Part shown: positions 1-64,000 of the stretch, one piece after another
Layout of the letters: each line of letters starts with the position of its first letter
Position numbering within the stretch: position 1 is the first letter of the stretch
NCBI GenBank assembly: GCA_903923925.1
Contig: CAIXZF010000035.1
Span: 558,001-622,000, forward strand
Origin: an uncultured Bacteroidales bacterium
Lineage (GTDB): Bacteria > Bacteroidota > Bacteroidia > Bacteroidales > CAIXZF01
Reading direction: 5' to 3'
DNA length: 64,000 bases
Program-made: the position numbers and the translations under genes
The notes under the pieces: generated by a model
The model's input: only the letters and a program-made list of their open reading frames with translations
Database searches by the model: none
Told to the model about the DNA's origin: nothing

Positions 1-550
1 TCAGTTGCAGGAGTTGGTACTCATACAATTACATACAGCTACATGTCGAATGGTTGTAATGGTACAGCAACAAAAACCATTGTAGTTAATCCTTTACCAG
101 TTGTTGAGTGGACAACGGCATTGACTCCACAGTGTGTGATTGCAACAACTTATGTTTTATCCGGAGCAACACCGGCAGGTGGAACGTATTCCGGAACAGG
201 GGTTACAGGAACCAACTTCAATGCTTCAATTGCTGGTGTTGGTACAAAAACGATAACCTATACTTATACAAATGGAAATGGGTGTAGCAATACTAAGACA
301 AACACGATTACTGTTTATGCATTACCCACTGTTAGCTGGTCAAACACACTGACAGCACAATGTGTTAGTTCAGCAACATATGCTCTTACCGGTGGTTTGC
401 CTGCTGGTGGTACATATTCCGGGACAGGAGTTACTGGTACTAACTTTAATGCAAGTGTTGCTGGTATGGGAACTTTCACCCTAACATATTCATACAGTGA
501 TGCAAATGGGTGTTCTGGTTCAACAACCAATCAAATAACTGTTCATCAAC
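1..550 (+). repeat. Tandem 228-bp coding repeats
   Basis: The phrase AGGTYSGTGVTGTNFNAS occurs at about bases 175 and 403, exactly 228 bp (76 codons) apart. The sequence at base 1 (SVAGVGTHTITYSY) is the tail of a further copy that begins upstream. The copies differ at many third-codon positions, so they are old, selected protein repeats and not a recent DNA expansion. Each unit carries one conserved cysteine after PQ/AQ and one in the NGC motif. Confidence 0.85.
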
Positions 551-2343
551 CACCAACCGCTAATGCTGGAACTGATCAGACTATAACACTTGGCAATTCT
601 GCAACACTCTCAGCCATTGCAACAGGCGGAAGTTCTCCGTATTCGTATTCTTGGGGAATTGGATTGAATACCCAAAGTATTATTGTAACTCCAACTTCAA
701 CAACAACCTATTCTGTAACTGTTACAGATGCTTTTGCCTGCGCGGGTACTGATGAAGTTGTTGTAAATGTAACTCCATTACCATCTGTTCTAACAACAAC
801 TGCGCCAACAAATACTGCTTGTCCGGGTGAAATTATTGTTCCAGTATCAGTTTCTAACTTTTCAGGTGTTGCTGCAATTTCACTAAAATTATCGTATGAC
901 AATGCTATTCTAACGTATACCGGATATCAAAATGCACATGCCTCTCTGGCATCCGGAGTTCTGATCATTAATGCGACCAATTCTAAAGTACAAGTTGCAT
1001 GGTTTAGTATTTCTCCTGCTACAATCGGAAATGGAAAGTTATTTGATATAAAATTTACCGGTATAATAGGCGAAAGTTCACTTATCTGGAATATTGTTAA
1101 TCCGGGAGATTGTGAATATAAGGATTTTAACAGCATTACAATTCCTGCGGATTTTGTTAATGGGTTTGTTACAATCGGAAATTGCTCAAACCTGGAAGGT
1201 AACATGACCTACGACAACACCGTTTCTACTCCTATGAATAATAGTACAGCTCTGCTAAAGCAAGGTGCTAACACAGTGTACCAGGTAACTACAGACATTT
1301 CTGGTCACTTTCTGTTTGCTAACCTTGCTAATGGTTTGTACACTACTGCTGGCGCTTCATCAAAAGCATGGGGTGGTGTAAATGCATCTGATGCACTGGT
1401 TATTCTGAAATACTTCGTGGGTCAGACTACATTAACCGGAATCAGACTTGCAGCTGGTGATGTTGATGGATCGGGCTATGTTAATTCTTCCGATGCCTTG
1501 TCTGCAGCTAAACGTTTCATAGGGATAACAAATTCATTCCCGGTTGGTGACTGGGTTTTTGAAAAATTTAGTGTTCAGATAAACGGTACAGGTAATGTTA
1601 CGCAAAACATGAAGTCATTGGTTTTTGGAGATGTTGATGGTAGTTATATACCTGGAGCAAAAACAGAACCTGCAATTTATTTAGAGAACGACAGAACTAT
1701 AAGTATTACCGGGAAATCGGACATTGACATCCCTGTACGCATTAAAAATAATTCTGAAGTTGGTTCAATTTCCCTTGTATTGGATATTCCGGATCCTTCT
1801 CTAAAGGTTAAAGATGTTTTTACCAATAGCAAAGGGAATATAGTCTTCCAACAGGATGGAAGCAGTCTGAGAATTGCCTGGTATAGTTTAATACCAATGC
1901 AACTCAAAGAAGACGATATCCTTCTTACAGTGAAGTGTTCAACAGTCGATCCTGATTTATCCCAAAATAGTCTTTGGACAGTAGATCCTGTCAGCCAGAT
2001 TACTGATGCAAATGCCAAACCCTATGAGAATCTTCGTTTGACAATGCCAAAGCTTACCACTGTAAGTGATCAGTTTTATCTCAGTCAGAATGCGCCGAAT
2101 CCATTCTCAGATGCCACAGAAATCTCTTATTACCTACCCGAAAGAGGAACAGTTAGCCTGGTAATCAGCGACCTGCTTGGACGAAGGGTGATGACAATGG
2201 TAAATACGATGCAGGATACAGGCTTGCATAAAGCCAGTGTTCACGCAAGTACCCTGTTGCCGGGGATTTATACCTACACACTTCTTGTCAATGGAGAAAC
2301 TAAGGAGTTCACAAAAACTCTAAAAATGATTATTGAACGGTAA
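1..2343 (+). CDS. Large T9SS-secreted repeat protein with PKD, cohesin-like and dockerin-like domains (5' end missing)
   Basis: The reading frame is open from base 1, so the gene starts upstream of the window; 780 residues are visible. In order: tandem 76-residue beta-rich repeats (to about residue 185), a PKD-like domain (about 190-265), a cohesin-like beta-sandwich (about 267-400), a dockerin-like module with the calcium-loop pattern AGDVDGSGYVNSSDAL (about 400-555), a second cohesin-like segment (about 560-685) and a type A T9SS sorting domain starting at FYLSQNAPNPFSDATEI. The C-terminal domain implies outer-membrane translocation by T9SS and cell-surface attachment or release. The family (SprB/adhesin-like repeat proteins) serves adhesion or gliding; the specific role here is unknown. 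The dockerin-like module is closely matched in the protein at 23351. A strong terminator follows the stop codon. Domain calls are from motif reading; the T9SS call is firm, the cohesin call is moderate. Confidence 0.85.
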   Translation, partial: SVAGVGTHTITYSYMSNGCNGTATKTIVVNPLPVVEWTTALTPQCVIATTYVLSGATPAGGTYSGTGVTGTNFNASIAGVGTKTITYTYTNGNGCSNTKTNTITVYALPTVSWSNTLTAQCVSSATYALTGGLPAGGTYSGTGVTGTNFNASVAGMGTFTLTYSYSDANGCSGSTTNQITVHQPPTANAGTDQTITLGNSATLSAIATGGSSPYSYSWGIGLNTQSIIVTPTSTTTYSVTVTDAFACAGTDEVVVNVTPLPSVLTTTAPTNTACPGEIIVPVSVSNFSGVAAISLKLSYDNAILTYTGYQNAHASLASGVLIINATNSKVQVAWFSISPATIGNGKLFDIKFTGIIGESSLIWNIVNPGDCEYKDFNSITIPADFVNGFVTIGNCSNLEGNMTYDNTVSTPMNNSTALLKQGANTVYQVTTDISGHFLFANLANGLYTTAGASSKAWGGVNASDALVILKYFVGQTTLTGIRLAAGDVDGSGYVNSSDALSAAKRFIGITNSFPVGDWVFEKFSVQINGTGNVTQNMKSLVFGDVDGSYIPGAKTEPAIYLENDRTISITGKSDIDIPVRIKNNSEVGSISLVLDIPDPSLKVKDVFTNSKGNIVFQQDGSSLRIAWYSLIPMQLKEDDILLTVKCSTVDPDLSQNSLWTVDPVSQITDANAKPYENLRLTMPKLTTVSDQFYLSQNAPNPFSDATEISYYLPERGTVSLVISDLLGRRVMTMVNTMQDTGLHKASVHASTLLPGIYTYTLLVNGETKEFTKTLKMIIER

Positions 2344-2362
2344 AAATGTTGAGATTGATATT

Positions 2363-2400
2363 AAAAAGGAAGTAGTGTAAAAGGCTACTTCCTTTTTTTT
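2363..2400. terminator. Bidirectional intrinsic terminator
   Basis: A perfect 13-bp inverted repeat (AAAAAGGAAGTAG at 2363-2375, CTACTTCCTTTTT at 2385-2397) with a 9-base loop runs into eight T residues. Because the arms carry A5/T5 at their outer ends, it can stop transcription from both sides. It lies between the convergent repeat protein and the transketolase operon. Confidence 0.85.
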
Positions 2401-2476
2401 CTTCACATTATAATCAAATTCGTATTGATGTTTTAAAAATTATTAGAGAAAATCTATCAGGATTAGTTTGTAAACC

Positions 2477-3433
2477 TTATTTTTTCCTCCCAATTGATTT
2501 CATCGCAGCCTCAACAATATGCGGTGTATCCAACCCATATTTGGTGAGAAGTTCCATGGGTTTACCACTTTCGCCAAAGGAATCATTAACGGCAATCATT
2601 TCTATCGGAGCCGGGAAATGCATTCCTAAAACCTGAGCAATACTATCTCCCAAGCCACCATTTCTTTCGTGCTCTTCGGCAGTAACAACACAGCCTGTCT
2701 TTTGTACACTTTGAATAATAGCTTGAATATCAAGAGGTTTAATGGTATGGATGTTTATTACTTCTGCATTAATCCCATTTTCCTGAAGCGTATTTGCAGC
2801 CTCCAGTGCCGGCCAAACAAGATGTCCACAGGCAAAGATACTTACATCAGTTCCTTCTTTGAGTATTTGAGCTTTCCCGATTACGAATGCTTCTTCAAGT
2901 CGTGTAAAGTTGGGCATTTTGGGCCTGCCAAAACGCAGATAAACTGGTCCATTATAATTAGCAATGGCTTGTGTAGCCAGGAAAGTCTGATTGTAATCAC
3001 AGGGAACAATCACCGTCATATTGGGTAACATTTTCATTAACCCGATATCTTCCAGAATCTGGTGTGTAGCACCATCTTCGCCCAGAGTCAGTCCGGCATG
3101 TGATGCACAGATCTTTACATTTTTAGTTGAATAGGCAACAGATTGTCTTATCTGGTCATAAACCCTGCCAGTCGAGAAGTTTGCAAAAGTTCCTGTAAAG
3201 GGGATTTGTCCGCCAATTGTCATTCCTGCAGCTATGCTTATCATATTAGCCTCGGAAATACCAACCTGTATAAATCTTTCAGGGTAGGCATGGGCAAAAG
3301 CATCCATACGAAGAGATTCACAAAGATCGGCGGTAAGCGCTACAACTTTAGGATTTTTCTTTCCTAATTCAAGTAAAGCCGCTCCAAATCCGGCACGGGT
3401 TTCTTTCTGGTCTTGTATCTTATAAGGGGTCAT
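2477..3433 (-). CDS. Transketolase, C-terminal subunit (pyrimidine-binding and C-terminal domains)
   Basis: This 318-residue protein is the C-terminal half of a split transketolase. It covers the pyrimidine-binding domain (about 10-170), with the catalytic glutamate in GISEANM and the conserved HAGLTLGEDGATHQ segment, followed by the transketolase C domain (about 185-310). With the N-terminal subunit encoded at 4918-5754 it should form a heteromeric thiamine-diphosphate enzyme moving two-carbon units between sugar phosphates in the non-oxidative pentose phosphate pathway. Full-length transketolase is about 650 residues; the two halves together give about 600. The gene is the last of a three-gene minus-strand run and starts 17 bases after the vWA gene. 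A DXP-synthase-like role is less likely because the ketolase GEDGATHQ pattern is intact. Confidence 0.9.
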   Translation of the reverse strand: MTPYKIQDQKETRAGFGAALLELGKKNPKVVALTADLCESLRMDAFAHAYPERFIQVGISEANMISIAAGMTIGGQIPFTGTFANFSTGRVYDQIRQSVAYSTKNVKICASHAGLTLGEDGATHQILEDIGLMKMLPNMTVIVPCDYNQTFLATQAIANYNGPVYLRFGRPKMPNFTRLEEAFVIGKAQILKEGTDVSIFACGHLVWPALEAANTLQENGINAEVINIHTIKPLDIQAIIQSVQKTGCVVTAEEHERNGGLGDSIAQVLGMHFPAPIEMIAVNDSFGESGKPMELLTKYGLDTPHIVEAAMKSIGRKK

Positions 3434-3450
3434 AATTGATAAACTCAGGT

Positions 3451-4872
3451 TTATTTTTCGTAAAGTTTTACATTTGAAGTACTTCCGGAATCGATAGTAA
3501 ACGTCTTTTCAATAGTATAAACTGATTTGTCTGAAAACTTAGAGCGAAATACTGCCCTGTATCTGCCAGGCTGAAGGATTATTGTTTCTGAATTTGTAGG
3601 TGTATCGCGGAAGTTATAAATCCATCGCATTTGATTGTCTTCCAGGATATATAAGCTTCCAAAACCATTGGTCGACTTCTGAATTACTGCTATTCCGGGT
3701 GATGGTATTTCAACCGTAGTAGTATGACTTTGCAGAATTTCCACATCGTTGATCTTTAGTCTCGGTAAACACAGTACTTCGAGATCATAATTGCCGGTAA
3801 TATACTTTTCCGTTACATTAAACGATTGAACATTTATAGTATTCATATCACCTTTTTGCCTTATAATGCAAGGGAGGTTCTTTGTTATTGAACTGCTACC
3901 GCTTATTTTCAGGTTAAGCATTCCCTGTGGCGCGTCAATCGGTATAATTGTATGTTTTCCTGGAGTCAATTGTACAATGCTGGCCTGAACGGGTGGAATA
4001 GTGTGAACTACTATGTTGTAGGTCATTAAAGGATCTATATACAAAGTATCGGGTAAGCCACTGCTGTTAAAAGTGTGAATAAAATTGTATTTAACCATAC
4101 CTGAGAAACTATCGTAGAAAGTCATATTCACATTCGTTTCGGTAGGATTTTTACTATCGTCGAGCAGATTAACCTGTGCAGTGGTTGAATTAAGTGCCTG
4201 AGATATTACAATATTAAGTGCTTTACTGAAAGCTTCTTCATTTGATGCATCGTAATAGGTGCCAACGCAATTAAACGCATTCTGAAAATCTTTTCCGATG
4301 CCAATAATAAAAGGTTTAAGAATAATGCCTTGCTTTTGAAGGGCACTGGAAACTGCACAGGGATCACCATCGCACTCTTCTAAACCATCTGTAATAAGTA
4401 CAATTATGTTTCTGCAGTTATCACAGGGGGTAAAATCAGATGAAGCTTTTTCAAGGGAAGCCGCTATTGGTGTTGTCCCTTTTGGAACCAACGATTTCAG
4501 TACATGCTTGATTTTCTTTATATTACCCGGTGCAAATGGAACTTCCAATTTTGTATCATCACAATCCTGTGGAGGGAAATTCTTCTGATGACCGTAAACT
4601 CTCAATGCAAGCTGTAGATTATCAACCTTATAAAGTGAATCAAGGAGATTTGAGAGCAACTTTTGTGCGATATTAATTTTTATATCGCTCTGCCATCTGC
4701 CATACATACTTTGAGAGGCATCAAAAACGAATAAAATTCGGGTTAAAGGTTTAGGCTTTTCTTTCTCCTGAATTTTTTGTGCATGGAGCGTACCTGTAAA
4801 AATAAAAGCAATAATCAGGATAAATATTCCTGAAATTGCACCCTTGTATAATGTTTTATTCTTGAATTCCAA
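3451..4872 (-). CDS. Secreted or periplasmic von Willebrand factor A domain protein
   Basis: The 473-residue protein has an N-terminal hydrophobic segment (about 12-31) ending in TLHAQ, which reads as a cleavable signal peptide. A vWA domain (about 43-230) follows with a complete metal-ion-dependent adhesion site: DASQSM, the threonine in KGTTPI, and TDGLEE. Several cysteine pairs (CDD, CDNC, CDGDPC) may form disulfides. The C-terminal half is beta-rich without a recognised family. No T9SS sorting domain is visible. It lies between the two transketolase subunit genes (45 and 17 bases), which suggests co-transcription, although an exported vWA protein has no obvious role with a cytoplasmic enzyme. 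The vWA call is firm; partner and function are unknown. Confidence 0.85.
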   Translation of the reverse strand: MEFKNKTLYKGAISGIFILIIAFIFTGTLHAQKIQEKEKPKPLTRILFVFDASQSMYGRWQSDIKINIAQKLLSNLLDSLYKVDNLQLALRVYGHQKNFPPQDCDDTKLEVPFAPGNIKKIKHVLKSLVPKGTTPIAASLEKASSDFTPCDNCRNIIVLITDGLEECDGDPCAVSSALQKQGIILKPFIIGIGKDFQNAFNCVGTYYDASNEEAFSKALNIVISQALNSTTAQVNLLDDSKNPTETNVNMTFYDSFSGMVKYNFIHTFNSSGLPDTLYIDPLMTYNIVVHTIPPVQASIVQLTPGKHTIIPIDAPQGMLNLKISGSSSITKNLPCIIRQKGDMNTINVQSFNVTEKYITGNYDLEVLCLPRLKINDVEILQSHTTTVEIPSPGIAVIQKSTNGFGSLYILEDNQMRWIYNFRDTPTNSETIILQPGRYRAVFRSKFSDKSVYTIEKTFTIDSGSTSNVKLYEK

Positions 4873-4917
4873 TATGTTAACCTTAGAACTTAGATAAATA
4901 TCTATCTGATTCCCCGA

Positions 4918-5754
4918 CTAATAATCACCAAGTGTTTCAGCAAGCTGTGACAGTGCTCTTTCTGTTTGTTCTGCATTGGGTGCTGAGCCATGCCATTTAT
5001 GTGTACCCATCATAAAATCAACTCCCATTCCCATCTCAGTATGCATCAGGATAACAATTGGTTTTCCTTTTCCAGTATTTTCTCCGGCAGTTTTCATGGT
5101 CGAAAGAATATCAGGTATAATGTTGCCATTCATTTCATATACCTGCCATCCAAAAGCTTCCCATTTTGCATGAAGATCACCTAATGAAATAACAGAATCG
5201 GTAGGGCCATCAATTTGTTTTTTATTGTAATCAACTGTAATAATCAGATTATCAACTTTATGAGAAGCTGCGAACAATGCTGCTTCCCAGATCTGCCCTT
5301 CCTGAAGTTCACCATCGCCAGTTAATACATAAACCAATTTGTCATCACTATTCATCTTTTTTGAAAGTGCAGCTCCAATTCCAACAGAAATACCTTGTCC
5401 CAGTGAGCCTGATGCCATTCGTATACCAGGTAGCCCATCATGAGTACAAGGATGCCCCTGAAGTCGTGTGCCCATTTTTCGGAATGTGGCCAGTTCTTTT
5501 ACTTCAAAGAAACCTGCATGAGCAAGTATGCTATACCATGCTGCTGAAACGTGACCATTCGACAGAAAAAATAAATCTTCGCCAAAACCATCCATTGTAA
5601 ATTGGTCGGGCTTATACCTTAAAATGTCGAAATAAAGGGCGGTAAAAAAATCGGCACAGCCCAGAGAACCACCGGGATGACCGGATTGAACGTCAGACAC
5701 CATGCGGATTATGTCTCTTCTTACCTGAGACGAAATATTCTCAAGATTATGCAT
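4918..5754 (-). CDS. Transketolase, N-terminal (thiamine diphosphate binding) subunit
   Basis: This is the N-terminal half of transketolase, with SGHPGGSLGCAD, LSNGH, the ASGSLGQG loop and the thiamine-diphosphate motif GDGELQEGQ ending at DYNKKQ. It pairs with the C-terminal subunit at 2477-3433. The start was placed at the second methionine (5754, MHNLENISSQ) instead of the first in-frame ATG (5772), because a TACTTTTG promoter element lies only two bases upstream of 5772, which would place transcription start inside the longer form. The protein from this start is about 278 residues. The gene heads a run of three genes. Function is firm; the exact start is inferred. Confidence 0.88.
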   Translation of the reverse strand: MHNLENISSQVRRDIIRMVSDVQSGHPGGSLGCADFFTALYFDILRYKPDQFTMDGFGEDLFFLSNGHVSAAWYSILAHAGFFEVKELATFRKMGTRLQGHPCTHDGLPGIRMASGSLGQGISVGIGAALSKKMNSDDKLVYVLTGDGELQEGQIWEAALFAASHKVDNLIITVDYNKKQIDGPTDSVISLGDLHAKWEAFGWQVYEMNGNIIPDILSTMKTAGENTGKGKPIVILMHTEMGMGVDFMMGTHKWHGSAPNAEQTERALSQLAETLGDY

Positions 5755-5773
5755 AATCAATATGTTATGCATG

Positions 5774-5781
5774 CAAAAGTA
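5774..5781 (-). promoter_or_regulatory. Candidate -7 element for the transketolase operon
   Basis: On the minus strand the sequence reads TACTTTTG, matching the Bacteroidetes -7 consensus TAnnTTTG. No convincing TTG element lies 19-21 bases upstream, so only the downstream half is supported. Its position favours translation from the second ATG. Confidence 0.45.
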
Positions 5782-5852
5782 GGTTTAAAAAGGGGAGTAG
5801 TTGTTCTTTTGTTAATAAAATTGGATAAAACAATTCAGCAATCTGCAATTCT

Positions 5853-6782
5853 TTAAAACTGAAATCCTTTAATCAGGCTCAGGCCCCAGGCAAACTTTGG
5901 GCCAAGCTGAATGCCTTTGTAATTCCTGCTAATAGGGAAATCAACCATTGCAGCTACATTGAATTTATGAGGCAAAGTACAGCTTAGCTGAGGAGACAAA
6001 AATACAACATTACTGCCAGTGCTTGTAAAAGTTGTATACCCTACATCTTCCACATACTTTTTGTCGATATCGCGATTTTCATTGCGGAATTGTACCAGAA
6101 ATGTGTAATGTGTAAGAAAACTCTTGCTAATGAATAAGGAAGTAAAAAGTGCATCTCCAAACTTGTAACCATCAGGGTTTTTGTAGTTGGTTTCAAACCT
6201 GTTCATTAAAATGACCTTAAGCTGGTGTTTAGGATAAGATTTTGCAATAAAGAGCTGTCCAATATAACCAAAAGCATGTGTTGATGGCTGCATATCATCT
6301 GTAAAGGGAATTTCATATTCGCCAATCACAGCTTTCTGAGTAAACGGGACTTTTGCTCCGGCGCCAAGTGTTATTTCAAGATCCCTTTTTGTTTTTAATA
6401 GGTTGTATTTCAGAGAGAAAACAGAAGTGGAGAACCCTTTTGTTGTGAGATCCTGGTAAATGTCTTTCTTCGATTTATTAATAAAATATCCAATTTCAGT
6501 CTCCACTGTTAGCTTCTTTGTAATACCGTAAGTGATAATTTCACCGATATAGTTGAAGTTTGCTTTTGCTTTCTGTTGGTTCTCAGCTATTGTATTTCCT
6601 TCCTTGTAATAAGTGTCAGAAAAGCTGTGCCTGTAAAAGGTGGTAAGCCTGAGCGATTTTTTTGCAATTGTACCTACTGAAGCAGCTCCCGCCGCCGGAT
6701 TTCCCGGAGAGCAGCATTGACCATAGGAAATTTTTGTAAATCCACACAGTATAACAGCCATGAAGAAGTATATTAGTCTCAT
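5853..6782 (-). CDS. Outer-membrane beta-barrel protein with an N-terminal CC motif
   Basis: The 309-residue protein has a signal peptide (about 1-21), then a mature start with paired cysteines (QCCSPGNPAAG), then alternating amphipathic strands ending in phenylalanine (LIKGFQF), as expected for an outer-membrane barrel. It resembles a Bacteroidetes family of transporter-like barrels with a CCS/G-rich start; this is recognition of pattern, not a database result. It follows the secreted thioredoxin-fold gene by 18 bases on the same strand, so the pair is likely co-transcribed. The two cysteines could bind metal or be redox partners of that protein, which is inference. No substrate can be assigned. 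Confidence 0.7.
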   Translation of the reverse strand: MRLIYFFMAVILCGFTKISYGQCCSPGNPAAGAASVGTIAKKSLRLTTFYRHSFSDTYYKEGNTIAENQQKAKANFNYIGEIITYGITKKLTVETEIGYFINKSKKDIYQDLTTKGFSTSVFSLKYNLLKTKRDLEITLGAGAKVPFTQKAVIGEYEIPFTDDMQPSTHAFGYIGQLFIAKSYPKHQLKVILMNRFETNYKNPDGYKFGDALFTSLFISKSFLTHYTFLVQFRNENRDIDKKYVEDVGYTTFTSTGSNVVFLSPQLSCTLPHKFNVAAMVDFPISRNYKGIQLGPKFAWGLSLIKGFQF

Positions 6783-6800
6783 AGGTTAGCTATTAAGAGA

Positions 6801-7574
6801 TTAGTCTTTGACGATCTTTTGAGAACCTATTTGACCATTCGAATTTCTAAAACGAACAGAATACATGCCTTTTCCAAGGTTGTTCGTGGTAATCTGGATT
6901 TGATCCTGCCCATTTATTTCCTGAGAAAATACATCTCTTCCCATTAAATCAACAATAGTTACCTTGCCTGCAACTTTATTGTCAAAGCGCATATTCAGGC
7001 TATTCGAAAATAAAGTTGGATAAATTTGAATTCCCTGAGTTGCAAGGTTCTCAACAATTCCCTGAGGGTTATATTGAAGAGCAGTTTGAATCGCAGAAAT
7101 AATATCAGGATCGTCAGTGCTTTCATAGCCAAGCTTTTTAAAATATACCGTATGTGTGTTTGCTCCGACAATAGCAATGGTAGGCATTCCCATACCACCA
7201 TAATAATTTACCTGGGTTGAACCTCCGGTAAATACAGGAAATGTAAAGCCGTTGGAGCTTTTCCAGTTCAGCATCTGACTACAGGAATAACTGTTAGTAT
7301 AACCAATATTATAAACTTTAACCCTGTCGGGATGACTTATTGCAAATTGAGGAACAATATTCTTAAGTCCATTAGTGGCAACAATGCACGATGAACAACC
7401 CAATTCAACGAAAGTAAGAATGATCACTTTACCTTGATCCAATTCTGAGAATAAATGGTGGCTGCTACCATCACAGTCGGCCTGGGTGAAATCCATAGCA
7501 ACTGTTTGCGCTGATAATCTGATAGTTGAAGCCAAAACCAAAACAGCGATTAGGGAAATAGTAATTTTCTTCAT
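6801..7574 (-). CDS. T9SS-secreted thioredoxin-fold protein
   Basis: The 257-residue protein carries a signal peptide (about 1-22, ending LSAQ), a thioredoxin-like domain (about 25-165) with a CxxC active site in LGCSSCIVA and the cis-proline loop GMPT, and a C-terminal T9SS sorting domain (about 178-257; IYPTLFSNSLNM to GQIGSQKIVKD). It is therefore predicted to act as a redox protein on the outer surface or outside the cell, which is less usual than the periplasmic TlpA type. An additional CSQ cysteine lies near residue 98. It is the first gene of a pair with the CC-motif barrel. Reductase versus isomerase activity cannot be told from the sequence. Confidence 0.82.
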   Translation of the reverse strand: MKKITISLIAVLVLASTIRLSAQTVAMDFTQADCDGSSHHLFSELDQGKVIILTFVELGCSSCIVATNGLKNIVPQFAISHPDRVKVYNIGYTNSYSCSQMLNWKSSNGFTFPVFTGGSTQVNYYGGMGMPTIAIVGANTHTVYFKKLGYESTDDPDIISAIQTALQYNPQGIVENLATQGIQIYPTLFSNSLNMRFDNKVAGKVTIVDLMGRDVFSQEINGQDQIQITTNNLGKGMYSVRFRNSNGQIGSQKIVKD

Positions 7575-7728
7575 TTTGCTTGAATTAAATTGTGTCAGGA
7601 TGATTTAATCATTGTAATCATACTCATCCAAAGACAAAAATAAAGATTAATTCATTCTCATTGTATTAAATATTGTTAAAAATCATTTCGTTACTTAAAT
7701 GCTTAAAAGTTGGAGATACTATCAATCG

Positions 7729-7759
7729 ATTGACCCCTCCGAAAAATTCCCTACCTTTG
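7729..7759 (+). promoter_or_regulatory. Bacteroidetes-type promoter of ychF
   Basis: ATTG (7729-7732) is followed by a 19-base spacer and TACCTTTG (7752-7759), matching the -33/-7 architecture of the Bacteroidetes primary sigma factor. The start codon lies 15 bases after the -7 box, so the leader should be under about 10-12 bases. Confidence 0.8.
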
Positions 7760-7774
7760 CCGAAAATTTGAAAT

Positions 7775-8875
7775 ATGCCCTTGAAATGTGGAATTGTTGG
7801 ATTAACCAATGTTGGCAAGACAACTATATTTAATTGTATATCAAGCAGTAAGGCGCAGGCAACGAAGTTTGCCTACAGCAATGCTAAATCGAATATTGGC
7901 CAGGTTGCTGTACCTGATCCCAGGTTACATGAAATTGACAAATTGATTAAGAGTATCAAGATTATTCCCACAACTGTAGAAATCGTCGATATTCCTGGTC
8001 TGGCAAAAGGAGCAAGTCAGGGTGAAGGAATGGGCAATAAGTTTCTGGGTGATATTCGTGTTACTGATGCTATTATTCATGTTCTCAGGTGTTTTGATGA
8101 TGAGGAATTGCCGCATGTTGAAGGTTCGGTAAATCCAGTTCGCGACCGCGAGATTGTTGATCTTGAACTTCAGATTGCCGATCTTGATTCTGTAGAGCGG
8201 AAACTGGCAAGAACTGAAAAACTTGCAAAAATAGGTGCTGATAAAGAAGCAAAAAAAGCAATGGAGGTTTTACAGGTGTATAAAAACCATCTGGAAAATT
8301 TTCAATCAGCCCGCACGGCTCCTGTTAATCCTGAAGATAGACGATTTGTTCAGGATTTGTACCTAATTACTGAGAAACCAGTACTTTATGTTTGTAATGT
8401 GGATGAAAAATCCGCAGTTTCAGGCAATGCTTATGTTGACAGGGTGAAAGAGGCCTTGAAAGATGAAGGAGCTGAAATACTGGTAATTGCTGGTGCAATG
8501 GAAGCTGATATTTCAGAATTGGATAGCCTTGAGGATCGTCTCGTTTTCCTGAATGACATTGGTTTACAGGAGCCTGGTGTTGATAAACTTATCAGGGCTG
8601 CATACAGCTTACTTAAGCTTAGGACATTCTTTACTGCAGGCCCTAAAGAAATCAGGGCTTGGACTATTCATGAAGGTGATACTGCACCAAATGCTGCAGG
8701 AGTAATCCATAGTGATCTTGAAAGAGGTTTTATCCGCGCAGAAGTGATGAAATATAATGATTTTATCCGTTTGGGTTCAGAACATGCTTGCAAGGAAGCT
8801 GGTAAATTGTTTGTTGAAGGAAAAAACTATGTGGTTGCTGATGGGGATATTATGCATATTCGTTTCAATGTATAA
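7775..8875 (+). CDS. ychF: Ribosome-binding ATPase YchF
   Basis: This 366-residue Obg-family P-loop protein has the usual YchF length and layout: G1 GLTNVGKTT (residues 9-17), G3 DIPGLAKGAS (about 72), the NVDE segment that replaces the guanine-specifying NKxD and makes YchF an ATPase, a coiled-coil insert (about 130-200) and a C-terminal TGS domain (about 282-364). It binds ribosomes and is linked to translation fidelity and oxidative stress responses in other bacteria. The G1 threonines differ slightly from the common NVGKST form but keep the lysine. It is monocistronic or leads into the peptidase gene 27 bases downstream. Confidence 0.95.
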   Translation: MPLKCGIVGLTNVGKTTIFNCISSSKAQATKFAYSNAKSNIGQVAVPDPRLHEIDKLIKSIKIIPTTVEIVDIPGLAKGASQGEGMGNKFLGDIRVTDAIIHVLRCFDDEELPHVEGSVNPVRDREIVDLELQIADLDSVERKLARTEKLAKIGADKEAKKAMEVLQVYKNHLENFQSARTAPVNPEDRRFVQDLYLITEKPVLYVCNVDEKSAVSGNAYVDRVKEALKDEGAEILVIAGAMEADISELDSLEDRLVFLNDIGLQEPGVDKLIRAAYSLLKLRTFFTAGPKEIRAWTIHEGDTAPNAAGVIHSDLERGFIRAEVMKYNDFIRLGSEHACKEAGKLFVEGKNYVVADGDIMHIRFNV

Positions 8876-8902
8876 TGGAATTGCTTTCTAATTGAATTAA
8901 AA

Positions 8903-10078
8903 ATGATCCGGAAGATTTCATCTTTTATTCTTTTAATTTCAATCTGGATGAATGTTCAGGCTCAGCAGCTGATACCTGTTGATACATTTGCTGTCATTAA
9001 CAGTATGATTTCTCAGGTTGATACGAATATTGTTGTGGAACATATCCTGCATTTGCAGGACTATGGAACACGGAAATGTAGTTCACCAGAAGCGCTACTT
9101 GCCCAACAATGGATTCAGGATCAATACGATAGCTATGGATTAACAACTGAAATCCAGGATTTTCCTATAGCTTCAGGCAATACTTGCAGCGACAATATTA
9201 TTGCCACACAGTCTGGCAACCTTTATCCTGACCAATATGTTGTGATTGGTGGGCATTATGATTCATATACTTTTGGGGCAAGTGCTCCGGGAGCTGATGA
9301 CAATGCTTCTGGTACCAGCGGAGTTATGGAAGTTGCCAGGATTCTCAGCCAGTATGAGTTTGAACGGACTATAATATATTGTGCGTTTTCCGCGGAGGAA
9401 ATTGGTCTTTATGGTAGCGAGGCCTATGCAGCTTCTGCGCAGGCCCAAGGCATGAATATTCTAGGGTATTTTAATATGGATATGATTGGCTACCGGCATG
9501 GGAATGATTCATTGCATGCTGATATGCTTGCCCCGGCATCTGCTACACCGCTTTCAAACTTTTTTAAAGCCGTTAATCTTATATATCAACCAGCGTTTAT
9601 AGTTAAAGATGCAGTTGTTGTTCCTGGTGGGAGCGACCATGAGTCATTCAATGATCATGGATATATGGGAATTTTTCCTGCTGAAGAAGATCAATACTAT
9701 AGTCCTTATATTCATACAGTTAATGATACTGTTGGCTTAAGTGTGAATTCTCTTGAACTTGCAAAATGCCATATTACAGCCCAACTTGCCTCTGTTGCAA
9801 GTCTTGCAAGGCCAATGGGTGCCACAACTATTAAGGGCATCAGGGAACAGAGTAATTGGAAAATAACACCAAATCCTGCCTCCGATTTTATTATAGTTAC
9901 TTCGGATCAATCATCAGAGGCACGTCTGCTAATTTACAACATGAATGGTGCAAAGGTTTTAGAAACGAAGCTTTCTGGAAAGAAATTAATTTCATTGAAC
10001 TGTCTTTCAAAAGGGATTTTTCATGTACAACTGATCGCAGCTACTTCTGTTTCTTGTAAGAAGTTGGTTGTTAGGTAA
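8903..10078 (+). CDS. T9SS-secreted M28 family zinc aminopeptidase
   Basis: The 391-residue protein has a signal peptide (about 1-21), an M28 peptidase domain (about 60-300) and a T9SS sorting domain (about 312-391, WKITPNPASDFIIV to CKKLVVR). The di-zinc ligands are visible: H118 in GGHYD, D132 in GADDN, the catalytic/ligand pair E165-E166 in FSAEEIGLYGS, D193 in FNMDMIGY, and a histidine in GGSDHESF. It probably removes N-terminal residues from peptides outside the cell. It follows ychF by 27 bases without a visible promoter, though functional coupling is unlikely. Confidence 0.9.
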   Translation: MIRKISSFILLISIWMNVQAQQLIPVDTFAVINSMISQVDTNIVVEHILHLQDYGTRKCSSPEALLAQQWIQDQYDSYGLTTEIQDFPIASGNTCSDNIIATQSGNLYPDQYVVIGGHYDSYTFGASAPGADDNASGTSGVMEVARILSQYEFERTIIYCAFSAEEIGLYGSEAYAASAQAQGMNILGYFNMDMIGYRHGNDSLHADMLAPASATPLSNFFKAVNLIYQPAFIVKDAVVVPGGSDHESFNDHGYMGIFPAEEDQYYSPYIHTVNDTVGLSVNSLELAKCHITAQLASVASLARPMGATTIKGIREQSNWKITPNPASDFIIVTSDQSSEARLLIYNMNGAKVLETKLSGKKLISLNCLSKGIFHVQLIAATSVSCKKLVVR

Positions 10079-10086
10079 TAGAATAA

Positions 10087-10224
10087 ACTCAAGCAACAAC
10101 ATACGATGAGCTTTATATCCGTACTAAAGAGACGATTGAATTATATCTGGAGGAGAAAAAACGATTTAATCCATTAAATAGGTTTATTAGCTTGCAACAA
10201 ATCGTATTTAATCGTTCGCTTTAA
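10087..10224 (+). pseudogene. HicB-like antitoxin fragment (C-terminal part)
   Basis: The short open frame between the peptidase and parE reads TQATTYDELYIRTKETIELY followed by LEEKK and ends [13 protein letters not shown] at a TAA. The first part matches the HicB-type pattern T-(Y/F)-(D/E)-E-L-x5-K-E-x-I-E-L-Y-L-E, and the tail resembles the FIGxQQI end of that family. No start codon or N-terminal half is present: an in-frame stop lies at 10084. No hicA toxin is seen nearby. It is best read as the remnant of a toxin-antitoxin antitoxin. The similarity is from memory of family patterns and the region is only 45 residues long. Confidence 0.4.
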
Positions 10225-12083
10225 AATCCAAAATCTGCAGCTTCCTGTTCAACAACATCTTCTTCAGTCCGAAGATTATCGATAATGAAATTTTGGCGGT
10301 CGGGCGTGTTTTTACCCATGTAAAACGACAGGATTGTTGGAATCGACATGTCTTTCTTCATTATAACAGGATCCAGACGAATGTTGGCCCCAATAAAGTG
10401 TTTGAATTCGTCTGGTGAGATTTCGCCAAGCCCTTTAAATCGGGTAATTTCAGGCTTAGCTCCAAGTTCGGTAAGTGCTTGTTTGCGTTCGTCTTCATTG
10501 TAACAATAAATAGTTTTTTGCTTGTTCCTGACCCTGAACAATGGAGTCTGAAGAATATACAAATGACCTGCTTTTACAATATCCGGAAAGAACTGAAGAA
10601 AAAATGTAAGCAATAATAAACGGATATGCGAACCATCGACATCAGCATCTGTTGCCACAACAATATTGTTATATCTCAGATTATCAATATCTTCTTCAAT
10701 ATTCAGTGCTGCGTGAAGCATATTAAATTCATCGTTTTCATAAACTACACGTTTACTTAAACCATAACAATTCAGTGGTTTTCCTTTTAAACTGAAAACT
10801 GCCTGAGTATTTACATCTCTGGCTTTTGTGATAGAACCACTTGCCGAATCTCCCTCTGTAATAAATAAGGTGGTCTGAAATCTGCGTTCGTGATTATCAG
10901 TATAATGAATCCTGCAATCACGGAGTTTCCGGTTATGCAGACTAACTTTTTTTACACTTTCCTTTGCCAGTTTTTTTATTCCGGCCAGATCTTTCCGTTC
11001 TTTCTCAGATGCCATTATTTTTCGCAGCAAGGCTTCCGCAGTTTCCGAATTGATATGCAGATAGTTGTCGAGGTTACGTTTAACAATATCTGTTATGTAA
11101 TTTCTGATTGTTTGCCCGTCGGGTGCAATATAGGTTGAACCTAGCTTGGTTTTTGTCTGGGATTCAAACACAGGTTCCTGAACTTTTATACTGAGCGCAA
11201 CAACTACAGATGACCTGATGTCACCCGGATCAAAATCTTTTTTGTAAAACTCCCTGATAGTTTTTACAATGGCTTCTCTGAAGGCTGCCTGATGTGTGCC
11301 GCCCTGTGATGTGTGCTGGCCGTTAACGAAAGAGTGATATTCTTCTCCATACAATTTTTCGCTATGCGTGAAGGCAAATTCACAATCACCTTCTCTTACA
11401 TGGATAATGGGGTAGAGGATAGGTCCGTCAATATTGGTTTCTAGCAGGTCGAGCAGCCCATTTTTTGCAACGTATCGCTGTCCATTGAAAATAATGGTAA
11501 GGCCGTTGTTTAAGAAAGCATAATTCCACAACATTTTTTCGAGATGTTCACTCAGAAAGTGATAATGCCCGAAGATCTGTTCATCTGGTTTAAAGCTAAT
11601 AATTGTGCCACCTCTCAGGTCACAGGGCTGTTCTTTCTCTTCTTTAACAATATTTCCTCTTTCAAATTCAACAATTTTTGTAGCACCATCCCGAATAGAT
11701 TGTATCCTAAAATAGAAAGACAATGCATTCACAGCTTTTGCTCCAACACCATTCAAACCAACTACTTTTTTAAAAACTTTGGAATCGTATTTGGCCCCGG
11801 TGTTAATTTTTGCTACACAATCCACTACTTTACTCAGAGGAATCCCCCTGCCAAAGTCTCTGATTGTAACAGTTTGATCTTTAATGGAAACCTCAATTGT
11901 TTTACCGTAACCCATTGTAAATTCATCAACAGCATTATCAACAATTTCCTTTATCAATACATAAATTCCATCATCATGGGAAGCGCCGTCACCCAGTTTT
12001 CCAATGTACATACCAGGCCGTATCCTTATATGTTCCCGCCAATCGAGCGATCTTACTGTATCTTCAGAATAATTTTCAGTCAT
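10221..12083 (-). CDS. parE: DNA topoisomerase IV subunit B
   Basis: The 620-residue type IIA topoisomerase subunit has a GHKL ATPase domain ([43 protein letters not shown]), a transducer domain with QTKTKLG, and a TOPRIM domain with [18 protein letters not shown] and RFKGLGEI. It supplies the ATPase for chromosome decatenation with ParC, which is not in the window. ParE is preferred over GyrB because of the short length and the C-terminal [17 protein letters not shown] pattern I associate with Bacteroidetes ParE. The gene is monocistronic with its own TATCTTTG element. Confidence 0.9.
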
Positions 12084-12104
12084 TCATTTAATCTTGAGTT
12101 GCAA

Positions 12105-12112
12105 CAAAGATA
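12105..12112 (-). promoter_or_regulatory. Candidate -7 element of parE
   Basis: The minus strand reads TATCTTTG 21 bases upstream of the parE ATG. No clear upstream TTG at 19-21 bases was found. Confidence 0.5.
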
Positions 12113-12210
12113 AGCTTTAGAGTATTTTATTGTTAAATTTGTCAACAGAATAAATTAACCATTATTGTTCTTTTATCAACCTTTAATAATCAACCTCTAA
12201 ACTTACTAAA

Positions 12211-12930
12211 ATGCGTTCTTCAAAATCATTCAGCAAAGTCCAGCTTATTTTTGTTTCCTTTTTCTTCCTGACCTTCACTGCATGTAAGGTGTCGTATATT
12301 CCATCCATGCACAATGTGCCATCTTTGAAACAAAAAAATGATGTTCAGCTAAGTGCTTCATTGTCGAATTTTCAGGGTGCTTATGCAGTTACAGATAATG
12401 TGGGATTGATTTTAGATGCTCAGATCAGCGGATTTGGCAAGTCATCAGGCACTGATGTTACGTATACAAAAAGACGTCAATTTATTGAAGGTGGTGCTGG
12501 TTATTTCAAACAAATGGATGATAACAATATATTTCAATGTTTTGGCGGCGCTGGATATGGAATTGTTAGTTTTGACAATGTTTACAGTAGTTATACAGAG
12601 CACTATAAAGCATCAGCTACAAAGATTTTTATTCAGCCCTCCTTTGGTTATTCCGACAAGAACTTTGATGTTGCCTTTGCTGTGAAAGCGATGAGTATGA
12701 AATTTTTTGGAGTGGATACTACCAATTATTCAGTATATTCACTAAAAAGCGATGATCTCTATAATATTGATAAACATCCGTATATTTTTTTAGAACCTTC
12801 GCTTACTGCCAGAGCCGGATCGGAGAACGCCAAAGTATTTCTTCAATTATTGTATAGCAATAAAATGAATGCTGAACCTATCCGCTACTATAGTTTGAAT
12901 TTCTATTTAGGAATTTCATTTAGATTCTAG
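12211..12930 (+). CDS. Predicted outer-membrane barrel lipoprotein
   Basis: The 239-residue protein starts with a lipoprotein-type signal (about 1-25, LTFTAC), then KVSYIPSMHNVPSLKQKNDV, a pattern seen in Bacteroidetes lipoproteins whose remainder is a small beta-barrel. The rest consists of short amphipathic strands rich in glycine and aromatic residues and ends LGISFRF, an outer-membrane insertion signal. No enzyme motif is visible. It stands alone on the plus strand and overlaps the convergent flippase gene by four bases. Function unknown. Confidence 0.65.
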   Translation: MRSSKSFSKVQLIFVSFFFLTFTACKVSYIPSMHNVPSLKQKNDVQLSASLSNFQGAYAVTDNVGLILDAQISGFGKSSGTDVTYTKRRQFIEGGAGYFKQMDDNNIFQCFGGAGYGIVSFDNVYSSYTEHYKASATKIFIQPSFGYSDKNFDVAFAVKAMSMKFFGVDTTNYSVYSLKSDDLYNIDKHPYIFLEPSLTARAGSENAKVFLQLLYSNKMNAEPIRYYSLNFYLGISFRF

Positions 12931-14189
12931 CTGTTAAACAGAAGTTTAAGTTCCTTTTTTACCATGTCAATATCGCTGCGGGAAATCAGGATTTCTTTGA
13001 ATTTTGCTCCACTGAACCAGAAAAATGTAAAAAACTGGTAAATCATTGATAATGTATAGGATATTGTAGCAGTAAATCCAGCTCCAATAATTCCATACCT
13101 GGGGATAAGTATAAATCCAAATGTTAGGGTAAATACGAGCCCAATAGCTGAGGCAATTGTGTTGAAATGTGGTTTACCAAGACCTGCAAAATAATGACTG
13201 AACATCATTGAGCAGGCATTTGCAATAATCCCTACACCGAGACTTAGCATTATAATTCTTGTTTTACCAAAGTCTTTTCCAAAAAAATGGAATACGGATT
13301 CAGGAATTATCAGGAAACCAAGTACCATGACAGTGCTTACCAGAAAAGTAAGTTTTAACATGTTAAGGCTTAACTTTCTGGCATATACAAGATCAGTGGT
13401 GTTGGAAACTTTTGCATACTGAACCGTAGCGATACTCCTGCCAATAACCCATGTGCCTTCTGCCAGCTGATTGCCAAAATGGAACATTCCTACGCTTGCT
13501 CTGCCAAGAAAATGATCAATAATGTAGTAACTCATCCGGTAATTAAATAACTGAAGCGTATAAGCCACCTGAATATATGAGCCAAAATGGAAAATACGTT
13601 TAATAACTTCCTTTATATCACCCAGATCAGATGGCTTTATTATTCGTGCCAGACTAATTGAACTGAGCAGTAATGTGAGAAGGAATGAAATGTATAGGGT
13701 GATAACAAAAGATATAATGCTGATTCTATGTAAGATAAAAAACAAAACAATCAGGCTGATCAACTGTATACCTGATTGCAAAACGGTTATGATATTAAAT
13801 GCCCTTATCTTTTCCTTTCCAAGCAAAAGATTAAGATTAACACCAGCCAGAGAAAAAATTAGAGAAAGCAGGACAACATGGAACTCAAATTCAGAAGGAA
13901 CCATGCGGAGAAAACGAATAATTATACTAAAAACAATGCTGATTATGAATGCCCATACATAGCCGGGAACCAGCAACTTGAACATATCCTCACGGGAGGC
14001 CAGGTATATAAGTGCAGTGCCTCCAATGAAATTATTGAACAGCAATATTATTGTGATTGCCAGGCCTATTAAACCAATGGTACCGAAACCTTCTGCCCCG
14101 AGATATCTGGTATTGAGTAAAACAACCAGAAATCCGAGAACGGCAATAAGAAATTTAGACCCTGTTGTCCCCAGAATTATTCGTAGCAT
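12927..14189 (-). CDS. Oligosaccharide flippase (MATE/Wzx-like)
   Basis: The 420-residue integral membrane protein has about 12 predicted helices and begins GTTGSKFLIAVLGFLVVLLN with a following TRYLGAEGFGTIGL, characteristic of polysaccharide-export flippases of the MOP superfamily. It probably moves lipid-linked saccharides across the inner membrane. It starts directly at the stop codon of the glycosyltransferase gene with no gap, which supports a shared job in surface polysaccharide synthesis. No further polysaccharide genes are present, so the substrate is unknown. Confidence 0.85.
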   Translation of the reverse strand: MLRIILGTTGSKFLIAVLGFLVVLLNTRYLGAEGFGTIGLIGLAITIILLFNNFIGGTALIYLASREDMFKLLVPGYVWAFIISIVFSIIIRFLRMVPSEFEFHVVLLSLIFSLAGVNLNLLLGKEKIRAFNIITVLQSGIQLISLIVLFFILHRISIISFVITLYISFLLTLLLSSISLARIIKPSDLGDIKEVIKRIFHFGSYIQVAYTLQLFNYRMSYYIIDHFLGRASVGMFHFGNQLAEGTWVIGRSIATVQYAKVSNTTDLVYARKLSLNMLKLTFLVSTVMVLGFLIIPESVFHFFGKDFGKTRIIMLSLGVGIIANACSMMFSHYFAGLGKPHFNTIASAIGLVFTLTFGFILIPRYGIIGAGFTATISYTLSMIYQFFTFFWFSGAKFKEILISRSDIDMVKKELKLLFNS

Positions 14190-15341
14190 TTATTTTCCAT
14201 TCAATTGAACTATTTGATTGTATAAACCAGATAACTGCTTTCCGATTGCATCAGCACAGAACTTTTCTTTCATTTCATCGCGCATTTCAAAGCTATCAAA
14301 ATTTCGGTAAGCAGGAATCATTTTTAAAATTGCTTGTTTTAAACCGTCATTGTCTTGCTTTTCAATCAGAATGCCATTTTTTTTCGTAACGAAATACTCC
14401 GGTCCTCCCGAACGAGTGGCTATAACAGGTTTCCCGCAAGCAATAGCTTCTGCTGTTACTACCGAAAAAGTTTCAACGTTGCTATTAACAATTAGAAAAT
14501 CAATTGATTGTATAAAGTTAAGAACATAATCGTTTGATTGGCGTCCATGAAAAAATACACTCTTGTTAAACATTTTTTTTTCTTTTGCCAACGATATTAA
14601 AAGTTCCCCGTCTTTACCACCACCAATAATATGATATTCAAAATCAGGTAATTGGAGTTGAAGATCATTCAATGAGTTAATAATGGATGAAATGTTCTTG
14701 TTCTTATCAACCAGGTCGGCCACAGTAAGCATTCTGATCGGACCAATTTGCCTTTCAATATCATTCTTTATTTCAGGGATATCTACAACATTTGAAATAA
14801 TTCGGGTATTGTTATTAGTTATTTTCTGTTTGCTCATTCCATTAAGAAGTCCTTCTGAAACAACAGTAAGCGCTTTAGCTTGCTTAACAAAAAACCGGCA
14901 AAGAGATTTATACACCATCGTCTTTTTTTCAAAAGCACCATATACATAACCTGTCCAATGTTCTGTAATTATATAGGGGATCTTCCAAAACCAGCTTAAG
15001 AGCCATGCAATCAAAAATGTTCGTAGCAAAACATGAGCATGAATTAGATCAGGTTTCCAGAACCTTTTGGTAAGCAGATTTAATGCAAGTGTAAAGGCAC
15101 GGAAATATCTGAAAGTATTGCAAATACGGTTACTTTGATGATAATAGGCGACAATAGTAATTAGCGTATCTTCTTCTGTTACCTCTAAGTTGTAATTGGT
15201 TTGCATGCTTTTATCAGCACAGGGATATATTACAGCAATAGTAAAGTATGCTGAAGCAGCTTTTGCATGTTTAAGCGTAAACACACCAAGCTGAGGATCG
15301 AATTTATTTGGATACCAGCGGGGTATGTATAAAATATTCAT
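14190..15341 (-). CDS. GT4-type glycosyltransferase
   Basis: The 383-residue protein has the GT-B fold layout: N-terminal domain beginning MNILYIPRWYPN, linker near residue 180, and a C-terminal GT1 domain (about 195-360) with the E-x7-E type motif in TAEAIACGKPVIATRSGG. It should transfer a sugar from an NDP-sugar to a saccharide or lipid acceptor at the cytoplasmic membrane face. Its 5' end overlaps the upstream kinase gene by 38 bases and the flippase abuts its stop, so all are probably on one transcript with pnuC. Confidence 0.88.
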   Translation of the reverse strand: MNILYIPRWYPNKFDPQLGVFTLKHAKAASAYFTIAVIYPCADKSMQTNYNLEVTEEDTLITIVAYYHQSNRICNTFRYFRAFTLALNLLTKRFWKPDLIHAHVLLRTFLIAWLLSWFWKIPYIITEHWTGYVYGAFEKKTMVYKSLCRFFVKQAKALTVVSEGLLNGMSKQKITNNNTRIISNVVDIPEIKNDIERQIGPIRMLTVADLVDKNKNISSIINSLNDLQLQLPDFEYHIIGGGKDGELLISLAKEKKMFNKSVFFHGRQSNDYVLNFIQSIDFLIVNSNVETFSVVTAEAIACGKPVIATRSGGPEYFVTKKNGILIEKQDNDGLKQAILKMIPAYRNFDSFEMRDEMKEKFCADAIGKQLSGLYNQIVQLNGK

Positions 15342-15840
15342 CGATTATTTTAATTGCATTATTCATTCTGTCTATTCCTGTACCTCTGACTATTGCAAAC
15401 GGGAATTTATATAACTTTAAATTTTTAAGATAAATATCAAATAACTCCTTTCTGAAATTCGGATGTTCCCTTAATGGATCGGGAGCCCAGGGTAAATCAA
15501 TGTCGCATAAAAGAAATAAATCGTATGAATGATTTACTAATTGTTGCAAAATCCATTCATCGCAATTTCCATATTTTACCTCACTCCAGATTTTAGTAAC
15601 AAGCAAATCTGTATCGCAAAAGAGGAAGTTATTTGCATAGGTTTTATGCTCTTCTTCTGCGCATAACTGACCTTTTGCAATCTCAAGGATGTCAGACTGT
15701 TTATATTGCGTTTCCAGCAATGCCAGATACTCCCTTGCATATTCAGGAACCCATTGAGTTTTAAAGTGTCGCGCCAGCGATTCAGACAAAATGCTTTTCC
15801 CGGTTGATTCAGGGCCTGTTATTGCAATTCTTCTGATCAT
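15304..15840 (-). CDS. NadR-type ribosylnicotinamide kinase (AAA ATPase domain)
   Basis: The 178-residue P-loop protein has Walker A GPESTGKS (residues 9-16) and corresponds to the C-terminal kinase part of NadR only: no nucleotidyltransferase domain or DNA-binding helix is present. It probably phosphorylates nicotinamide riboside to NMN. The preceding gene encodes PnuC, the nicotinamide riboside importer, whose stop overlaps this ATG (TGATG), which fits an import-and-trap pair. A TTG codon directly upstream (15843) is in frame but the ATG at 15840 is preferred. An ATPase of unrelated use (AAA_28) is the alternative. Confidence 0.78.
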   Translation of the reverse strand: MIRRIAITGPESTGKSILSESLARHFKTQWVPEYAREYLALLETQYKQSDILEIAKGQLCAEEEHKTYANNFLFCDTDLLVTKIWSEVKYGNCDEWILQQLVNHSYDLFLLCDIDLPWAPDPLREHPNFRKELFDIYLKNLKLYKFPFAIVRGTGIDRMNNAIKIIDEYFIHTPLVSK

Positions 15841-16457
15841 CAAAGCTTCTCATTTTTAAGTCTGACATTCCATTCTATCAAACCAGCGATTGCCAGAATT
15901 AGAAAAACAAGGTATTGAAAACCGGATAGAACCAAACCTTTATATGCAAACAGGAAAACGCAGACTACATCGCCGATTATCCAATAAATCCAGTTTTCTA
16001 CTTTCTTTATAGCCATTAGATACATTCCGGTAATAAAAACAGCAGTAGTGAAGGAATCGAGGTAAGGTACTGAGCTATCTGTGAAATTTGTTAACAGATA
16101 ATACAAACAAACAGCCAAAACTGCAGTAATAACTATGCCGATAATTGTTTCATTGTACTTCATTCGAGATATTGGCCTGGGTTTATTGCTTTGTTTGTTC
16201 TTTATCGTCCAAACCACCCATCCATAAATGCTCATTATAAAATAAAAAGCATTTATTCCCATATCTGCATATAAACCAGCTGAATAACACAGAAAAACGT
16301 AAATTATTACACTTATTATTCCAACAGGGTATACGAGTATATTTTCCTTTTTCGCGAACCAAACACTGAGTAATCCTGTAATTACAGCAATAACCTCGGC
16401 GACTGAAGTGTCACGAAAATTTTGTATAAATGTTAGATAGAAATCTGTGAAACCCAT
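15840..16457 (-). CDS. pnuC: Nicotinamide riboside transporter PnuC
   Basis: The 205-residue inner-membrane protein has about seven helices and the PnuC signature region NAFYFIMSIYGWVVW (about residues 68-82), then the WIYWIIGD segment near the C-terminus. PnuC takes up nicotinamide riboside by facilitated diffusion driven by phosphorylation inside. The adjacent NadR-like kinase supports this substrate over thiamine (PnuT), which would sit beside thiamine pyrophosphokinase. It heads the four-gene run and has a TACCTTTG element 17 bases upstream; only 42 bases separate it from tsaD, so there is no room for a riboswitch. Confidence 0.88.
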   Translation of the reverse strand: MGFTDFYLTFIQNFRDTSVAEVIAVITGLLSVWFAKKENILVYPVGIISVIIYVFLCYSAGLYADMGINAFYFIMSIYGWVVWTIKNKQSNKPRPISRMKYNETIIGIVITAVLAVCLYYLLTNFTDSSVPYLDSFTTAVFITGMYLMAIKKVENWIYWIIGDVVCVFLFAYKGLVLSGFQYLVFLILAIAGLIEWNVRLKNEKL

Positions 16458-16474
16458 TATTTCCTAAAAGCAGC

Positions 16475-16482
16475 CAAAGGTA
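16475..16482 (-). promoter_or_regulatory. Candidate -7 element of the pnuC run
   Basis: The minus strand reads TACCTTTG 17 bases upstream of the pnuC ATG. No upstream TTG box at the expected spacing was found. Confidence 0.5.
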
Positions 16483-16499
16483 AGATTTATGTAATAAGA

Positions 16500-17513
16500 T
16501 TAATGAGACCGGGAATAAGGCACAGCATCCTGCTTTGCAAACTCACCTTTACAATATTTGAAATAGCCTGCAACCGCTATCATTCCAGCGTTATCAGTAG
16601 TGAATGAAAATTCCGGAATATACACATTCCAATTTTCTTCTGTTCCGGCTTCAGTAAGTTTTTTCTGAAGATACGAATTCGCTGAAACACCTCCTGAAAC
16701 GGCTATTTCACGAATTCCGGTTTGTTTGGCGGCAAATTTTACCTTTTTGATAAGACTTGTAACAATAGCATGTTGAATCGAAGCACTTAAATCGGCCTTA
16801 TTCTTTTCGATAAAGCTGGAGTCAAGTTTTAACTGATCACGCAGAAAATATAAAAAGCTGGTTTTTAAGCCACTGAAACTGTAGTCCAGATCCTTGATAT
16901 TGGGTACTGCAAAAGTATAAGCAAGATGGTTTCCTTCTTTTGCCAATTGATCGATAACGGGTCCGCCGGGATAAGGTAAGCCCATGATTTTTGCAGCTTT
17001 ATCAAATGCTTCTCCAGCGGCATCATCAATTGTGCGGCCAATAACTTCCATCTCAAAATAGTCTTTAACGAGTACAATTTGTGAATGACCACCCGAAACT
17101 GTTAAACATAAAAAAGGAAAGGAGGGCAACTTCTTTGTATTAGGTCCTTTCTGAATAAAATGAGCCAATACGTGAGCCTGCATATGATCAACCTCAATTA
17201 AAGGGATTCCCAAACCTAATGCGAAAGCCTTTGCAAAGGATGTCCCTACCAGTAAAGAGCCCAGAAGTCCAGGTCCTCGTGTAAAAGCAATTGCAGTTAT
17301 CTCGTTTTTGTTTATATTTGCTTGACGTATAGCTGTCTCTACAACAGGGATGATATTCTGCTGATGTGCACGCGAAGCCCATTCCGGTACTACACCACCG
17401 AAATTTTTATGGACTTCCTGATTTGCGATAATATTGGCAAGGATTTTGGTGTCGCCGGTAATAGCGGCTGCCGTATCATCGCATGATGATTCTATACCTA
17501 GGATGTAAACCAA
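16500..17513 (-). CDS. tsaD: tRNA N6-adenosine threonylcarbamoyltransferase
   Basis: The 337-residue Kae1/Qri7/TsaD family protein has the N-terminal ILGIESSCDDT phosphate loop, the iron/zinc ligands H110 and H114 in HMQAH, and SGGVSANSYL near residue 270. With TsaB, TsaC and TsaE it makes t6A37 in ANN-decoding tRNAs. Translation must begin at TTG (17513): no ATG precedes the conserved LGIESSCDD motif in frame. The gene is divergent from tamB with only 18 bases between start codons. Confidence 0.95.
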   Translation of the reverse strand: MVYILGIESSCDDTAAAITGDTKILANIIANQEVHKNFGGVVPEWASRAHQQNIIPVVETAIRQANINKNEITAIAFTRGPGLLGSLLVGTSFAKAFALGLGIPLIEVDHMQAHVLAHFIQKGPNTKKLPSFPFLCLTVSGGHSQIVLVKDYFEMEVIGRTIDDAAGEAFDKAAKIMGLPYPGGPVIDQLAKEGNHLAYTFAVPNIKDLDYSFSGLKTSFLYFLRDQLKLDSSFIEKNKADLSASIQHAIVTSLIKKVKFAAKQTGIREIAVSGGVSANSYLQKKLTEAGTEENWNVYIPEFSFTTDNAGMIAVAGYFKYCKGEFAKQDAVPYSRSH

Positions 17514-17531
17514 TGATCTTGAATAATTGAG

Positions 17532-20500
17532 GTGACAAAAATACCTAAAATAAACTATTTCAGGACACGAAGGTTCAGGATCATTCTCTGGCTGTCGATA
17601 ATTTTTATTTTCCTGCCCCTTTTTCTGTATACGGTGCTAAGGCTTGGGTCTGTTCAAACATACCTTGCCGAACGGTTAACTAGCTATTTTTCAAAGGAAT
17701 TAAAGACCCGAATACATATAGGTGGTGTTAATGTTTCATTTGGCGGAGATGTTATTCTGGAAGATGTTTTTGTGGCAGACCTTCAGAAGGATACGCTCTT
17801 GTATACAAGAAAATTAACTGTTGGAGTCGGAAAATTCAGCTATAGGAAACATCTTTTGCACATTAACACCGTTACCTTGACCGATGGCTTGCTCGATTTG
17901 AAAATATATCCTGGTGATAGTTTGACTAATGTTCAGTTTATTCTTAATTATTTCTCACCTTCTGATACTACGGTTACAAAAACACCAGTTAAATGGGAGA
18001 TCAAAGTACACAACATTGATCTGCAGCGACTGAAATTCAACTATTCGGATTTGAATTATCAACTATCGGATTATGGTATTGATTATACGAATATTAGCAT
18101 TAATGACCTTAATCTCAAACTTAAAAATATTCATTTCCAGGGAGATTCAACCCTGGTAAATATTGATAAGCTTTCATTTACAGAGAAATGTGGATTTCAT
18201 CTGGAAAAACTTAAAGGCGATTTTATTCTTACACCTGGTTTTATTGATGCCAGCAACTTGCTTATAAAAACAGATAAAGCCAATCTGGACCTTGATCTCA
18301 GGTTTAGGTATAATGATTTTAATGATTTCAATGATTTTATCGAAAAAATTAAAATTACTTCTCATATCAGGCCATCTGATCTGAATTTCAGTGATATCGC
18401 ATTTTTTACAAGTGAGCTGAAAGGGTTTAATGAAAAAATCCGCATCGAAGGAGATGTTTCTGGAACAGTAGCAAACCTTAAAGCTAAGAATTTGAAAGTA
18501 GATTATGGAGCATACACCCATTTTTTAGGGAATGTTCGTATGACTGGTCTCCCGGATATTGAAGAAACATATATGCAATTGGCCATTAAGGACTTTACTA
18601 CACATCCGGACGATGTTACTTCTTTTAAACTTCCTGGTGATAAAAAAATAGAATTACCATCACAGGTTTTAAAACTGGGGAAAGTTAAGGTAAATGGAAC
18701 ATTTACTGGCTTCTATAATAACTTTGTTTCTTATGCCAGATTCACAACTTCTTTGGGAGATGCTTTTACCGATCTGTCGCTTAGCAAAAATAAAGAAACT
18801 CAAAGAATTGAATATAAGGGTACTATAAACACCAGAAATTTCGATCTGGGAGAACTTCTCGATGCAAATAAATATATTGGTAAGTTAAATTTGAAATCCG
18901 AAATAATAGGTTCTGGTACCACTTTAAGTAATTTGGATGTATCTGTTAAAGGTGTTGTTGACTCTATCTACCTTCAAGGCAATAATTTCCGGCAGATAAA
19001 CATAGATGGCCAATTTAAAGAGAAGCGTTTTAAGGGATTTTTAAATGTAAGAGATAATAGTATTGATCTTGATTTAGCTGGTTCTGCCGACTTAAGTTCA
19101 AAGAAACCGCTTTTTAATTTCACAACTACTATCAAACATGCCAACCTGAATTCACTTAAACTGATTAAAAGTGATTCTATTTATAGTATTAATACTCAGC
19201 TAATTTGCAATTTTGAAGGACTAAATATAGATAGTATTGCTGGTAATCTGATTGCTGACAGTACTATCCTTTTTGTAAATCACTCGAAATATAAAATGCA
19301 GCAACTACATGTTAATGTGAGTCCATTGAATGATAATAGAACGATAACTATAAACTCAGATTTTCTTGATTTAAAAATAGCGGGGCAATTTCATGCAATG
19401 GATGCCCCAAAGGTTTTTAACAGATTTGTCGGGAAATATTTGCCATCTGCAATATCATCAAATGATTCTGCGAACTCTATTGGAGGTGAAGTAATTAGTC
19501 TGAATCTCAAATTTAAAAATACAGAAACATTAAGTAAAATTTTTATCCCCGGAATAATTCTTAAAAAGGGTGCTGAAATAGATGCAATGTTCCGTTATGA
19601 TGATTCCTACCTTAAATTAAAAACTTCAATACCGGGAATTATTATTAACGGGGTTGAATTGAAAGGCTGTAAGCTCGATTGTATTAGTGGTTCTGATGGA
19701 ATCGTTATTTCAACAAATGTTCATCAACTTGTTGTCACAGATAGTGTTCGTATCGACAGTCTCATTCTTACATCTAAAATTATCAATGATAGTATTCCTG
19801 TTTCGCTTAGCTGGTTTAATCAAACCAGAGGGATTAAAAACTATGGAAATCTAAATGCCAGTGTACTTCTGGACAAATTCCCCCTTAAAAGAATTCTGGT
19901 TAAAAATTCCCAGGCATTTATTAATGACTCCTTATGGACAATTGCCGGAGGCAGTGATATTGTAATTGATACAACTTCTATTCAGGTAAATAAGCTTACT
20001 ATCAAGGGGAAACATGAACAGATTGTACTTGATGGTTTAGTCTCGGATAACCCATTAGATCATATGTTGTTGGAAATCAGGGACTTTAATGTTTCAAATA
20101 TTGACCCACTCACAAAGTCAATCGATTTTAATTTTGATGGTATTATAAATGGGAAAGTTGATTTTTCTAATCTTTATCATTCTCCGAATTTCATAGCTGG
20201 TATTATCGTTAAGAATTTTGCTGTTAATGGAGACAAACTTGGAGATGCAGAGATCCGCTCAGCATGGGATCCAATATTAAATGCTTTATATGCCAAGGCT
20301 GATGTAATTTATAAAGGAAATATAGGAGAAAATAAGCCAATTGCAGTAGAAGGGTATTATTATCCGGAGCGTAAGGATAGCTGCCTTAATTTCAATATTA
20401 ATATCTCGAACTTTAAGGTAAAATCGATCTCTAACCTGCTCTCTAGTTTTACATCGAAATTTAATGGCAGTGCCAGCGGGAAACTACAACTATTAGGTTC

Positions 20501-21989
20501 TGGTTCTAAACCTTCGCTTGTAGGGAAAGTCAAAGTTTCCAGGGGCGAAATGCGCATAGATTATCTGAATGTGAATTATTCATTCTCTCATGAAGTCATT
20601 TTCGATAAAAATTACATTGGCTTTGATAATTTGATTGCGTTTGATTCGCTCGGAAATAAAGCTGTGATTAATGGAAAAATAAGGCATAATTATTTCTGGG
20701 GATTTAATGTAGATATCAATATAGAACCAGAAAAATTACTAACTCTAAATACTGATTTTGCACAGAATAACCTGTTTTATGGTAAGGCGTTTGCTACAGG
20801 AAAGGCCAGGATATTCGGTCCTATTGATAACCTCACAATGGATATAATAGCACAGACTGATAAAGGAACACAGTTCTTTCTGCCAATTAATCTGACTATG
20901 GATGTTGGCAGCAATGACTTTATTTCTTTTAAAAATATAATAGAGGAGAGTAAACAGGATAGTCTTGCGGATTACAAAGTTGATTTATCCGGTATAAACA
21001 TGAATTTTGACCTCAGGGCCACAAAAGATGCTACTGTGAAAATTTTCATGCCTGGTAATATGGGCAATATCAGAGCCAGTGGAGAAGGGAATATAAAAAT
21101 GGGTATTAATACCAGAGGTGAGTTCAATATTTATGGTGCCTATGAAGTAGTTGAAGGAACTTTTCTATTTACACTTCAGAATGTAATTCAACGGCATTTC
21201 GATCTTCAGAAAGGAGGACGAATAATGTTTACTGGAAATCCATACGACACCAAGATTGATATTCAAGGTGTATACAAAATAGATGTTCCTCTCTCCGGCC
21301 TAAAACTAGATTCTTCTTCAACGGATAGTTACAATAAAAAAATTCCTGTGAATTGCAGAATTTCATTATCCGGTAATCTTTTTAATCCTGATATCATTTT
21401 TAAACTTGATTTGCCTGAAAAAGACCCGGAAATCAACAGGTTAGTTTATAGTCAGATCGATACTAACAATCAGCAACAAATGACTGAGCAGATGATCTTT
21501 CTCATGGTTTTAAGGCAATTCAAGCCAATTGAGAGAGGAGGGGCTATCGATTTAGGGTCAAGTGTTGGTGGATCTTCCTGGGAATTATTATCGAATCAAT
21601 TAAGTAGTTGGTTGTCACAAATTAACAATAATTTTGATCTGGGTGTGAATTACAAGCCTGGCGATAAACTATCGCGCGACGAGATCACTATGGCGTTATC
21701 GACCCAGTTATTTAATGATAGGATTCTGATAGAGAGCAATGTGGGAGTTGCAGGAAGCAACCCGAATGCCACGAATAGCCAGAATGCAAGCAATATTGTT
21801 GGTGATGTGAATGTGGAAGCCAAGATCACTAAAGATGGCCGCTTAAGAGTAAAAGCCTTTAATAAATCAAATAACGTTAATCTTTTTGAGAACAACGCAC
21901 CTTACACCCAAGGAGTTGGTGTATTTTTCAGAAAAGAATTTGATTCCTTCAAAGATCTTTTCAGGAAAAGAGAGAAAGCGATAATGTAA
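17532..21989 (+). CDS. tamB: TamB-like translocation and assembly module protein (DUF490/AsmA-like)
   Basis: The 1485-residue protein has one N-terminal membrane anchor (about 16-37) followed by a very long beta-rich repetitive body and a C-terminal TamB domain (about 1130-1485) ending in the strand-rich segment NFDLGVNYKPGDKLS to VGVFFRKEF. TamB proteins span the periplasm from the inner membrane and, with an Omp85 partner, support outer-membrane protein or lipid transport. Translation starts at GTG (17532); an in-frame stop at 17529 leaves no earlier choice. A small NDFNDFNDF triplet repeat lies near residue 263. No tamA/Omp85 gene is adjacent in the window. Confidence 0.9.
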   Translation: MTKIPKINYFRTRRFRIILWLSIIFIFLPLFLYTVLRLGSVQTYLAERLTSYFSKELKTRIHIGGVNVSFGGDVILEDVFVADLQKDTLLYTRKLTVGVGKFSYRKHLLHINTVTLTDGLLDLKIYPGDSLTNVQFILNYFSPSDTTVTKTPVKWEIKVHNIDLQRLKFNYSDLNYQLSDYGIDYTNISINDLNLKLKNIHFQGDSTLVNIDKLSFTEKCGFHLEKLKGDFILTPGFIDASNLLIKTDKANLDLDLRFRYNDFNDFNDFIEKIKITSHIRPSDLNFSDIAFFTSELKGFNEKIRIEGDVSGTVANLKAKNLKVDYGAYTHFLGNVRMTGLPDIEETYMQLAIKDFTTHPDDVTSFKLPGDKKIELPSQVLKLGKVKVNGTFTGFYNNFVSYARFTTSLGDAFTDLSLSKNKETQRIEYKGTINTRNFDLGELLDANKYIGKLNLKSEIIGSGTTLSNLDVSVKGVVDSIYLQGNNFRQINIDGQFKEKRFKGFLNVRDNSIDLDLAGSADLSSKKPLFNFTTTIKHANLNSLKLIKSDSIYSINTQLICNFEGLNIDSIAGNLIADSTILFVNHSKYKMQQLHVNVSPLNDNRTITINSDFLDLKIAGQFHAMDAPKVFNRFVGKYLPSAISSNDSANSIGGEVISLNLKFKNTETLSKIFIPGIILKKGAEIDAMFRYDDSYLKLKTSIPGIIINGVELKGCKLDCISGSDGIVISTNVHQLVVTDSVRIDSLILTSKIINDSIPVSLSWFNQTRGIKNYGNLNASVLLDKFPLKRILVKNSQAFINDSLWTIAGGSDIVIDTTSIQVNKLTIKGKHEQIVLDGLVSDNPLDHMLLEIRDFNVSNIDPLTKSIDFNFDGIINGKVDFSNLYHSPNFIAGIIVKNFAVNGDKLGDAEIRSAWDPILNALYAKADVIYKGNIGENKPIAVEGYYYPERKDSCLNFNINISNFKVKSISNLLSSFTSKFNGSASGKLQLLGSGSKPSLVGKVKVSRGEMRIDYLNVNYSFSHEVIFDKNYIGFDNLIAFDSLGNKAVINGKIRHNYFWGFNVDINIEPEKLLTLNTDFAQNNLFYGKAFATGKARIFGPIDNLTMDIIAQTDKGTQFFLPINLTMDVGSNDFISFKNIIEESKQDSLADYKVDLSGINMNFDLRATKDATVKIFMPGNMGNIRASGEGNIKMGINTRGEFNIYGAYEVVEGTFLFTLQNVIQRHFDLQKGGRIMFTGNPYDTKIDIQGVYKIDVPLSGLKLDSSSTDSYNKKIPVNCRISLSGNLFNPDIIFKLDLPEKDPEINRLVYSQIDTNNQQQMTEQMIFLMVLRQFKPIERGGAIDLGSSVGGSSWELLSNQLSSWLSQINNNFDLGVNYKPGDKLSRDEITMALSTQLFNDRILIESNVGVAGSNPNATNSQNASNIVGDVNVEAKITKDGRLRVKAFNKSNNVNLFENNAPYTQGVGVFFRKEFDSFKDLFRKREKAIM

Positions 21990-22010
21990 TCAAGAGGGCT
22001 CTAAAGATTC

Positions 22011-23237
22011 TTAGAACTTGAGATCTAGTGTATGTCCCATTTTTTCCTGTTTTGTTCTCAGGTAATTAACGTTATGTTCGTTGGGCAAAATATGCAAAGG
22101 TATATTTTCGAGAATTTCAATTCCATATCCCATTAATCCTGCCTTTTTAGTTGGATTATTCGATATTAACCGGATTTTATGTGCACCGAGGTTTCTGAGA
22201 ATTTGAGCTCCAATTCCATAATCCCTCTCGTCGGGTTTAAAACCGAGTTCAACATTTGCTTCAATCGTGTCGCGACCCATTTCTTGCAAGTGGTAGGCTT
22301 TTAACTTATTTAGCAGGCCAATTCCCCGTCCTTCCTGGTTCATATACAGCACAATTCCTTTTCCTTCATCCTGCACCATTTGCATCGAAGCATGCAGTTG
22401 TTCTCCACAATCGCATTTGCTGGAATGGAAAATATCGCCGGTAACACATGATGAATGTACCCTTACCATAATCGGCTCGTTTTCAATCCATTCACCTTTT
22501 ACCAGCGCAAGGTGTAATAACTCATTATTCAGCTGTCTGAATGCGACTAGCCTGAATTGACCGAACTCCGTCGGTAAATCAATTGCCTCCACCCGCTGTA
22601 TAAGGCTTTCATTTTTAAGTCGGTATGCTATAAGATCCTGAATAGATGCAATTTTCAGATTAAACTTGTCTGCAATCTTGAAAAGATCTGGTAAACGTGC
22701 CATGCTGCCGTCTTCATTCATGATTTCGACTAAAGCACCTACTGGCAGCATGCCGGCCAGCCTGGCCAGGTCTATTGTTGCTTCTGTGTGCCCTGTGCGC
22801 TGCAATACACCAGCTTTTTTGGCTTTAAGTGGGAAAATATGCCCTGGTCGCCCAAGATCATCTGAAACGGTAGCAGGATTGGCAAGTGCTCTGATAGTCT
22901 TTGCTCTGTCGCTAACAGATATCCCTGTTGTGCAACCATTACCTAAAAGATCAACAGAAACAGTAAAAGGAGTTTCATGCAGAGATGTATTTGTTGATAC
23001 CATTAATTGCAGGTCGAGCTCATCACACCTGTCTTCCGATAATGGAACACAAATTAAACCCCTGCCATGCATGGCCATAAAATTTACGATTTCAGGAGTA
23101 ATCGTTTCTGCAGCACATATAAAATCACCCTCATTTTCACGATCCTCATCGTCAACAACTATCACAACCTTACCACTCCTTATCTCTTCTATTGCTTCCT
23201 CAATTGTATTCAATTTCCGGTTTTCTGCCTTTTCCAT
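22011..23237 (-). CDS. ribBA: Bifunctional DHBP synthase / GTP cyclohydrolase II
   Basis: The 408-residue fusion protein makes both riboflavin precursors. The N-terminal DHBP synthase domain (about 1-205) has [10 protein letters not shown] and [16 protein letters not shown]; the C-terminal GTP cyclohydrolase II domain (about 210-400) has [20 protein letters not shown] with the three zinc cysteines and NQEGRGIGL. Both active sites appear intact. It stands alone, convergent to tamB and divergent from the secreted protein gene at 23351. The divergent region is 113 bases long and no FMN riboswitch features were seen. Confidence 0.95.
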
Positions 23238-23256
23238 TGGGTAGGTTAATTTTTTG

Positions 23257-23264
23257 CAAAGTTA
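23257..23264 (-). promoter_or_regulatory. Candidate -7 element of ribBA
   Basis: The minus strand reads TAACTTTG 19 bases upstream of the ribBA ATG. The upstream -33 element is not evident. Confidence 0.45.
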
Positions 23265-23350
23265 ATAAAAGGCTTGGTGGGACGAAATTTTGTTAGTCAT
23301 GCTTTATTTTATTATTTTTATTGAATAATAATGATGAAATTCACTGGAGA

Positions 23351-25093
23351 ATGAAAAAATTAGTACTTATTTTTCTGGGCTTTGTTATGTTAACTGCTCA
23401 TTGCCAGATCACAATTGACAGAAATGATATGCCGAACATTGGTGATACTATCAGAAGGTCAATTGTCTATTCAGTAAATGGTCTGGATTTCAACCTTTCA
23501 GGTGTTAACCATGTCTGGGATTTTTCATCACTTGGAAGAACAAGCCAGAAAGTTGAATCATTTTTTAATCCATCTGTAACTCCAACTGTTTATCAATTGG
23601 CTTTTAATCTGCCATTTGATCCAAACAGAGCTACTATTTGCAACCCTCAGTCTGAATTCGATACTTTGACAAGTATCTCCCTTACAAATACATACAGTTT
23701 TTTCAGAGAGTCAAGTTCTGTTTTCTCCTTCTTGGGTATGGGAGCAACTCTAAATAATGTGCCCTTGACTATTAAATATAATAATCCGGATGTTCTTTAT
23801 CGCTTTCCTCTGACAATGGGTGCAACGGATTCTTCAACTTCATCTTTCAGCTTGAATTTATCAGGAACAGGATATCTTGCTACAAGTCGCCACAGAGTTA
23901 ACCACATTGATGGATGGGGTTCTCTAACAACACCACTTGGCACTTTTAATACTGTTAGAGTAAAATCCATTGTAACTGAATTAGATAGTGTTTATATTGA
24001 TTCTCTTCAGGTTGGAGTTCCCATTAACAGATACTATACAGAATATAAGTGGCTTGGGGACAATGCAGGATTGCCTTTGCTTGAGATAACTGAAGAAGGA
24101 ACAACGATTACAGTCAAATACAAGGATATTTACCATGTACCTGTTGTCGCCTCTTTACCGATTAATCAACAAATCTGCAGAGGTGAATCTGTTCAGTTAT
24201 CAGTTATTGCAAACGGTGGTACACCACCGTACACATATTTGTGGGTAAATGGAGATACTTCCGCAACAATAAATGCCAATCCTTTAATAAGTATGGCATA
24301 TTCTGTTGTTGTAACTGATGCTTTTGGTGAAACAGATGGTGTTTCAACATTTATTACTGTCCATCAATTGCCTCAGGTAAGTTGTGGAAATGATACGACA
24401 ATATTTGCAGGTAATTCTGTGCAGTTTTTTGCTCAGGTAACAGGGGGGAACCCACCTTACAATTATTTTTGGTTTCCGGATACCGGGTTGAATAATAGTA
24501 ACATTTCGAATCCGGTTGCATTTCCTTATGGAAATATATCCTATAATTTAGTCGTATCAGATTCAAATAGTTGTGTAGGAAGGGACACAATTGAAATTAC
24601 TGTAATTCAGAATAATCATAGCGTAAGTGGTTCTTTAACCTATGATAATGCATCATCAACAGAAATGGCGAATGTAACTGTATATCTCAAAAATGCCAAT
24701 AATGTAGTAATTCAACAATGTATTACCAATAGTACAGGTGAATTCACACTCTCAGGAATACAGGATGGAAATTATTCTCTTGATGCTTTTTGTACTAAAG
24801 CATGGGGAGGATGCAATGCAACAGATGCGTTGCTTATTCTTACTTATTTTACAGGAACAAGCACATTATCAGGGCTGAGACTTAAAGCAGGCGATTCAGA
24901 TAATTCGGGTTATGTTAATTCGGTAGATGCCTTGTTAGTGGCAAAGCGATTTGTTGGAATTCAGAACTATTTCCCTGCTGGTGATTGGGTTTTTGAGAAA
25001 CATTTGATTGCTGTATCAGGCAGTAATATTACGATAAATCTTAAAGGCTTATGCGTTGGTGAAGTTGATGGAAGTTATATTCCACAGAACTAG
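23351..25093 (+). CDS. Secreted PKD protein with a C-terminal dockerin-like module
   Basis: The protein is 580 residues from the ATG at 23351, chosen over an upstream TTG (23321) because MKKLVLIFLGFVMLTAHCQ is a complete signal peptide. A beta-rich N-terminal domain of unknown family (about 20-265) is followed by two PKD-like domains (about 270-350 and 350-430) and a dockerin-like module (about 435-580) with WGGCNATDALLILTYF and AGDSDNSGYVNSVDALLVAK. This last module aligns along its length with that of the protein at 1-2343, including GDWVFEK and VDGSYIP. Unlike that protein, it has no T9SS sorting domain and stops directly after the module. How it is retained at the cell surface is not shown by the sequence. 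Confidence 0.82.
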   Translation: MKKLVLIFLGFVMLTAHCQITIDRNDMPNIGDTIRRSIVYSVNGLDFNLSGVNHVWDFSSLGRTSQKVESFFNPSVTPTVYQLAFNLPFDPNRATICNPQSEFDTLTSISLTNTYSFFRESSSVFSFLGMGATLNNVPLTIKYNNPDVLYRFPLTMGATDSSTSSFSLNLSGTGYLATSRHRVNHIDGWGSLTTPLGTFNTVRVKSIVTELDSVYIDSLQVGVPINRYYTEYKWLGDNAGLPLLEITEEGTTITVKYKDIYHVPVVASLPINQQICRGESVQLSVIANGGTPPYTYLWVNGDTSATINANPLISMAYSVVVTDAFGETDGVSTFITVHQLPQVSCGNDTTIFAGNSVQFFAQVTGGNPPYNYFWFPDTGLNNSNISNPVAFPYGNISYNLVVSDSNSCVGRDTIEITVIQNNHSVSGSLTYDNASSTEMANVTVYLKNANNVVIQQCITNSTGEFTLSGIQDGNYSLDAFCTKAWGGCNATDALLILTYFTGTSTLSGLRLKAGDSDNSGYVNSVDALLVAKRFVGIQNYFPAGDWVFEKHLIAVSGSNITINLKGLCVGEVDGSYIPQN

Positions 25094-25139
25094 GACATTT
25101 TTTATTCTTGTTTGTTAGTATACAAACTTAAATTGTGCG

Positions 25140-25889
25140 ATGGAAATATTAAAGATCTCTGCAATATCTTACCTTAATACTGTGCCATTTGTTTTTGGGC
25201 TGGAGCAATCAGGCTTTTTAAAAGATTTTTCTATGGAATTTGATGTTCCTTCAAGCTGTGCATCAAAACTAATTTATAATCAGACAGATATTGGAATAGT
25301 TCCTGTAGCTACTATACCTTTTATCCCAAACTCAGAAATAATTACTGATTTCTGCATCGGAGCTATCGGTCCTGTAAAAACTGTTATTCTTGTTGGTAAT
25401 CAGCCTCTTGAAGAAATTAGTACTGTTTATCTCGACCCGGAATCCCGGACTTCTGTGCAATTGGTAAGAATTCTGGATCGCGAATATTGGAAAACCAGAT
25501 TTACATTTTTACCACTTCAGGAGGGAATGATTACCACTGAATTAAAAGCAGGTGAAGCTGCTGTTTTGATAGGGGATAAAACTTTCGGTTTAGAGAAAAA
25601 GTTCAGGTTTGTATATGATCTTTCTGCTGTCTGGTTTGATTTTACGGGATTGCCTTTTGTTTTTGCTGTCTGGGTGGCAAATAAAGAAATCAGAGAACCT
25701 CTGAAACATCAATTCTCAAGAGCACTTGAATACGGAATAAATCATCGAAAAGATGCTGCAAACAGTGTTAGCAAAAAGAATTATCCCAATGTTGATATAG
25801 AAGATTATTTAATGAATGTGATCTCATATAATCTGGATGACAAAAAGAAAGAAGGAATGAAACTGTTCCTAAGTATGATTCAGGAATAA
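25140..25889 (+). CDS. mqnA: Chorismate dehydratase (futalosine menaquinone pathway)
   Basis: The 249-residue protein matches MqnA in length and pattern: the start ISAISYLNTVPFVFGL, DIGIVPVATIP, the AIGPVKTVIL strand and GDKTFGL. MqnA removes water from chorismate to form 3-enolpyruvylbenzoate, the first step of menaquinone synthesis by the futalosine route. No other mqn genes are in the window. MqnD is related in fold, but the N-terminal SYLNTVPF pattern fits MqnA better. It is convergent with yidC, four bases apart. Confidence 0.88.
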   Translation: MEILKISAISYLNTVPFVFGLEQSGFLKDFSMEFDVPSSCASKLIYNQTDIGIVPVATIPFIPNSEIITDFCIGAIGPVKTVILVGNQPLEEISTVYLDPESRTSVQLVRILDREYWKTRFTFLPLQEGMITTELKAGEAAVLIGDKTFGLEKKFRFVYDLSAVWFDFTGLPFVFAVWVANKEIREPLKHQFSRALEYGINHRKDAANSVSKKNYPNVDIEDYLMNVISYNLDDKKKEGMKLFLSMIQE

Positions 25890-25893
25890 TTTC

Positions 25894-27825
25894 TTATTTT
25901 TTTGAGTTGTATCCCTGCTTTTTTGCCATTTCCTCCAAACGATGCTGAAATCCGGATTTCTTTACAGGTTTCTTCTTGTTTTCCTGAATCTGTAGATGGA
26001 TTTTCTGTTCATTTACGAATTTTCTCATCAGGTACATTTGAGCAAAAGTGAAAACATTTGCAAGGAGGTAATAATAACTTAAACCTGAAGAATAACTGTT
26101 GAAGAAACCAAGGAACATTATTGGCATAAGGTACATTACAGTTTTCATGCCGGGCATTTGCTGAGTACCGGAAGCCATCATGTCATTGCTGATCTTAGTA
26201 TAAAAAATAGTAGAGATCGTCATTAACAGAGTGAATAAGCTTACATGATCGCCATAATAAGGAATTGTAAACGGGAGATTGTAAATAGAATCGTATGATG
26301 AGAGATCATGGGCCCAAAGGAAAGATTGTTGTCTGAGCTCGATAGAAGCAGGAAAAAACCTGAACATCGCAAGGAGAATAGGCATCTGTAAAGCCATTGG
26401 TATACATCCGGCCATAGGATTTATTCCTGCCCGCTTATACAAGTCCATTGTTGCCTGCTGCTTTTTCATTGCATCTTCCTTTTTCGGGAATTTTGCACCG
26501 ATTTCATCAATTTCAGGTTTCAATACCCGCATTTTTGCGGAGGACATATATGTTTTAAAGGCAATTGGGAAAAGTACTATTTTTAATAAAATGGTGAGAA
26601 TCAAAATGATAATACCATAATTCATATTAAAACTACTTAGGAAATCAAAAACAGGGATTACTGCAAATCTGTTAATCCATGCCAAAAGAAAGAAACTCCA
26701 CCCGATAGGTATTTGTTTCTCAAGTTGCAGGTCGTATTGTCTGAATAACTTGTATTTATTCGGGCCAAAATAAAAATTCATTGGAATTGCATTCACCTGT
26801 TGCAAAGGATCAAAAGGCAAAGTAATAACAGCTGCCATCGATTTTAAATAGCGTGCTTTAGAAGTTGCTGGCTTAGTAACAGTAGTAATGTCTGCACTAT
26901 TAAAAGCGGTTTTAGCAATCAAAGTAGAACTAAAAAACTGCTGTTTAAAAGAGATCCACTTTACTTTTGTATTCAAATTCTTATTCTCATCCTTCCGCTC
27001 TGAAAGGTAATCTACGTCATCACTTAAATATTTATAGTAGATTGTAGTAGCAAGTTTTTCATTTTCATGACTTTTCTCCTGCTGAAGCATATCTGTTTTC
27101 CAATCGAGATTCAGATAATTTACATTGGAAGCAAGAAGGCTACCCATCCCAACAAGACGGATATCAAATCCGTTCATGTAATTGTTGCCTTTAATTACAT
27201 AATGGAACTCAATATAATTGGCTTTATTGAAACCACTGTCGGCAGCATCAGGATAAAGCCTCATCGAAAACTCTATAGAGTCTTTGCCACTCACATGAAT
27301 ACTGTCCTGACCTGCAAATTTACTGTCAGGCCAGAAAGGTTCAAAATACATTGATGTGGTGTTCAGACTACGGTTATTTGAAAAGAAATTAAATCCAAAT
27401 ATTGAAGTGTCTGATTTAAATAAAGTTAGTGGTAATGAATCGAAAGTTTTATATTGTTTCAGTTGTACCGAACGAATACCACCACCTTTGCTGGAAAGAA
27501 CAATTTTTAAAAGGTCGCTTTCTAAAACATAACGCTTTTCTGTTCCAGCTGAAGATTTCGAGAATGAACCATATTCATCTTTTCTGATAGTGCGCTGTTT
27601 TGCAACATCAACAGAGTCGGTTGAATGAGCTATTGTATCTTGCAGAGCTGGTTTCTGAATTGCCGCTTTTTTTGCCGCTTCCAGTTCTGCCTGCTGAACA
27701 AGCGCAATGGAGTCCTGTTTACGTTTACGGTTTTCCAGTTCTTCTTTGGACGGGGAAGTCCAGATACTGTAACCGATCAGGATTAAAAAAATAAGTATTA
27801 TTCCGAAGATAGAATTTCTGTCCAT
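25894..27825 (-). CDS. yidC: Membrane protein insertase YidC
   Basis: The 643-residue protein has an N-terminal helix (about 5-22), a charged linker, a large periplasmic P1 beta-domain (about 80-375) and the conserved C-terminal insertase core (about 385-600) with its five-helix arrangement, including MNYGIIILILTILLK and GCIPMALQMPILLAMF. It inserts membrane proteins alone or with SecYEG. The lysine-rich tail (KKPVKKSGFQ) is a normal ribosome-contact feature. It is downstream of pyrG on the same strand, 96 bases away, with its own -7-like element. Confidence 0.95.
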   Translation of the reverse strand: MDRNSIFGIILIFLILIGYSIWTSPSKEELENRKRKQDSIALVQQAELEAAKKAAIQKPALQDTIAHSTDSVDVAKQRTIRKDEYGSFSKSSAGTEKRYVLESDLLKIVLSSKGGGIRSVQLKQYKTFDSLPLTLFKSDTSIFGFNFFSNNRSLNTTSMYFEPFWPDSKFAGQDSIHVSGKDSIEFSMRLYPDAADSGFNKANYIEFHYVIKGNNYMNGFDIRLVGMGSLLASNVNYLNLDWKTDMLQQEKSHENEKLATTIYYKYLSDDVDYLSERKDENKNLNTKVKWISFKQQFFSSTLIAKTAFNSADITTVTKPATSKARYLKSMAAVITLPFDPLQQVNAIPMNFYFGPNKYKLFRQYDLQLEKQIPIGWSFFLLAWINRFAVIPVFDFLSSFNMNYGIIILILTILLKIVLFPIAFKTYMSSAKMRVLKPEIDEIGAKFPKKEDAMKKQQATMDLYKRAGINPMAGCIPMALQMPILLAMFRFFPASIELRQQSFLWAHDLSSYDSIYNLPFTIPYYGDHVSLFTLLMTISTIFYTKISNDMMASGTQQMPGMKTVMYLMPIMFLGFFNSYSSGLSYYYLLANVFTFAQMYLMRKFVNEQKIHLQIQENKKKPVKKSGFQHRLEEMAKKQGYNSKK

Positions 27826-27854
27826 TCAATTAGAAGTCTTAAAATTTGGGCTGG

Positions 27855-27862
27855 CAAAGATA
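27855..27862 (-). promoter_or_regulatory. Candidate -7 element of yidC
   Basis: The minus strand reads TATCTTTG 29 bases upstream of the yidC ATG; the spacing to the nearest TTG is not canonical. Confidence 0.4.
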
Positions 27863-27921
27863 CTGTAAATAATTCAAACCCTTAATGGTCTGAGTTATTT
27901 GGAAATTCAAATCAATAATTA

Positions 27922-29601
<1,680 letters not shown>

Positions 29602-31092
29602 TTAATAATACCTGTAGCTTTTTACTTGTCCAAGATGCTTGGCTAATCGAAGAACCTGAATTGAATATCCAAATTCATTATCGTACCAGGCATAAAGAAC
29701 CACATTGCGCTTATCGTCTGAAACCAAAGTAGCTGCAGAATCAAACACACATGCGCAGGAATCACCGATCACATCAGTAGAAACAAGCTCACTTGAGGTT
29801 GAAAATCTAATTTGCTCTATTAACTCACCTTTCAGGGAAGCACTGCGCATTAGTTCGTTAACACCTTCTTTGTCAATGTCCCTGGCTACATTCAATGATA
29901 AAATAGCCAATGAAACATTCGGGGTAGGAACGCGTACCGAATTTGCTGTGAGCTTGCTTTTAAGGCTAGGAATTGCCTTTACTGCAGCAGAAGCAGCTCC
30001 GGTTTCAGTAATAACCATATTCAATGGGGCAGAACGTCCTCTTCTTGTTTTTTTATGATAATTATCGAGTAGGTTCTGGTCGTTTGTAAATGAATGAATT
30101 GTTTCAATATGGCCTCGCACAACTCCAAGTTCCCGCTCAATAACTGCAAGAACTGGCACAACAGCATTCGTAGTGCAGGAGGCAGCAGAGAATATCCGCT
30201 CTTCGTCGAGATTCATGTTGCATGTATCCTGATTTACACCGTAAACAATATTCGGGATATCTCCTTTACCCGGAGCTGTAAGCAAAACTCTTTCAACACC
30301 TTTTGCCGTTAAATGACGAGCAAGGCCGGCGCGATCACGCATAACACCTGTGCTATCAATCAAAAGTGCATTTTTTATTCCATATGCTTCGTAATCAAGA
30401 TCTTCCGGGTTTTTAGCTGCCAGCATATTCACAACATGGCCGTTGATGTAAAATACTTTCTGGTCAACGTCTTCAATAGCAATTCCATTAAATCTGCCAT
30501 GTACACTATCATGGCGAAACAAAGAAGCTCTTTTGCGGATGTCATCAGCAGTATCAGTTCGGGTAACAATAGCCCTTAACCTGAGCTGCGATCCGTTTCC
30601 AGCCTGATGAACAAGTTCTCGCGCTAAAATTCGGCCGATACGCCCAAATCCATAAAGGATAACATCCTGATGATGATCGCTGCGAGGTTTCGCATTAATA
30701 AAATGAGCAAGTTTTGATTCAATGAATTTTGCAGGGTCATTATCAAATTGGTCTCTTTCTTCCACCCATTCTGCATTTAAACGACCAAGATCTATCCTTG
30801 CAGGTGCAATATCAATCTTCATCATAGCATCTGCAAGAATCATTGAATCCTGCACAGTTAGTGGCTTTTTAATAATATTATGTACATATGAATGCTTGTG
30901 AATAATCGAACTGGAGCTTCGGTCGAGCATCTGCCTGCGGAATAGAATCAACTCTATTGATTTATCATACCAAAGTTTGGAAACTGTTTCAACAAGTGCA
31001 TTGGCTGCTTTAACATCATCCATCCAGATACGGAGGTTTTCTTCATAAGCATTGCTGCCTTCAACAATCTTTACAGGTGAATAATTTTCCAT
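29602..31092 (-). CDS. Glyceraldehyde-3-phosphate dehydrogenase, long form with N-terminal extension
   Basis: The 496-residue protein carries an extension of about 140 residues before the Rossmann motif YGFGRIGR (147-154). The catalytic cysteine C306 sits in SAASCTTNA and the substrate-binding arginine region and YDNEFGYS end are intact. Ordinary GAPDH is about 335 residues; this long class occurs in Bacteroidota and some Gammaproteobacteria, often beside a standard enzyme. The extension is helical and charged, without a recognised domain. It oxidises glyceraldehyde-3-phosphate to 1,3-bisphosphoglycerate with NAD(P), and the extension may affect cofactor choice or oligomer state (inference). 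It has its own promoter. Confidence 0.88.
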   Translation of the reverse strand: MENYSPVKIVEGSNAYEENLRIWMDDVKAANALVETVSKLWYDKSIELILFRRQMLDRSSSSIIHKHSYVHNIIKKPLTVQDSMILADAMMKIDIAPARIDLGRLNAEWVEERDQFDNDPAKFIESKLAHFINAKPRSDHHQDVILYGFGRIGRILARELVHQAGNGSQLRLRAIVTRTDTADDIRKRASLFRHDSVHGRFNGIAIEDVDQKVFYINGHVVNMLAAKNPEDLDYEAYGIKNALLIDSTGVMRDRAGLARHLTAKGVERVLLTAPGKGDIPNIVYGVNQDTCNMNLDEERIFSAASCTTNAVVPVLAVIERELGVVRGHIETIHSFTNDQNLLDNYHKKTRRGRSAPLNMVITETGAASAAVKAIPSLKSKLTANSVRVPTPNVSLAILSLNVARDIDKEGVNELMRSASLKGELIEQIRFSTSSELVSTDVIGDSCACVFDSAATLVSDDKRNVVLYAWYDNEFGYSIQVLRLAKHLGQVKSYRYY

Positions 31093-31130
31093 GTGAATAT
31101 GTTTTTTTTGGATTCTTAATAATAAGGTGT

Positions 31131-31162
31131 CAAATATAAAAAAATGAAGGGATTACCCCAAA
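31131..31162 (-). promoter_or_regulatory. Promoter of the GAPDH gene
   Basis: On the minus strand TTTG (31162-31159), a 20-base spacer and TATATTTG (31138-31131) form a full consensus Bacteroidetes promoter 39 bases before the ATG. The -33 box lies in the loop of the terminator of the upstream sigma-factor gene. Confidence 0.75.
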
Positions 31163-31181
31163 TAATTCAGGCAATCCCTTC
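31134..31181 (-). terminator. Intrinsic terminator of the sigma-factor gene
   Basis: Read on the minus strand, GAAGGGATTGCC (31181-31170) pairs with GGTAATCCCTTC (31157-31146) over 12 positions with one mismatch, followed by a run of seven T residues at 31144-31138. It lies just beyond the sigma-factor stop codon. Confidence 0.8.
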
Positions 31182-31202
31182 TAAAAAATAATTAATGATA
31201 TT

Positions 31203-32066
31203 TTAACCGAGGTAGGCCTTTAGCAATTTGCTTCTCGAAGTGTGTTTAAGCCTCCTGATAGCTTTTTCCTTAATTTGTCGAACTCTTTCCCTTGTAAGAT
31301 CAAATTTTGCACCTATTTCTTCCAGTGTCAATCCATGCGTCATTCCAATTCCATAATACAGATTTATCACATCACGCTCCTTTTCAGTGAGAGTTGCCAG
31401 CGATCGCTGAATTTCACGCATCAGCGATTCCTTCATAAGCAGGTTATCTGTTCCAGGAGTATCCTCTGTTACAAATAAATCAATAAATTTTGTATCCTCA
31501 TCCGGAGAAATTGGAGCATCCATTGAAATATACCTGGTTGATATTTTCAGAGCTGATAGAACTTTTTCTTCTGGCATATCCAGCGCTTCTGCAAGTTCAT
31601 CTGCTGAGGGCTGCCTTTCAAAACGCTGCTCTAAGCGTGACGACTCTTTAGAGATTTTATTTAGTGAACCAACCTGATTCAATGGCAAGCGTACTATTCT
31701 GGACTGTTCTGCCAGTGATTGCAATATCGACTGACGAATCCACCAAACAGCATATGAAATAAATTTAAACCCTCTGGTTTCATCAAAGCGTTTAGCCGCT
31801 TTGATAAGTCCAAGATTCCCTTCATTAATTAAATCGGGCAAACTTAAACCTTGATTCTGATATTGTTTAGCTACTGAAACTACAAATCTCAGATTCGCTT
31901 TGGTCAGTTTCTCAAGTGCTATCTGGTCGCCTGCTTTGATTCTCTGGGCAAGACTTACTTCCTCCTCAGCAGTGATCAGCTCCTCTTTGCCAATTTCCTG
32001 AAGGTACTTATCAAGAGATGCAGTTTCCCTGTTCGTTATTGATTTTGTTATCTTTAATTGTCTCAT
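31203..32066 (-). CDS. rpoD: Primary sigma factor (RpoD/SigA type)
   Basis: The 287-residue sigma-70 protein has region 1.2 ([16 protein letters not shown]), region 2 ([49 protein letters not shown]), region 3, and region 4.2 with the helix-turn-helix [20 protein letters not shown]. It lacks the long acidic region 1.1 of proteobacterial RpoD, as is normal for Bacteroidota, whose housekeeping sigma reads TTTG/TAnnTTTG promoters. Several such promoters are found in this window. A strong terminator follows. Confidence 0.93.
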
Positions 32067-32137
32067 TCTAAATCTTCCCTTCTAAATATCAAAAAAAACC
32101 AAACCCAAGCCTATTTAGCAATATAACCATTTATCTT

Positions 32138-32145
32138 CAAAGGTA
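32138..32145 (-). promoter_or_regulatory. Candidate -7 element of rpoD
   Basis: The minus strand reads TACCTTTG 72 bases upstream of the sigma-factor ATG; the nearest TTG is 25 bases away, longer than usual. It would give a leader of about 65 bases, longer than for most genes here. Confidence 0.4.
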
Positions 32146-32244
32146 ACATTAATATAACGTTTTTTGTTTGCAAGTGTTCATAAATATTAAAAACAACTTG
32201 CCATTTTCTGATCAGTAACTAACCAATATCGCCAATAAAGATTG

Positions 32245-33687
32245 TTACTCCTTAATCACAACCAGATACCATGCGCGCATCCTGTTCGGATAAATTCCTT
32301 CGACAAGTACACCTCCCTTTTTATTTGTTAAAATGGTTTCAATGTCGGTTTGACTTTTAACTACTCTTTTATCCATGGAAGTAATTACAAAATTCTCTCT
32401 TATCCCAGCCGTTGCAAGCAATCCTTCTTTCAATTCTTTTACTTTTACTCCACAATCAAGTCTAAGCCAGGCTTTTTCTTCTTTGGTAATTGGAGTTAAA
32501 TTAGCCCCCAACAATTCATTTACATTTATATCGTCCTTTTTAACAATTCCAGTAGTGCCTTCCTTATTCTTAAGCACAAGATTAGCTGTTCTGTCTTTTC
32601 CATCCCTTGCATAGATAACTTTTACTGTTTCACCTGGTCGGTGCTGACCAATTACCTCAAGCATTTCTGAAACACTGTTTACTGGTTGATCGTTAATACT
32701 TGTGATAATATCACCTTTTAGCATTCCTGCCTGATTTGCAGATCCATTATCCGAAATAGTGTAAACATAAACACCTTTTGTGACATCTAATCCTTGTTCC
32801 CTGGCGAATTCGGCAGTAATATCGGCAGGTGTTACTCCGATAAAACCTCTTTGTACGTTACCATACTGCATTAAATCTTCAACAACTTTCTTTGCAATAT
32901 TTGAAGGAATAGCAAATGAATATCCCGTATAAGATCCTGTATTAGAGGCTATTGCGGCATTTATTCCAATAAGGTCTCCCAAAGTGTTTACAAGTGCTCC
33001 TCCACTATTCCCAGGGTTAACAACTGCGTCGGTCTGAATAAAGGATTCAATTGAATTTTCTTTACCCAGAATATTAATATTTCTTGCTTTTGCACTTACA
33101 ATCCCTGCTGTTACTGTGGAAGTGAGGTTAAATGGGTTTCCTACTGCAAGCACCCACTCGCCGACTTTTACATTATCGGAATTGGCAAAAGTAAGAAATG
33201 GGAATTCCTGACCCGTAACCTTTATTAAAGCAATATCTGTTGACGGATCTGTTCCAACAATTTTAGCTTCAAAACTTCTTTTATCATTTAATGTAACTTC
33301 AATATAATCAGCGTCTTGTACAACATGATTATTTGTGACGATATACCCATCTGTAGTGACAATAACCCCGGAGCCTGTTGCTACATATGGTCTTCCACCC
33401 CGGTTGTCATAGCCGAAAAGATTATTAAAAAAATTATCATAAGTTACATTCTTTTGCTGATATTCGGTTTTGATGTGAACAACAGCATGAACTGATTTTG
33501 AAGCGGCATCAACGAAGTCGGGACCGCTTGCCATTCCACCAGCTGAATATGATGTTTGCTGCACAGGTAGTGATGCTCCACTGTACAATGACAAATTATG
33601 ATTGGATTTTTCCATGGCTTTGAATGAGGCAAGGGCGATAATTCCGCCTCCTATTGCAGAAAGTACCAATAACAATACCTTTTTCAT
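32245..33687 (-). CDS. Periplasmic DegP/HtrA serine protease
   Basis: The 480-residue protein has a signal anchor or signal peptide (about 1-24), a trypsin-like domain (about 60-260) with the catalytic triad H121 (TNNHVV), D151 (STDIAL) and S228 (NPGNSGG), and two PDZ domains (about 275-370 and 395-475). It degrades or refolds damaged envelope proteins. The second PDZ is divergent. The gene is divergent from the cell-wall operon starting at 33863 and upstream of rpoD on the same strand with a 178-base gap. Sequence does not separate DegP, DegQ and DegS roles; two PDZ domains favour DegP/DegQ. Confidence 0.93.
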   Translation of the reverse strand: MKKVLLLVLSAIGGGIIALASFKAMEKSNHNLSLYSGASLPVQQTSYSAGGMASGPDFVDAASKSVHAVVHIKTEYQQKNVTYDNFFNNLFGYDNRGGRPYVATGSGVIVTTDGYIVTNNHVVQDADYIEVTLNDKRSFEAKIVGTDPSTDIALIKVTGQEFPFLTFANSDNVKVGEWVLAVGNPFNLTSTVTAGIVSAKARNINILGKENSIESFIQTDAVVNPGNSGGALVNTLGDLIGINAAIASNTGSYTGYSFAIPSNIAKKVVEDLMQYGNVQRGFIGVTPADITAEFAREQGLDVTKGVYVYTISDNGSANQAGMLKGDIITSINDQPVNSVSEMLEVIGQHRPGETVKVIYARDGKDRTANLVLKNKEGTTGIVKKDDINVNELLGANLTPITKEEKAWLRLDCGVKVKELKEGLLATAGIRENFVITSMDKRVVKSQTDIETILTNKKGGVLVEGIYPNRMRAWYLVVIKE

Positions 33688-33862
33688 CTAAAAAACAATT
33701 TAAGGTTAACAACTGATTTTTTTTACGATTTTTGCATTTGTTTTCACAATTTTTGTGCCTTGATCATACATGCCTTAGAAATTGTAAAACAAAATTATGA
33801 ACGTGCCTTCTGAACACTTAGTGTTTTCAGGCTTAGTTAAAAAGTGTTAATCTGAAAAACAT

Positions 33863-34687
33863 ATGGCCCGAAAGCGAGACAAGTTCGGAATGTTACTGCT
33901 TGGAACCTTTATTGGGATCATTGCCGGGATAAGTGTAATGTGGTGGGCATCAAGTATGAACAGAACAGAATGGATATCTTTTACCACTGTGAGGGATCTA
34001 ATTAATAATTTGATGCCAGGAAAAGATGACCAATTGGCTCAAATTAAAACTCCCTTTGAAAAAGACAAACAAAACAAGCAAAAGAAAAACAATTTTAACT
34101 CTAACGATTCTATTAATAGCAAGCAATTAGCTGATAGTTTGTTATTAGCTGATAGTATTTCGGCAGATCTCTTAAGCCAGGGAGGTGCCGACAATTATTA
34201 TATCGACGAATCTAACCTCCCAGATACGCTCTTATGGTTCGGGAAAATAAAATCACATGGCAGCCGCTCAGATAGTTTAAAAACGGACAGCGTAAATCAC
34301 ATTAGTAAGCATTCTGGTAGCTTTGAAGTAGTTAAACGCGATATAATGCTGGAATTCAGATTGCTACGCGTAAATGGTAAAAACGATTCTATTGACAGAA
34401 AGTCAGCATATCTTGATAGTTTGTTGACAGATGACAAATTGTCACAACACCCATCAACAAGCAGTTACCGTGTTGAATTTTGGAAATCACCTATAAATTA
34501 TCAGGGATATCGGGTTTATCAAAATAAAATAATTGTATTTGGATTTGAAAAATTTGATCAGCTTAGCCTTGAATATATTAACAAAAAATTATACCTGAAA
34601 AATCAAAATAATTACTTTCTGATGGAGAGAGCTGAAAACTTTCGGCCGCTGAGAGCTCTCAGAAAAATTGATATTCAGAAAAATTAG
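33863..34687 (+). CDS. Membrane-anchored protein of unknown function heading the dapF-mltG operon
   Basis: The 274-residue protein has a basic start (MARKRDKF), one transmembrane helix (about 8-29) and then a periplasmic part. A lysine/asparagine/serine-rich linker (about 60-110, repeated LADSLLLADS) leads to a C-terminal folded domain (about 155-274) with YRVEFWKSPINYQGYRVYQN. I do not recognise the family. Five bases separate it from dapF and the following genes overlap, so it is probably co-expressed with peptidoglycan genes. A role in cell-wall assembly or division is inference from position only. Confidence 0.7.
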   Translation: MARKRDKFGMLLLGTFIGIIAGISVMWWASSMNRTEWISFTTVRDLINNLMPGKDDQLAQIKTPFEKDKQNKQKKNNFNSNDSINSKQLADSLLLADSISADLLSQGGADNYYIDESNLPDTLLWFGKIKSHGSRSDSLKTDSVNHISKHSGSFEVVKRDIMLEFRLLRVNGKNDSIDRKSAYLDSLLTDDKLSQHPSTSSYRVEFWKSPINYQGYRVYQNKIIVFGFEKFDQLSLEYINKKLYLKNQNNYFLMERAENFRPLRALRKIDIQKN

Positions 34688-34692
34688 CACGA

Positions 34693-35481
34693 ATGAAATT
34701 ACCTTTTTATAAATTTCATGGTACCGGGAATGATTTTATCCTGATAGATGAACGAATTACTGACCACAATTTAAATCTGAGCCAGATTAAAGGTTTGTGT
34801 AACAGGCATTTCGGAATTGGTGCTGATGGATTAATGTTATTGAAGACAGAAATTGGGTATGATTTCAGAATGGTTTATTACAACAGCGATGGTAGCGAAA
34901 GTACAATGTGTGGTAATGGAGGAAGATGTATGATTTCATTTGCAAAAAAACTTGGCCTGGTTAATAAAGAAGCTAAGTTTATTGCAATTGATGGAGAGCA
35001 TACTGGAATTATTACTGAGCAAGGCCATGAAAGTTCTGTTGTTAAGCTGAAAATGAAAGATGTGTTGGGAATCAAAACCGAAAAGGCTTACGACTTTCTT
35101 GATACAGGATCTCCTCATGCCGTTATATATGATGAAAATGCTGAAGTAACGGATGTTGTATCTGAAGGAAGAAAGATCAGGTATAGCAGGACTTTTGCAG
35201 AGGTTGGAACTAATGTTGATTTTGTTAAAATTTCGGATTCAGGACTTATTGTTCGATCCTATGAAAGAGGTGTTGAGAATGAAACTCTCTCCTGTGGTAC
35301 TGGTGTAACGGCATCAGTCCTTTCATTTGCCGGCAGAAATCCAGATTTACAATCACCTTGTAAAGTAAAAACGGTAGGAGGTGAACTAATTGTTTATTTT
35401 AAAAGGAAAGAAAAAGGATTTGTGGATATATGGCTTGAAGGACCAGCAACTTTTGTTTTTAATGGTGAAATAGAGATCTGA
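34693..35481 (+). CDS. dapF: Diaminopimelate epimerase
   Basis: The 262-residue enzyme interconverts LL- and meso-diaminopimelate for lysine and peptidoglycan synthesis. Both catalytic cysteines are present: C73 in MCGNGGRC and C201 in LSCGTGV. The N-terminal FHGTGNDFILID is typical. Its stop codon overlaps the start of the GNAT gene by one base (TGATG), indicating translational coupling. Confidence 0.96.
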   Translation: MKLPFYKFHGTGNDFILIDERITDHNLNLSQIKGLCNRHFGIGADGLMLLKTEIGYDFRMVYYNSDGSESTMCGNGGRCMISFAKKLGLVNKEAKFIAIDGEHTGIITEQGHESSVVKLKMKDVLGIKTEKAYDFLDTGSPHAVIYDENAEVTDVVSEGRKIRYSRTFAEVGTNVDFVKISDSGLIVRSYERGVENETLSCGTGVTASVLSFAGRNPDLQSPCKVKTVGGELIVYFKRKEKGFVDIWLEGPATFVFNGEIEI

Positions 35482-35996
35482 TGATTGGGGAAAGAATTTT
35501 TTTACGTGCACCAGAACCCGCCGATATTGATGTTTTATATAAATGGGAAAATGATCCTGAAATATGGCATCTTGGCAATTCAGTTGAACCATTTTCAAGG
35601 TTTACTCTGGAGCAATATATTCTGAGTGCCGATAGGGACATATTCAGCGCCAAACAATTACGACTAATAATTGCAGATAAACAGAATGAAAACCCTTTAG
35701 GATCAATTGATCTTTTTGATTTCGATCCAGTTAATCACAGGGCAGGTATTGGAATTCTGATTTCGTCGGACGAAAGGGGTAAAGGATATGCAACAGAAGC
35801 ACTTCAACTTCTTATTGATTATGCATTCTCAACATTGGAACTGCATCAGCTATTCTGTAATATAGCTACCGACAACAAAGCCAGTCTGGAACTTTTTCAA
35901 AAATTTAAGTTTACCATTTCCGGAACAAAGAAGGAATGGTTACGAAGGGGAACTATTTATATTGATGAACATTTGCTACAACTCTTAAACCATTGA
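35481..35996 (+). CDS. GNAT family N-acetyltransferase (RimJ/RimL-like)
   Basis: The 171-residue protein has the acetyl-CoA binding pattern DERGKGYATEALQLLIDYAF (about residues 94-113) and the start GERIFLRAPEPADIDVLYKW typical of RimJ/RimL-like acetyltransferases. The tail LRRGTIYIDEHLLQLL also fits. The substrate (ribosomal protein, amino sugar or other amine) cannot be told. It sits between dapF and mltG with overlapping stop and start codons on both sides. Confidence 0.85.
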   Translation: MIGERIFLRAPEPADIDVLYKWENDPEIWHLGNSVEPFSRFTLEQYILSADRDIFSAKQLRLIIADKQNENPLGSIDLFDFDPVNHRAGIGILISSDERGKGYATEALQLLIDYAFSTLELHQLFCNIATDNKASLELFQKFKFTISGTKKEWLRRGTIYIDEHLLQLLNH

Positions 35997-37066
35997 CTTC
36001 AACAAAAAAGAAAAGCCCAAAGAGTAAGGGCACAAAACGTCGCAGAGTAATTATACCTGTTTTGCTGATTATTTTTGTGACAGCAGCATTAGTTATTGGT
36101 GGACTTACCTATAAAATTTGGGGTCCTAATACGTCAGTAACAAATGACGAATATTACTTGTATATCCCAACCGGAGCGAATTTCGAACAAGTTAAAGATA
36201 GCCTTGTTAAGAATGGAATCCTACGAAATGTTTCCAGCTTTGAATGGACGGCAGCAAAAAAAGGCTACAAACAAAATATTAAATCAGGGCGCTACCTGGT
36301 GAAATCGAATATGAGTAACAATAGCCTGGTTGATATGCTAAGAGCTGGTAAACAGGTTCCAGTTAAAGTTGTTTTTAACAGTATCCGCTTGAAAGATCAA
36401 TTTGCCGGAAAGATTGGCAAACAACTTGAAGTAGATAGTAACAGGCTTCTCGAACTTTTGAATGATAAAAAAACAGCACAGAAGTATGGCTTTGACAAGG
36501 AGAATTTTCTGTGCATGTTCATCCCTGATACCTACGAAATGTATTGGAATACCAGTCCTGAAAAATTTATAGATAAAATGAACAGGCAATATCATAACTT
36601 CTGGAATACTGAAAGGCGAAAACAAGCGGAACTAATTGGTCTTAAACCTGATGAAGTGATTATTTTAGCTTCAATTGTCGAACAGGAAACCATCAAAGAA
36701 GATGAAAAACCGACTGTTGCAGGCGTTTATATGAACAGGATAAACAAAGGTATGCCTCTGGAAGCTGATCCCACACTTAAATATGCCATTGGCGATTTTG
36801 CCATTCAACGTATACTCAATAAAGATAAACTGATAAATTCTCCTTACAATACCTATATGTATACTGGTTTACCTCCAGGTCCCATTTGTATGCCTTCTGT
36901 AAGTTCTGTAAAATCAGTTTTGAAATATAACCATCATAATTACATTTTTTTCTGCGCCAAAGATGATTTGAGTGGTTATCATAATTTTGCCAGAACATTA
37001 GATCAGCATATGAGAAATGCAAGGGCATACCAAAATGGACTTAATAAAATAAATATCAGGAGGTGA
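35993..37066 (+). CDS. mltG: Endolytic murein transglycosylase MltG
   Basis: The 357-residue YceG-family protein has a basic cytoplasmic start, one membrane helix (about 19-42), a LysM-like segment and the MltG domain (about 60-345). The catalytic glutamate lies in ASIVEQET, followed by the conserved NRINKGMPLEADPT and PYNTYMYTGLPPGPI. It cleaves nascent glycan strands and so sets their length. The start codon is TTG (35993), overlapping the GNAT stop codon (TTGA). The family role agrees with its neighbours dapF and the unknown membrane protein. Confidence 0.93.
   Translation: MTSTKKKSPKSKGTKRRRVIIPVLLIIFVTAALVIGGLTYKIWGPNTSVTNDEYYLYIPTGANFEQVKDSLVKNGILRNVSSFEWTAAKKGYKQNIKSGRYLVKSNMSNNSLVDMLRAGKQVPVKVVFNSIRLKDQFAGKIGKQLEVDSNRLLELLNDKKTAQKYGFDKENFLCMFIPDTYEMYWNTSPEKFIDKMNRQYHNFWNTERRKQAELIGLKPDEVIILASIVEQETIKEDEKPTVAGVYMNRINKGMPLEADPTLKYAIGDFAIQRILNKDKLINSPYNTYMYTGLPPGPICMPSVSSVKSVLKYNHHNYIFFCAKDDLSGYHNFARTLDQHMRNARAYQNGLNKINIRR
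37058..37063 (+). promoter_or_regulatory. Strong Shine-Dalgarno sequence at the mltG/DUF2279 junction
   Basis: AGGAGG followed by TGAG lies over the last two mltG codons. Such sites are rare in this window, as expected for Bacteroidota. It touches the presumed GTG start; the third codon, ATT at 37069, is at ordinary spacing (5 bases). Confidence 0.5.
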
Positions 37067-37986
37067 GAATTTCTGAAGCAGTCAAGTTAGTAATTATCTT
37101 TCTTATCCTTAATTGTTTAACCTTATTCTCTGTTAATTGTCAGGAAACTGATTCTCTAAGATTATTTTCAAATAGAAGGATTATCTCAGGTATAACTGCC
37201 TCTATTATTTATCCTGCCACGATGACTGCTTTGTATAAATTGTGGTATAAAGAAAATATGCATTCATCATTTCAATTTTTTAATGATTCAGATGAATGGC
37301 TAATACAGGATAAAATAGGACATTCTGCTGCCTCATATACTATTGGAAAGGTAGGATACAAAACGATGAAATGGTGTGGATATTCAGATAAAAAATCAGT
37401 TTGGATAGGAGGGGTATCAGGTTTTTTATTTTTGACTTCCATCGAAATATTTGACGGTTTTTCGAAAGATTATGGATTTTCGCTGCCTGATATTGCAGCC
37501 AATTCTCTGGGCTCAGGTTTCTTTATCAGTCAGCAGTTACTTTGGAAAGAGCAACGGATTTCAATAAAGTTTTCCTTTCATGAAACGAAATACGCACAAT
37601 ACCGGCCAAATTTGCTGGGCATGAATCATTTAGAACGAATTATTAAAGATTACAATGGCCAAACTTATTGGTGGAGTGTTAACATTAAATCGTTTCTCAA
37701 GCGAAGCTCCTGTTTTCCAGCCTGGTTGAATATAGCCTGTGGGTATGGAGCAAAAGGCATGACAGGAGCCGCAGAAAATATGGCAGTGTACAATGGCAAA
37801 CCTATCCCATATTTTAAAAGGTCCCCTTACTTTTACCTCAGTCCGGATATCGATCTTTCTAGAATTCCCACACACTCCAAAACGTTAAAGTTAATTTTTG
37901 ACGCTCTTGGAAATTTGAAATTTCCGTTGCCTGCTATTGAGTATTCCAGAAATAGCGGCGTTATTATTAAAGGATGCTATTTTTAA
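37063..37986 (+). CDS. DUF2279 (YfiM-like) envelope protein
   Basis: The protein of about 307 residues has a signal peptide (about 7-27, ending VNCQE) and a DUF2279-type core with WLIQDKIGHSAASYTIGK and SIEIFDGFSKDYGFSLPDIAANSLG, which are recurring blocks of that family. Molecular function is unknown. The start is uncertain: GTG at 37063 is the first option, but a perfect AGGAGG (37058-37063) overlaps it with no spacing, so a codon slightly downstream could be used. It is the last gene of the operon beginning at 33863. Confidence 0.75.
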   Translation: MRISEAVKLVIIFLILNCLTLFSVNCQETDSLRLFSNRRIISGITASIIYPATMTALYKLWYKENMHSSFQFFNDSDEWLIQDKIGHSAASYTIGKVGYKTMKWCGYSDKKSVWIGGVSGFLFLTSIEIFDGFSKDYGFSLPDIAANSLGSGFFISQQLLWKEQRISIKFSFHETKYAQYRPNLLGMNHLERIIKDYNGQTYWWSVNIKSFLKRSSCFPAWLNIACGYGAKGMTGAAENMAVYNGKPIPYFKRSPYFYLSPDIDLSRIPTHSKTLKLIFDALGNLKFPLPAIEYSRNSGVIIKGCYF

Positions 37987-38037
37987 ATTTAATTTTAAGT
38001 GGTAAAAATAATACAGGAAAATTGATCTGCTAATGAA

Positions 38038-38054
38038 AAGTAAAAATTTTACTT
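38038..38054. repeat. 17-bp palindrome in the gap upstream of the TPR lipoprotein
   Basis: AAGTAAAAATTTTACTT is an 8+1+8 palindrome 9 bases upstream of a TACATTTG element. It could be an operator or part of a weak transcript end for the upstream operon. AT-rich palindromes arise easily, so support is weak. Confidence 0.3.
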
Positions 38055-38062
38055 GCTTTTAA

Positions 38063-38070
38063 TACATTTG
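38063..38070 (+). promoter_or_regulatory. Candidate -7 element of the TPR lipoprotein gene
   Basis: TACATTTG lies 15 bases before the ATG at 38086. Its position inside a longer TTG-started frame argues for the ATG as the true start. No -33 box was found. Confidence 0.5.
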
Positions 38071-38085
38071 ACCTTTATTTTACTT

Positions 38086-38493
38086 ATGAAACTAAAATTA
38101 TTAATGTTTATAGTTGCGACCCTGGCACTTTTGTCCTGCACAAGCAGGAAGGAAAAAGCCAAATCTGATTTTGCAAAGGCAGTAAGCGAATTTTATCAGA
38201 GTCACTACCAGTTAGCCAAAGATTTGTTTACCAATTGTATTGATGCTGGATATAATACTTCTGAATCATACTTCTATAGGGGGAGTACCAGATTTAACCT
38301 GAAAGATTATAATGGCGCAATTGAAGATCTTTCAATGGCAATAAAGGTGGATTCTATGTATACAGATGCCTGGAGTACCAGAGGTGATATTTATACAGTA
38401 CTTGGAAAGAAAGAAGAGGGTTGTCGGGATTGGAAAAAAGCTGAGTCCCTGGGAAAACCGAATATGAGGGATAAAGTCAAGTATTGTAATTGA
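38086..38493 (+). CDS. Small TPR lipoprotein
   Basis: The 135-residue protein begins at ATG 38086 with a lipoprotein signal (MKLKLLMFIVATLALLSC). Two to three tetratricopeptide repeats follow (about 25-115). The end C-x-D-W-x-K-A-x-x-L-G with a cysteine second to last is shared with the larger TPR protein at 45238-46365. The upstream TTG (38053) was rejected as start. It overlaps the convergent nnr gene by 17 bases. Partner unknown. Confidence 0.78.
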   Translation: MKLKLLMFIVATLALLSCTSRKEKAKSDFAKAVSEFYQSHYQLAKDLFTNCIDAGYNTSESYFYRGSTRFNLKDYNGAIEDLSMAIKVDSMYTDAWSTRGDIYTVLGKKEEGCRDWKKAESLGKPNMRDKVKYCN

Positions 38494-40003
38494 TTGTCAG
38501 TACTTTATATGCTTCACTAATACAATCAACAATATCTCCTGCCAGCATTGATTCCTGACCAAAATTCTGAGCAGCAATATCCCCGGCAAGTCCATGCAGA
38601 TAGGTCCCCATCAGGCAAACAGTTGCCGGTGAATAGCCTTGTGCAAGCAACCCAAGCATGATGCCCGTTAAAACATCGCCACTGCCTCCGGTTGCCATGC
38701 CAGGGTTTCCGGTAGAATTGAAAAAGATCCTCCCATCAGGGAATGAGATACTTGAATACGCACCTTTTAAGGTAATATAAATGCCATATTTGATTGAAAA
38801 CTCACGTTGGAGTTTATTACGTTCGAAACTGTTTGAAACTTTATTCGTTAATCGTTCAAACTCCTTAAAATGCGGAGTTAAGATGCTGTTTTTTGGAAGA
38901 AAGTGCAGCCAGGTGGGGTTTTCTGCCAGTATATTCAGTGCATCCGCATCTAAAATTAAAGGTTTTATAGAATTCTGAATCAGTAGTTTAAGTGCTCTGG
39001 CGGTTTCAGGATCAGTTCCCAGGCCAGGCCCTATTGCAATAGCATTATAGGGTTCGATCTTTGGTAATGATGAAAAATGATAATCAGAAGAGTCTATGCT
39101 TACCATTGCTTCTGGAAAGGTGGTTTGGAAAATATCATATGCTTTAGCAGGAATATGAGCAGTAATTAACCCGGCTCCACTGCGCATTGCAGCTTTTGCA
39201 CTTAAAACTGCAGCACCCATTTTACCATAACTGCCAGCAATTAGCAGTCCATGCCCATAACTGCCTTTGTGCCCGAATTTCTTTCTTACATTAATCAATT
39301 CACTGACATCCTTTTGCTCCACCAAATAATGAGAAACAGTTTGTTCTTCCAGAAAAGAAGGATGAAGTCCAATAGGAAGAACCTGCCAATCACCTACATA
39401 CATTTCATTTTCAGGAAAAAAGAAAGCCAGTTTAGGGGTTTGAAAAGTAAGACAATAATCAGCCTTAATAGCAAGGTCTTTTTGAGTATCAATTGCTTTA
39501 TCACTAAATAAACCACTTGGTAAGTCAATGGAAATAACTACAGCCCCAGCATTATTAATAAATTGAATACATTCGGACAGCAGCCCGCTTACTGGTTTCG
39601 AAAGGCCTGAACCCAGCATGGCATCAATTATTATTTCATCATTGTTTATCAGGTCAAGATTATTGCTGGCTTTGATATATTTGATTTCAACCTTGTTTTG
39701 TTTAATCAGACGTTCCATATTAATCAGGAAGTCATCGCTTGACTTGTCACTGTGAAGAATTGAATAAACAATAACTTTATAATGCAGACCAGCCAGAAGT
39801 CGCGCAATTGCTAAACCATCTCCTCCATTATTTCCTTGTCCACAGAAAATTTTAACTTCTTGGTTTTGATCAAGTTTGGAGAGTATCCAATCAGCACAGG
39901 CTGTTGATGCTCTTTCCATGAGGTCAGTTGAGGAGATTGGCTCATTTGAAATAGTAAATGCATCTGCTGCGCGGATTTGTTCAATGGAAAGTATCTTCAG
40001 CAT
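38477..40003 (-). CDS. nnr: Bifunctional NAD(P)H-hydrate epimerase/dehydratase
   Basis: The 508-residue fusion repairs hydrated NAD(P)H. The N-terminal YjeF_N epimerase domain (about 1-215) has CGQGNNGGDGLAIARLL and DAMLGSGL; the C-terminal ribokinase-like dehydratase domain (about 230-500) has KMGAAVLSAKAAMRSGAGL, GPGLGTD, LDADALNIL and GSGDVLTGIM. It is divergent from hydE. The usual neighbour tsaE (or another t6A gene) is not adjacent. Confidence 0.94.
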   Translation of the reverse strand: MLKILSIEQIRAADAFTISNEPISSTDLMERASTACADWILSKLDQNQEVKIFCGQGNNGGDGLAIARLLAGLHYKVIVYSILHSDKSSDDFLINMERLIKQNKVEIKYIKASNNLDLINNDEIIIDAMLGSGLSKPVSGLLSECIQFINNAGAVVISIDLPSGLFSDKAIDTQKDLAIKADYCLTFQTPKLAFFFPENEMYVGDWQVLPIGLHPSFLEEQTVSHYLVEQKDVSELINVRKKFGHKGSYGHGLLIAGSYGKMGAAVLSAKAAMRSGAGLITAHIPAKAYDIFQTTFPEAMVSIDSSDYHFSSLPKIEPYNAIAIGPGLGTDPETARALKLLIQNSIKPLILDADALNILAENPTWLHFLPKNSILTPHFKEFERLTNKVSNSFERNKLQREFSIKYGIYITLKGAYSSISFPDGRIFFNSTGNPGMATGGSGDVLTGIMLGLLAQGYSPATVCLMGTYLHGLAGDIAAQNFGQESMLAGDIVDCISEAYKVLTINYNT

Positions 40004-40010
40004 AATCCTT

Positions 40011-40018
40011 TATCTTTG
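40011..40018 (+). promoter_or_regulatory. Candidate -7 element of hydE
   Basis: TATCTTTG lies 48 bases before the hydE ATG in the 63-base region divergent from nnr. No clear -33 box. Confidence 0.45.
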
Positions 40019-40066
40019 CAAGGTTGTTCGTGTAAAGTTACATGCTCTAAAAACCTTTTCCTAACT

Positions 40067-41155
40067 ATGACGCTTGATTTTGATGAGATTCTTAATAAAT
40101 CTGACTTTACAAAAGATGATTTGATTTTCCTTCTTAATGCTGAAGATGAATTCAGAAAAAAAATATTTGCTCGTGCTGCTGAGGTAAAGGAAGAATATAT
40201 TGGGAATAAGGTTTACTACAGAGGTTTGATAGAATATTCAAATCGTTGCAGCAAGAATTGTTATTATTGCGGTGTCAGGGCAGGGAATAAGAAAATTAAA
40301 CGATATCAGCTAACCGATGATGAGGTTGTAGAAGCTGCTGTATTTGCTCATAAAAATAAATTCGCTTCAATTGTAATTCAGGCAGGTGAAAGGTCTGGGA
40401 AAGTTTTTACAGCCAAGATAGAAACATTGATCAGGAAAATTCATAAAGCCACTAACAGCGAACTACATATAACACTTTCACTTGGAGAACAGAGCGAGGA
40501 AACATATCGTAAATGGTTTAAGGCAGGTGCACACCGCTATCTTCTGAGGATAGAGGTTTCCAGTCCCGACTTATACATAAAGTTGCATCCCCTGAATAAA
40601 ATCCATGATTATCAGACGCGACTTGACTGCCTGCGTAGTTTAAAACAAATTGGTTATCAGGTAGGAACGGGTGTAATGATTGGTTTGCCATTTCAAACAA
40701 TTGATGACCTTGCTGAGGATTTGTTGTTTTTTAAAAAATTCGATATCGACATGGCTGGAATGGGGCCTTATATTGAGCATAACGACACACCATTGTTTCA
40801 ATATTCAGAACAATTACTCCCCAAGGCAGGTCGGTTCGACTTATCACTAAAAATGGTTGCTTTGCTGAGAATTATGATGAAAAATATTAATATTGCAGCA
40901 ACAACTGCTATGCAATCTATTGATCCTCAGGGACGTGAAAAGGCAATAATGATTGGTTCAAATGTTGTTATGCCTAACCTGACTCCAATTAAATATCGGG
41001 AAGATTACTTATTATATCAGGATAAGCCTTGTGTTGATGAGGAGGCAGAGGAATGTAGGGGGTGCCTTGAAGCCAGAATAAAAATGGCTGGAGCCGAAGT
41101 TGGCTATGGTGAGTGGGGGGATTCAAAACATTATAAAAATAATTTACATGCGTAA
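40067..41155 (+). CDS. hydE: [FeFe]-hydrogenase maturation radical SAM protein HydE
   Basis: From ATG 40067 the protein has 362 residues. The radical-SAM cluster motif is C61-x3-C65-x2-C68 (RCSKNCYYCG). Family blocks GPYIEHNDTP, GREKAIMIGSNVVMPNLTP and the C-terminal C-x7-C-x2-C (PCVDEEAEECRGC), which binds a second cluster in HydE, are present. HydE works with HydF and HydG to build the H-cluster, so an [FeFe]-hydrogenase is expected elsewhere in the genome; neither partner is in the window. An upstream in-frame start (39977) overlapping nnr is not supported. The end overlaps rlmD by 8 bases. BioB/MqnC-like alternatives are unlikely given the HydE-specific blocks. Confidence 0.9.
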   Translation: MTLDFDEILNKSDFTKDDLIFLLNAEDEFRKKIFARAAEVKEEYIGNKVYYRGLIEYSNRCSKNCYYCGVRAGNKKIKRYQLTDDEVVEAAVFAHKNKFASIVIQAGERSGKVFTAKIETLIRKIHKATNSELHITLSLGEQSEETYRKWFKAGAHRYLLRIEVSSPDLYIKLHPLNKIHDYQTRLDCLRSLKQIGYQVGTGVMIGLPFQTIDDLAEDLLFFKKFDIDMAGMGPYIEHNDTPLFQYSEQLLPKAGRFDLSLKMVALLRIMMKNINIAATTAMQSIDPQGREKAIMIGSNVVMPNLTPIKYREDYLLYQDKPCVDEEAEECRGCLEARIKMAGAEVGYGEWGDSKHYKNNLHA

Positions 41156-42560
41156 ACCAAAGAAGCCATTACCGATCCTTGAAAAAGTACTTATTACGGA
41201 TGCAGGTTCAGAAGGAAAAGCGATAGCCAGGGTAGGGGAAATGGTTGTTTTTCTACCCTTTGTGGTTCCGGGTGATATTGTTGATATCCAGGTGACAAGG
41301 AGTAAAAGGAATTTCATGGAAGGAAAAGCAATAAAGTTTCATGAATATTCTGAAAAAAGAGTAGATCCTTTTTGCAGCCATTTTGGGTTGTGCGGTGGTT
41401 GTAAATGGCAGGGAATGGCCTATGAACATCAACTTGGATACAAACAAAAACAGGTTACAGATGCTTTTGATAGAATAGGGAAGCTTGATTATCAGGGATT
41501 TAGTTCAATAGTTCCTTCCAGAAGAATTCAGGAGTACAGAAATAAGCTTGAATATACATTTTCAAACAAACGCTGGCTTTGGTTTGAAAATGGTGCTCTT
41601 GCCGACCCGGATCCTGAAATGAGAGGCTTGGGTTTTCATCTTCCTACAATGTTCGACAGGGTACTTGATATTAAACATTGTTACCTGCAGCCAGAACCTT
41701 CAAATGCTATTAGGCTGGCGGTCAGGGAATTTTCGTTGAAAATGGCATGGACTTATTATGATCCGAGAAATCATGCAGGTTTCCTCCGGAATTTAGTTAT
41801 CAGGACAAGCAGCAAAGGCGAAGCCATGGTAATTGTTGTTTTTGGTGAGGATAAGCCCGAGCAGATCAGGGAGATGATGGAATTTATTACAGAAAAATTT
41901 CCTGATTTATGGTCACTTTATTACATTATCAATATAAAAGACAATGACACCTATTCTGATCTCGAGCCAGTATTGTATAGGGGAAATCCTCATCTCGATG
42001 AATATCTGGAAGATCTGGTTTTCCGGATTGGTCCGCTTTCGTTTTACCAGGTTAACATAGAACAGTCCTATGCATTATATAAATTTGTAAGGGAGTTTGC
42101 CGGGCTTACAGGGAAAGAAATTGTTTATGATCTCTACACTGGAACTGGTACTATTGCACTTTTCCTTGCCAGACTTGCAAAGAAAGTTATTGGAATAGAG
42201 TATGTTGAGGCAGCTATCAAAGATGCGTATGAAAATAGCACCTTTAATAATATTACGAATGCTAGCTTTTTTGCTGGAGATCTTGCCAAAACTCTTACAG
42301 CTGAATTTATTGAAGCAAATGGCATACCTGATGTGATAATTACTGACCCTCCGCGAGCTGGTATGCATGAAAAAGTTATTGAACAAATAATTGCTGCCAG
42401 GCCCGAAAAATTAGTATATGTCAGCTGTAATCCTGCAACACAAGCCAGAGACCTGGCACTATTAAAGGACTATTATGATATTGTCGCTGTTCAGCCAGTT
42501 GATATGTTTCCTCATACACAACATGTAGAAAATGTGATACTTGCTATTTCAAAAAAATAA
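41148..42560 (+). CDS. rlmD: 23S rRNA (uracil-5-)-methyltransferase RlmD-like
   Basis: From ATG 41148 the protein has 470 residues. It has a TRAM domain (about 10-70), an Fe-S site in CSHFGLCGGCKW, and the TrmA/RlmD methyltransferase core with DLYTGTGTIALFLA, TDPPRAGMHEKV and the nucleophile cysteine in YVSCNPATQARDL. It forms m5U in 23S rRNA (position 1939 in E. coli). Related RlmCD or TrmA specificity cannot be fully excluded. The start overlaps the last 8 bases of hydE, so they are probably co-transcribed. Confidence 0.9.
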   Translation: MRKPKKPLPILEKVLITDAGSEGKAIARVGEMVVFLPFVVPGDIVDIQVTRSKRNFMEGKAIKFHEYSEKRVDPFCSHFGLCGGCKWQGMAYEHQLGYKQKQVTDAFDRIGKLDYQGFSSIVPSRRIQEYRNKLEYTFSNKRWLWFENGALADPDPEMRGLGFHLPTMFDRVLDIKHCYLQPEPSNAIRLAVREFSLKMAWTYYDPRNHAGFLRNLVIRTSSKGEAMVIVVFGEDKPEQIREMMEFITEKFPDLWSLYYIINIKDNDTYSDLEPVLYRGNPHLDEYLEDLVFRIGPLSFYQVNIEQSYALYKFVREFAGLTGKEIVYDLYTGTGTIALFLARLAKKVIGIEYVEAAIKDAYENSTFNNITNASFFAGDLAKTLTAEFIEANGIPDVIITDPPRAGMHEKVIEQIIAARPEKLVYVSCNPATQARDLALLKDYYDIVAVQPVDMFPHTQHVENVILAISKK

Positions 42561-42574
42561 TATTTACTGGACTA

Positions 42575-43081
42575 TTATTTTAGTGTTCCAAGTACTTCAA
42601 CTAATCCATTAATATCACAATTGTTTGATTCAACGGTGATTTTTGCTTCTTCATAATATTTTTTTCTTTGATTTAGCATAGTATCAATTTTCTCAAGCAT
42701 CTTAGCTTTTGAAAGATTCATCAACAAAGGTCTGGGTTTGTGAGAGGAAAGAATACGTTCCAACAGTATTTCAGTACTGGCTTTTAAATAAATTGAAGTG
42801 CCATTAGAATTAATGAACTCCATGTTTTTATGGAAACAAGGTGTTCCTCCACCAGTGGAAATTATGCCTTCAGAAAGTGTTTCTGTTTGCCTCAATACTT
42901 TAGATTCAAGGTTTCTGAATACGTCTTCACTGTATTTTTTAAAGAAATTTTCGATTGTAATTTTATACAAACTTTCGAATTCCAGATCAAGATCAATAAA
43001 TGGCAGTCCCAATGAAGCGGCCAGTTTCCGGCCGATCACTGATTTTCCACTTCCCATAAAACCTACAATGAAGATTTTCAA
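42575..43081 (-). CDS. aroK: Shikimate kinase
   Basis: The 168-residue P-loop kinase has Walker A GFMGSGKSVIGRKLA, the shikimate-binding DLD region (IDLDLEF), the FRNLESKVLR helix and STGGGTPC. It phosphorylates shikimate in aromatic amino acid synthesis. The start codon is TTG (43081), with an in-frame stop three codons upstream; the next methionine falls inside Walker A, so TTG is required. It lies 14 bases downstream of the PorE-like gene. Confidence 0.94.
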   Translation of the reverse strand: MKIFIVGFMGSGKSVIGRKLAASLGLPFIDLDLEFESLYKITIENFFKKYSEDVFRNLESKVLRQTETLSEGIISTGGGTPCFHKNMEFINSNGTSIYLKASTEILLERILSSHKPRPLLMNLSKAKMLEKIDTMLNQRKKYYEEAKITVESNNCDINGLVEVLGTLK

Positions 43082-43095
43082 ATTAGTTTAATAAA

Positions 43096-45198
43096 TCAGT
43101 CTTCCAGTATTTTAAATTCTGTTCTTCTGTTTTCCTGACGGCCTTCCGCAGTTGAATTAGTAACAACTGCTTCTTTAGAGCCATAACCTTTAAACGAAAG
43201 TTTTGTTTGTGCAATACCATGATCAACAAGATATTTTACAACAGCTTTAGCCCTGTTTTCTGAGAGTTGCTGGTTTGAGGTTTCTGATCCAACATTATCA
43301 GTGTGGCCAGAAATCTCAATTTTAATTCCTGGTTTAACTCTTGCAATATCTTTTATAAGGTCGGCCAGGCGGGTTAATTCTGATGTTGATTCAGGCCGGA
43401 TTATAAATTTCCCACTATCGAAGAAAATATTTTTAAGAATAATTTTACATCCAATACATGCTCCTTTTAGCCGAATATCTTTTTCAACAAGCTGAAAATC
43501 ACTTGTTTCCGGAAGATCAAAATTTTCAGAATGAAATAGGTAATCCGGTGCTTTAACAGCTATTCCATAATTTTTTCCTGCAGGTAATGAAACCAGGAAC
43601 TTCCCGGTACTGCTATTAGATTTTATAGAAAGTATTATTTCGTTCTTCTGGTTATCAACTATTTCAATATCTGCTTTGATTGGGTTACCAGTATAATCAT
43701 CCAATACTCTACCTTTTAAAATGGTAAGATTTTTTGATTCAACTTTTACAGCTTCTTCCAGTTTATTATCTTTTTGTGGAGCAGCAATATCAGCAAGTAA
43801 TTGATCCTGAATATCAGGTACCGGTGGCTTAATAGGACCCAAATATGTTACTTTATAGATGTCAGATCCACCTTTACCCCCATCACGGTCTGAAGTGATA
43901 TACGCATGTTTTCCGCTGGCTGACATAACAAAAGAAGTCTCGTCATATACTGTATTAATAGGATAACCAAGATTCACCGGAGTGGACCAGCGGCCAGCAA
44001 GGCGTTCAGATTTAAAAATATCGAAACCGCCCATTGAATTATGTCCTTTTGAGGAGAAATAAATTGTTTTATCATCTGCATGAAGGAAGATGTATCCATC
44101 ATCAACAGTAGTATTTAACTCAGAACCAATCGTTTGGCCCATTCCCCAGGTATTTAATTTGGGATTCATCAATCCGCTGAAATAAATATCTGTGCCTCCG
44201 CGGTTTCCATATGGCTGGTCGGTAACATAGTATATCCGGATTTTATCACCGGAATAACAGGCCTGATATTCATTTGCATCAGTATTTACTTTATCAGGGA
44301 GCCTGTAGGGAACATTCCATTTTGCACCTTCCAGGTCGCATTGATAAAGATCTCCATTCGGACCCGGTTTATATAAAATCATGCTTTGCCCATCATAGGA
44401 ATAAGCAGAGATCTCAAAAATTCCGGGTGAGGTAAAAGGTTCTCCGAACTGAATTAATGGCGACCATTTTCCCTTATCTCTTGTACTTTGCATTACGATG
44501 GTTGAATATTGCCCAAACTCGTCTTTCGCAATTGTTGCTTTGCTCTGCCTTTTACTGTTAAATGCCAATGAGGATTCGTCTGCAGTTATTGTTGCACCAT
44601 AATCATCATATTCACTGTTCCAATCTTTCATATTTTCAACCCATGTGCGTGCCAGAGGCGTTTTATACAGAGCTTCCGCATTATCACATTGAGTTAGTTC
44701 TCTGTTAATTTCTTCCAGGTTTTTTTCAAGAATTTTCGACCGCTCAACGGTTTTATATTTCTGTATGAGCGCTTTAGCATCAGCGAATTTATAATCATTT
44801 TTTAATGCCTTTCCCAATAAATAGTAAAGGTCGGGTTCTGCATTTTTTTCATCGAGCTTGAGTGATTTTTGAAAAAATGGAATTGAATTTTTAATGTCCT
44901 TTGAGAAATAAAGACATTTCCCGATTTTGTAATTCAATTCAGCATTATTTGGATTGAATTCCTGAGCCTTTGTGAATGGAATTTGTGCCTGTTTAAATAG
45001 TTGATAAGGATTTTTTCCTTCTTCCTGAAGCTTTAAAGCTTGTTTGAATAATTCATTCCCTGCTTCAAGATTCGTTTCCGCTGCTTTAAATCCATCCTTG
45101 TTATCCTTAAAATTTGAGGATTTAAATTCAATATTTTGAGCAATTACAGTAAAGGAAAATAATATAAATGATAACAGTATTCCCAGTGATTTACGCAT
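43096..45198 (-). CDS. PorE-like TPR/beta-propeller/OmpA protein
   Basis: The 700-residue protein has a signal peptide (1-20), TPR repeats (about 35-165), a PD40/WD40-like propeller (about 200-460), a carboxypeptidase-regulatory-like beta-sandwich (about 495-575) and a C-terminal OmpA domain (about 590-700) with EISGHTDNVGSETSNQQLSE and RAKAVVKYL for peptidoglycan binding. This order is that of PorE, which ties the type IX secretion machinery to peptidoglycan. The T9SS cargo in the window makes this plausible, but Bacteroidota have several paralogues with the same order, so the symbol is not assigned. Confidence 0.85.
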   Translation of the reverse strand: MRKSLGILLSFILFSFTVIAQNIEFKSSNFKDNKDGFKAAETNLEAGNELFKQALKLQEEGKNPYQLFKQAQIPFTKAQEFNPNNAELNYKIGKCLYFSKDIKNSIPFFQKSLKLDEKNAEPDLYYLLGKALKNDYKFADAKALIQKYKTVERSKILEKNLEEINRELTQCDNAEALYKTPLARTWVENMKDWNSEYDDYGATITADESSLAFNSKRQSKATIAKDEFGQYSTIVMQSTRDKGKWSPLIQFGEPFTSPGIFEISAYSYDGQSMILYKPGPNGDLYQCDLEGAKWNVPYRLPDKVNTDANEYQACYSGDKIRIYYVTDQPYGNRGGTDIYFSGLMNPKLNTWGMGQTIGSELNTTVDDGYIFLHADDKTIYFSSKGHNSMGGFDIFKSERLAGRWSTPVNLGYPINTVYDETSFVMSASGKHAYITSDRDGGKGGSDIYKVTYLGPIKPPVPDIQDQLLADIAAPQKDNKLEEAVKVESKNLTILKGRVLDDYTGNPIKADIEIVDNQKNEIILSIKSNSSTGKFLVSLPAGKNYGIAVKAPDYLFHSENFDLPETSDFQLVEKDIRLKGACIGCKIILKNIFFDSGKFIIRPESTSELTRLADLIKDIARVKPGIKIEISGHTDNVGSETSNQQLSENRAKAVVKYLVDHGIAQTKLSFKGYGSKEAVVTNSTAEGRQENRRTEFKILED

Positions 45199-45237
45199 GA
45201 CTTTTCAATTTATCAGATAATCCAATGTTTAATGTTG

Positions 45238-46365
45238 TTAATCGCAATCAACCATATGATATTTCCCAGCCAGCTTAATCCCGAGATCTTCAGCTTTTTG
45301 CCAGTCGGAACAGGCTCCATCACCCTCTCGCAGCATTTCTTTACTTATACCCCTGTTTAAATAAGCCATTCCATAATCAGCTTTTAATGAGATTGCTTTA
45401 TCAAAGTCCTTGACAGCATTCTGAAATTGCTCACGGTAGTGATAGATAATGCCCCGGTTATTAAATGCAGCGGCAAAATCAGGATTTATTTCTATTGATT
45501 TGTTGAAATCGGCAATAGCTTTATCATATTGTTCTTTTTCCAGATAAATAACACCGCGGTTACTATAGGCAAGATAATAGCTTTTATCGATTTCAATTGC
45601 AGTGGTATAAGCAGCAACAGCACCATCATTATCTTTCATCAGCCGTTTTAAACTTCCAAGATTATTTAGGATAAATGCTTGTTTATCAATTGATATAGCT
45701 TTGTTTAAATCATTTAATGCATCCTGATATTTTTCAAGTTTCCTAAAGCAACTGGCTCTGTCGTTATATGAACGCGCATTGTCAGGTTTCAGAGAAATTG
45801 CTTTATTGACTGATTGAAGAGCATCTTCATATTTGCCCATTAAAAACAATACTTCTGCTGAGTAGTAAAATGGCTTGTAATTAGATGGCTCTTTTGCAGT
45901 AAGAAATGTATAGTCGAGCAGGGCATTCTCGTATTCACCCTGACTAGTGCAGCATTCTGCTCTTTTATATCGGGCATCCAGATTTGCCGGCTCTAACTCA
46001 ATTGCTTTATTGAAGTCAACAATGGCTCCTTTGGTATCAGTTGAAGCAACTTTTGCAACACCCCTGTTGTACCAGGCTTTCCCGAAACTGTTCTGGAGGC
46101 TGATGGCTTTGTCGAAACTCAGGATAGCCTGTTTATAGGCCTTTTGGCTAAAAAACTCGATCCCCTTGTTGTACGATTCCTGAGATTCCTGCAAGGCTTT
46201 CGATGCCTGATTTACCGCAGCAATAGAGTCTCTGTACCTGGTTTCTTCAGGTGTCAGAGTTGAATCCTGTTTCTGGCCTTGCTGCGCCATTATTGGAGAG
46301 CAAAAGAAATAAATTACAAGGATTAACAAGCCTGGTAAGAATGATTTGGATAGGAATGTTTTCAT
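45238..46365 (-). CDS. Secreted tetratricopeptide repeat protein
   Basis: From ATG 46365 (MKTFLSKSFLPGLL, signal peptide to about residue 28) the protein has 375 residues with about eight TPR units (about 65-355). The C-terminus reads CSDWQKAEDLG and ends VDCD, matching the end of the small TPR lipoprotein at 38086. A longer start at 46419 would place its initiator in a GC-rich hairpin and was rejected. It lies 39 bases upstream of the PorE-like gene on the same strand; an envelope scaffold role is possible but unproven. Confidence 0.8.
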   Translation of the reverse strand: MKTFLSKSFLPGLLILVIYFFCSPIMAQQGQKQDSTLTPEETRYRDSIAAVNQASKALQESQESYNKGIEFFSQKAYKQAILSFDKAISLQNSFGKAWYNRGVAKVASTDTKGAIVDFNKAIELEPANLDARYKRAECCTSQGEYENALLDYTFLTAKEPSNYKPFYYSAEVLFLMGKYEDALQSVNKAISLKPDNARSYNDRASCFRKLEKYQDALNDLNKAISIDKQAFILNNLGSLKRLMKDNDGAVAAYTTAIEIDKSYYLAYSNRGVIYLEKEQYDKAIADFNKSIEINPDFAAAFNNRGIIYHYREQFQNAVKDFDKAISLKADYGMAYLNRGISKEMLREGDGACSDWQKAEDLGIKLAGKYHMVDCD

Positions 46366-46408
46366 TCTGGAAAATAAAATAATACTTGTTGAATTTTTAA
46401 ACAAATGC

Positions 46409-46433
46409 AAGGGGCGCAACTAGTACGCCCCTT
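46409..46433 (-). terminator. GC-rich hairpin after the Asp-box protein gene
   Basis: AAGGGGCG (46409-46416) and CGCCCCTT (46426-46433) pair perfectly around a 9-base loop. On the minus strand it follows the Asp-box gene and is trailed by a broken T-rich stretch (ATTTGTTT), so it is a likely but imperfect intrinsic terminator. Confidence 0.6.
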
Positions 46434-46502
46434 TTGCCCTATTGCGTTTTGGTTGAGTTTTGTAAATTATAGCATGTAAATAAATTCAACCAATTCTATT
46501 TA

Positions 46503-47858
46503 TTATTCAATCACAAGTTTTTGATTGATGATTTTTTTACCACACTGAATTTTAGCAAAGTAAACACCGCTTGAGAAGCTGCTCAGGTCTGCATTATAGT
46601 TGTAAGAAATCAAATTTTCTTTACAAACATTACTATAAACTGCTTGTCCTAACGAATTGAAGATACTTACAGTAACATCCTTGTTCTCAAAACCGACGAT
46701 TGCAAAAGTTAAATTTCCATTTGATGGATTTGGATAAACTTTTACATCACCCTGTTTAGGATCAATCTGCATGATATCGGTTAATACACCACCGTATTTG
46801 TACATACCTCCAACAGTGCTTGGAGTTGTTTGATCGGTAAATGCACCTGCCCAGCCGTTTGAATTATCAACCCAGGCAGTATGTAGAAACTGAACTCCTG
46901 ATGTTGCATCAAAATCTGTCCAGGTATGTCCTCCATTAAAACTGAAGGCCGCACCAGAAGCAGTCGCGGCAGAGCCTGTTGTTACACAGTAATTTGGTGT
47001 TCCAGGAACCCAGCTAAAGCCACTGGTATACATTAATGTAGGTAATGGAATTGAAGTCCATGTTGTTCCACCATCCATTGTTTCGCATAGCTGACCGGTA
47101 ATTGTACCAGTACCTGTTCCCATTTCACGTGCTATTCCATAAGTTTGTGTCAGAAAGTCAACGTCTACATAATGATTTGAGAAAGAAGTTACAGAAACTG
47201 TCCAATTCAGACCTTTGTCAACTGATTTATAAACACGGCCCTTATTTGTTCCATACCAGATAGTATTTCCAACAACTGAGTAATAGCCAACTACACCAAA
47301 TTCGCCGCTTAAGATTGCAGGAATATTTGCCTGTGGAGTGCGTGCCCAGGTAGTACCACCATTGGTTGTGGTATAAATTTCGAAATACCCGCCCATAGGA
47401 TCTCCCATGCAGAATCCATTATCGGCATCCCAGAAATGAACAACATTCGGAAATCCGTCTGGTGCAGCAAAAGCAGCAGTATTTTGTTGAGTCCAGGTTG
47501 CTCCCCCATCAGTGGTTTTAACAAGTACGCCCCCTAATGAATTTGAAGTAAACAATGGAACCCAGGCTGTATTTGCATCAATAGCACAAATCATTGAAGG
47601 TTCATAGGTAGTAAATCCAGAAATAGTACCTGCAGTCCAGGTTGTTCCACCATCAGTTGTCTTTGTAAATGATTGCATTAAAGCTGTTCCGCCACTGCCA
47701 TCGTAGCCAATTGCCCAAAGAACATTCTGGTTAACTGCAGAAATGTAATTTATCCCAACACTAGGTTGAGGAAACCCTGTAGCCTGTGGCATCCATTGAG
47801 CTTTAACACTCATACTGACAAGGATTATTAATGCTGTGATTGTAAAGATTTTCCTCAT
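46503..47858 (-). CDS. T9SS-secreted Asp-box (BNR/Ycf48-like) propeller protein
   Basis: From ATG 47858 (MRKIFTITALIILVSMSVKA) the protein has 451 residues. It carries six Asp-box turns of the type TTDGGTTWT, TTNGGTTWA, SVDKGLNWT, TMDGGTTWT and SFNGGHTW, so a beta-propeller of the BNR/photosystem-II-assembly-factor-like class is expected. A T9SS sorting domain closes it (about 375-451, VYPNPSNGNLTF to INQKLVIE). Catalytic residues of sialidases were not recognised, so a binding or structural role outside the cell is more likely. An upstream start at 47975 was rejected because it overlaps murB and precedes the signal peptide. Confidence 0.85.
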   Translation of the reverse strand: MRKIFTITALIILVSMSVKAQWMPQATGFPQPSVGINYISAVNQNVLWAIGYDGSGGTALMQSFTKTTDGGTTWTAGTISGFTTYEPSMICAIDANTAWVPLFTSNSLGGVLVKTTDGGATWTQQNTAAFAAPDGFPNVVHFWDADNGFCMGDPMGGYFEIYTTTNGGTTWARTPQANIPAILSGEFGVVGYYSVVGNTIWYGTNKGRVYKSVDKGLNWTVSVTSFSNHYVDVDFLTQTYGIAREMGTGTGTITGQLCETMDGGTTWTSIPLPTLMYTSGFSWVPGTPNYCVTTGSAATASGAAFSFNGGHTWTDFDATSGVQFLHTAWVDNSNGWAGAFTDQTTPSTVGGMYKYGGVLTDIMQIDPKQGDVKVYPNPSNGNLTFAIVGFENKDVTVSIFNSLGQAVYSNVCKENLISYNYNADLSSFSSGVYFAKIQCGKKIINQKLVIE

Positions 47859-47941
47859 TGTGATTTTTTTTAGATTAAACATTCGTTTTGTTTCACAAAA
47901 ATATGGAAATTTGATTAAAATGTAAAGAAAGGTTTTAAAGG

Positions 47942-48964
47942 ATGGAATTGTTCTCTGGATTTTCTCTAAAAGCACTTAATACTTTTGGTATTGAGGCAAC
48001 TGCTCAGAGCTATATTGAGTTTGAAAAGGAAACTGAATTAGTGAGCTTCCTTAAAGATAAATTGTCAGGATTTCCTGATCACCTTATAATAGGTGGAGGC
48101 AGTAATATCCTTTTTGTCGAAGATTATTTGGGCTTAGTTATAGGAATAAGGACTAAAGGTATAGCAAAAGAAGCTGAAAATGATGATTATGTTTTCGTAA
48201 AGGCGGCCGCAGGTGAAAAGTGGGATCACCTGGTTGAATATTGCACTGAAAAAAATTGGGGTGGTCTGGAGAATCTCTCATTAATTCCAGGCACTGTTGG
48301 GGCAGCACCAATTCAAAATATTGGTGCATACGGAATTGAACAAAAAGATTGCTTTTATTCTCTTACTGCTTTAAATAAACAATCGGGAATAGTAGAAACA
48401 ATGTTTTCTAAAGACTGCGGTTTTGGATATCGTGACAGTATTTTTAAAAACCATGCAAAGGGAAAATTTGTAATAATTTCAGTTACATACAAATTAGCAA
48501 AGCATCCGGTTTTAAATTTAGACTATGGAAGTATCCGGCAGGAAATCCTTAAAGAACATTTTAATCTAAAGAATATTACAATTCAACATGTTAGAGATGT
48601 TGTAATTGAAATCCGGAAACAAAAGCTGCCAGATCCATTATTCATAGGAAATGCGGGTAGTTTTTTTAAAAATCCCACTGTAAGTGCTGAGTTACATTAC
48701 TTGTTAAAAACAGAAAATCCTGATCTGATTTCTTTTCCTATGGCTGATGGTAATTTTAAACTTGCTGCCGGATGGCTTGTGGAGCATTGCGGTTGGAAAG
48801 GAAAACGTATTAAAGATGCAGGTGTCCACGAAAATCAGGCCCTGGTTCTGGTGAATTATGGATTAGCTTCCGGGAATGAAATTCTTCAACTTGCAAAACA
48901 AATTCAAATTTCTGTTTTCGAAATTTTCGGGGTTGATTTAGTTATGGAAGTTAATGTTATTTGA
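47942..48964 (+). CDS. murB: UDP-N-acetylenolpyruvoylglucosamine reductase
   Basis: The 340-residue FAD enzyme carries out the second committed step of peptidoglycan precursor synthesis. Visible motifs are the FAD-binding LIIGGGSNILF, LIPGTVGAAPIQNIGAYG, the catalytic serine in GNAGSFFKNP and the C-terminal glutamate in VHENQALVLVN. It is of the type I (E. coli-like) length. It begins a plus-strand run of six genes but is not otherwise linked to wall genes here. Confidence 0.95.
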   Translation: MELFSGFSLKALNTFGIEATAQSYIEFEKETELVSFLKDKLSGFPDHLIIGGGSNILFVEDYLGLVIGIRTKGIAKEAENDDYVFVKAAAGEKWDHLVEYCTEKNWGGLENLSLIPGTVGAAPIQNIGAYGIEQKDCFYSLTALNKQSGIVETMFSKDCGFGYRDSIFKNHAKGKFVIISVTYKLAKHPVLNLDYGSIRQEILKEHFNLKNITIQHVRDVVIEIRKQKLPDPLFIGNAGSFFKNPTVSAELHYLLKTENPDLISFPMADGNFKLAAGWLVEHCGWKGKRIKDAGVHENQALVLVNYGLASGNEILQLAKQIQISVFEIFGVDLVMEVNVI

Positions 48965-48995
48965 TGTAATTTTATTTAAATTTATAATTTGCAAA

Positions 48996-49790
48996 ATGAA
49001 ACGACTAAGTCTGATAGTTAATATTTGCATAAGTTTTCTTTTGATTTTTCATAGCGGGTGTAAACACGATAAAATTGAAACAATAATTCCAGGAAAGGTG
49101 AAGCTGGTATTTACACAAACTGCTGATGGAATGTCGCTTGCGTATGATTCTATTCATTACTTAAATGCTGCAGGGAATGAATTTCTGGTGAATGAAATTC
49201 AATACTTTATTTCAGATATTGACCTATACAGTTCTTCAGGAATTGTTACTCGTTTGAAACGGGCGGAATCACAGGATGTTTATTATATCGATTCTCATTT
49301 GTCATCAACATGGACATGTAATGTTGCTGATCAAATTGCACCAGGTTCGTACGACTCAATTGCATTCACTTTTGGAATAAATGGAACCAAAAATAAAACG
49401 GGTCTGTTTATTAATCCACCTGAAGTAAACATGTTCTGGCCTGATATTATGGGTGGTGGTTATCATCTGATTAAAATGAATGGCAGTTGGCTTGATCTTT
49501 CAAATCAATGGCAACCATTTAATTTTCATATTGGAATCGGCACTGATACTTTTCCCTCTCCAACAATATTTTATGATAATTCGTTCAGGGTTCATTTGCC
49601 AGGTTCCTCCTTTGCTATTTCGGAGAATACAATTAAGACAATTAATATTAATATGAATATTGATAGCTGGTTTATTACTCCTCATCTTTGGGATTGGAAT
49701 GTCACAGGCGGTGCAATTATGCAATATCAGGGATTAATGCAAATGGCCAAAGAAAACGGACAGGATGTGTTTTCAGTTAATATAAATTAG
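48996..49790 (+). CDS. MbnP-like lipoprotein
   Basis: From ATG 48996 the protein has 264 residues with a lipoprotein signal (MKRLSLIVNICISFLLIFHSGC). The remainder resembles the MbnP family, with FLVNEIQYFISDIDLYS, PEVNMFWPDIMGGGYHLIKM and FNFHIGIG. MbnP proteins occur with MbnH di-haem enzymes or copper-related loci; no MbnH is adjacent. The longer start (48954) overlaps murB and breaks the lipobox distance, so it was not used. Copper binding is family knowledge and unproven for this member. Confidence 0.78.
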   Translation: MKRLSLIVNICISFLLIFHSGCKHDKIETIIPGKVKLVFTQTADGMSLAYDSIHYLNAAGNEFLVNEIQYFISDIDLYSSSGIVTRLKRAESQDVYYIDSHLSSTWTCNVADQIAPGSYDSIAFTFGINGTKNKTGLFINPPEVNMFWPDIMGGGYHLIKMNGSWLDLSNQWQPFNFHIGIGTDTFPSPTIFYDNSFRVHLPGSSFAISENTIKTININMNIDSWFITPHLWDWNVTGGAIMQYQGLMQMAKENGQDVFSVNIN

Positions 49791-49807
49791 TTTTCAGTTT
49801 TATTTTT

Positions 49808-49815
49808 TATATTTG
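49808..49815 (+). promoter_or_regulatory. Candidate -7 element of the hybrid histidine kinase gene
   Basis: TATATTTG lies 23 bases before the kinase ATG. No TTG at 19-21 bases upstream was seen. Confidence 0.45.
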
Positions 49816-49838
49816 GTTCTTAACATATTATTATTGAA

Positions 49839-52448
49839 ATGAAGTCTGTTCGCTATAAGGTGACCCTGATTTTAAGTCTGATGCTAATTTTCTTTTTGGG
49901 ATTTTATACAGTTTCACAAATGTATGAATCAAACCAACTCAATCTGGTTTATAAGGAAATAAAGCATGATAAGGAAGCCTCCTTTGAAAAGTTGCTGGCT
50001 CTGAATGGGAAATCTCTTGAAATTATTGTAAATCATGAGTATACCATTTGGGATGAGATGGCTGATTATGTGATCAACCCAAAACGTAGTTTTGAAACTG
50101 AAGCATTGGATATTTTATTTGAAAGTTATAATTTTAGTGCACTATGGGTTTATGATACTAATCTGAATTTGAAATACAGAGCTTGTAAAAATCTTTTTCC
50201 AGAGGATTATATTAAAGGTATTCCCATTTCCATTGATTCATTACACAGTTTACTAAAGGGAAAAAAAACAGCCAGTTTCTACACAATTACCAGAAGTGGC
50301 ATCCAGGAAATAAGGATAGCAAGTATTCACAGAACTGCCGATCCCTTGAGACTAACCAGGCCTGTTGGCTATTTTGCTTGTTCCCGCTTATGGAACAGGA
50401 CTTATCTAAACGAACTCTCCATACTAACTGAAGCAAAAGTTGATTTGACAACAAACAATAATATCGCTTTGTATTCTGATGAAAATGATATTTCCAGAGG
50501 AAAATTAAAAATCTATGAGCATCTTCAAGATAACAACAATAAAACAATCGCTCATCTTGTATTCAGTTTATCAAATCTAACGATTTCTCATTATGTTGAT
50601 AATCAGAAATTCAAGATGTGGATTTTTATAATTTATGCAGGATTATTTGTAGTTATTGTGGCTTTACTTTTATTCAAGTGGGTTTCTAAACCACTGAAGA
50701 CTATTTCACTCAGTTTGAAAAACAATGACCCATCAAGTTTAAGTGATCTGAAAGGCAAAAAAGATGAATTTGGGCAACTCTCTAAACTCGTAGAGAATTT
50801 CTTCTTACAAAAAAAGCAATTAGAAGACGAGATATCCCAAAGAATTACTTCTGAGAAAGAACTGATTAAGGCAACAAATGATGCTGAGGTAGCAAATAAA
50901 GCCAAATCTGATTTTCTGGCTGTTATGAGTCATGAAATCCGGACTCCAATGAATGGAGTTATTGGAATGACGAGTCTTCTTGCTCAAACGCCATTAACCG
51001 CTGAACAACGCGATTATGCGGAAACAATTCGAATTAGCGGAGATAACCTGCTTGGAATTATTAATGATATTCTCGATTTTTCAAAAATAGAATCTGGTCG
51101 TTTGGAACTTGAGGTTCATCCTTTTTCTCTAAGGGTTTGCATTGAGGAGGTTTACGACTTACTTGCTCCTCGCGCATTTGATAAAAAATTAGACCTTTTG
51201 TTTTGGGTTGATCAAAAAATTACCAATTTAATAATGGGTGATGTAACAAGATTGAGGCAAATACTTGTTAATCTGGTAGGGAATGCGATTAAATTTACAA
51301 ACAGTGGTGAAATTGTTATTTATGTGAATGAAATTGCAAACGATGATAAAAATAATCTCGTACTTGAGTTTGTAGTCAAGGACACTGGAATTGGTATTCC
51401 AGAAAACAAAATTTCTTCTTTGTTTACACCTTTTATGCAGGTGGATGTTTCAACTTCCCGTAAATATGGCGGAACTGGTTTGGGTTTGGCAATTTGTTCC
51501 AAACTGGTTAATATGATGGGCGGGATTATCTGGGCTGAAAGCGAAGAGCATAAAGGATCATCCTTTAAGTTTACGATGAAGACTCATTATACTGATGAAT
51601 CAATTCAGTTGGAGCCAGCGAGAGTATCACATCCGTTTCTGCCGGGAAAACGAATCCTAATTGTTGACGATAATGAGGCTAACAGGCAAATTCTCAGTCT
51701 TCACTGCAAAAACTGGAGTTTGGATCCTCTGGCGGTAGATAGCGGTTTTAAAGCCTTGGAACTCTTGAAAAACGAACAATTCGATCTGGGTATTATTGAT
51801 ATGCAAATGCCTGAAATGGATGGACTTACCCTGGCAAGGGAGATAAGAAAAAAAATATCAAAGGAAGAGTTTCCAATGATTATGCTCACCTCATTGGGTT
51901 ACCGTGATGAAAGTCCGGATATCAACCTATTGTTTAACTATTTTGTGAGTAAACCGATTAAACAATCACTGCTTTTTGATATCCTTACGAATATTCTTTC
52001 AAGAGCAAAGCCAATAAATTATAAAAGTACCAGGTCTCCTGAAGGGCTTGAAATCCTGAATGATCAATTCCCATTGAATATTCTGGTAGCAGAAGATAAT
52101 GTTATTAACCAGAAGCTTATTGTTAAAGTTTTTCAGTTAATGGGCTATAAACCGGACGTTGCGGCAAATGGACTCGAGGTTCTTGATTCGCTTGAACGTC
52201 AGCCTTACGATATAATTTTTATGGATATCCAGATGCCTGAAATGGATGGTTATGAAGCAACCAGGCAAATTATTGAAAAGTATTCCGAAAAACGTCCGTT
52301 TATTATCGCCATGACAGCAAATGCCATGCAGGGTGATCGCGAAGAATGTCTCAGTACTGGCATGGACGAATATATAAGTAAGCCAGTTAAACTTGAAGAA
52401 GTTCAGCGACTTATAAGATTTTTTGGAAATAAAATCAACTTGATTTAA
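49839..52448 (+). CDS. Hybrid sensor histidine kinase with CHASE4-type sensor and two receiver domains
   Basis: The 869-residue protein has helix 1 (about 8-27), an extracytoplasmic CHASE4-like domain (about 35-250; NHEYTIWDEMADYV), helix 2 (about 260-281), a HAMP-like linker, HisKA with phospho-acceptor H365 (MSHEIRTPMNG), HATPase_c (N-box near 482, DTGIGIP at 515) and two receivers with phospho-acceptor D654 and D796. The first receiver keeps DDNE and SKP; the second keeps AEDN, TANAM and SKP, so both look active. No DNA-binding output is present, so a separate phosphotransfer or response regulator is needed. Three ion transporter genes follow directly; regulation of these is possible but unproven. 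Confidence 0.92.
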   Translation: MKSVRYKVTLILSLMLIFFLGFYTVSQMYESNQLNLVYKEIKHDKEASFEKLLALNGKSLEIIVNHEYTIWDEMADYVINPKRSFETEALDILFESYNFSALWVYDTNLNLKYRACKNLFPEDYIKGIPISIDSLHSLLKGKKTASFYTITRSGIQEIRIASIHRTADPLRLTRPVGYFACSRLWNRTYLNELSILTEAKVDLTTNNNIALYSDENDISRGKLKIYEHLQDNNNKTIAHLVFSLSNLTISHYVDNQKFKMWIFIIYAGLFVVIVALLLFKWVSKPLKTISLSLKNNDPSSLSDLKGKKDEFGQLSKLVENFFLQKKQLEDEISQRITSEKELIKATNDAEVANKAKSDFLAVMSHEIRTPMNGVIGMTSLLAQTPLTAEQRDYAETIRISGDNLLGIINDILDFSKIESGRLELEVHPFSLRVCIEEVYDLLAPRAFDKKLDLLFWVDQKITNLIMGDVTRLRQILVNLVGNAIKFTNSGEIVIYVNEIANDDKNNLVLEFVVKDTGIGIPENKISSLFTPFMQVDVSTSRKYGGTGLGLAICSKLVNMMGGIIWAESEEHKGSSFKFTMKTHYTDESIQLEPARVSHPFLPGKRILIVDDNEANRQILSLHCKNWSLDPLAVDSGFKALELLKNEQFDLGIIDMQMPEMDGLTLAREIRKKISKEEFPMIMLTSLGYRDESPDINLLFNYFVSKPIKQSLLFDILTNILSRAKPINYKSTRSPEGLEILNDQFPLNILVAEDNVINQKLIVKVFQLMGYKPDVAANGLEVLDSLERQPYDIIFMDIQMPEMDGYEATRQIIEKYSEKRPFIIAMTANAMQGDREECLSTGMDEYISKPVKLEEVQRLIRFFGNKINLI

Positions 52449-52474
52449 TCTCATTTACTAAAACGATTACTGAA

Positions 52475-53764
52475 ATGCTTCTAACTGTTCCTCTTATCCT
52501 GGGCATCAGGATCGAATTTGTTATTTTCGCACTTACCTTAATCGGGGTTGCGGTTTTTCATAAACGAACAATGGAAGTTGCAATAACTGGTTTGTTGTTA
52601 CTTTTGGCTGCTAAATTTATTTTTGATCCTTCCTTTGAGTTTTTTCGACATTTTTTTGGCTCAAATCCCATAAGTGAGCAGCTTTTTCATAAGGAGAGCA
52701 GAGAAGGCGAATGGCCAGTTTTACTTAATTTGTTTGGACTGCTTCTTGGATTCGCAATACTAGCAAAACTTTTTGAGGAATCTGGGATTCCCAGAGAATT
52801 ACCAGCCATTTTGCCGAATGATTGGAAGGGTGGTTTTATGCTTCTTGTAATGATTTTTGTGCTTTCTACCTTCCTTGATAATATTGCTGCGGCAATGATT
52901 GGAGGTACCATTTCACTGGTTGTGTTTAAAGGTAAAGTTCATCTTGGGTATCTTGCTGGAATAATTGCTGCTTCAAATGCTGGTGGGTCTGGAAGTGTTG
53001 TTGGGGATACAACCACAACACTAATGTGGATCGATGGAGTAAATCCTCTTGATGTTTCCCATGCTTTTATTGCCGGAATTACTGCTTTAATTGTGTTTGG
53101 GATTCCTGCTTCAATTCAGCAGGATCGATATCATCGGATAATAAAAAATCCACCTAAAAAAATGCAAATTGATTTCAAGAAAATTGTTGTTGTTATTTTA
53201 ATCCTGGGCTTAACTATTGTTTCGAATTTCTATTTGGATTTCCCCGCAATTGGTGTTTGGATTGCTCTGCTACTTGGATTGTCGCTTACAAGTATTCCCT
53301 GGGATGAAGCTCCAAAAGCTTTAAAAGGTTCTGTTTTTCTTTTAAGCCTTGTTACATGTGCGTCCATGATGCCAGTGAGCGAACTTCCTCCAGCATCCGT
53401 TTGGTCGGCATTTGCTTTTGGATTTGTTTCGGCTTTTTTCGACAATATTCCACTTACAAAACTTTGTCTCGATCAAGGTGGTTACGATTGGGGCGTTTTA
53501 GCGTATAGTGTTGGTTTTGGCGGGTCTATGATCTGGTTTGGTTCTTCAGCAGGAGTTGCACTTTCAAATATGTATCCTGAAACCAGGAATACTTTAAATT
53601 ATCTGAAAAAAGGCTGGCATATAAGCGTTGCTTACATTATTGGGTTTATTATTATGATTGCTGTTGTAGGCTGGAACCCTCATGCACCTCATAAAGCTGG
53701 AAAAAAAGATGCTACTAGCCCGCAACTTGAAATAAAGATGCCTGATCAGGCTGTTAAGAAATAG
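52475..53764 (+). CDS. Ion transporter superfamily permease (NhaD / SLC13 / citrate-transporter-like)
   Basis: The 429-residue protein has about 11-12 membrane helices. Blocks such as FLDNIAAAMIGGT, NAGGSGSVVGDTTTTLMWIDG and FFDNIPLTKLCLDQGG, two similar DN-containing half-repeats, indicate the arsenite/NhaD/citrate ion transporter superfamily. Substrate choice between Na+/H+ exchange and organic anion uptake is open; GDTTTTLMWI is close to NhaD. It lies 26 bases after the kinase and upstream of kup. Confidence 0.75.
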   Translation: MLLTVPLILGIRIEFVIFALTLIGVAVFHKRTMEVAITGLLLLLAAKFIFDPSFEFFRHFFGSNPISEQLFHKESREGEWPVLLNLFGLLLGFAILAKLFEESGIPRELPAILPNDWKGGFMLLVMIFVLSTFLDNIAAAMIGGTISLVVFKGKVHLGYLAGIIAASNAGGSGSVVGDTTTTLMWIDGVNPLDVSHAFIAGITALIVFGIPASIQQDRYHRIIKNPPKKMQIDFKKIVVVILILGLTIVSNFYLDFPAIGVWIALLLGLSLTSIPWDEAPKALKGSVFLLSLVTCASMMPVSELPPASVWSAFAFGFVSAFFDNIPLTKLCLDQGGYDWGVLAYSVGFGGSMIWFGSSAGVALSNMYPETRNTLNYLKKGWHISVAYIIGFIIMIAVVGWNPHAPHKAGKKDATSPQLEIKMPDQAVKK

Positions 53765-53854
53765 TAAAATGTTGCACGATATTTTTGTCGATATTTGCCC
53801 GATTTTTTAACCACATTGGTTTTTCGATTGTTATTTGTCTGAAAATTTAGAAAA

Positions 53855-55801
53855 TTGAGCACTTCTCCTCCGCACATTAAAAAAATTACCCTGGCTGGTC
53901 TTATCATCACGCTTGGTATTGTTTATGGTGATATCGGAACTTCACCATTGTACGTTCTCCGTGCAATTATAAGTAACTCCGGCGTAATTAATCATGATTT
54001 GGTTACTGGTGCCTTGTCCTGTATTTTCTGGACCTTGACCCTTCAGACCACAATGAAATATGTGTTAATAACTTTGCGGGCTGATAATAAAGGTGAAGGT
54101 GGAATATTTTCATTATATGCTCTCATTCGAAAGAAAGTTAAATGGGTGTTCATTTTTGCCATTATTGGTGGTTCAACCTTACTGGCTGACGGGATTATTA
54201 CACCGGCAATTACTGTTGTTTCAGCTATTGAAGGTTTGAAAATAGTGAATGATAGTATTCCTGTAGTTCCAATAGTTATTGCTATCATTTCCCTGTTGTT
54301 TATTGCTCAGCAATTTGGAACAAATTTTCTGGGCGAATCTTTTGGACCTATTATGTTTATTTGGTTCACAATGCTTGGAGTATTAGGAATATCTCAGATT
54401 ATTCATCATCCATATATTTTTCAGGCTGTAAATCCATATTATGGTTATAAACTCCTTACTGCACATCCTGATGGTTTCCTTTTATTAGGTGCAATTTTTC
54501 TTTGCACAACAGGGGCGGAGGCTTTATACTCCGATCTAGGTCATTGTGGATTAAAAAACATCAGGATGACATGGTTTTATGTGAAAACAACCCTGATCCT
54601 TAACTATTTTGGTCAGGGTGCCTGGTTGCTTTCCAATGTTACTGCCGATCCAGCTACAGTGAATCCATTCTTTTCTATAATGCCATCCTGGTTCCTTATG
54701 ACTGGTATCATTATTTCAACTGCTGCGGCAGTAATTGCCAGTCAGGCTCTTATTAGTGGTTCATATACAATAATTTCTGAGGCAATTCTTTTGAACTTCT
54801 GGCCAAAGGTTAAAATTAATTATCCCACTCAGATTAAAGGGCAAATGTATATTCCAAGTGTTAACAGATTTCTGTGGCTGGCCTGTATTTTAGTAATTGT
54901 CTTTTTTGAGGGAGAATCAAAGAAAATGGAGGCAGCGTACGGTTTATCCATTACAATTACAATGTTAATGACAACAATATTGCTATCATTCTATTTTTAC
55001 TATAAAAAAGTTCCAATTTATATTATCATTCCGTTTCTTTTAATTTATCTTACAATAGAAGGATCCTTCCTGCTCGCCAACCTTAATAAATTTATTCACG
55101 GGGGATTTGTTACTATTGTTATTGCCGGTATCATTTTTATTATCATGTATGTATGGTATCGTGGACGATCTATAAAAAATCGATTTATAACTTTTGTAAG
55201 GATAGATAACTACCTCAATTGGTTCAGAGACCTGAAGGTGGATGATAGTGTTACTAAGTATACCACTAATCTGGTTTATCTTACTAAAGCCAACTATGAT
55301 CACGATATTGAGTCGAAAGTAATTTATTCAATTTTCAATAAACAACCCAAACGAGCCGACTTATATTGGTTTATTCATATTGACATTCTTGATGAGCCGC
55401 ATACAATGCAATATAAAGTTGAGACTCTTATCCCTGATACATTGATGAGGGTTGATTTAAAATTAGGTTTTAGAGTTCAGCCAAGAGTCAATTTATATTT
55501 CAAGCAAGTAATTCTTGAACTTGTTAAGAATCAGGAAGTTGATATTGTTTCGCGATATGAATCACTTCGCAAGCATCATATTCCGGGAGATTTTAAATTT
55601 GTAATTATCGATAGAATTCAGAATTATGATTTTGACTTCAGACCTTTTGAGCAATTTATTATGGATGTTTATTCGGTTTTGAAAAACATTGGTATTTCAG
55701 ACGTTAAGGCTTATGGACTGGATACCAGTAATGTATTTATAGAAACTGTACCCCTGCAACTCGATGAGGATAATCCAAGTCAATTGAGAAGAATCTATTA
55801 A
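53855..55801 (+). CDS. kup: KUP/HAK-type potassium uptake protein
   Basis: The 648-residue transporter opens with the KUP signature GIVYGDIGTSPLYVL (about residues 21-35), has 12 predicted helices (including ALYSDLGHCG) and a C-terminal cytoplasmic domain (about 450-648). It imports K+ with H+. The start codon is TTG (53855). Its 90-base upstream gap contains TATTTTTG (53780-53787), a weak -7 match. Confidence 0.94.
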   Translation: MSTSPPHIKKITLAGLIITLGIVYGDIGTSPLYVLRAIISNSGVINHDLVTGALSCIFWTLTLQTTMKYVLITLRADNKGEGGIFSLYALIRKKVKWVFIFAIIGGSTLLADGIITPAITVVSAIEGLKIVNDSIPVVPIVIAIISLLFIAQQFGTNFLGESFGPIMFIWFTMLGVLGISQIIHHPYIFQAVNPYYGYKLLTAHPDGFLLLGAIFLCTTGAEALYSDLGHCGLKNIRMTWFYVKTTLILNYFGQGAWLLSNVTADPATVNPFFSIMPSWFLMTGIIISTAAAVIASQALISGSYTIISEAILLNFWPKVKINYPTQIKGQMYIPSVNRFLWLACILVIVFFEGESKKMEAAYGLSITITMLMTTILLSFYFYYKKVPIYIIIPFLLIYLTIEGSFLLANLNKFIHGGFVTIVIAGIIFIIMYVWYRGRSIKNRFITFVRIDNYLNWFRDLKVDDSVTKYTTNLVYLTKANYDHDIESKVIYSIFNKQPKRADLYWFIHIDILDEPHTMQYKVETLIPDTLMRVDLKLGFRVQPRVNLYFKQVILELVKNQEVDIVSRYESLRKHHIPGDFKFVIIDRIQNYDFDFRPFEQFIMDVYSVLKNIGISDVKAYGLDTSNVFIETVPLQLDEDNPSQLRRIY

Positions 55802-55815
55802 TTCACAGGCAAAAG

Positions 55816-57060
55816 ATGGAGTCAATATTACAGCCTCAGCTTCCTTTTACAGTAACATTATTGTTGCTGTTGCTTTTTGCACGTCTGCTTGGCGAGATCA
55901 TGGAACGTTTCGGTCATCCTGCAATGATTGGTGAAGTTATAGCAGGTGTTCTGTTAGGACCTTCAGTTCTGGGCTTACTAAATTATACCAGCGAACTCAG
56001 GATTCTTGCTGAACTTGCAGTATTCCTGCTTATTGTGCTGGCAGGGATGGAAATAAAACCTGAAGAAGTAAGGAAGTCAATAAAGGGGAAAAACTTACTT
56101 ATTGCAATAATGGGATTTATTGTACCCATGATTTCCGGTTTTATAATTGGAATCGTAATGGATCTTAACTGGATGCTCACAATTTTCATCAGTTTGTGTA
56201 TTTCTATTACAGCACTTCCTGTAAGTGTAAGGATATTAATGGATATTGGTAAACTACAGTCAGATATTGGCCAGAAAATAATATCTGCTGCTATTTTCAA
56301 TGATGTTATCTCCTTGCTCATATTGGGAATAATTCTAGATTCACGCGATTCTATAACAACAATAAGCAGCATAGCTATTTCGATATTATTTACGATAGTA
56401 AAAGTCAGCCTTTTTGTAGCATTCATCTTTCTTGCATACAGAGGTGTTCAGCTTGCTGCAAAAAGAATTCCGGTTATTCATAATAAAATCTCCAACCTGG
56501 TTCTTATTCTCAAGGGAAAAGAATCTCTGTTTGCTTTAATAATGGCTTTCGTATTAATTTTTGCAAGTGTTTCAGAAGTTCTTGGACTTCATTTTGTTAT
56601 TGGAGCATTCTTTGGAGCTATGCTACTTAACAGAGATTTTCTTGGAACAGAGAATTTTGATAAAATTCGTGATAATACTTCTGGTATTACCATGGGGTTT
56701 CTAGCCCCAATATTCTTTGCAGGAATGGGAATTCAATTTAATGTCCTGTCAATCAATAATCTATGGTTATTGCTATTGGTATTGCTTGCCTCGTTTGCAA
56801 GTAAAATTCTTGGAGGCTATTTTGGAGCACGAATGGCAGGACTTGGGAAAAGGGAATCGTATACACTTGGAATGGGGCTCAATGCAAGAGGAATTATGGA
56901 ACTTGTAATTGCCAATATTGCCCTTCAGAATGGGTTTATTGACACTTCCGTTTTCTCAATCCTGGTATTAATGGGTTTAGTAACAACTCTGGTTAGTCCG
57001 CTTTTCCTGAAACGATCCTTCAATAAACTGGACAAGCTTGGAGCATTGCAGCAAATCTGA
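55816..57060 (+). CDS. CPA2-type cation:proton antiporter
   Basis: The 414-residue protein has about 12-13 helices with the Kef/NapA start GHPAMIGEVIAGVLLGPSVLGLL, the core NDVISLLILG and HFVIGAFFGAMLLNRDF. It should exchange Na+ or K+ for H+. No TrkA/RCK domain is present, so this is the short NapA-like form. It starts 14 bases after kup, so the two are likely co-transcribed. Cation specificity cannot be told. Confidence 0.88.
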   Translation: MESILQPQLPFTVTLLLLLLFARLLGEIMERFGHPAMIGEVIAGVLLGPSVLGLLNYTSELRILAELAVFLLIVLAGMEIKPEEVRKSIKGKNLLIAIMGFIVPMISGFIIGIVMDLNWMLTIFISLCISITALPVSVRILMDIGKLQSDIGQKIISAAIFNDVISLLILGIILDSRDSITTISSIAISILFTIVKVSLFVAFIFLAYRGVQLAAKRIPVIHNKISNLVLILKGKESLFALIMAFVLIFASVSEVLGLHFVIGAFFGAMLLNRDFLGTENFDKIRDNTSGITMGFLAPIFFAGMGIQFNVLSINNLWLLLLVLLASFASKILGGYFGARMAGLGKRESYTLGMGLNARGIMELVIANIALQNGFIDTSVFSILVLMGLVTTLVSPLFLKRSFNKLDKLGALQQI

Positions 57061-57065
57061 TTCTA

Positions 57066-57710
57066 TTAACTTAGAAACCGCTGTTTAACTATTGCTACCA
57101 CAGGAGGCATTAGAGAAATCAAAATAATACCTACAATAATAACAGTGAAGTTTTTTTGTACGAAAGGAATATTCCCGAAAAAGTAGCCAGCAAGGCAAAA
57201 TAGGGATACCCAGAGTATATTACTCGCCAGGCTGAAACTAATAAATCTCAGGTATTTCATAGTTCCAACACCTGCAACGAATGGAGCAAAAGTCCTGATA
57301 ATTGGCATGAAACGAGCTATTATCAGGGTTTTTCCGCCATGTTTTTCATAAAATAAGTGTGTTTTGTCGAGATATTCTCTCCTTATTAGCCTGTAATTTT
57401 TCTCATAAACAGTTTTTCCTAATAGTTTGCCAATAAAGTAATTAGTGTTGTCTCCTAAAAAGGCAGCACCGAAAAAGACCGCCATAACAACAATAATGTT
57501 TATTGGGTTACCCGGCATTGCTGCAATTGCTCCCGAGGCAAAGAGCAATGAGTCACCAGGTAAAAAAGGAGTTATCACCAGACCGGTTTCGCAAAAAACA
57601 ATCAGGAACAAAATCAGGTATGTCCATGTTTGATAGTTCGTTACCAGCTCAGCCAAGTGTTTGTCGATGTGTAGGATAAAGTCCAGAATAAATTTAAACA
57701 GTTCAAGCAT
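57066..57710 (-). CDS. DedA family membrane protein
   Basis: The 214-residue protein has the DedA/SNARE-associated pattern FCETGLVITPFLPGDSLLF (about 40-58), GDNTNYFIGK and ARFMPIIRTFAPFVAGVG with the conserved arginines. DedA proteins are now associated with flipping undecaprenyl phosphate or phospholipids across the inner membrane. It is the last gene in the minus-strand run and is convergent with the antiporter, five bases apart. Confidence 0.92.
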   Translation of the reverse strand: MLELFKFILDFILHIDKHLAELVTNYQTWTYLILFLIVFCETGLVITPFLPGDSLLFASGAIAAMPGNPINIIVVMAVFFGAAFLGDNTNYFIGKLLGKTVYEKNYRLIRREYLDKTHLFYEKHGGKTLIIARFMPIIRTFAPFVAGVGTMKYLRFISFSLASNILWVSLFCLAGYFFGNIPFVQKNFTVIIVGIILISLMPPVVAIVKQRFLS

Positions 57711-57749
57711 TTGACGAATTTTTGAAAGTAAAAGAAATCAAGTATCGTA

Positions 57750-58652
57750 TTAAAGCATTCCAATTAACTCGTTAACGTCATTTATTGAATGACGGTTCAG
57801 GTAATCTTCAATTCCTGTAATTGTTTCAAGTGCTGCATTTGGATTAATAAAATTTGCAGTCCCAACCTGCACAGCAGATGCACCTGCAAGAAGGAATTCA
57901 ACGGCATCTATTCCATTCATAATGCCACCTATTCCTATTACAGGAATGCTCACAGCTCTTGATGCCTGGTAAACCATACGAAGTGCCACTGGCTTAATTG
58001 CCGGCCCGCTAAGGCCTCCCATTGCAGTTGAGAGCACTGTCTTACGTTTTTCAGCATCAATTGCCATGCCCAACAATGTATTAATTAATGACAATGCATC
58101 TGCACCACCATCTTCCACTGCCTTAGCAATCTCAGCAATGCTTGTTACATTGGGAGATAATTTTACGATCAGTGTTTTATGATAAACTTTACGAACAGCT
58201 ATCGTTAATGCAGTTGCTGAAGGGCAAGAGGTTCCGAATGCCATACCATCTTTAACATTTGGACAGGAGATGTTTAGCTCTATTGCATGAACATGATCGA
58301 GTTGATTCAAGCGTTCACAAACATAAACGTAATCTTCAACGGTATGTCCGGCTACATTAATAATAATATTAGTATTTATTTTTTTTAATTCAGGGTATAT
58401 AACTGACTCAAAATTATCAATTCCTTTATTTTGCAATCCAACTGCATTTAACATTCCGGAAGTGGTTTCAGCCATTCTTGGATAAAAGTTGCCCTGGCGG
58501 GGTTCTTTTGAAACAGCTTTCGTAACGATTCCACCAAGTTTGCTGACATCGTAGAAATCGCCAAAATCCTGACCGTAACCGAAAGTTCCGGATGCCGTCA
58601 TAACAGGATTCTTCAGGATAAGGTTGTGAATGTTTACTTCAAGGTTTGGCAT
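57750..58652 (-). CDS. pyrD: Dihydroorotate dehydrogenase B, catalytic subunit
   Basis: The 300-residue FMN enzyme oxidises dihydroorotate to orotate. It has [13 protein letters not shown], the class 1 catalytic cysteine in [10 protein letters not shown] and the FMN phosphate site GIGGIMNG. Class 1B assignment rests on the adjacent pyrK gene, which provides the NAD-linked electron transfer subunit. They are separated by 10 bases. Confidence 0.94.
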
Positions 58653-58662
58653 AATATGTATT

Positions 58663-59436
58663 TTAGTCCCAACCTTTGAGGTTGTTAATGTTAAACACAG
58701 GCCCGTCAGTGCATACGCAGAGATTACCTTTATCAGTAGCTACAACACAGCATAAACATACACCAAAACCGCAGGCCATTGTATTCTCCAGAGAAACCTC
58801 ACAAGATATTTGCGAAGCGATGGCTATTCGGGCAACTGCTCTCATCATAGCTTCGGGTCCGCAAGTGTAAATCCTGGAATATACTGAACCAGGATCCTTT
58901 AACCATGGATGTGTTGTAATCAATCCTTTTTGCCCAAGCTTGCCATTCTCAGTTGTAATGTCCAATTCTCCATACTCGGAAAATTCTTTTACATTAATGA
59001 TATCTGCTTCTGTTCTGCCACCTAAAAGAATATCAAATTCCCTATTATTGGTAGTTAACCATTTAGATAGCAGGTACATAGGCGCAATGCCAACGCCACC
59101 ACCAACGATAAGAGACTTGCCTTCTGAAATGGAAAATCCTTTGCCAAGTGGATAAATAATATTTACGATAGCCCCCGTGCTAAGCTGACACAATTTCTTT
59201 GTTCCATTACCAACAATTTTTACAATAAACTGTATTGTATTTAGTTGATAATCAGCATTGTAAATTGAAAACGGCCGACGCAGGAAAGTAGCAGCTGAAT
59301 CAGGTGTCAAGAGTTCTGCAAACTGACCCGGAAATACTTCAGGGATAGCAACTGATGATTTAAAAATAAGAAGGTGATACGCCGGGTTTAGTTGACGGTT
59401 TTCAATTAGCTGAAGATCATGCGTTACTTTCGCCAT
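58663..59436 (-). CDS. pyrK: Dihydroorotate dehydrogenase B, electron transfer subunit
   Basis: From ATG 59436 ([16 protein letters not shown]) the protein has 257 residues: FAD-binding (about 10-100, with FLRRPFSI), NAD-binding ([12 protein letters not shown]) and a C-terminal [2Fe-2S] site with four cysteines in CGFGVCLCC and CVC. It passes electrons from PyrD to NAD+. The start overlaps the DUF5606 gene by 20 bases; an alternative ATG at 59505 lengthens it inside that gene and was not chosen. Confidence 0.93.
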
Positions 59437-59878
59437 CGGCAGATTCTTCATTTTCAGATGTTTCACCGGATAATTCATCCTCGGCTGGTATTTCACTGAA
59501 ATCAAGCATAGCTTTTTCCTGCAGCAAATTGTACCAGGTGAAGAGTTTTTTCATGTCGGAAACATATACTCTGTCTTTATCATATTCGGGAAGAATTTCT
59601 TCCATATATGCCTTCAGTGCATTGTTATTGTCTTTATCAACAATGGCCTGGCCACCATTTTCCTTGTCAAAGATCTTTTTAAATACATCTTTGAGGGGTA
59701 CATCTTCATCTGTGGTAAAGATGCTGATCTCTTCAAGTGAACTCATTTTTTCACTTGCAAAGACAGGAAAACGACGTTGGTCATTAAAGGATTCGACGAT
59801 TGCACCGGTTTTGGTTTGAGCTACAACGAGAAAAAGTCCGCTTTTACCGGAAATTGAGAGAATTTTTGTAAGGTCCAT
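59417..59878 (-). CDS. DUF5606 family protein
   Basis: The 153-residue cytoplasmic protein matches the Bacteroidota-specific DUF5606 family: MDLTKILSISGKSGLFLVV, then SSLEEISIFTTDEDVPL and MKKLFTWYNLLQEKAML, and an acidic tail (about 130-153). Its fold is reported as a small beta-barrel-like domain in the family, but no function is known to me. Translational overlap with pyrK suggests coordinated expression with pyrimidine synthesis genes. The acidic tail could be an interaction segment. Confidence 0.82.
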   Translation of the reverse strand: MDLTKILSISGKSGLFLVVAQTKTGAIVESFNDQRRFPVFASEKMSSLEEISIFTTDEDVPLKDVFKKIFDKENGGQAIVDKDNNNALKAYMEEILPEYDKDRVYVSDMKKLFTWYNLLQEKAMLDFSEIPAEDELSGETSENEESADGESNA

Positions 59879-59909
59879 GTGTTGGATGTTTTGGCAAAAT
59901 TAGAAAAAA

Positions 59910-61730
59910 CTATGCCAAAGACTGCATATCAAACAACTTTTTGTAAAATCCGTTTTTAATTATCAACTCAGTATGAGTTCCAGCCTCAACAATTCGTCCC
60001 TGGGAAAGTACGATTATCCTGTTTACATGTTGTATACTTGAAAATCGATGTGCAATAATAATGGAGGTATGTTGAGTGAGTAAGCTTTCTAAAGCTTCCT
60101 TTACAAGTCTCTCAGAATCACTATCTAAAGAGGAAGTTGCCTCGTCGAAAATCAGGATTTCCGGCTTACGTAATATTGCCCTGGCAATACTTAACCGCTG
60201 GCGTTGCCCCCCTGATAATTTGTTGCCACGGTCACCAATAAAACTTTGATAGCCTTGTTCTGTTGCAATAATAAAATCGTGAGCATTGGCAACTTTTGCT
60301 GCTTCAATTACTTGCAATTCTGTAACGTTTGTTAATCCAAATGCAATATTATTAAAAATACTGTCATTGAATAATACTGGCTCCTGAGTTACAATACCGG
60401 TTAAACTTCTCAGATCGGAAATTTTATAGTCTCTGATATTTATACCATCAATGAGAATTTCTCCCTCTGTACAATCATGGAATCGTGGTAATAAATCTGC
60501 CAATGTTGATTTTCCACTGCCGGATTCTCCTACTAATGCGATACTTTCACCTTTTAATATTTCCAGGTTTATGTTGCGTAAAATAAAATCTTCTTCATAC
60601 TTGAAACTGACGTTCCTGAAAATGATTGAATTCCTGACCTCCATAATTGGTTTGGCATCCTGAATTTCAACAATAATTTCTTCAGCGTCAATAACCTGAT
60701 TGATCCGGTCTAATGAAGCCAGGCCTTTCTGAACCTGATACCAGGCAGTTGACAGGTTTTTAAAGGGATTGATGAGTTGTGAAAATATTACTATGAAACC
60801 AATGAAGCCTTCAGCCCCTAATCCAATTCGGTTACTTAAAACCATGCTACCACCATAAACGAGAATAATTACCAGAATTATCACTCCCAGAAATTCACTT
60901 AAGGGCGAAGCCAGATCTCCGCGACGAGAGATTCCTACCATAATTTTGGTATAATCTTCATTCATTTCTTTGAATTTTCTATCGGCAATATCTATCGCAT
61001 TAAAGGCTTTTATTATTCTCAGGCCACTTAGGGTTTCTTCAATAGTGGACATTAGTAGTCCCATTTTTTGTTGCGAACGAATACTGTTTTTTCGTAATGA
61101 CCTGCTGATCCTGCCAATAATAAGCCCGCTTACAGGTAATAAAACGATTACAAAAAGCATCAGGGTCCAACTAAGCATGAAAAGAAAAACAAGAAAAAGA
61201 ATTATCGTAATTGGTTCCCTGAAAAACAGCTCAAATGATTTCATAATCGACCATTCTACCTCCTGAATGTCGCTTGTTGTGCGTGCAATCAGATCACCAC
61301 GGCGTTTTTCGCTGTAATATGCAAGTGGTAATATCAGAATTCGCTCATAGATATCATTTCGCAAATCTTTAACAACCCCGGTACGTATTGTTGAAAGTAC
61401 ATACATAGCGAGGTATTGAAAGATATTCTTCAGCAAAAACATCAATACAACAAACAAACACAGAAACAACAATGTATTTGCTTTTCCTTCATGAATTGCC
61501 AGCCAGTTTATGAGGTAGTTGAAATTATCAACAAGGGCATCTTTGTTAAACCTGAAATGCGGAACTTCAGTAATTTCTTTAACTGGTCTGAAAAGAATCT
61601 GCAAAAAAGGTACAATTACAGCTAATGAAAAGATAGAAAAGACAGCACCTAACAGATTGTATCCCAGATTCAGCAAGGCAGCTTTCCAATAAGGATATAC
61701 ATAACGAAAGATGCGGAATAATCGGGACAT
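59910..61730 (-). CDS. MsbA-like ABC exporter
   Basis: The 606-residue half-transporter has a six-helix membrane domain (about 15-325) and a nucleotide-binding domain (about 365-600) with Walker A GESGSGKS, signature LSGGQRQR and Walker B ILIFDEATSSLDS. It probably works as a homodimer. MsbA-type lipid A or other lipid/drug export is likely, but the substrate is not shown by the sequence. It lies 24 bases after purB and 31 bases before DUF5606. Confidence 0.88.
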   Translation of the reverse strand: MSRLFRIFRYVYPYWKAALLNLGYNLLGAVFSIFSLAVIVPFLQILFRPVKEITEVPHFRFNKDALVDNFNYLINWLAIHEGKANTLLFLCLFVVLMFLLKNIFQYLAMYVLSTIRTGVVKDLRNDIYERILILPLAYYSEKRRGDLIARTTSDIQEVEWSIMKSFELFFREPITIILFLVFLFMLSWTLMLFVIVLLPVSGLIIGRISRSLRKNSIRSQQKMGLLMSTIEETLSGLRIIKAFNAIDIADRKFKEMNEDYTKIMVGISRRGDLASPLSEFLGVIILVIILVYGGSMVLSNRIGLGAEGFIGFIVIFSQLINPFKNLSTAWYQVQKGLASLDRINQVIDAEEIIVEIQDAKPIMEVRNSIIFRNVSFKYEEDFILRNINLEILKGESIALVGESGSGKSTLADLLPRFHDCTEGEILIDGINIRDYKISDLRSLTGIVTQEPVLFNDSIFNNIAFGLTNVTELQVIEAAKVANAHDFIIATEQGYQSFIGDRGNKLSGGQRQRLSIARAILRKPEILIFDEATSSLDSDSERLVKEALESLLTQHTSIIIAHRFSSIQHVNRIIVLSQGRIVEAGTHTELIIKNGFYKKLFDMQSLA

Positions 61731-61754
61731 GGGATGTTATTTTGTACAACTATT

Positions 61755-63101
61755 CTAAACGATGCCTGTATAATTATCAGGTCTTATCCTTTTTAACTCT
61801 GTTTTAATGTTGTCAGAAACATCCAAATTTTCAATAAATTCTGAAATAGTTTCCTTTGTAATCGAACTGCCGGTTCTTGTAAGAGCTTTTAAAGCATTGT
61901 AAGGATCAGGAAAGTTTTCGCGTCTGAGAATGGTTTGAATTGCTTCAGCAACTACAGCCCAATTATTTTCAAGGTCACTACTTATTTTAGTCTCATTTAT
62001 CAATAGCTTCCCAAGGCCTTTAAGTATAGATTTGTAAGAGATCATTGAATGCCCGAATGGAACCCCGATATTTCTGATAACCGTTGAATCTGTTAAATCA
62101 CGTTGCAATCGGGAAACTGGCAGTTTCGCGGAAAGATGCTCGAAAAGTGCATTTGCCAGCCCAAGATTTCCTTCAGCGTTCTCAAAGTCGATAGGATTTA
62201 CCTTATGCGGCATGGCCGAGGACCCGACCTCATTTGCAACAACTTTTTGTTTGAAATAGTCCATTGAAATATATGTCCACATATCACGACAAAGGTCAAC
62301 TAAAATCGTATTAATTCTTTTCAGATTATCAAAGCAGGCAGCAGAATGGTCGTAATGCTCTATTTGCGTTGTGTTTTTTTGTCTTATAAGTCCAAGATGA
62401 ACTGAGGAAAAGGAATTGGCAAATTCCATCCAATCAATGTTTGGATACGCAACATGGTGTGCGTTAAAATTTCCTGTAGCACCCCCGAATTTTGCTGTAA
62501 ATGGTATAGTATTGAAGTAACTGATCTGGTTTTGAAGTCGTTCAACAAAAACCATGATTTCTTTACCAACAAAGGTGGGAGATGCCGGCTGTCCATGTGT
62601 ATGGGCAAGCATTGGAACAGTTTTCCATTCAGTTGCCAGATCGTTAAGTTTATTTGTTAATTGGTCAAGTAATGGAAAAATAACCGTTCTGAGTGATTCC
62701 ATCATTGCTAATGGAAATGCAGTATTATTTATATCCTGTGAGGTTAATCCAAAATGAATAAATTCTTTAAATGCACCCAACCCGATATCATCAAATTTCT
62801 CCCTGAGAAATAGTTCAACAGCTTTAACATCATGATTAGTAACCTTTTCAATATCCTTTACCCTTTGTGCTTCTGCAGAAGTAAATTCTTTAACAATCTC
62901 CCGAATCATTTTTTTCTGAGTCACCGACACTTCAATTAGTTGTGGTAATGGGATTTCGCATAAAGCAATAAAATACTCCACTTCCACAAGCACCCTGTAC
63001 CGGATAATTGCAGATTCGCTAAAAAATGATGCAAGAGGTTCAGTAACGCGCCTGTACCTGCCGTCAATTGGAGATAATGCTTCTAGTGATTGAAAATCCA
63101 T
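61755..63101 (-). CDS. purB: Adenylosuccinate lyase
   Basis: The 448-residue fumarase-superfamily enzyme has the signature SSAMPHKVNPIDFENAEGN (about 293-311), HFGLTSQDINNTA and the catalytic histidine in AHTHGQPASP. It cleaves SAICAR and adenylosuccinate in purine synthesis. Length and N-terminus (LSPIDGRYR) are those of the E. coli-type enzyme. It is the first gene of the minus-strand run. Confidence 0.96.
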   Translation of the reverse strand: MDFQSLEALSPIDGRYRRVTEPLASFFSESAIIRYRVLVEVEYFIALCEIPLPQLIEVSVTQKKMIREIVKEFTSAEAQRVKDIEKVTNHDVKAVELFLREKFDDIGLGAFKEFIHFGLTSQDINNTAFPLAMMESLRTVIFPLLDQLTNKLNDLATEWKTVPMLAHTHGQPASPTFVGKEIMVFVERLQNQISYFNTIPFTAKFGGATGNFNAHHVAYPNIDWMEFANSFSSVHLGLIRQKNTTQIEHYDHSAACFDNLKRINTILVDLCRDMWTYISMDYFKQKVVANEVGSSAMPHKVNPIDFENAEGNLGLANALFEHLSAKLPVSRLQRDLTDSTVIRNIGVPFGHSMISYKSILKGLGKLLINETKISSDLENNWAVVAEAIQTILRRENFPDPYNALKALTRTGSSITKETISEFIENLDVSDNIKTELKRIRPDNYTGIV

Positions 63102-63128
63102 TATAGAAAAGGTTTAATTGAGCTCTGG

Positions 63129-63136
63129 CAAAGGTA
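63129..63136 (-). promoter_or_regulatory. Candidate -7 element of purB
   Basis: The minus strand reads TACCTTTG 27 bases upstream of the purB ATG. A matching -33 TTG was not seen. Confidence 0.5.
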
Positions 63137-63263
63137 AAAAAAAGCAGCCAGAAGGAGCCTCTTTAAAATTACCCTTAGTGTACTAAACTCAGAGTGTGAA
63201 GGTTCCTGAAAATTCTTAGTTTGAAATTACTATCCAACAAGCAATTAATTAATTAGTTTGTTG

Positions 63264-63271
63264 TAAATTTG
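63264..63271 (+). promoter_or_regulatory. Candidate -7 element of the HdrC-like gene
   Basis: TAAATTTG lies 44 bases before the ATG in a 214-base divergent region that otherwise holds AT-rich sequence and no visible gene. Confidence 0.4.
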
Positions 63272-63315
63272 AAAATTCACTGAGCGAAATTCGCCGACTA
63301 CACTTAACTCTTACA

Positions 63316-63999
63316 ATGGGAAAGCTCTATGATAAATTAATGGAAGACGTTCGGTTTGAAGAAGGTCTGAAAGCATGCATAAATTGCGGTACATGTACCG
63401 CAATCTGTCCGGCTGCAGAATTCTGGCAGTATGATCCACGCCAGGTTCTTGATAGTATCCAATCCCGTAATGATCAGGAAATAGAGGAGTTGCTAAAATC
63501 AGATGTCATCTGGTATTGTGGCGAATGTATGTCTTGTAAGACACGCTGTCCCAGAGATAATGCCCCGGGTTTAGTAATAATGGCTTTACGTTCACTTTCT
63601 CAGGATCTCGGATTCTTTGTGGAATCGGCAAAGGGTCGTCAGCAATTAGCAGTAAAAAGGTCTGTTGGAGATTGGATCCTGAAAACAGGATATTGTCTGA
63701 ATCCTCCCGAAATTGCTTATGAGCAGCACCCTGAGCAAGGCACTGTCTGGGAATGGGAACTTGCCAACATGCCCGATGTTATGGCACGCCTTGGTGCAAA
63801 CTTTCAAGGGAATGGGGCAGGAGCTCTACGCAAAATTCCAGCTGAATCAATGGAAGAGATCCGGAAAATATTTGAAATTACCGGAGGACTCGAGCGATTC
63901 AAACAAATCGAAGATTGCTCAGCCAAAAAGGCAAAAGAACTTGGTCAAAATCTTGATGAAGGCACAGATAATGAGTATTTTAATAACATTTATGGTTAA
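63316..63999 (+). CDS. HdrC-like 4Fe-4S dicluster protein
   Basis: The 227-residue protein is complete (TAA at 63997). It has two [4Fe-4S] cysteine motifs, CINCGTCTAICP (about residues 21-32) and CGECMSCKTRCP (about 69-80), with the spacing of heterodisulfide reductase subunit C. The C-terminal part (about 110-227) is longer than in methanogen HdrC and includes WEWELANMPDVMARLGANFQ. It should pass electrons to an HdrB/HdrA-like partner, probably encoded just beyond the window. In Bacteroidota such sets belong to Hdr-like complexes linked to NADH, ferredoxin or quinone chemistry; which one cannot be told here. Confidence 0.85.
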   Translation: MGKLYDKLMEDVRFEEGLKACINCGTCTAICPAAEFWQYDPRQVLDSIQSRNDQEIEELLKSDVIWYCGECMSCKTRCPRDNAPGLVIMALRSLSQDLGFFVESAKGRQQLAVKRSVGDWILKTGYCLNPPEIAYEQHPEQGTVWEWELANMPDVMARLGANFQGNGAGALRKIPAESMEEIRKIFEITGGLERFKQIEDCSAKKAKELGQNLDEGTDNEYFNNIYG

Positions 64000-64000
64000 T

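Follow-up and report, generated by a model that had tools for sequence, protein, structure and literature searches.

The protein encoded at 23351–25093 of the analysed DNA (the window, 64,000 nucleotides from an uncultured Bacteroidales bacterium) ends in a dockerin-like module, and it is fairly probable, judging from sequence, that permuted-dockerin proteins of this kind, which carry no sorting signal, are held on the cell surface by the cohesins of T9SS-sorted proteins. Taken together, the proteins with a terminal module and the sorted cohesin proteins point to a putative cellulosome-like surface assembly.

Two window proteins with a common module

The features of the two module-bearing genes of the window are listed in Table 1. 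The module of the 23351–25093 protein (24605–25090) recurs in the protein encoded at 1–2343, as the initial annotation had noticed: BLASTP aligned the two proteins over 161 columns with 53% identity (164 bits, E 4e-47), and the alignment spans the motifs named there, including GDWVFEK and VDGSYIP. The sharing is not a matter of chance, but the two proteins do not form a private pair, since 62 module matches occur in the own genome of the window (G000; 4.6 Mb, 117 contigs). The protein at 1–2343 is a T9SS protein as described, but hardly the "giant" it was taken for, its whole frame (G000:C35:556447-560340) encoding 1298 aa and other module-bearing frames reaching up to 5621 aa.

Table 1. Window positions of the features of the two module-bearing genes
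Feature	Positions	Strand	Basis or remark
C-terminal 780 aa of the 1298-aa T9SS protein	1..2343	+	bears the same module
First cohesin (C)	781..1176	+	Pfam and fold
Module in the T9SS protein	1189..1653	+	BLASTP match to the 23351–25093 protein
Second cohesin-like domain (c), lying between module and tail	1660..2055	+	profile 169-260 against cohesin 2xdh, E 1.7e-6
T9SS type A sorting domain	2065..2340	+	TIGR04183, 27.0 bits, cut-off 23
Gene ending in the module	23351..25093	+	580 aa, ATG at 23351
Sec-type signal peptide, about 18 aa	23351..23404	+	heuristic; cleavage site by eye
N-terminal domain, function unassigned	23405..24136	+	other matches bear a T9SS tail
Two Ig/PKD-like domains	24137..24610	+	Ig_3 7e-8; PKD_4 0.0075, under its cut-off
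Module, first strands of a CnaB/transthyretin-like sandwich	24620..24787	+	predicted structure
Dockerin core, running from the second half of calcium loop 1 through helices 1 and 2 and the complete loop 2 to helix 3	24788..24958	+	
Module, closing sandwich strands	24959..25057	+	predicted structure
C-terminal end, GEVDGSYIPQN, put forward as the first half of calcium loop 1	25058..25090	+	consensus GDVNGSYIP

The 1–2343 protein matches both the Pfam Cohesin (PF00963; 31.0 bits, cut-off 24.1) and Dockerin_1 (PF00404; 27.3 bits, cut-off 22.9) families. Its C-module-c region was predicted with a mean pLDDT of 95.2 and a pTM of 0.83, the latter suggesting a fixed arrangement of the domains. In the predicted model, C has a clear cohesin fold (6kgd_A, Z 18.1, rmsd 1.9, 132 residues), which bears out the cohesin-like domain of the initial annotation. 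The best Foldseek matches of C-module-c are the Clostridium thermocellum scaffoldin chains 4fl4 and 3kcp, with a TMq of 0.27, meaning that one domain superposes and not the whole. Since the protein's own dockerin sits between two cohesin-like domains, its cohesins may be used in cis.

For the 23351–25093 protein the Dockerin_1 score was 22.4 bits, just below the Pfam cut-off of 22.9, and 27.3 bits for the core alone. Neither the TIGR04183 scan nor a custom tail profile found a T9SS tail in it, and nothing qualifying as a C-terminal sorting domain was identified; the assignment of the sorting domain to the 1–2343 protein alone was thus correct. A lipid anchor, raised earlier as another possible means of surface retention, was also looked for: the signal peptide is of the Sec type and, by a simple motif test, contains no lipobox, because His precedes Cys. 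Between the two genes, at 2477–5772 of the window, lie two genes that, by reading, resemble transketolase halves, with a von Willebrand A-like gene between them.

Dockerin core and split calcium loop

The module of the 23351–25093 protein was predicted with a mean pLDDT of 95.1 and comprises strands at 5–62, helices at 72–82, 90–96 and 106–116, and strands at 128–150. Its fold-search matches are sandwich domains, with 78 to 99 residues aligned over roughly residues 3 to 151 of the model; for instance, 79 of the 82 residues of 3e8v align over 5..150. Some 65 module residues are skipped in these alignments, which fits the dockerin core, and by inference from the first and last aligned residues only, the core appears to be inserted in a CnaB/transthyretin-like sandwich. 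No dockerin chain stands among the listed fold-search matches of the module alone, a list filled by the sandwich part, and its absence there is no evidence against a dockerin. By profile, PDB chains named dockerin match the module with E-values down to 6.8e-7; profile and calcium-loop residues together uphold the earlier description of the module as dockerin-like.

The loop residues were counted in 150 modules of the own genome and a sister genome (G001), a set that leaves out the C113 fragment, C16 (missed by the profile), one cut G001 row and one G001 copy of less than 130 aa. All five ligand-type residues of calcium loop 2 are present in 132/150 modules. The second half of calcium loop 1 was found in 146/150 and its own first half in none (0/150); D-x-D/N-x-S or near equivalents stand at the C-terminal end of 146/150. 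The same picture was obtained from wider sources (62 rows, two of them from the window): 61 rows have the second half of loop 1, none has the loop's own first half, and 61 have the half at the C-terminal end. Position 153 is D in 149/150 modules, the 23351–25093 copy being the sole one with E. The consensus reads GDVNGS in the tail, GGVNATDAL in loop 1 and ADVDGSGYVNSIDAL in loop 2.

Moving the tail in front of the core increased the Dockerin_1 score in 8/8 modules, by 5.3–15.6 bits. The gain was 11.6–13.7 bits in five chosen modules, 10.4 and 15.6 bits in two random ones, and smallest in the 23351–25093 copy (5.3 bits, from 27.3 to 32.6), which has E for D. Shuffled tails, one per module, gained 0.2–4.6 bits, the 4.6 bits coming from a shuffle that kept the GDV run. 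By these counts and scores, the half-loops stand in the order of a circularly permuted dockerin. The canonical tandem order of two calcium-loop/helix repeats that defines PF00404 is absent from the module, which is filed here, on its sequence, as a permuted dockerin variant and not as a canonical PF00404 member. In the proposed structure the dockerin core would sit in the sandwich, and loop 1 would be rebuilt from the halves before helix 1 and at the C-terminal end, closing in space and probably binding calcium.

Helix positions 80, 81, 114 and 115 presumably correspond to the cohesin-recognising positions of canonical dockerins. K, R or Q occupies position 80 in 136/150 modules and position 114 in 145/150, H is found at 81 in 124/150 and R at 115 in 137/150, and the putative recognition positions are alike in both repeats.

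Module position, sorting tails and cohesins

Architectures were read on fetched regions with our own profiles for the module, cohesins and tail. A T9SS tail follows 34/61 classed modules of the own genome, with c between module and tail in 32 (C35_95117 and C35_505524 are tailed without it). Another 22/61 modules, including that of the 23351–25093 protein, are terminal, at 0–5 aa from the stop, a FISUMP domain follows 4/61 (TIGR02145 was confirmed in the two scanned), and 1/61 is a fragment. The sister genome has at least 96 module matches, 89 of which were used for fetching regions; of the 92 modules read there, 47 precede a tail (45 with c), 32 are terminal, 10 precede a FISUMP domain (one by reading), two continue for about 40 aa past the module (the 150-module set treats them as terminal) and one is cut. 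Cohesin matches number 40 in the own genome, 30 of them over the Pfam cut-off, and 16 over the cut-off in the sister genome. In the FISUMP proteins, including L066:6429-7601, L070:6574-7839, L061 and L084, the module lies toward the N-terminal side and there is no T9SS tail.

These two genomes belong to the same family. A module match was detected in 8/40 relatives searched (own included), with 1 to 4 matches each besides the own and sister genomes. Of two other bins, reached through loci, a Lentimicrobiaceae bin holds 29 matches and RA.bin61 holds 40, so the expansion of the module is not limited to one family.

Signal peptides were found, by heuristic, in 21/22 terminal-module proteins of the own genome. 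A Pfam scan of 21 of them (L092:5136-5762 was left out) identified M14 and C25 peptidases, a heparinase-II/III-like protein and a metallophosphatase protein as enzymes, and GEVED, BACON, PKD, cohesin or beta-helix domains in others; no glycoside hydrolase family was listed in these 21 of 22 proteins. Several exported enzymes of this genome, as far as the signal-peptide heuristic goes, therefore end in the dockerin-like module. Dockerin_1 scored over its cut-off in 11/20 other terminal proteins scanned. Four terminal-module genes, two of them nearly identical in the module, lie on one strand within about 8 kb at G001 C31:62065-80746 (L218).

Frameshift or truncation was considered as a cause of the terminal position and rejected for 53/54 terminal cases, which have no in-frame c-tail remnant just past the stop. 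The exception, G001 C19:10956, has c and tail in frame right after the stop, perhaps as a broken gene. In six other terminal cases a match was seen past the stop, which by position looks like an adjacent gene. On a tree of the 150 modules the three labels are clustered yet intermixed, requiring 31 changes versus 56.6 after shuffling; the changes forced by starred branches number 4, 5 and 2 in the respective classes, and no finer conclusion is drawn from the tree.

Homologues of two terminal proteins allow a comparison of their C-termini. A search of 395 Bacteroidota genomes gave 15 other matches to the N-terminal domain of the 23351–25093 protein (E up to 1e-5, several of them weak, with E to 5.7e-6), and a T9SS tail was found in 15/15 of these frames with our own profile (weakest 13.5 bits). 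Two of the tailed homologues are encoded in the own genome (C42:60883, 42% identical, and C116:5617), and the G001 orthologue (L203, E 3.5e-98) ends in the module. Among the M14 peptidase homologues, 15/17 are tailed, one has no tail and one has a cut frame; the gene adjoining the module-ending M14 peptidase, on the same strand and 60% identical, is tailed. Judged by these homologues, the module occupies the position of the sorting tail in both families, a comparison made among the homologues of two families. The C25 peptidase has only two distant homologues and is uninformative in this respect. At G000 C51:56614-63337 (L269), the gene after that of a module-ending C25 peptidase is C25-like, related to it and T9SS-tailed.

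The C-terminal position, the beta-sandwich part and the swap with the tail would also suit a module that acts, in place of the type A tail, as a T9SS sorting signal in its own right. This is the least probable of the explanations considered here: the module precedes a complete tail in 34/61 cases, where such a signal would be redundant, and FISUMP domains in 4/61, where it would be out of place, and by profile it is dockerin-like.

Binding within one chain was considered as well. The c domain starts about 12 aa after the module in many tailed copies, and c (or C) could form a rigid stalk by clasping the module of its own chain; a terminal module would then bind either a cohesin located upstream in its chain or nothing at all. 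A cohesin is indeed present in the chain of 4/22 terminal proteins (C25_30182, C45_4270, C70_44552 and C107_56184) and of 4/32 in G001. However, profiles detected no in-chain cohesin in 18/22 terminal proteins of the own genome and 28/32 of G001. Moreover, 10 of 154 positions are class-specific at p 0.005 or less, by statistics that ignore kinship, and the ten highest-scoring class-differing positions all lie outside the dockerin helices, as if the same binding face were kept in both classes. We therefore regard cis binding as a highly unlikely account of the terminal modules.

Potential partners with several cohesins are encoded in the own genome. The frame at C35:370744-387606 (5621 aa) contains ten cohesins, a module, c and a tail, and several-cohesin proteins are also encoded by frames of C78, C36 and C68. 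Five cohesin genes are clustered at C35:356000-396000 (L076, L077 and L086), and G001 C23:267516-298545 looks like the counterpart of this cluster. The locus L114 (CAIOZA010000052.1), from a bin labelled Ignavibacteria, has domain positions and rounded scores equal to those of G000 C57:44184, which suggests that its contig, although binned elsewhere, derives from the window's organism or a near relative.

The survey of co-occurrence suggested by the initial annotation favours a pairing of module and cohesin. With the threshold for a strong module match set at E up to 1e-25 once the table had been seen, 11/395 sampled genomes, own included, have such a match; a cohesin match occurs in 11/11 of them, compared with 128/395 overall (hypergeometric 3e-6, genomes being taken as independent). 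In these phylum-wide searches the best 9 or 10 candidates were scored per genome, and copy numbers are lower bounds. A cohesin-like domain is present in the module's own frame, too, in 8/10 non-own strong genomes, so the co-occurrence is partly that of one gene. A separate adjoining gene with cohesins was found in 6/10 (G095, G106, G110, G040, G311 and G389); in five of them it is T9SS-tailed, and in G095 its frame is cut. G393 has a cut adjoining frame with one cohesin of 28 bits, in G057 and G078 cohesins occur in the module's own frame only, and in G331 no cohesin of weight was found near the module gene. In G040 and G041 (Ignavibacteriales record of L140), a cohesin gene comes after the genes of two tail-less module proteins, the set being DMFA2_C-module, CotH-module and a cohesin-3 SdrD_B protein; the tail of the latter is present in G040, and its frame runs off the contig in G041. 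The whole genomes have one (G040) and two (G041) cohesin matches.

Among genomes with weaker module matches, cohesins were found in 15/32 (p 0.054). Of the 17 without a cohesin match, 16 belong to the genus g99 and the last to the same family, and for another g99 genome a cohesin match but no module match was obtained; these g99 counts cover the listed genomes, those without a match being listed in part. The weak dockerin-like matches of the 16 g99 genomes, which have no Pfam cohesin match, often lie in large frames and suggest either a diverged partner or another use.

Such matches would agree with a module that is only a structural calcium-binding stalk unit, the terminal proteins being free in the periplasm or released, and so would the prediction of module and c as one well-ordered unit (pTM 0.83). 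We consider this unlikely, given that the module is terminal in 22/27 tail-less copies (22 terminal, 4 FISUMP, 1 fragment) and occupies the place of the homologues' sorting tail, that cohesin genes adjoin it in 6/10 genomes, and that K/R is kept at matching positions of both repeats.

Proposed docking and known systems

In the preferred reading, that of surface docking, the 23351–25093 protein would use Sec for export, having no sorting signal itself, and its terminal module would dock in trans on the cohesins of T9SS-sorted proteins, some of them with many cohesins and the 1–2343 protein being one candidate among them, either in the periplasm with joint export or after another export route. 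Cohesin binding, surface location and outer-membrane crossing are what we infer for the terminal proteins as a group. Besides the g99 genomes and the 15/32 count among weaker matches, three points count against this scheme. Sec-exported proteins without a T9SS signal are expected to stay periplasmic; a cohesin-like domain directly follows the module in most tailed copies, so that binding could be in cis; and the retention of the tail-less FISUMP proteins (4 here, 10 in G001) is left unexplained by docking. SprA is present in 4/4 genomes tested. It is conceivable, albeit rather doubtful, that tail-less proteins bind a tail-bearing cohesin protein in the periplasm and cross the SprA translocon together with it, a hitchhiker secretion in which, if true, one sorting tail would export and anchor several partners. 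With the sorting tail replaced by a dockerin, the route of tail-less proteins to the T9SS surface becomes testable.

The scaffoldin of the CipA type in C. thermocellum is composed of cohesins, an X module and a dockerin. The system proposed here resembles the C. thermocellum cellulosome in the cohesin fold, in proteins with several cohesins and in the dockerin at the C-terminus of exported enzymes. It differs in that the anchor is a T9SS tail, the dockerin is permuted and nested in a sandwich domain, and the cargo named by Pfam consists of peptidases, a phosphatase and a lyase-like protein. The archaeal non-cellulosomal cohesin 2xdh of Archaeoglobus fulgidus is similar to C by structure and to c by sequence profile, whereas the cohesin-bearing protein here, unlike 2xdh, is T9SS-sorted. 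The sandwich part of the module is like CnaB/SdrD B and carboxypeptidase regulatory-like domains; unlike in CnaB/SdrD B domains, the sandwich here would be interrupted by a dockerin core, as deduced from the predicted model.

For Ca. Stygibacter (Cloacimonadota), it was proposed in 2021 that enzymes carry dockerins and that a cohesin scaffold has an attachment domain at its C-terminus (PMC8542988), which, as far as the accessible part of that source goes, is a system of the same cellulosome-like kind in another phylum. In bins of rumen Bacteroidetes, dockerin domains were counted and cohesins noted in certain species in 2018 (PMC6071333); the accessible part of that paper draws no link to T9SS sorting, a tail swap or loop permutation. 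Two cellulolytic soil Bacteroidetes are said, in the part of the source available, to be without dockerin and scaffoldin proteins (PMC6247017), and in the accessible text of a 2024 genomic survey of cellulosome bacteria "Bacteroid-" occurs in the reference list only (PMC11557425). No description of a natural permuted dockerin or of a tail-to-dockerin swap was found in the open-licence literature, mostly at the level of its listings. Designed assemblies would gain a new part in a naturally permuted dockerin, in which closure of the loop would depend on the C-terminal end folding back. Dockerin/cohesin systems as a kind are known, and the present one is set apart from them by its permuted dockerin, by the tail swap and by its scale.
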